Shown here in pieces: positions 1 through 11,423 of a stretch of 11,423 bases of DNA. The stretch is from Candidatus Adiutrix sp. (GTDB lineage: Bacteria > Desulfobacterota > Desulfarculia > Adiutricales > Adiutricaceae). The notes beneath the pieces were generated by a model, which had not been told where the DNA came from, made no database searches, and saw nothing but the letters and a program-made list of their open reading frames with translations. The DNA lies in assembly GCA_031285975.1 (NCBI GenBank), contig JAITVE010000201.1, positions 1-11,423 of the forward strand, read 5' to 3'. Position 1 is the first letter of the stretch; each line of letters opens with the position of its first letter. A program made the position numbers and the translations under genes.

Positions 1-525
1 TTTGAAGATAGAATCGTCGGCGGCGTTATTCCAAGGCAGTTCATCCCCGCCGTCGAAAAAGGCATCATTGCAGCCATGGCCAACGGCGTCATCAGCGGCA
101 ACCCCGTGGTTGACCTGAAGGTCGGCCTGGTTTTTGGCAGCTACCACGATGTGGATTCCTCGGAAATGTCCTTCAAAATCGCGGGCTCGATGGCCTTCAA
201 AAAAGCTTTCATGGAGTGCAAGCCCACCATTCTGGAGCCGGTGATGCTCCTGACCGTCACCGTACCCGACGAATTTATGGGCGACGTGATGGGCGACATC
301 TCCAGCCGCCGCGGGAAGCTGTTGGGCACGGAAGCCAAGGGCAAAAAACAGGTCATCAAGGCCCACGTGCCGCAGGTGGAAATTCTCAGCTACGCCCCGA
401 TTCTGACCTCCATGACCGGGGGCCGGGGTTCCTTCTCCATTGAGTTCGCCCGCTACGACGAAGCGCCGCCGCAGGTGCGCGACAAAGTGGTGGCCGAGTA
501 CAAGCCCCGCGACGAAGAAGCGTAA
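1..525 (+). CDS. fusA: Elongation factor G-type translational GTPase, C-terminal part (5' end outside window)
   Basis: The reading frame is open from base 1 to the TAA at 523-525 and encodes the last 174 residues of an EF-G-type protein. The internal ATG at 76 is not the start, because the frame is open and EF-G-like before it (IVGGVIPRQFIPAVEKGI). Visible parts are the end of domain IV (PVVDLKVGLVFGSYHDVDSSEMSFKIAGSMAFKKAF) and the whole of domain V (EPVMLLTVTVPDEFMGDVMGDISSRRGK, then the YAPILTSMTGGRGSFSIEF segment). The GTPase domain lies outside the window. In the family, EF-G drives tRNA-mRNA translocation and ribosome recycling in the cytoplasm. The sequence after GDISSRRGK (LGTEAKGKKQVIKAHVPQVE) reads more like the EF-G-like/FusA2 branch than the classical FusA, which usually has a GMEDRGG-type stretch there. 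The paralogue assignment is therefore uncertain, although EF-G family membership is clear. Confidence 0.93.
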   Translation, partial: FEDRIVGGVIPRQFIPAVEKGIIAAMANGVISGNPVVDLKVGLVFGSYHDVDSSEMSFKIAGSMAFKKAFMECKPTILEPVMLLTVTVPDEFMGDVMGDISSRRGKLLGTEAKGKKQVIKAHVPQVEILSYAPILTSMTGGRGSFSIEFARYDEAPPQVRDKVVAEYKPRDEEA

Positions 526-619
526 CCCGCTACCGTGGGGGTATCTTCGTTCAACGGTTGTGCCTGGCGCGCTTCAGCGGCCGAGAAGACACAATAGTGC
601 CAAACGAGCCTTTATCATT

Positions 620-649
620 GAGAGCCCCAGAAAATTTTCCGGGGCTCTC
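620..649 (+). terminator. Hairpin downstream of the EF-G gene, probable terminator
   Basis: A 9-bp perfect stem (GAGAGCCCC at 620-628, GGGGCTCTC at 641-649) encloses a largely self-complementary AGAAAATTTTCC. Only a short T stretch follows (CAATTT), so it is a weaker intrinsic terminator than others in the window. It lies between the EF-G stop (525) and the next gene (676), which fits termination of the EF-G transcript. Confidence 0.5.
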
Positions 650-675
650 GCAATTTCGCCTGACGGGGAAGCTGC

Positions 676-1347
676 ATGTTCAAATCCACCACGCTCGACG
701 GCCTTGGCCGCAAGCACCAAACCGACAAGAGCGGCTCCTGGGGGGCGGCGCACGATTATTTGCGGAAATACGAATTCTTTTTCCGGCCCCTGCGCCGGGA
801 GGCCTTTACCTTTATGGAGCTTGGGGTTTATAAGGGGGCCAGCCTGAAGGTTTGGGAGGAATATTTTGAGCGGGCGGAAATAGTGGGGGTGGACATTGAG
901 GCGGAAACCCTGGCCCACGCCGGGGGCCGGGTCAAGGTGCTGTTGGGCGACCTGAGCCAGACGGCTTTTCTGCAAACCCTGCCCGCGCTCATGCCCCGGG
1001 TGATTCTGGACGACGCCTCCCACTGGTGGGCCGACCAGTTGCGGGCCCTATTCGTGCTGTACCCGCAGTTGATGAGCGGCGGGCTCTACATTGTGGAGGA
1101 TCTGCAAACTTCTTTCGAGCCGCTGGGGGCCATGTTTTCCGGGGGGCTACCCTACCGCCCCTTCCAGGTGTTAAGCAAAATCGCCGAATACATGACCGGC
1201 AACGACCGCCCGGCCCCCATCATGCCCGATAAAAATTTAAGGCCCATTGTCCCCGCCGAGCAGTTTGAGGCCGAGATACGCCTCATCGCCGACCAGACCG
1301 ACGCCATCACCTTTATCGAGCGGGCCTGCGTGCTGGTGAAAAAGTAA
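676..1347 (+). CDS. Class I SAM-dependent methyltransferase-like protein (sugar O-methyltransferase type)
   Basis: This encodes 223 residues starting at ATG 676, with GGGGA at 664-668 at a good Shine-Dalgarno distance. Residues 47-57 (MELGVYKGASL) form the glycine-rich SAM motif I, and VGVDIE (70-75) supplies the acidic residue that normally holds the ribose. ILDDASHW (110-117) and GGLYIVEDLQTS (135-146) match the Asp/His metal-site and post-IV region of MycE/TylF-like O-methyltransferases and their many bacterial homologues. The N-terminal HQTDKSG...HDYLRKYEFFF stretch is also typical of that group. No membrane segment is visible, so it is likely cytosolic. The substrate is unknown; sugars of cell-surface glycans or small molecules are the usual targets. 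It is monocistronic, with a hairpin upstream and an RNA promoter 18 nt downstream. The related cephalosporin-hydroxylase-like family shares this fold, so methyltransferase activity is a family-level inference. Confidence 0.75.
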   Translation: MFKSTTLDGLGRKHQTDKSGSWGAAHDYLRKYEFFFRPLRREAFTFMELGVYKGASLKVWEEYFERAEIVGVDIEAETLAHAGGRVKVLLGDLSQTAFLQTLPALMPRVILDDASHWWADQLRALFVLYPQLMSGGLYIVEDLQTSFEPLGAMFSGGLPYRPFQVLSKIAEYMTGNDRPAPIMPDKNLRPIVPAEQFEAEIRLIADQTDAITFIERACVLVKK

Positions 1348-1364
1348 TTTCTGAAAACTGGCCC

Positions 1365-1393
1365 TTGAAAAATCGGGGGGAAATGAGTATAGT
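1365..1393 (+). promoter_or_regulatory. Sigma70-type promoter for the small RNA
   Basis: TTGAAA (1365-1370) and TATAGT (1388-1393) are separated by exactly 17 bp, each five of six to the -35 and -10 consensus. Transcription would begin near 1400. No plausible protein-coding gene follows on this strand before the terminator at 1466-1507, so the promoter appears dedicated to a short non-coding RNA. Confidence 0.65.
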
Positions 1394-1399
1394 AAAAAG

Positions 1400-1507
1400 A
1401 CTGAGGGTACTTGTGGCACCCCCGGTCGGGTGGGCAAGTCCCCCTGATGTTTTACATCAAAGTTATGCCCCGTGGGAATGGCAGTTCACACGGGGCAGTT
1501 TTTGTTT
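1400..1507 (+). ncRNA. Structured ~108-nt small RNA, candidate type I antitoxin
   Basis: This RNA is inferred from its own promoter (TTGAAA-17-TATAGT) and a strong terminator. It would fold into three consecutive hairpins. Hairpin A has ACTTG 1409-1413 with CAAGT 1435-1439 and CACCC 1417-1421 with GGGTG 1428-1432. Hairpin B has TGATGT 1445-1450 with ACATCA 1454-1459. Hairpin C is the terminator. The RNA converges on the - strand 29-codon gene and its T-tract overlaps that gene's stop codon (1506-1508). The apical loop of hairpin C is TGGCAG (1479-1484). With the next base, GGCAGT is complementary to ACTGCC of the toxin mRNA, which lies between its ribosome-binding site and start codon (1597-1602 on the + strand). 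The convergent layout is like Fst RNA I/RNA II. No known RNA family was recognised from the sequence. An unrelated structured RNA remains possible. Confidence 0.6.
1466..1507 (+). terminator. Intrinsic terminator of the small RNA, possibly bidirectional
   Basis: A 9-bp perfect stem (TGCCCCGTG 1466-1474, CACGGGGCA 1489-1497) is extended by GAA/TTC across a G-A mismatch, leaving the loop TGGCAG. On the + strand it is followed by five T, one G and three T (1499-1507), a classic intrinsic terminator. Read on the - strand it lies just after the toxin stop but lacks a T-tract, so toxin transcripts may end here only partly. They may instead end after the hairpin at 1409-1439, which on that strand is followed within about 8 nt by a five-T run. 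Confidence 0.8.
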
Positions 1508-1595
1508 AACGCTTCTTAAGCCAACGTTCGACTACAACTGCAACCAGGACGCCCGCCACAAAGGCTGACGCAACGTCCCCGAGGAACTCTGCCAT
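1506..1595 (-). CDS. 29-residue hydrophobic peptide, candidate Ldr/Fst-like type I toxin
   Basis: The ATG is at 1595 and the TAA at 1506-1508, too short for ordinary gene callers. Coding support comes from GGGAGG (1604-1609) 8 nt upstream of the ATG, a promoter 34 nt further upstream, and peptide character. The peptide begins MAEFLGDVASA and ends FVAGVLVAVVVERWLKKR: a short polar start, one hydrophobic span of about 12-15 residues (roughly 9-22), then a Trp-Leu and basic tail. That matches the shape of Ldr toxins of enterobacteria (as I recall, ending in a hydrophobic stretch then NWLNKRK) and more loosely Fst of enterococci, which act at the membrane. The Ala-Pro before the hydrophobic span in Ldr/Fst is missing here. 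The start codon sits in an inverted repeat (CTGCC/GGCAG, 1589-1601), which could limit translation. A harmless small membrane protein is the alternative. Confidence 0.65.
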   Translation of the reverse strand: MAEFLGDVASAFVAGVLVAVVVERWLKKR

Positions 1596-1635
1596 AGGCA
1601 GTACCTCCCTTCTTCAGAGAGACTTACCCACGGCC

Positions 1636-1664
1636 ATAATACACTGCCAGTGACGTTTGGACAA
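1636..1664 (-). promoter_or_regulatory. Promoter of the 29-residue peptide gene
   Basis: On the - strand, TTGTCC (1664-1659) and TATTAT (1641-1636) are spaced by exactly 17 bp. The -35 has four of six consensus bases and the -10 five of six. Transcription would start near 1629, giving a leader of about 34 nt that includes the ribosome-binding site. The promoter sits 8 bp beyond the stop codon of the upstream - strand gene (1672), so the small gene can be transcribed independently. Read-through from that gene is also possible, as no terminator separates them. Confidence 0.55.
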
Positions 1665-1671
1665 CACCTTT

Positions 1672-2580
1672 TTATTCCGCCAAACGTTTCAAATACTGCG
1701 CCCGCAGCTCATCAATCGCCAAGAGGGCGGCTTGCACCTGGCTTTCCAAATTGGCCAGGGCCGCCTGTCTCTGTTCCAACGCTTCTCCGGCCTTTTTGAT
1801 TGCATAGACCATTTCAGCCCATATTTCGGGTATTTTTTCAATGGCCTTTGATTCCCCCTCCGTCAGATTGGGCAGGCGGCGCAGGGCTTCCATCTGCGGC
1901 TCATTTTGCGGCGTGAAGGAAGAAAGGCTGGGTGGGGACAGGTAGGCCGTTATATTCAATTGCGTATTGTACATGTCGCTCATCAACTGGTAATATATGC
2001 GCAGGGAAGCTTTCAGGGCTTCATAAGCCGCCCGGAGTGTGGCGGGATCAGAGGACGGGAGTTCTTCGGTTTCAGGCGGCAACGCATTGAGAGGGGGGCG
2101 GCTGCCCAGCACCAGGGCATCGGTTTTGTCCCGAACCATTGTGGAGATGCCAATCATCCCCATGGGCCCGCTATAACACTGGGCCGCACTGCCCCGGAAG
2201 TTGTGGAAGGCCGCCATATACGCGGCTTCGGCCCCGGGAACCTGCGCGACGGCGATTATCAGGCGCTCCGCTTGCAGCGGGTCATCCGGCGGCGCGGCTT
2301 CCAACGCGGCCAGAAGAGCCGCCTCAACAAGGTCTATGAAAAGCGGTTGGTCGTCCGTATAGGCGTTCCAGCCGCTTTTCATGAGCGAGGCCCAGCGGTC
2401 GGAGATGTGGTCGCGCAGAATGTTGAGCTCGGTGACGGCCCGCGCCAGCGCGGGCCGGTCGGCCTCCGCAGTTGTGGTTTTTTGGCCCGGCCTCAGGAGT
2501 CCGATGGCGGCCAGCACGCAAGAGGCGGCGATCACCGCAAGAAACGTTGCCGAAGCTGTCGATTTTGTGAAAAATTTCAT
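1672..2580 (-). CDS. Membrane-anchored coiled-coil protein of unknown function
   Basis: This encodes 302 residues, and I do not recognise the family. The N-terminus MKFFTK is followed by a hydrophobic stretch at about 11-29, a signal anchor or signal peptide. Cys21 (IAASC) gives only a poor lipobox. The remainder is hydrophilic and probably extracytoplasmic. Residues 246-302 are rich in Ala, Glu, Gln and Leu with heptad-like spacing (EALEQRQAALANLESQVQAALLAIDELRAQY), suggesting a coiled coil or helical bundle. The middle contains QCYSGPMGMIGISTM around 134-148. The ATG overlaps the stop of the MFS gene by ATGA, so the two are translationally coupled and probably act together, perhaps as an envelope partner of the transporter. 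That is inference from position only. Confidence 0.6.
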   Translation of the reverse strand: MKFFTKSTASATFLAVIAASCVLAAIGLLRPGQKTTTAEADRPALARAVTELNILRDHISDRWASLMKSGWNAYTDDQPLFIDLVEAALLAALEAAPPDDPLQAERLIIAVAQVPGAEAAYMAAFHNFRGSAAQCYSGPMGMIGISTMVRDKTDALVLGSRPPLNALPPETEELPSSDPATLRAAYEALKASLRIYYQLMSDMYNTQLNITAYLSPPSLSSFTPQNEPQMEALRRLPNLTEGESKAIEKIPEIWAEMVYAIKKAGEALEQRQAALANLESQVQAALLAIDELRAQYLKRLAE

Positions 2581-3782
2581 GTTCGCGCCGTCCTTTTTAT
2601 GAAAGTGAAGGCTGTCATCAGAAGGCCGGAGGCGGCCAGGGCGGCGCCGACAACGGTGAAAAATACGCGCAGGTCGTCAGTGCCCACGAGGCGGGCCACA
2701 GCGGGCTGAATAAAGGTAGAGACCACAAAAGCTACATAGATGGAACTGTTGACCAGGGCCCCGGCTGGGGCGGCCAGGCGGCGCGGCGAGCGGGCAATGG
2801 TTTCCTGGAGCAGGTAGGGCACGGTCAGGCCGCTGCCGAGCCCCCAGAGCGCCAGGGCCGCCACCACCCCCGAAAAGCTGTGGGAACGCGCCAGCAAAAA
2901 GTTCCCGGCGGCCATGAGGAAGAAAAAGAGTGTGGCGGTTTTCCGCCCCAGCTGCCCGTAAATCCAGCCGAAGGCAAAACTCACCGCGCCGATGGCCGCC
3001 GTCAGGACGCCGTTGGCCAAGCCCGTATCCGCCGCGTTGCCCAGGCCCTCCCCCTCAATGAAATAGGAGAGGGCCAGAAACATGGTGTTGCCCAAACTCT
3101 TGGAGATCAGGGCCAGCGCCAAAAGCCCCCACACCGCCCGGATAGCTCCGCCCTCCCCGGACACTTCCTCCGCCGGAGCCGCAGCGGCTGCGGCGGGGGC
3201 CTCCGCCTCGGCAACCGGGCGGGTGGGATTTTTTTGCAAAACCCGCTGGTGATAAAAAATAATCAAGATATCGGCCAGATACACGGCAAAGGCGTAGCGC
3301 CAACTCCAGAGCACCAGATAGCCGCTCAAAACCGTGAGGCCAATGGCCAGGATGTTGCTGGCCGCGCAGAATATGCCCATCACCGAGGGCGTTTCCCGTT
3401 CGGTGAAGTAGTCGATGGTCACCCCCACCACCATGGCCGTCACCAGGCCGTTGCCGAGGCCCAGCACGGCGCGGGTGAACAGCAGCCAGCGGATGTCCGC
3501 AATCAGCCCCCCGGCCAGGCCCCCGAGGGTGAAGATGGCCGAGCCCAACAGCACGCAGCCCTTGTTCGTCAAATAGCCCGCCGAGACCAGCCGCCCGGCC
3601 AGCACACTGGCCGGGATGACCACCAGCGAAGAGATGGTAATGATGAAGTTCAGGCCCGCGCGCCCCACGCCGGGCATGGCCTGGGCGATTTCGCTCATGG
3701 CCGGGATGAGCACGTAGGTGTCGGCCACCGGGTAGATGCCGATGAACGTGATGGCCAGCAGATAGGGCATTTTTTGCAGCAT
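2577..3782 (-). CDS. MFS family transporter, 401 residues
   Basis: This is a very hydrophobic protein with about 12 transmembrane segments in two halves, separated by a cytoplasmic loop at about 180-215 that carries an Ala/Glu/Pro-rich stretch. The motif A-like region GRLVSAGYLTNKG (63-75) and its counterpart GWIYGQLGRKTA (272-283) support the major facilitator superfamily, probably a proton-driven drug/metabolite exporter subgroup. The start chosen is ATG 3782, because AGGA lies 6 nt upstream. The in-frame GTG at 3806 directly follows the T-tract of the upstream terminator and has no ribosome-binding site. The substrate cannot be told from sequence. Gene order just after the ior operon allows, but does not show, a role in exporting its acid products. 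The stop overlaps the start of the next gene (ATGA). No clear promoter was seen in the short gap after the terminator. Confidence 0.88.
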   Translation of the reverse strand: MLQKMPYLLAITFIGIYPVADTYVLIPAMSEIAQAMPGVGRAGLNFIITISSLVVIPASVLAGRLVSAGYLTNKGCVLLGSAIFTLGGLAGGLIADIRWLLFTRAVLGLGNGLVTAMVVGVTIDYFTERETPSVMGIFCAASNILAIGLTVLSGYLVLWSWRYAFAVYLADILIIFYHQRVLQKNPTRPVAEAEAPAAAAAAPAEEVSGEGGAIRAVWGLLALALISKSLGNTMFLALSYFIEGEGLGNAADTGLANGVLTAAIGAVSFAFGWIYGQLGRKTATLFFFLMAAGNFLLARSHSFSGVVAALALWGLGSGLTVPYLLQETIARSPRRLAAPAGALVNSSIYVAFVVSTFIQPAVARLVGTDDLRVFFTVVGAALAASGLLMTAFTFIKRTART

Positions 3783-3806
3783 TTTTATCCTATTTCTCGG
3801 CAGCAC

Positions 3807-3837
3807 AAAAAAACCCGGCCTCCACGGAGGCCGGGTT
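3807..3837 (-). terminator. Intrinsic terminator of the ior operon
   Basis: An 11-bp GC-rich stem (AACCCGGCCTC at 3812-3822 with GAGGCCGGGTT at 3827-3837) has a four-base CACG loop. On the - strand it is followed by a run of seven T (A 3807-3813 on +). It lies 28 nt after the iorB stop and just before the MFS gene, so it marks the end of the ior transcript. The MFS pair must rely on read-through or a promoter not recognised here. Confidence 0.88.
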
Positions 3838-3865
3838 GTAGTTGAAACCGGAGCCGGGCCGACAA

Positions 3866-4447
3866 TCAGACGGCAGCTTGTCCGGCCTGGAAGGCTTTGA
3901 GGTTCAAATCGACGAAGGCCGGTTTCACATTATCCCTGATTTGGCTGGGCCAGTCAATATCGCTCAATTGCATCTTTTTGACCAGCGCGCCGAACAGCAC
4001 AATGTTCATGGCCTTGGGGTTCCCCAGGGCCTCGGCCATGTCCCCGGCCTTGATGACCGTGGTGTCGGCCTTGGCTTTCAGGGCTTCCAGCAACCCCTCC
4101 GGGTAGTCGGCCTGGCCGGTGAGGATGGGGGCCGAGGGAATGCGGTAGTCGTTGACCACCATCTGCCCGCCCTTTTTCAGGAAGGGTGACCAGCGCACGG
4201 CTTCCATAGTCTCGAAGGCCACCAGGATGTCGGCCTGGCCTTTGTCGATGATGGGGGAAAAGACTTCCTTGCCGTAGCGCACCTGGTTGGAGACGCTGCC
4301 GCCCCGCTGGGCCATGCCGTGCACTTCGCTCATTTTCACGTCGAAACCGGCCGCAAGAAGGCCGTTGGACAAAATCTTGCCCACCAATATCGTCCCCTGG
4401 CCGCCAACGCCCACCAGCAGGATATTCTTCACGTCGCTCATACTCAT
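3866..4447 (-). CDS. iorB: Indolepyruvate:ferredoxin oxidoreductase, beta subunit
   Basis: This encodes 193 residues, the usual size for IorB. GVGGQG (13-18) and HGMAQRGGSV (43-52) are hallmarks of the gamma-type domain of 2-oxoacid:acceptor oxidoreductases that helps bind CoA and TPP. With IorA it converts arylpyruvates (indolepyruvate, phenylpyruvate, hydroxyphenylpyruvate) plus CoA to arylacetyl-CoA, CO2 and reduced ferredoxin in the cytoplasm. The ATG at 4447 overlaps the iorA stop (ATGA), and GGGAG lies just upstream. A second in-frame ATG two codons later (4441) is an equally plausible start. It is the last gene of the cluster, followed by a strong terminator. Confidence 0.93.
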   Translation of the reverse strand: MSMSDVKNILLVGVGGQGTILVGKILSNGLLAAGFDVKMSEVHGMAQRGGSVSNQVRYGKEVFSPIIDKGQADILVAFETMEAVRWSPFLKKGGQMVVNDYRIPSAPILTGQADYPEGLLEALKAKADTTVIKAGDMAEALGNPKAMNIVLFGALVKKMQLSDIDWPSQIRDNVKPAFVDLNLKAFQAGQAAV

Positions 4448-6228
4448 TTACTCCCTTTCCCGGCCGCGCTGATGGCCTGCTTGGGGCAGACCTGGAGGCA
4501 GATTTCGCAGCCCACGCACTGGCTGGGCTCAATGCGGGTCTTCTTGGCGGTTTTATCAAACCGCAGGGCCGGGCAGCCGGTGCGCACGCAGGTGCGGCAG
4601 CCCACGCAGGCTTCGGCGTCCACCACGCACTGGTGGAAATGGTCGCCAAACTCCTTTTTATCCGCCTCTGAATATTTCTTCAGGGCGCAGGGCCAGCGGG
4701 TGATGATGACCGAGGGCTCGTTCAAAGCCAGGGCCCAGGCCAGGGTTTCCTTCATGGCCGCCTGGTTCAGGGGGTTGACCGTGCGGACGTGCTGGATGCC
4801 GAAGGCGCGCACCACGGGCCCAATTTCCACAATGTTCACCGGGTCGCCCTGGAGGGTGAAGCCGCTGCCGGGGTTTTCCTGGTGGCCGGTCATGGCCGTG
4901 ATGCGGTTATCGAGAATGCAGGTGACGACCGGGCTTTTGTTATAGGCGATTTGGAGTAAGCTGTTCATGCCGGTGTGGAAAAAGGTGGAATCCCCAATCA
5001 CGCCGAACACCCGTTTATTTTCGCCGAAAAAGTCAAAGGTCTCTTGCAAACCGTGAGCCACGCTGGGGCCGGAACCCATGCAGATGCACAGGTCTTTGGC
5101 GTTCAGCGGCGGCGCGCCGCCCAGGCCGTAGCAGCCGATGTCCCCCGCGATGACCACGTCCTTGAGCTTGCCCAACTGATAGAAAAAGCCCCGGTGCGGG
5201 CAGCCCGCGCAAAGGGTCGGGGGGCGGCCCACGGCTTCGGCCTCAACTTCCACCATGTCCGGCTCCACGCCCAAAAGGGCCCGGGCCACCACAGTGGGGG
5301 AGAGTTCGTCGGTGTTGGGAATCTTGTCCTTGCCGACGCAGGTGATGCCTGCGGCACGGATCTGCTCTTCCATGAAGGGTTCCAGCTCTTCAATGACGTA
5401 GAGCGCGTCCACCTGCTCGGCGAAAGCTTTGATTTTTTTCAGCGGCAGGGGGTAGCTAAAGCCTATCTTTAAGTAGGAAGCCTTCGTCCCAAAAACTTCG
5501 CGGGCGTATTGATAGGCGGCCCCGGCGGCCACAATGCCTATCTTTTTGCCGTTCCACTGAATGTAGTTCAAGGGCGTGGTTTCGGAATATTCGGCCAGCT
5601 TCACCAGCCAGTCTTCCAACTCATAGTGCAGCCGCTTGGAGATGGCGGGCACCAGGTCGAAGCGGTAGGCTTTTTCATAGGGCTTCTTGGGGTGCTTGGT
5701 GATGTCGCCGAATTCCACGATGCTCTTGCTGTGGTTGATGCGGGTGGTGGTGCGCAGCATGACCGGGCGCTGGAATTGCTCGGAAATCTCCAACGCGGCC
5801 CGCACCATGTCTTTGGCTTCCTGGCTGTCGGCCGGTTCCAGCATGGGCATTTTGGCGAACTTGGCGTACTGGCGGTTGTCCTGCTCGTTCTGCGAAGAGT
5901 GCAGGCCCGGGTCGTCGGCGCTTATCAGCACCAAACCGCCGTTGGCACCGCTGTAGGCAAAGCTCATCAGGGGGTCGGCGGCCACGTTGACCCCCACGTG
6001 CTTCATGGCCGCCAGGGCCCGGCCCCCGGCGATGGAGGCCCCGATGGCCGATTCCAGGGCCACTTTCTCATTGGGGGCCCACTCGGCCACAATTTCGGCC
6101 CGCTTGTGCGTGCCCAAAATTTCCAAAATTTCCGTGGATGGGGTGCCCGGATAGGCTCCGGCGTAGACCACGCCCGCCTCAATGGCCCCCAGGGCAATGG
6201 CTTCATTGCCCGTCAAAAGCTTTTTCAT
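4444..6228 (-). CDS. iorA: Indolepyruvate:ferredoxin oxidoreductase, alpha subunit
   Basis: The protein is full length at 594 residues. Domain order is as in the family: an N-terminal pyrimidine-type domain (GNEAIALGAIEAGV...YPGTPSTEILE), a middle transketolase-like domain, a TPP domain, then a ferredoxin-like tail. CAGCPHRG (340-347), GDIGCYGLG (362-370) and GDSTFFHTG (412-420), followed by DNRITAMTGHQENPG, are the TPP/Mg site motifs. Two [4Fe-4S] sites are visible: Cys541, 544, 547, 552 and Cys571, 574, 577, 581. The enzyme oxidatively decarboxylates arylpyruvates formed by transamination of aromatic amino acids and is oxygen sensitive, in keeping with an anaerobe. Substrates may be broader than indolepyruvate. 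AGAGG lies 5 nt upstream of the ATG. The gene begins 10 bp after the membrane-protein gene and overlaps iorB. Confidence 0.95.
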   Translation of the reverse strand: MKKLLTGNEAIALGAIEAGVVYAGAYPGTPSTEILEILGTHKRAEIVAEWAPNEKVALESAIGASIAGGRALAAMKHVGVNVAADPLMSFAYSGANGGLVLISADDPGLHSSQNEQDNRQYAKFAKMPMLEPADSQEAKDMVRAALEISEQFQRPVMLRTTTRINHSKSIVEFGDITKHPKKPYEKAYRFDLVPAISKRLHYELEDWLVKLAEYSETTPLNYIQWNGKKIGIVAAGAAYQYAREVFGTKASYLKIGFSYPLPLKKIKAFAEQVDALYVIEELEPFMEEQIRAAGITCVGKDKIPNTDELSPTVVARALLGVEPDMVEVEAEAVGRPPTLCAGCPHRGFFYQLGKLKDVVIAGDIGCYGLGGAPPLNAKDLCICMGSGPSVAHGLQETFDFFGENKRVFGVIGDSTFFHTGMNSLLQIAYNKSPVVTCILDNRITAMTGHQENPGSGFTLQGDPVNIVEIGPVVRAFGIQHVRTVNPLNQAAMKETLAWALALNEPSVIITRWPCALKKYSEADKKEFGDHFHQCVVDAEACVGCRTCVRTGCPALRFDKTAKKTRIEPSQCVGCEICLQVCPKQAISAAGKGSK

Positions 6229-6238
6229 AAAACCTCTC

Positions 6239-6892
6239 TCACTTCGTTTGGCCCTGTTTTTTGATGTAGGCCATCATGGCCCCCAGGACGATGGACAGAT
6301 AGGCCGAGGCCAGCACCCGGAATTCCGGCGGCAAGAGGAAAACCAGGGTGTGGGCCGGAATCCAGAAAAAAGGTATGGTTTTCAGCACCGCGATTTTGAT
6401 GAAGCCCACCCAGTCCACAGCCTCAATGGCCCCGATGACCGTGGCCGGTTCGGCCCGGTCAATGCGGCGGTCAACATAGGTGTCGCTGATGCGGTGGCTG
6501 CCCATCATAATGGGGCCGAAAGTCAGGTTCATCAGAAAGCTGGTGTAGAAGGCCACCATGAAGGCCCCGCTGCCGGGGAGCAGCCCCGCGGCCATCACCG
6601 CCTGGGCCCCGCCGTTATACAGGCCGAAAGTCAGGGCGATAACCATGCCCAGAAAGCCCCAGATAAGGGCCTTGGCCAGCATCCCCTTGGGCTTTTGCCA
6701 GCTTTGGTTCAAAATGCGCACGGCCAGCATTTCGCCCATGGTGGCCAAAATGGCGAATTTGATGAAGCTCATGGGATAGTAATGGTTCTGCGTCAGCCGG
6801 ATAAAGGCCTCACGGCTGGCCGGGAACAGCAAAAACAGGCTCACGGCGATTAAGACGCCTGCCCAGATGATATCGCCGGTGCGTTTATTCAT
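6239..6892 (-). CDS. Integral membrane protein with an Mpv17/PMP22-like C-terminus
   Basis: This encodes 217 residues with four to five hydrophobic segments (about 8-24, 43-57, 72-92, 98-125 and 163-210). The C-terminal stretch FFWIPAHTLVFLLPPEFRVL has the spacing W-x-P-A-x4-F-x2-P-x3-R seen in the eukaryotic Mpv17/PMP22 family (W-P-A...N-F...P...R), and a helix follows. The overall length is also similar. This is recognition by pattern, so the family call is moderate. The function of bacterial members is not established; Mpv17 proteins are proposed to be small channels. It lies between ptb and iorA with gaps of 4 and 10 bp, so it is cotranscribed and perhaps coupled to ptb (TGA, 4 nt, ATG). 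A role in moving substrate or organic-acid product is a guess from context. Confidence 0.7.
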   Translation of the reverse strand: MNKRTGDIIWAGVLIAVSLFLLFPASREAFIRLTQNHYYPMSFIKFAILATMGEMLAVRILNQSWQKPKGMLAKALIWGFLGMVIALTFGLYNGGAQAVMAAGLLPGSGAFMVAFYTSFLMNLTFGPIMMGSHRISDTYVDRRIDRAEPATVIGAIEAVDWVGFIKIAVLKTIPFFWIPAHTLVFLLPPEFRVLASAYLSIVLGAMMAYIKKQGQTK

Positions 6893-6896
6893 AGCG

Positions 6897-7793
6897 TCAC
6901 CGGGGGGCCGACAGGCAGGCCAGAGCGATGGAGCAGAGCTTGCCTTCCGGGGTGTCCGAGCGGCTGGCCAGCACCACGGGGTGGCTCGCGCCCAGCACCA
7001 GCCCGGCCATTTTCGCGCCCGCGTAGTGGATGAGGGCTTTGCCCACCATGTTGCCCGACTCGATGTTGGGCATGAGGTACACGTCCACCGCGCCGCTTAT
7101 TTTGCTGTCGATTTTTTTGTGGTGGGCGGCCTCAGCGCTGGCGGCCACGTCGAGCGCCCTAGGGCCGTCGATGACGCAGGGGGGCAGTTCGCCCTTAACC
7201 CCCATTTCCACCAGGGCGGCCGCGTCGGTGGTGGAGGGCATCTTGGCGTTGACCTGCTCATTGTGGCTCATCACGGCCACGTTGGGCTTGTCCAGGCCCA
7301 TGTTTTTCAAGGTGGCCAGCACGTTGATGAGAATTTCCTTCTTGGCTTCCAAATCCGGGGCCACGTTCATGCCGCCGTCGGACATATACATCAGCCGCCC
7401 CACGCCGGGGGTGTCGAACACGCCCAAATGGCACAGCAGTTTGGATTTCCTGAGGCCCCGTTCCTTGTCCAGCACGGCCTTGAGGAAATTGCTGGAATTG
7501 ATTAAACCCTTCATCAGCACCTGGGCCTCGCCCGTGCGCACCAATTCAGCGGCTTTGCGGGCGGCCTCGTCCTGGTCGGCTTCATCCACCACGCGGGCCC
7601 CGGCCAGCCCGGCCTTTTCGGCCAGGGGTTTAATGGCGGCGGCCTCGCCCACCAGGAGAGGCTTCACCAGCCCTTGATCCTCGGCGGCCTTCAGGGCCAG
7701 AAGCACATCCAAGTCCTGGGCCACGGCCACGCTGATGGTCTGGGGGCCGCGCTGCTTGGCGGCGGCGATCACTTCATCGAAATTTTTATACAT
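6897..7793 (-). CDS. ptb: Phosphate butyryltransferase (acyl-CoA:phosphate acyltransferase)
   Basis: This encodes 298 residues, typical for Ptb. LMKGLINS (93-100), MPNIESGNM (241-249) and the long GAKMAGLVLGASHPVVLASRSD stretch (259-280) identify the phosphate acetyl/butyryltransferase family of the butyryl branch. It swaps CoA for phosphate, giving acyl phosphate for the partner kinase. The start is ATG 7793, with AAGGAG at a 6-nt distance. An upstream in-frame ATG at 7919 lies inside a palindromic repeat and adds 42 residues with no family similarity (beginning MDSCLRRNDGG), so it was not used. Neighbours are buk upstream across a 287-bp gap and the membrane-protein gene 4 bp downstream. 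Activity on branched or aryl acyl-CoA is possible given the ior genes. A phosphate acetyltransferase is less likely because the paired kinase is of the Buk type. Confidence 0.92.
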   Translation of the reverse strand: MYKNFDEVIAAAKQRGPQTISVAVAQDLDVLLALKAAEDQGLVKPLLVGEAAAIKPLAEKAGLAGARVVDEADQDEAARKAAELVRTGEAQVLMKGLINSSNFLKAVLDKERGLRKSKLLCHLGVFDTPGVGRLMYMSDGGMNVAPDLEAKKEILINVLATLKNMGLDKPNVAVMSHNEQVNAKMPSTTDAAALVEMGVKGELPPCVIDGPRALDVAASAEAAHHKKIDSKISGAVDVYLMPNIESGNMVGKALIHYAGAKMAGLVLGASHPVVLASRSDTPEGKLCSIALACLSAPR

Positions 7794-7820
7794 GCTGACT
7801 CCTTGGGAAGTATGGTGGTG

Positions 7821-7833
7821 GGGCCAGAGGCCG
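7821..7833 (+). repeat. 13-bp direct repeat, copy 1
   Basis: GGGCCAGAGGCCG occurs here and again, identically, at 8026-8038. The two copies flank the palindromic element at 7890-7993 asymmetrically. They are too far from its ends to be simple target-site duplications. Confidence 0.6.
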
Positions 7834-7889
7834 GGGAATTTTTCACTTGGAAGAACGCGACGTGTCGTTGCGGCGCTGCCTGCCTCCCC

Positions 7890-7993
7890 GCCGTCATTCC
7901 TGCGGAGGCAGGAATCCATTTCCAGAGAAGCGGCTTGCCGGCCAATAGTTGCTTCCGCTGGAAACGGCTTCCGGCTTTTGCCGGAATGACGGC
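7890..7993. repeat. Palindromic interspersed repeat (REP/MITE-like), 104 bp
   Basis: Terminal inverted repeats of 11 bp (GCCGTCATTCC at 7890-7900, GGAATGACGGC at 7983-7993) each belong to a local hairpin. These are ATTCCTGC/GCAGGAAT around GGAG (7896-7915) and TTCCGGC/GCCGGAA around TTTT (7969-7986). An inner pair TTTCCAG (7919-7925)/CTGGAAA (7958-7964) completes a near full-length cruciform. The sequence type (GTCATTCCTGC...GGAATCC, giving spurious peptides like SCLRRNDG or FLRRQES) is well known as an intergenic dispersed repeat in many proteobacterial genomes. It carries no gene and is the source of spurious ORFs here. It would form a long hairpin in buk-ptb read-through RNA. Confidence 0.8.
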
Positions 7994-8025
7994 CGAAGGG
8001 GGCCGTATGGCCGCAAAGCCAGCCA

Positions 8026-8038
8026 GGGCCAGAGGCCG
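8026..8038 (+). repeat. 13-bp direct repeat, copy 2
   Basis: This is a second identical copy of GGGCCAGAGGCCG (first at 7821-7833), directly adjacent to the buk terminator. Its origin is unknown. Confidence 0.6.
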
Positions 8039-8039
8039 T

Positions 8040-8072
8040 AAAAAGGGCGGTGTTCCACAGAACATCGCCCTT
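8040..8072 (-). terminator. Intrinsic terminator immediately after buk
   Basis: A 13-bp stem with one mismatch (8043-8055 against 8060-8072) has a 4-nt loop. On the - strand it is followed by five T (A 8040-8044 on +). It starts 9 nt after the buk stop codon. Because ptb, on the same strand, is the metabolic partner of buk, this may act as a partial terminator that lowers expression of downstream genes. Confidence 0.75.
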
Positions 8073-8080
8073 GATGCGCT

Positions 8081-9154
8081 TTAAGCCTGGGGCGGCTGAT
8101 ACTCCCGGGCTTTTTCCTCGCCGCGCAGCACCCGCAGGGCGCCCAGGGCCAGGGATTCCATTTCGTTTTCGCCGGGGATAACCGTCACCGGGGCCAGGAA
8201 GGAGACCCGCTCGGTGATCCAGTCCATAAATATCTGGGAATGGGCCAGGCCGCCGGTGATGATGATGCCGTCAATCTTGCCGCGCGTCACCACGCTCAGC
8301 TTGGCCACGTTCTTGGCCACGTTGTGGCACATGGCTTCCAGCACCAGGGCGGCCCGCTCGTCGCCGTCGTCCATCATTTTCAGCACGGCCCGCGCGTCGG
8401 TGGTGCCGAAGTGGGACATCAGGCCTCCCTGGCGGCTGACTTTGTTGAACATCTTTTTGTAATCATACTCGCCGTTGGTGGCCAAAGCCATGAGCTGGAA
8501 GCCCGGTAGGCCCCCGGCCCGCTCCGGCGAGAAGGGGCCCTCGTCGTCGGAAATCATGTCCACAATGCGGCCCTGGTGGTGGATGCTCAGGGAGATGCCC
8601 CCGCCCATGTGCACCACAATGTAGGTGACTTTATTGTAGTCGAGCCCGGCGTCCTTGGCCTTTTTCACGGCGGCGGCGCGCATGTTCAGGTTATGGCCCT
8701 GGCCGCGCCGTTCCATTTCCTTAAGGCCCGTGATGCGGGCAATGGGCTCCAGTTCGTCCACGGTGACGGGGTCGTAAATATAAGCCGGGCGGCCCAGGGG
8801 CGAGGCGATGCTGTGGGCCAGCGCGGCCCCGATGTTGGAAATGTGCTCGCTCTGGGCCCGGTGGGCCAGGGTGTCCAAAAGGGGCTCGGTCACCAGGTAG
8901 GCCCCGGCCTGGGCCTTGGGGAGCAAGCCCCCGCGCCCCACTACCGCGTCGAAGTCCTCGGGCTTGAAACCGTGCTTGGCCGCCAACTCGCGGATAAGGG
9001 CCGACCGCATTTCATACTGGTCATAAATCGTGGGGTACGGCGCCAGGGCAGCCTGGTCATGCTCGACCGATTCCACGAACACCGCCCTCTCATCTTCATA
9101 AACCGCTACTTTGGTGGAGGTGGAGCCGGGGTTGATAGCCAGAATTTTCGCCAT
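8081..9154 (-). CDS. buk: Butyrate kinase
   Basis: This encodes 357 residues, the normal size for Buk. Acetate/butyrate kinase-fold motifs are visible: NPGSTSTK (8-15), VVGRGG (71-76), DPVTVDE (128-134), VVHMGGGIS (180-188), GTTDAR (250-255), IITGGLAHS (298-306) and EMESLALGAL (331-340). It transfers phosphate from butyryl phosphate, or branched/aryl acyl phosphate, to ADP, releasing the acid and ATP in the cytoplasm. The start is ATG 9154, with AAGGAGAG upstream at good spacing. The longer in-frame ATG (9221-9223) lies at the predicted transcription start and adds non-family residues. It is the first gene of the - strand cluster. Expression likely starts at the TTGACA promoter (9231-9258). 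Confidence 0.94.
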   Translation of the reverse strand: MAKILAINPGSTSTKVAVYEDERAVFVESVEHDQAALAPYPTIYDQYEMRSALIRELAAKHGFKPEDFDAVVGRGGLLPKAQAGAYLVTEPLLDTLAHRAQSEHISNIGAALAHSIASPLGRPAYIYDPVTVDELEPIARITGLKEMERRGQGHNLNMRAAAVKKAKDAGLDYNKVTYIVVHMGGGISLSIHHQGRIVDMISDDEGPFSPERAGGLPGFQLMALATNGEYDYKKMFNKVSRQGGLMSHFGTTDARAVLKMMDDGDERAALVLEAMCHNVAKNVAKLSVVTRGKIDGIIITGGLAHSQIFMDWITERVSFLAPVTVIPGENEMESLALGALRVLRGEEKAREYQPPQA

Positions 9155-9483
9155 TGCGCTCTCCTTTATACTCTGTATAGCACGAACCGCCTGTATTTTG
9201 TCCGTTGAAACGGCATTGGTCATATTAAAAATAATACCTTTGAAAAACGATTTGTCAATTCATTTTTTTACGTCGGGCTGCCCGCCGGGAGGTATACATA
9301 TTAACATACTGTATTTACTAATATTTTTGTTAAAATCGCTCTCGATTTCAGGGCAAAAATGGGCCGGAAAAATTTCATATTGCAAAATCTAGTTGGCTAT
9401 GATAAAAATATCATTGTTTAAAGAGCCTTGCCGAATCAGGCCCCATTCAGGCCGAAGCGCCTTCATGGCGCAAGGGGAGCAGC
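9155..9483. promoter_or_regulatory. Divergent buk/iclR control region
   Basis: This gene-free, AT-rich stretch separates two divergent genes. Besides the buk promoter it holds three inverted repeats that could be regulator sites: TATAC-TCT-GTATA (9167-9179), ATACA-N11-TGTAT (9294-9314) and TGATA-AAAA-TATCA (9400-9413). A GCGCC/GGCGC hairpin (9457-9471) sits right before the iclR ribosome-binding site. For iclR only a weak promoter is seen: TTGCAA (9380-9385), 17 bp, TAAAAA (9403-9408), which overlaps the third inverted repeat. IclR proteins commonly bind palindromes between themselves and a divergent target, which fits. None of the sites matches a consensus I can name. Confidence 0.5.
9231..9258 (-). 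promoter_or_regulatory. Strong sigma70-type promoter of buk and the downstream cluster
   Basis: On the - strand there is a perfect TTGACA (9258-9253), a 16-bp spacer and TATTAT (9236-9231, five of six). Transcription would start near 9224, leaving a leader of about 70 nt before the buk ATG. The leader contains a perfect inverted repeat TATAC-TCT-GTATA (9167-9179) just upstream of the ribosome-binding site, a candidate operator or RNA hairpin. Confidence 0.65.
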
Positions 9484-10278
9484 ATGACCGAGAGAGCCCA
9501 GGCCGGGAATTCCATTAACAAAGCTTTGGATATCATTGAAGATTTAAGCGAAAACGGCCCCTCGTCCCTGACGGATATCAACGCCCGCCTGGGGCTGGAC
9601 AAAGGCACCCTGCACCGCATCCTGAAAACCCTGCGGGAGCGCGGCTTTGTGGAGCAGAACCGGGCCGACCGCCGCTATTTCAACACCATCCGCATGTTCC
9701 AAATCGGCAGCCGTGAAGTGGAGCGGGGCGGCCTGCGCACCCTGGCCCGGCCCTACCTGGAAAAACTGGCCGCCGCCTTTGGGGAAACCATCCACGTGGC
9801 CATTCTGGTAGAGCCCGGCAAGGGCGTGTGCGTGGACAAAATGGAAGCCGCCCCCGGCCCCCAGGTGCGCCTGAACATGAGCCTGGGCTCGGAAATCAGC
9901 CTGTACGCCTCCAGCATGGGCAAGTGCTTGCTCGCCTTTTCCAGCGAGGAGCGGCTGGCGAAAATTTTGCCCAAAATCAAATACCAGAAACTCAGCCCCA
10001 GCACCATTCGCGGCCCGGCGGCCTTTAAAAAGGAACTGGCCCGGGTGCGGAAACAGGGCTACGCCCTGGACGACGGCGAGACCCTGGAAAGCATTTTTTG
10101 CGTGGGCGTGCCGGTGCTGAACCACCTGGCCGAAGCCTACGCCGCCCTCAGCGTCACCGGCCCCCGCACCCGTATGCTGTCAAAAAAGGACGAGCTCATT
10201 CAAATGCTGAAAAAAATGTCCAGGGAACTGTCCATCCAGTACGGCCTGACCGCCAATAAATGGCCGTTCAACGATTGA
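9484..10278 (+). CDS. IclR-family transcriptional regulator
   Basis: This encodes 264 residues, the standard IclR size. The N-terminal winged helix-turn-helix runs from about 10 to 75 (recognition region SLTDINARLGLDKGTLHRIL, 28-47, then the RGFVEQ wing). The C-terminal effector domain shows SSMGKCLLAF (143-152), GYALDDGE (192-199) and CVGVPV (206-211), all family hallmarks. It is a cytoplasmic DNA-binding protein that senses a small molecule, often an aromatic or organic acid. ATG 9484 has GGGGAG (9474-9479) upstream. It is divergent from buk and most likely controls the buk-ptb-ior cluster and itself. The ligand may be an aryl or branched acid or oxoacid, by inference from neighbours. Activator or repressor mode cannot be told. 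Confidence 0.92.
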   Translation: MTERAQAGNSINKALDIIEDLSENGPSSLTDINARLGLDKGTLHRILKTLRERGFVEQNRADRRYFNTIRMFQIGSREVERGGLRTLARPYLEKLAAAFGETIHVAILVEPGKGVCVDKMEAAPGPQVRLNMSLGSEISLYASSMGKCLLAFSSEERLAKILPKIKYQKLSPSTIRGPAAFKKELARVRKQGYALDDGETLESIFCVGVPVLNHLAEAYAALSVTGPRTRMLSKKDELIQMLKKMSRELSIQYGLTANKWPFND

Positions 10279-10303
10279 TATTTTTTGCTTCTTTGCCTAT
10301 ATT
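10275..10303 (+). promoter_or_regulatory. Promoter for the peroxiredoxin gene
   Basis: TTGATA (10275-10280, overlapping the iclR stop codon) and TATATT (10298-10303) are separated by 17 bp, each five of six to consensus. The leader would be about 120 nt. It contains a weak hairpin (AGCCT 10334-10338 with AGGCT 10351-10355) followed by a short T run at about 10364-10367. The rest of the 153-bp gap shows nothing else recognisable. Confidence 0.5.
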
Positions 10304-10431
10304 TATATGTGACCCAAGCGGACAATTTGCTAAAGCCTCTCATTTGTGATAGGCTCTAGTTCGGTTTTGCGACAAGCTGCCTCTACAAATATTGGGCGGG
10401 CCGCTGGGCCCCCGGCAACAAAGGAGCGAAA

Positions 10432-10869
10432 ATGTCCATATCCCACTTCAGCCTGCACGACCAGCAGGATCAGGTTGTGAATTTCGCCGATTTCAAGGGC
10501 AAAAAATTCTTCCTGTCCTTCCACCCCCTGGCCTGGACTCCGGTCTGCTCCCGCCAGATGCAGGATTTAGACAAAATGTACGACCTCTTCACCGCCAAAG
10601 GCGTCACCCCCTTTGGCGTCAACATTGACCACCTGTATTCGAAACGCGCCTGGGCCGCGTCCCTGGGCCTGACCAAACTGCGCCTCCTGGCCGATTTCTG
10701 GCCCCACGGCGCGCTGGCCGAAGCCCTGGGCTGCTTCATCCCCAAGGGCGGCGTATCGGGCCGCTCCCACTTCCTCATCGGCGGCGACGGGGAAGTGCTG
10801 TGGATGAAGCGCAACGAAATCCCCGAACAGCCCGACTTCACCCAAATGCTGGCCGATATGCCCGCGTAA
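10432..10869 (+). CDS. Peroxiredoxin (AhpC/TSA-like thiol peroxidase)
   Basis: This encodes 145 residues, a short thioredoxin-fold peroxiredoxin. The active-site motif P-x3-T-x2-C is present as Pro32, Thr36 and Cys39 in HPLAWTPVCSRQ. Arg111 in SGRSHFLI is the usual conserved arginine. Cys101 is the only other cysteine and could be the resolving residue, or the enzyme may be one-Cys. It reduces hydrogen peroxide or organic hydroperoxides in the cytoplasm; the reductant is unknown. AAGGAG (10420-10425) precedes the ATG at good spacing. It has its own promoter and a strong terminator, so it is probably monocistronic. Lying near an oxygen-sensitive ferredoxin oxidoreductase is plausible for an anaerobe's oxygen defence but may be coincidence. 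Confidence 0.9.
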   Translation: MSISHFSLHDQQDQVVNFADFKGKKFFLSFHPLAWTPVCSRQMQDLDKMYDLFTAKGVTPFGVNIDHLYSKRAWAASLGLTKLRLLADFWPHGALAEALGCFIPKGGVSGRSHFLIGGDGEVLWMKRNEIPEQPDFTQMLADMPA

Positions 10870-10886
10870 GCGGGCGGCTCCACGCC

Positions 10887-10938
10887 AAAAAACGCCCGGT
10901 TGCGCCCGTAATTTTACGGGCGCAACCGGGCGTTTTTT
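10887..10938. terminator. Perfect bidirectional intrinsic terminator
   Basis: A flawless 25-bp inverted repeat (10887-10911 against 10914-10938) is centred on TT, with six A at the left edge and six T at the right. It serves the peroxiredoxin gene (+) and the converging - strand gene whose stop is at 10955. It is symmetric, so both directions gain a GC-rich stem followed by a T-tract. Confidence 0.93.
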
Positions 10939-10954
10939 ACGATGAGAGCGGTTT

Positions 10955-11423
10955 TCAGGCGAAAATCTGCCAGAAAATGAACAGGGCCGCGGCCAAACTC
11001 AGCACCCGGAAACTCTGGTTGCAGACAATCAGAATCAGCCCCAGGCGCAGCTTGAAAAAACCGAGGAAGGCGGCTAGCTGCCAGCGCAGCACCCGGATGG
11101 GCGTGGCGATGATGTTGCCCACCACCAGGGCGGCGGCGGCCTGGACGACGGTGAGGGTGGAATTCTGAATCAGGGCCCCGGCAGCGGCGAAGCCCGAGGA
11201 AAATTCGGCGGTGAGGGAGAAAACGATGAGGGCGGCGGCTTCCACGGGCAGGAAGAAATCCGGCAGGTGGGCGGAGGAATAATCGCGCACCATATCGAAA
11301 AAACCAAGGGCGGCGGCCAGGGTGACCAGGTAATAGACCGGCACGGCCACGCTGATGAGGGTGGTCAGCCGCTGGGCCAAACGCCGCCGCAGCCCCGGCA
11401 GAATTTCGCGGAAATTGTTGCGG
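10955..11423 (-). CDS. Nucleoside-recognition (Gate-domain) membrane protein, 5' end outside window
   Basis: The frame is open from the right edge to the TGA at 10955-10957, giving about 156 C-terminal residues. The likely start lies outside, because coding continues beyond the internal TTG near 11380 (RNNFREILPGLRRRLAQRL). Four to five hydrophobic helices are visible. The pattern AAGALIQNSTLTVVQAA...VVGNIIATPIRVLRWQL with FFKLRLGLILI and QSFRVLSL resembles the nucleoside-recognition/Gate-domain proteins of bacteria and archaea (spore-maturation/FeoB/nucleoside transporter superfamily). The physiological substrate is unknown. Confidence 0.75.
   Translation of the reverse strand, partial: RNNFREILPGLRRRLAQRLTTLISVAVPVYYLVTLAAALGFFDMVRDYSSAHLPDFFLPVEAAALIVFSLTAEFSSGFAAAGALIQNSTLTVVQAAAALVVGNIIATPIRVLRWQLAAFLGFFKLRLGLILIVCNQSFRVLSLAAALFIFWQIFA

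Follow-up and report, generated by a model that had tools for sequence, protein, structure and literature searches.

The 11,423-nucleotide stretch of Candidatus Adiutrix DNA analyzed here (the window) carries, with a probability of about 0.88, a putative chromosomal type I toxin-antitoxin locus. A small hydrophobic peptide is encoded on the minus strand, a predicted antisense RNA lies opposite the 3' untranslated region (UTR) of its mRNA, and the leader directly upstream of the Shine-Dalgarno sequence (SD) is complementary to a 3' UTR segment between two hairpins. Comparison of related loci supports the peptide frame, the antisense promoter and the pairing of the leader with this 3' arm.

The locus is located between a methyltransferase-like gene (676-1347, with a Pfam match below the cut-off) and a gene at 1672-2580 that had no Pfam match. 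As claimed in the first-pass annotation, a minus-strand open reading frame (ORF) of 29 codons with an ATG start is present at 1595-1506, and its hydrophobic product, MAEFLGDVASAFVAGVLVAVVVERWLKKR, has an Ldr-like single hydrophobic span and an ERWLKKR tail. The ribosome-binding site assigned to this ORF was found upstream of it as GGGAGG (1609-1604, minus strand), and both promoter-like sites with the 17-bp spacing were recovered: TTGTCC-17-TATTAT on the minus strand (1636-1664, scoring 9/12), the candidate toxin promoter, and TTGAAA-17-TATAGT on the plus strand (1365-1393, scoring 10/12), the candidate antisense promoter. Between 900 and 2200, four such sites were found where 0.6 were expected. 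The promoter-plus-terminator unit described as facing the peptide gene is also there. From these two signals we predict a plus-strand RNA of ~105 nt (1400-1504; ~108 nt had been estimated), the putative antitoxin, that would terminate at a hairpin (1466-1497, with arms at 1466-1478 and 1485-1497) followed by AGTTTTTGTTT, the U-run lying at about 1498-1508.

Several features had escaped the first-pass annotation, namely a second hairpin with a U-run on the minus strand (1427-1394), the predicted toxin mRNA end there, beyond the antisense gene, an inverted repeat (1631-1614/1447-1430), the mRNA foldback that this repeat allows and the multi-copy nature of the locus. Since the first terminator-like site on the minus strand beyond the ORF is this hairpin (1427-1399, followed by TTTTT), the toxin mRNA should cross the antisense gene and end at about 1394, which would place the antisense RNA entirely within the toxin 3' UTR. 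The toxin mRNA predicted from promoter and distal terminator is ~235 nt long (1394-1629, minus strand, with its start 5-9 nt past the -10), and its terminator hairpin would, in the antisense RNA, double as a 5' hairpin. The inverted repeat was not reported by the repeat finder; it relies in part on G.U pairs, which limits its exact runs to 5 bases. Its leader arm (1614-1631, minus strand), whose first two bases possibly lie ahead of the transcription start, contains an anti-SD (aSD1) and could pair with either the SD or the 3' arm; the SD-like 3' arm (1430-1447, minus strand) lies in the toxin 3' UTR, and the plus-strand antisense RNA bears a leader-like copy at this position. A second anti-SD (aSD2, 1581-1586, minus strand) is formed within the ORF by codons 4-5 (UUC-CUC). 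Rfam gave no match at the gathering threshold.

Searches with the peptide revealed a multi-copy family in its own genome and in others. The genome that carries the window (78% complete, 417 contigs) yielded three further places with the peptide itself and two more with a profile (L052 and L053); of these five copies, L002 and L003 are clean and L004, L052 and L053 are divergent. The latter three form a subfamily whose leaders and 3' arms differ in sequence and whose SD is not followed by an ATG at the usual distance. The contig with L002 (C107) stops inside a second tandem copy, of which it retains the promoter and the beginning of the leader, so that contig breaks may conceal more copies. With the own genome included, 7 of 60 genomes gave a match at E<=1 (that in G052 lies inside another gene). 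Wider searches used profiles built from 15, then 27 peptides and again counted the own genome; at E<=0.5 they matched 16 of 37 genomes of the taxonomic family, where the weakest matches fell within other genes, and at E<=0.05 they matched 14 of 63 genomes of the class. In a sample of 395 genomes of the phylum, seven had a match at E<=0.002 (one in a 329-aa frame), as did 29 of 198 genomes around G367 (Desulfovibrionaceae-type) at E<=0.005. Three tandem copies ~320 bp apart are present in G003, which matches CP026657.1 (Deltaproteobacteria bacterium Smac51), and other loci occur in records titled Deltaproteobacteria, Desulfovibrio sp. and uncultured Desulfovibrionaceae metagenome-assembled genomes (MAGs), some of which presumably come from termite guts. 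G511, of the same family as G367, has its locus in common with a Desulfovibrionaceae record. Two IMG/VR contigs (L152 and L153) have one copy in common and a third (L154) bears another. A tblastn search of plasmid and phage records with a composed peptide gave no match. The L153 copy (3001-3078) is situated near phage portal and terminase genes plus two HicB-like genes.

From the 89 places collected, L054, L060, L061, L062, L105 and L151 were left out by hand because they were decayed, truncated at the end of a contig or not cleanly laid out; L054, L061 and L062 are the decayed-looking copies. Two more (L051 and L082) had no SD by the patterns used, leaving 81 loci, and removal of the duplicates L057, L079, L089 and L143 gave 77 unique loci. 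Profile matches in long frames of other genes (e.g. L013, L017, L028, L044-L047 and L076) were excluded.

The peptide is under purifying selection. Among 17 disjoint pairs of closely related ORFs, 87 of 162 differences were synonymous, where 29% would be expected (p 9e-11), a bias of the kind for which the first-pass annotation proposed a test, and the differences at codon positions 1, 2 and 3 numbered 52, 28 and 82. A peptide this short, matched by no NCBIfam family, might be a chance ORF amid regulatory signals, but its conservation, the coding selection and the covariation described below oppose this reading, which we regard as refuted.

The nearest known relative of the peptide is weakly indicated to be Ldr. 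The window peptide matched the Pfam Ldr_toxin profile (PF13940) with 17.7 bits (E 0.0038), below the curated cut-off of 27 bits, and among 27 family members matches at E<=1 were obtained for Ldr in nine (best E 0.00047) and for Fst in one (E 0.00081); generic membrane families match members too, as illustrated by TNFR_16_TM (5/27, best E 0.015). When the family profile was searched against 177635 PDB sequences, LdrD came out on top (E 0.023), the sole other match having an E of 8.5. Conversely, the Pfam Ldr profile gave a match above cut-off in 0 of 14 genomes searched, and 9 of the 22 weak matches listed there fall in loci of this peptide family; in the control genomes something was found at E<=1 in 6 of 14, with one match above cut-off. 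The proposal of an Ldr-like peptide thus stands for the hydrophobic span, the tail and the top PDB match, but not for the Pfam threshold. In Weaver 2020 (PMC7472228), a Trp at the membrane edge and a P/D/S/T-xxx-G motif are given as signs of the Fst/Ldr superfamily. The window copy has a Trp between its transmembrane helix and the charged C-terminus (ERWLKKR), but RW occupies this position in 13 of the 27 rows of alignment A3 (counted by eye), which means that the sign is not general in the family. In the transmembrane span, the window copy reads A-F-V-A-G in place of the motif.

That several copies per genome are tolerated could mean that the locus encodes a small membrane protein with a regulatory antisense RNA and no toxin. 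We consider this improbable in view of the weak but consistent kinship with Ldr, the tandem copies, the copies on viral contigs, the predicted translation locks and the decayed copies, all of which are usual traits of type I toxins.

We next consider the transcription signals across loci. When the antisense promoter was sought directly upstream of the antisense 5' hairpin, a site scoring at least 9/12 was found in 44 of 67 loci, compared to 2.9% of mononucleotide shuffles, and one scoring at least 8/12 in 60 of 67, compared to 15%; the spacer was 17 bp in 53 of these 60. This looser, hairpin-anchored test was run second, after the result of a stricter -10 rule was known; under the latter (A2 and T6 required), a score of at least 9 was reached in 18 of 67 loci and in 2.2% of dinucleotide shuffles. 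Judged from these sequence comparisons, the sigma-70-type antisense promoter appears to be real. The candidate toxin promoter is weaker: 13 of 68 loci have a site of at least 9/12 ahead of their leader, versus 2.2% of dinucleotide shuffles. At the distal, toxin mRNA terminator a U-run was detected in 53 of 67 loci, the other 14 being without a clear U-run by the pattern used. A possible U-turn loop, GUGUUA, was noted in the mRNA hairpin in 19 of 77 loci, against 1.9 expected from mononucleotide shuffles.

The foldback between leader and 3' arm is very probably real. In the window, the two arms (1631-1614 and 1447-1430) form 18 positions, 15 of them Watson-Crick and three U-G pairs. Across all 77 unique loci, the mean pairing energy of a leader and the 3' UTR of the same locus is -30.2 kcal/mol, compared to -24.6 kcal/mol for non-cognate combinations, and none of 10000 permutations reached the former value. 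The own 3' UTR was the very best partner in 10 of 77 loci and within the best four in 24, presumably because the paralogues have a common core. The pairing also covaries: in an alignment of 48 distinct arm pairs by their G run, columns 2 and 3 show all four Watson-Crick types (G-C, C-G, A-U and U-A), several other columns carry three, and in columns -4 to 10 a total of 620 of 662 cells are paired. These counts concern the 48 of 62 distinct arm pairs with a GGG start, and as the best-pairing registers were chosen, unpaired cells are undercounted.

The transitions that distinguish the leader from its copy in the antisense RNA are polarized. For 62 distinct segments with a score of at least 14, 92 of 116 transitions retain pairing in the mRNA through G.U pairs; counted by locus, the polarity was for mRNA pairing in 47, against it in three and even in 12. 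The corresponding p value of 1e-10 is optimistic, as the sites are not independent. Of the proposed RNAs, only the toxin mRNA has both arms, and the polarity therefore favours an mRNA that extends beyond the antisense gene. We also considered whether the leader copy in the antisense RNA might be a common protein-binding site or DNA operator, and set this aside since the transitions are polarized toward mRNA G.U pairs.

The effect of the foldback on the SD is a computed one, taken from equilibrium folding predictions. Folds were made for the 68 of 77 loci that reached a gapless score of at least 24; L011, L019, L052, L064, L072, L086, L107, L117 and L149 were dropped, several of which pair only with a gap and some of which are without a convincing arm. 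Since the 68 loci were chosen for a good leader-arm score, the foldback counts among them are partly circular, whereas the permutation test used all 77. L072, L107 and L149 represent a variant in which an internal loop interrupts the leader arm (GGGCAA ... CCCUC), which still pairs with the 3' UTR. In folds of the full-length mRNA, leader-arm pairing exceeded 0.5 in 54 of 68 loci, the foldback not being favoured in the other 14. Without the 3' arm, the SD was predicted to pair with the leader at a mean probability of 0.69 (0.91 for the window copy), compared to 0.14 in the full-length mRNA. On average this did not free the SD, because codons 1-8 took over its pairing; these codons captured the SD in 45 of 68 full-length folds, codons 4-5 (UUC-CUN) being the peak in most. 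With and without the arm alike, the SD was open at a mean probability of 0.27, and only 33 of 68 loci had a greater value in the full-length mRNA.

What did change was the predicted cost of opening the SD, which was 9.6 kcal/mol without the 3' arm versus 5.6 kcal/mol with it, and lower with the arm in 63 of 68 loci. Blocking the arm alone gave 9.4 kcal/mol (an increase in 67 of 68 loci, by more than 1 in 54), while blocking a neighbouring stretch gave 5.35 kcal/mol (up by more than 1 in five of 68). For the window copy the corresponding values were 6.2 (full length), 9.8 (arm blocked) and 6.2 kcal/mol (neighbour blocked). According to these models, the 3' arm would loosen the hold of the leader on the SD by ~4 kcal/mol, and the hold would return if the arm were covered; we therefore read the arm as a key, and the antisense RNA as the agent that removes this key.

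One alternative takes the foldback as an off-state lock, as in hok and AapA: the full-length mRNA would be inactive, its SD being occupied by the beginning of the ORF, and the active form would arise by processing. This agrees with the full-length folds, where SD pairing has a mean of 0.73 and involves codons 1-8 above all, with a peak at codons 4-5, whose Phe and Leu are also the most conserved residues of the peptide. The conserved Phe codon is TTC in 57 of 73 cases, compared to 18 of 64 at other Phe codons (Fisher 6.5e-9), a bias that suits such a lock and by which the RNA itself seems to be selected, although codon usage may also be biased in general close to the start. A comparable set of elements is described for AapA3 in PMC6733600, where anti-SDs occur upstream, within the ORF and within the 5'-3' pairing. 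However, removal of the 3' arm is here predicted to close the SD further (9.6 versus 5.6 kcal/mol), which is opposite to AapA, and among the removals compared only that of the leader would open it (4.7 kcal/mol). We consider the lock possible but doubtful, and lean slightly toward an activating foldback on the basis of the modelled opening costs.

Alternatively, the antisense RNA could act only via mRNA decay, the leader-arm pairing being a clamp for 5'-end stability and no translation switch. The overlap wholly within the 3' UTR would fit, as it resembles that of TxpA/RatA (PMC4147584), and the foldback would bury the mRNA 5' end. We consider this unlikely, as most of the leader bases engaged in the foldback would pair with the SD if there were no arm, which would be needless for a clamp. 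The rival readings overlap, and the probabilities behind our wording do not sum to 1.

The activating reading can be outlined as follows. In a newly made toxin mRNA, the leader anti-SD would hold the SD shut. Once the full 3' UTR is transcribed, its SD-like arm would pair with the leader, and this 5'-3' foldback would leave the SD under the weaker hold of the ORF start (codons 4-5), making translation possible. The antisense RNA, whose complementarity spans almost the entire 3' UTR, would capture the 3' arm without wobbles, such that the leader lock stays, and the duplex would probably expose the mRNA to RNase III. If the antisense supply failed, the peptide would be made and act on the membrane. 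The two transcripts, the involvement of RNase III and the toxicity of the peptide are inferred. A type I locus with a foldback switch, the direction of the latter weighed in, seems to us reasonably probable, while the whole chain including that direction falls somewhat short of even odds.

Two further features were noted elsewhere in the window. An imperfect palindromic repeat of ~120 bp (7880-8005) lies between two genes that look by eye phosphotransbutyrylase-like and butyrate-kinase-like; it has 77 matches in its own genome, both strands of one copy being counted apart, and represents a MITE-like or REP-like family. A long hairpin seen by eye at 10890-10940, between an AhpC/TSA-family gene and the next gene, is probably a bidirectional terminator.

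In the literature on type I systems searched for Desulfovibrio and Deltaproteobacteria, Ldr and Fst, T1TAdb and Smac51, the titles and abstract openings of the matches listed mention no such locus in this group, an earlier mention being possible. According to PMC12390103, no groups other than Proteobacteria, Firmicutes and Tenericutes were known to have type I systems until its cyanobacterial case; since Deltaproteobacteria were long counted among the Proteobacteria, we draw no claim of a new phylum from this. The present loci hint at unannotated toxin-antitoxin systems in Desulfovibrionaceae and in relatives of the termite-gut type. With 77 unique members, they offer tens of naturally occurring variants whose switch elements covary, and thereby a data set for antisense action at the 3' end.

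Ldr loci are multi-copy and tandem, and tandem multi-copy loci occur here as well. The peptide resembles that of Ldr/Rdl (enterobacteria, PF13940) in its single hydrophobic span and a basic tail that opens with Trp; Ldr is also its best PDB match and the sole Pfam match of the window peptide. In contrast to Ldr, it stays below the Pfam cut-off, an Ala replaces the Pro of PxxxG, and the loci are found in Deltaproteobacteria-titled genomes. The Rdl antisense RNA lies against the Ldr leader, whereas the predicted antisense RNA (1400-1504) is convergent and placed in the 3' UTR.

Weaver 2020 (PMC7472228) describes an Fst layout of convergent promoters, a common terminator, direct repeats and a leader stem-loop that sequesters the SD. 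With Fst/par RNA I-RNA II (Firmicutes, PF13955) the present locus has in common the convergent promoters, an mRNA of ~230 nt and, by prediction, the SD-sequestering leader stem-loop. The suggestion of an Fst-like convergent arrangement holds in this sense, but not for the direct repeats DRa/DRb or the common bidirectional terminator: between 1340 and 1680 only one 9-nt direct repeat was found, and it is not placed like DRa/DRb. Instead, there is an inverted repeat by which both RNAs bear the same motif, and two separate hairpins each have a U-run on their own strand. The antisense RNA is also longer than in Fst.

In Bacillus subtilis, SR4 pairing at the 3' end of BsrG lengthens an SD-sequestering stem, and in TxpA/RatA the antisense RNA overlaps only the 3' end (PMC4147584). 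The likeness to both is one of layout, in that the antisense RNA overlaps the 3' end only, and folding with the arm blocked predicts more SD sequestration, an effect of SR4's kind. The differences are that the antisense gene is here nested in the 3' UTR and that the switch would be a 5'-3' foldback with an SD-like arm. For AapA (Helicobacter), aSD1, aSD2 and a 5'-3' lock are described in PMC6733600. Long-distance 5'-3' pairing is a feature in common with AapA/IsoA and hok/Sok, and an anti-SD upstream plus a second one in the ORF a feature in common with AapA. Unlike in AapA and hok, the 3' arm pairs with the leader anti-SD rather than with the SD, and the antisense RNA is at the 3' end; 3' truncation is moreover predicted to close the mRNA, not to open it as in AapA.

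The suggestion in the first-pass annotation of a possible separate branch is therefore the right reading, since by the tests applied neither Ldr nor Fst membership held up. These loci look like a separate branch of type I toxin-antitoxin loci, Ldr-like in the peptide, Fst/BsrG-like in layout and with a covarying switch of its own. In PMC7472228, Fst is placed in Firmicutes and Ldr in enterobacteria, and the choice between a common ancestor and convergence is left open. A third branch from another lineage that combines features of both would bear directly on this choice.
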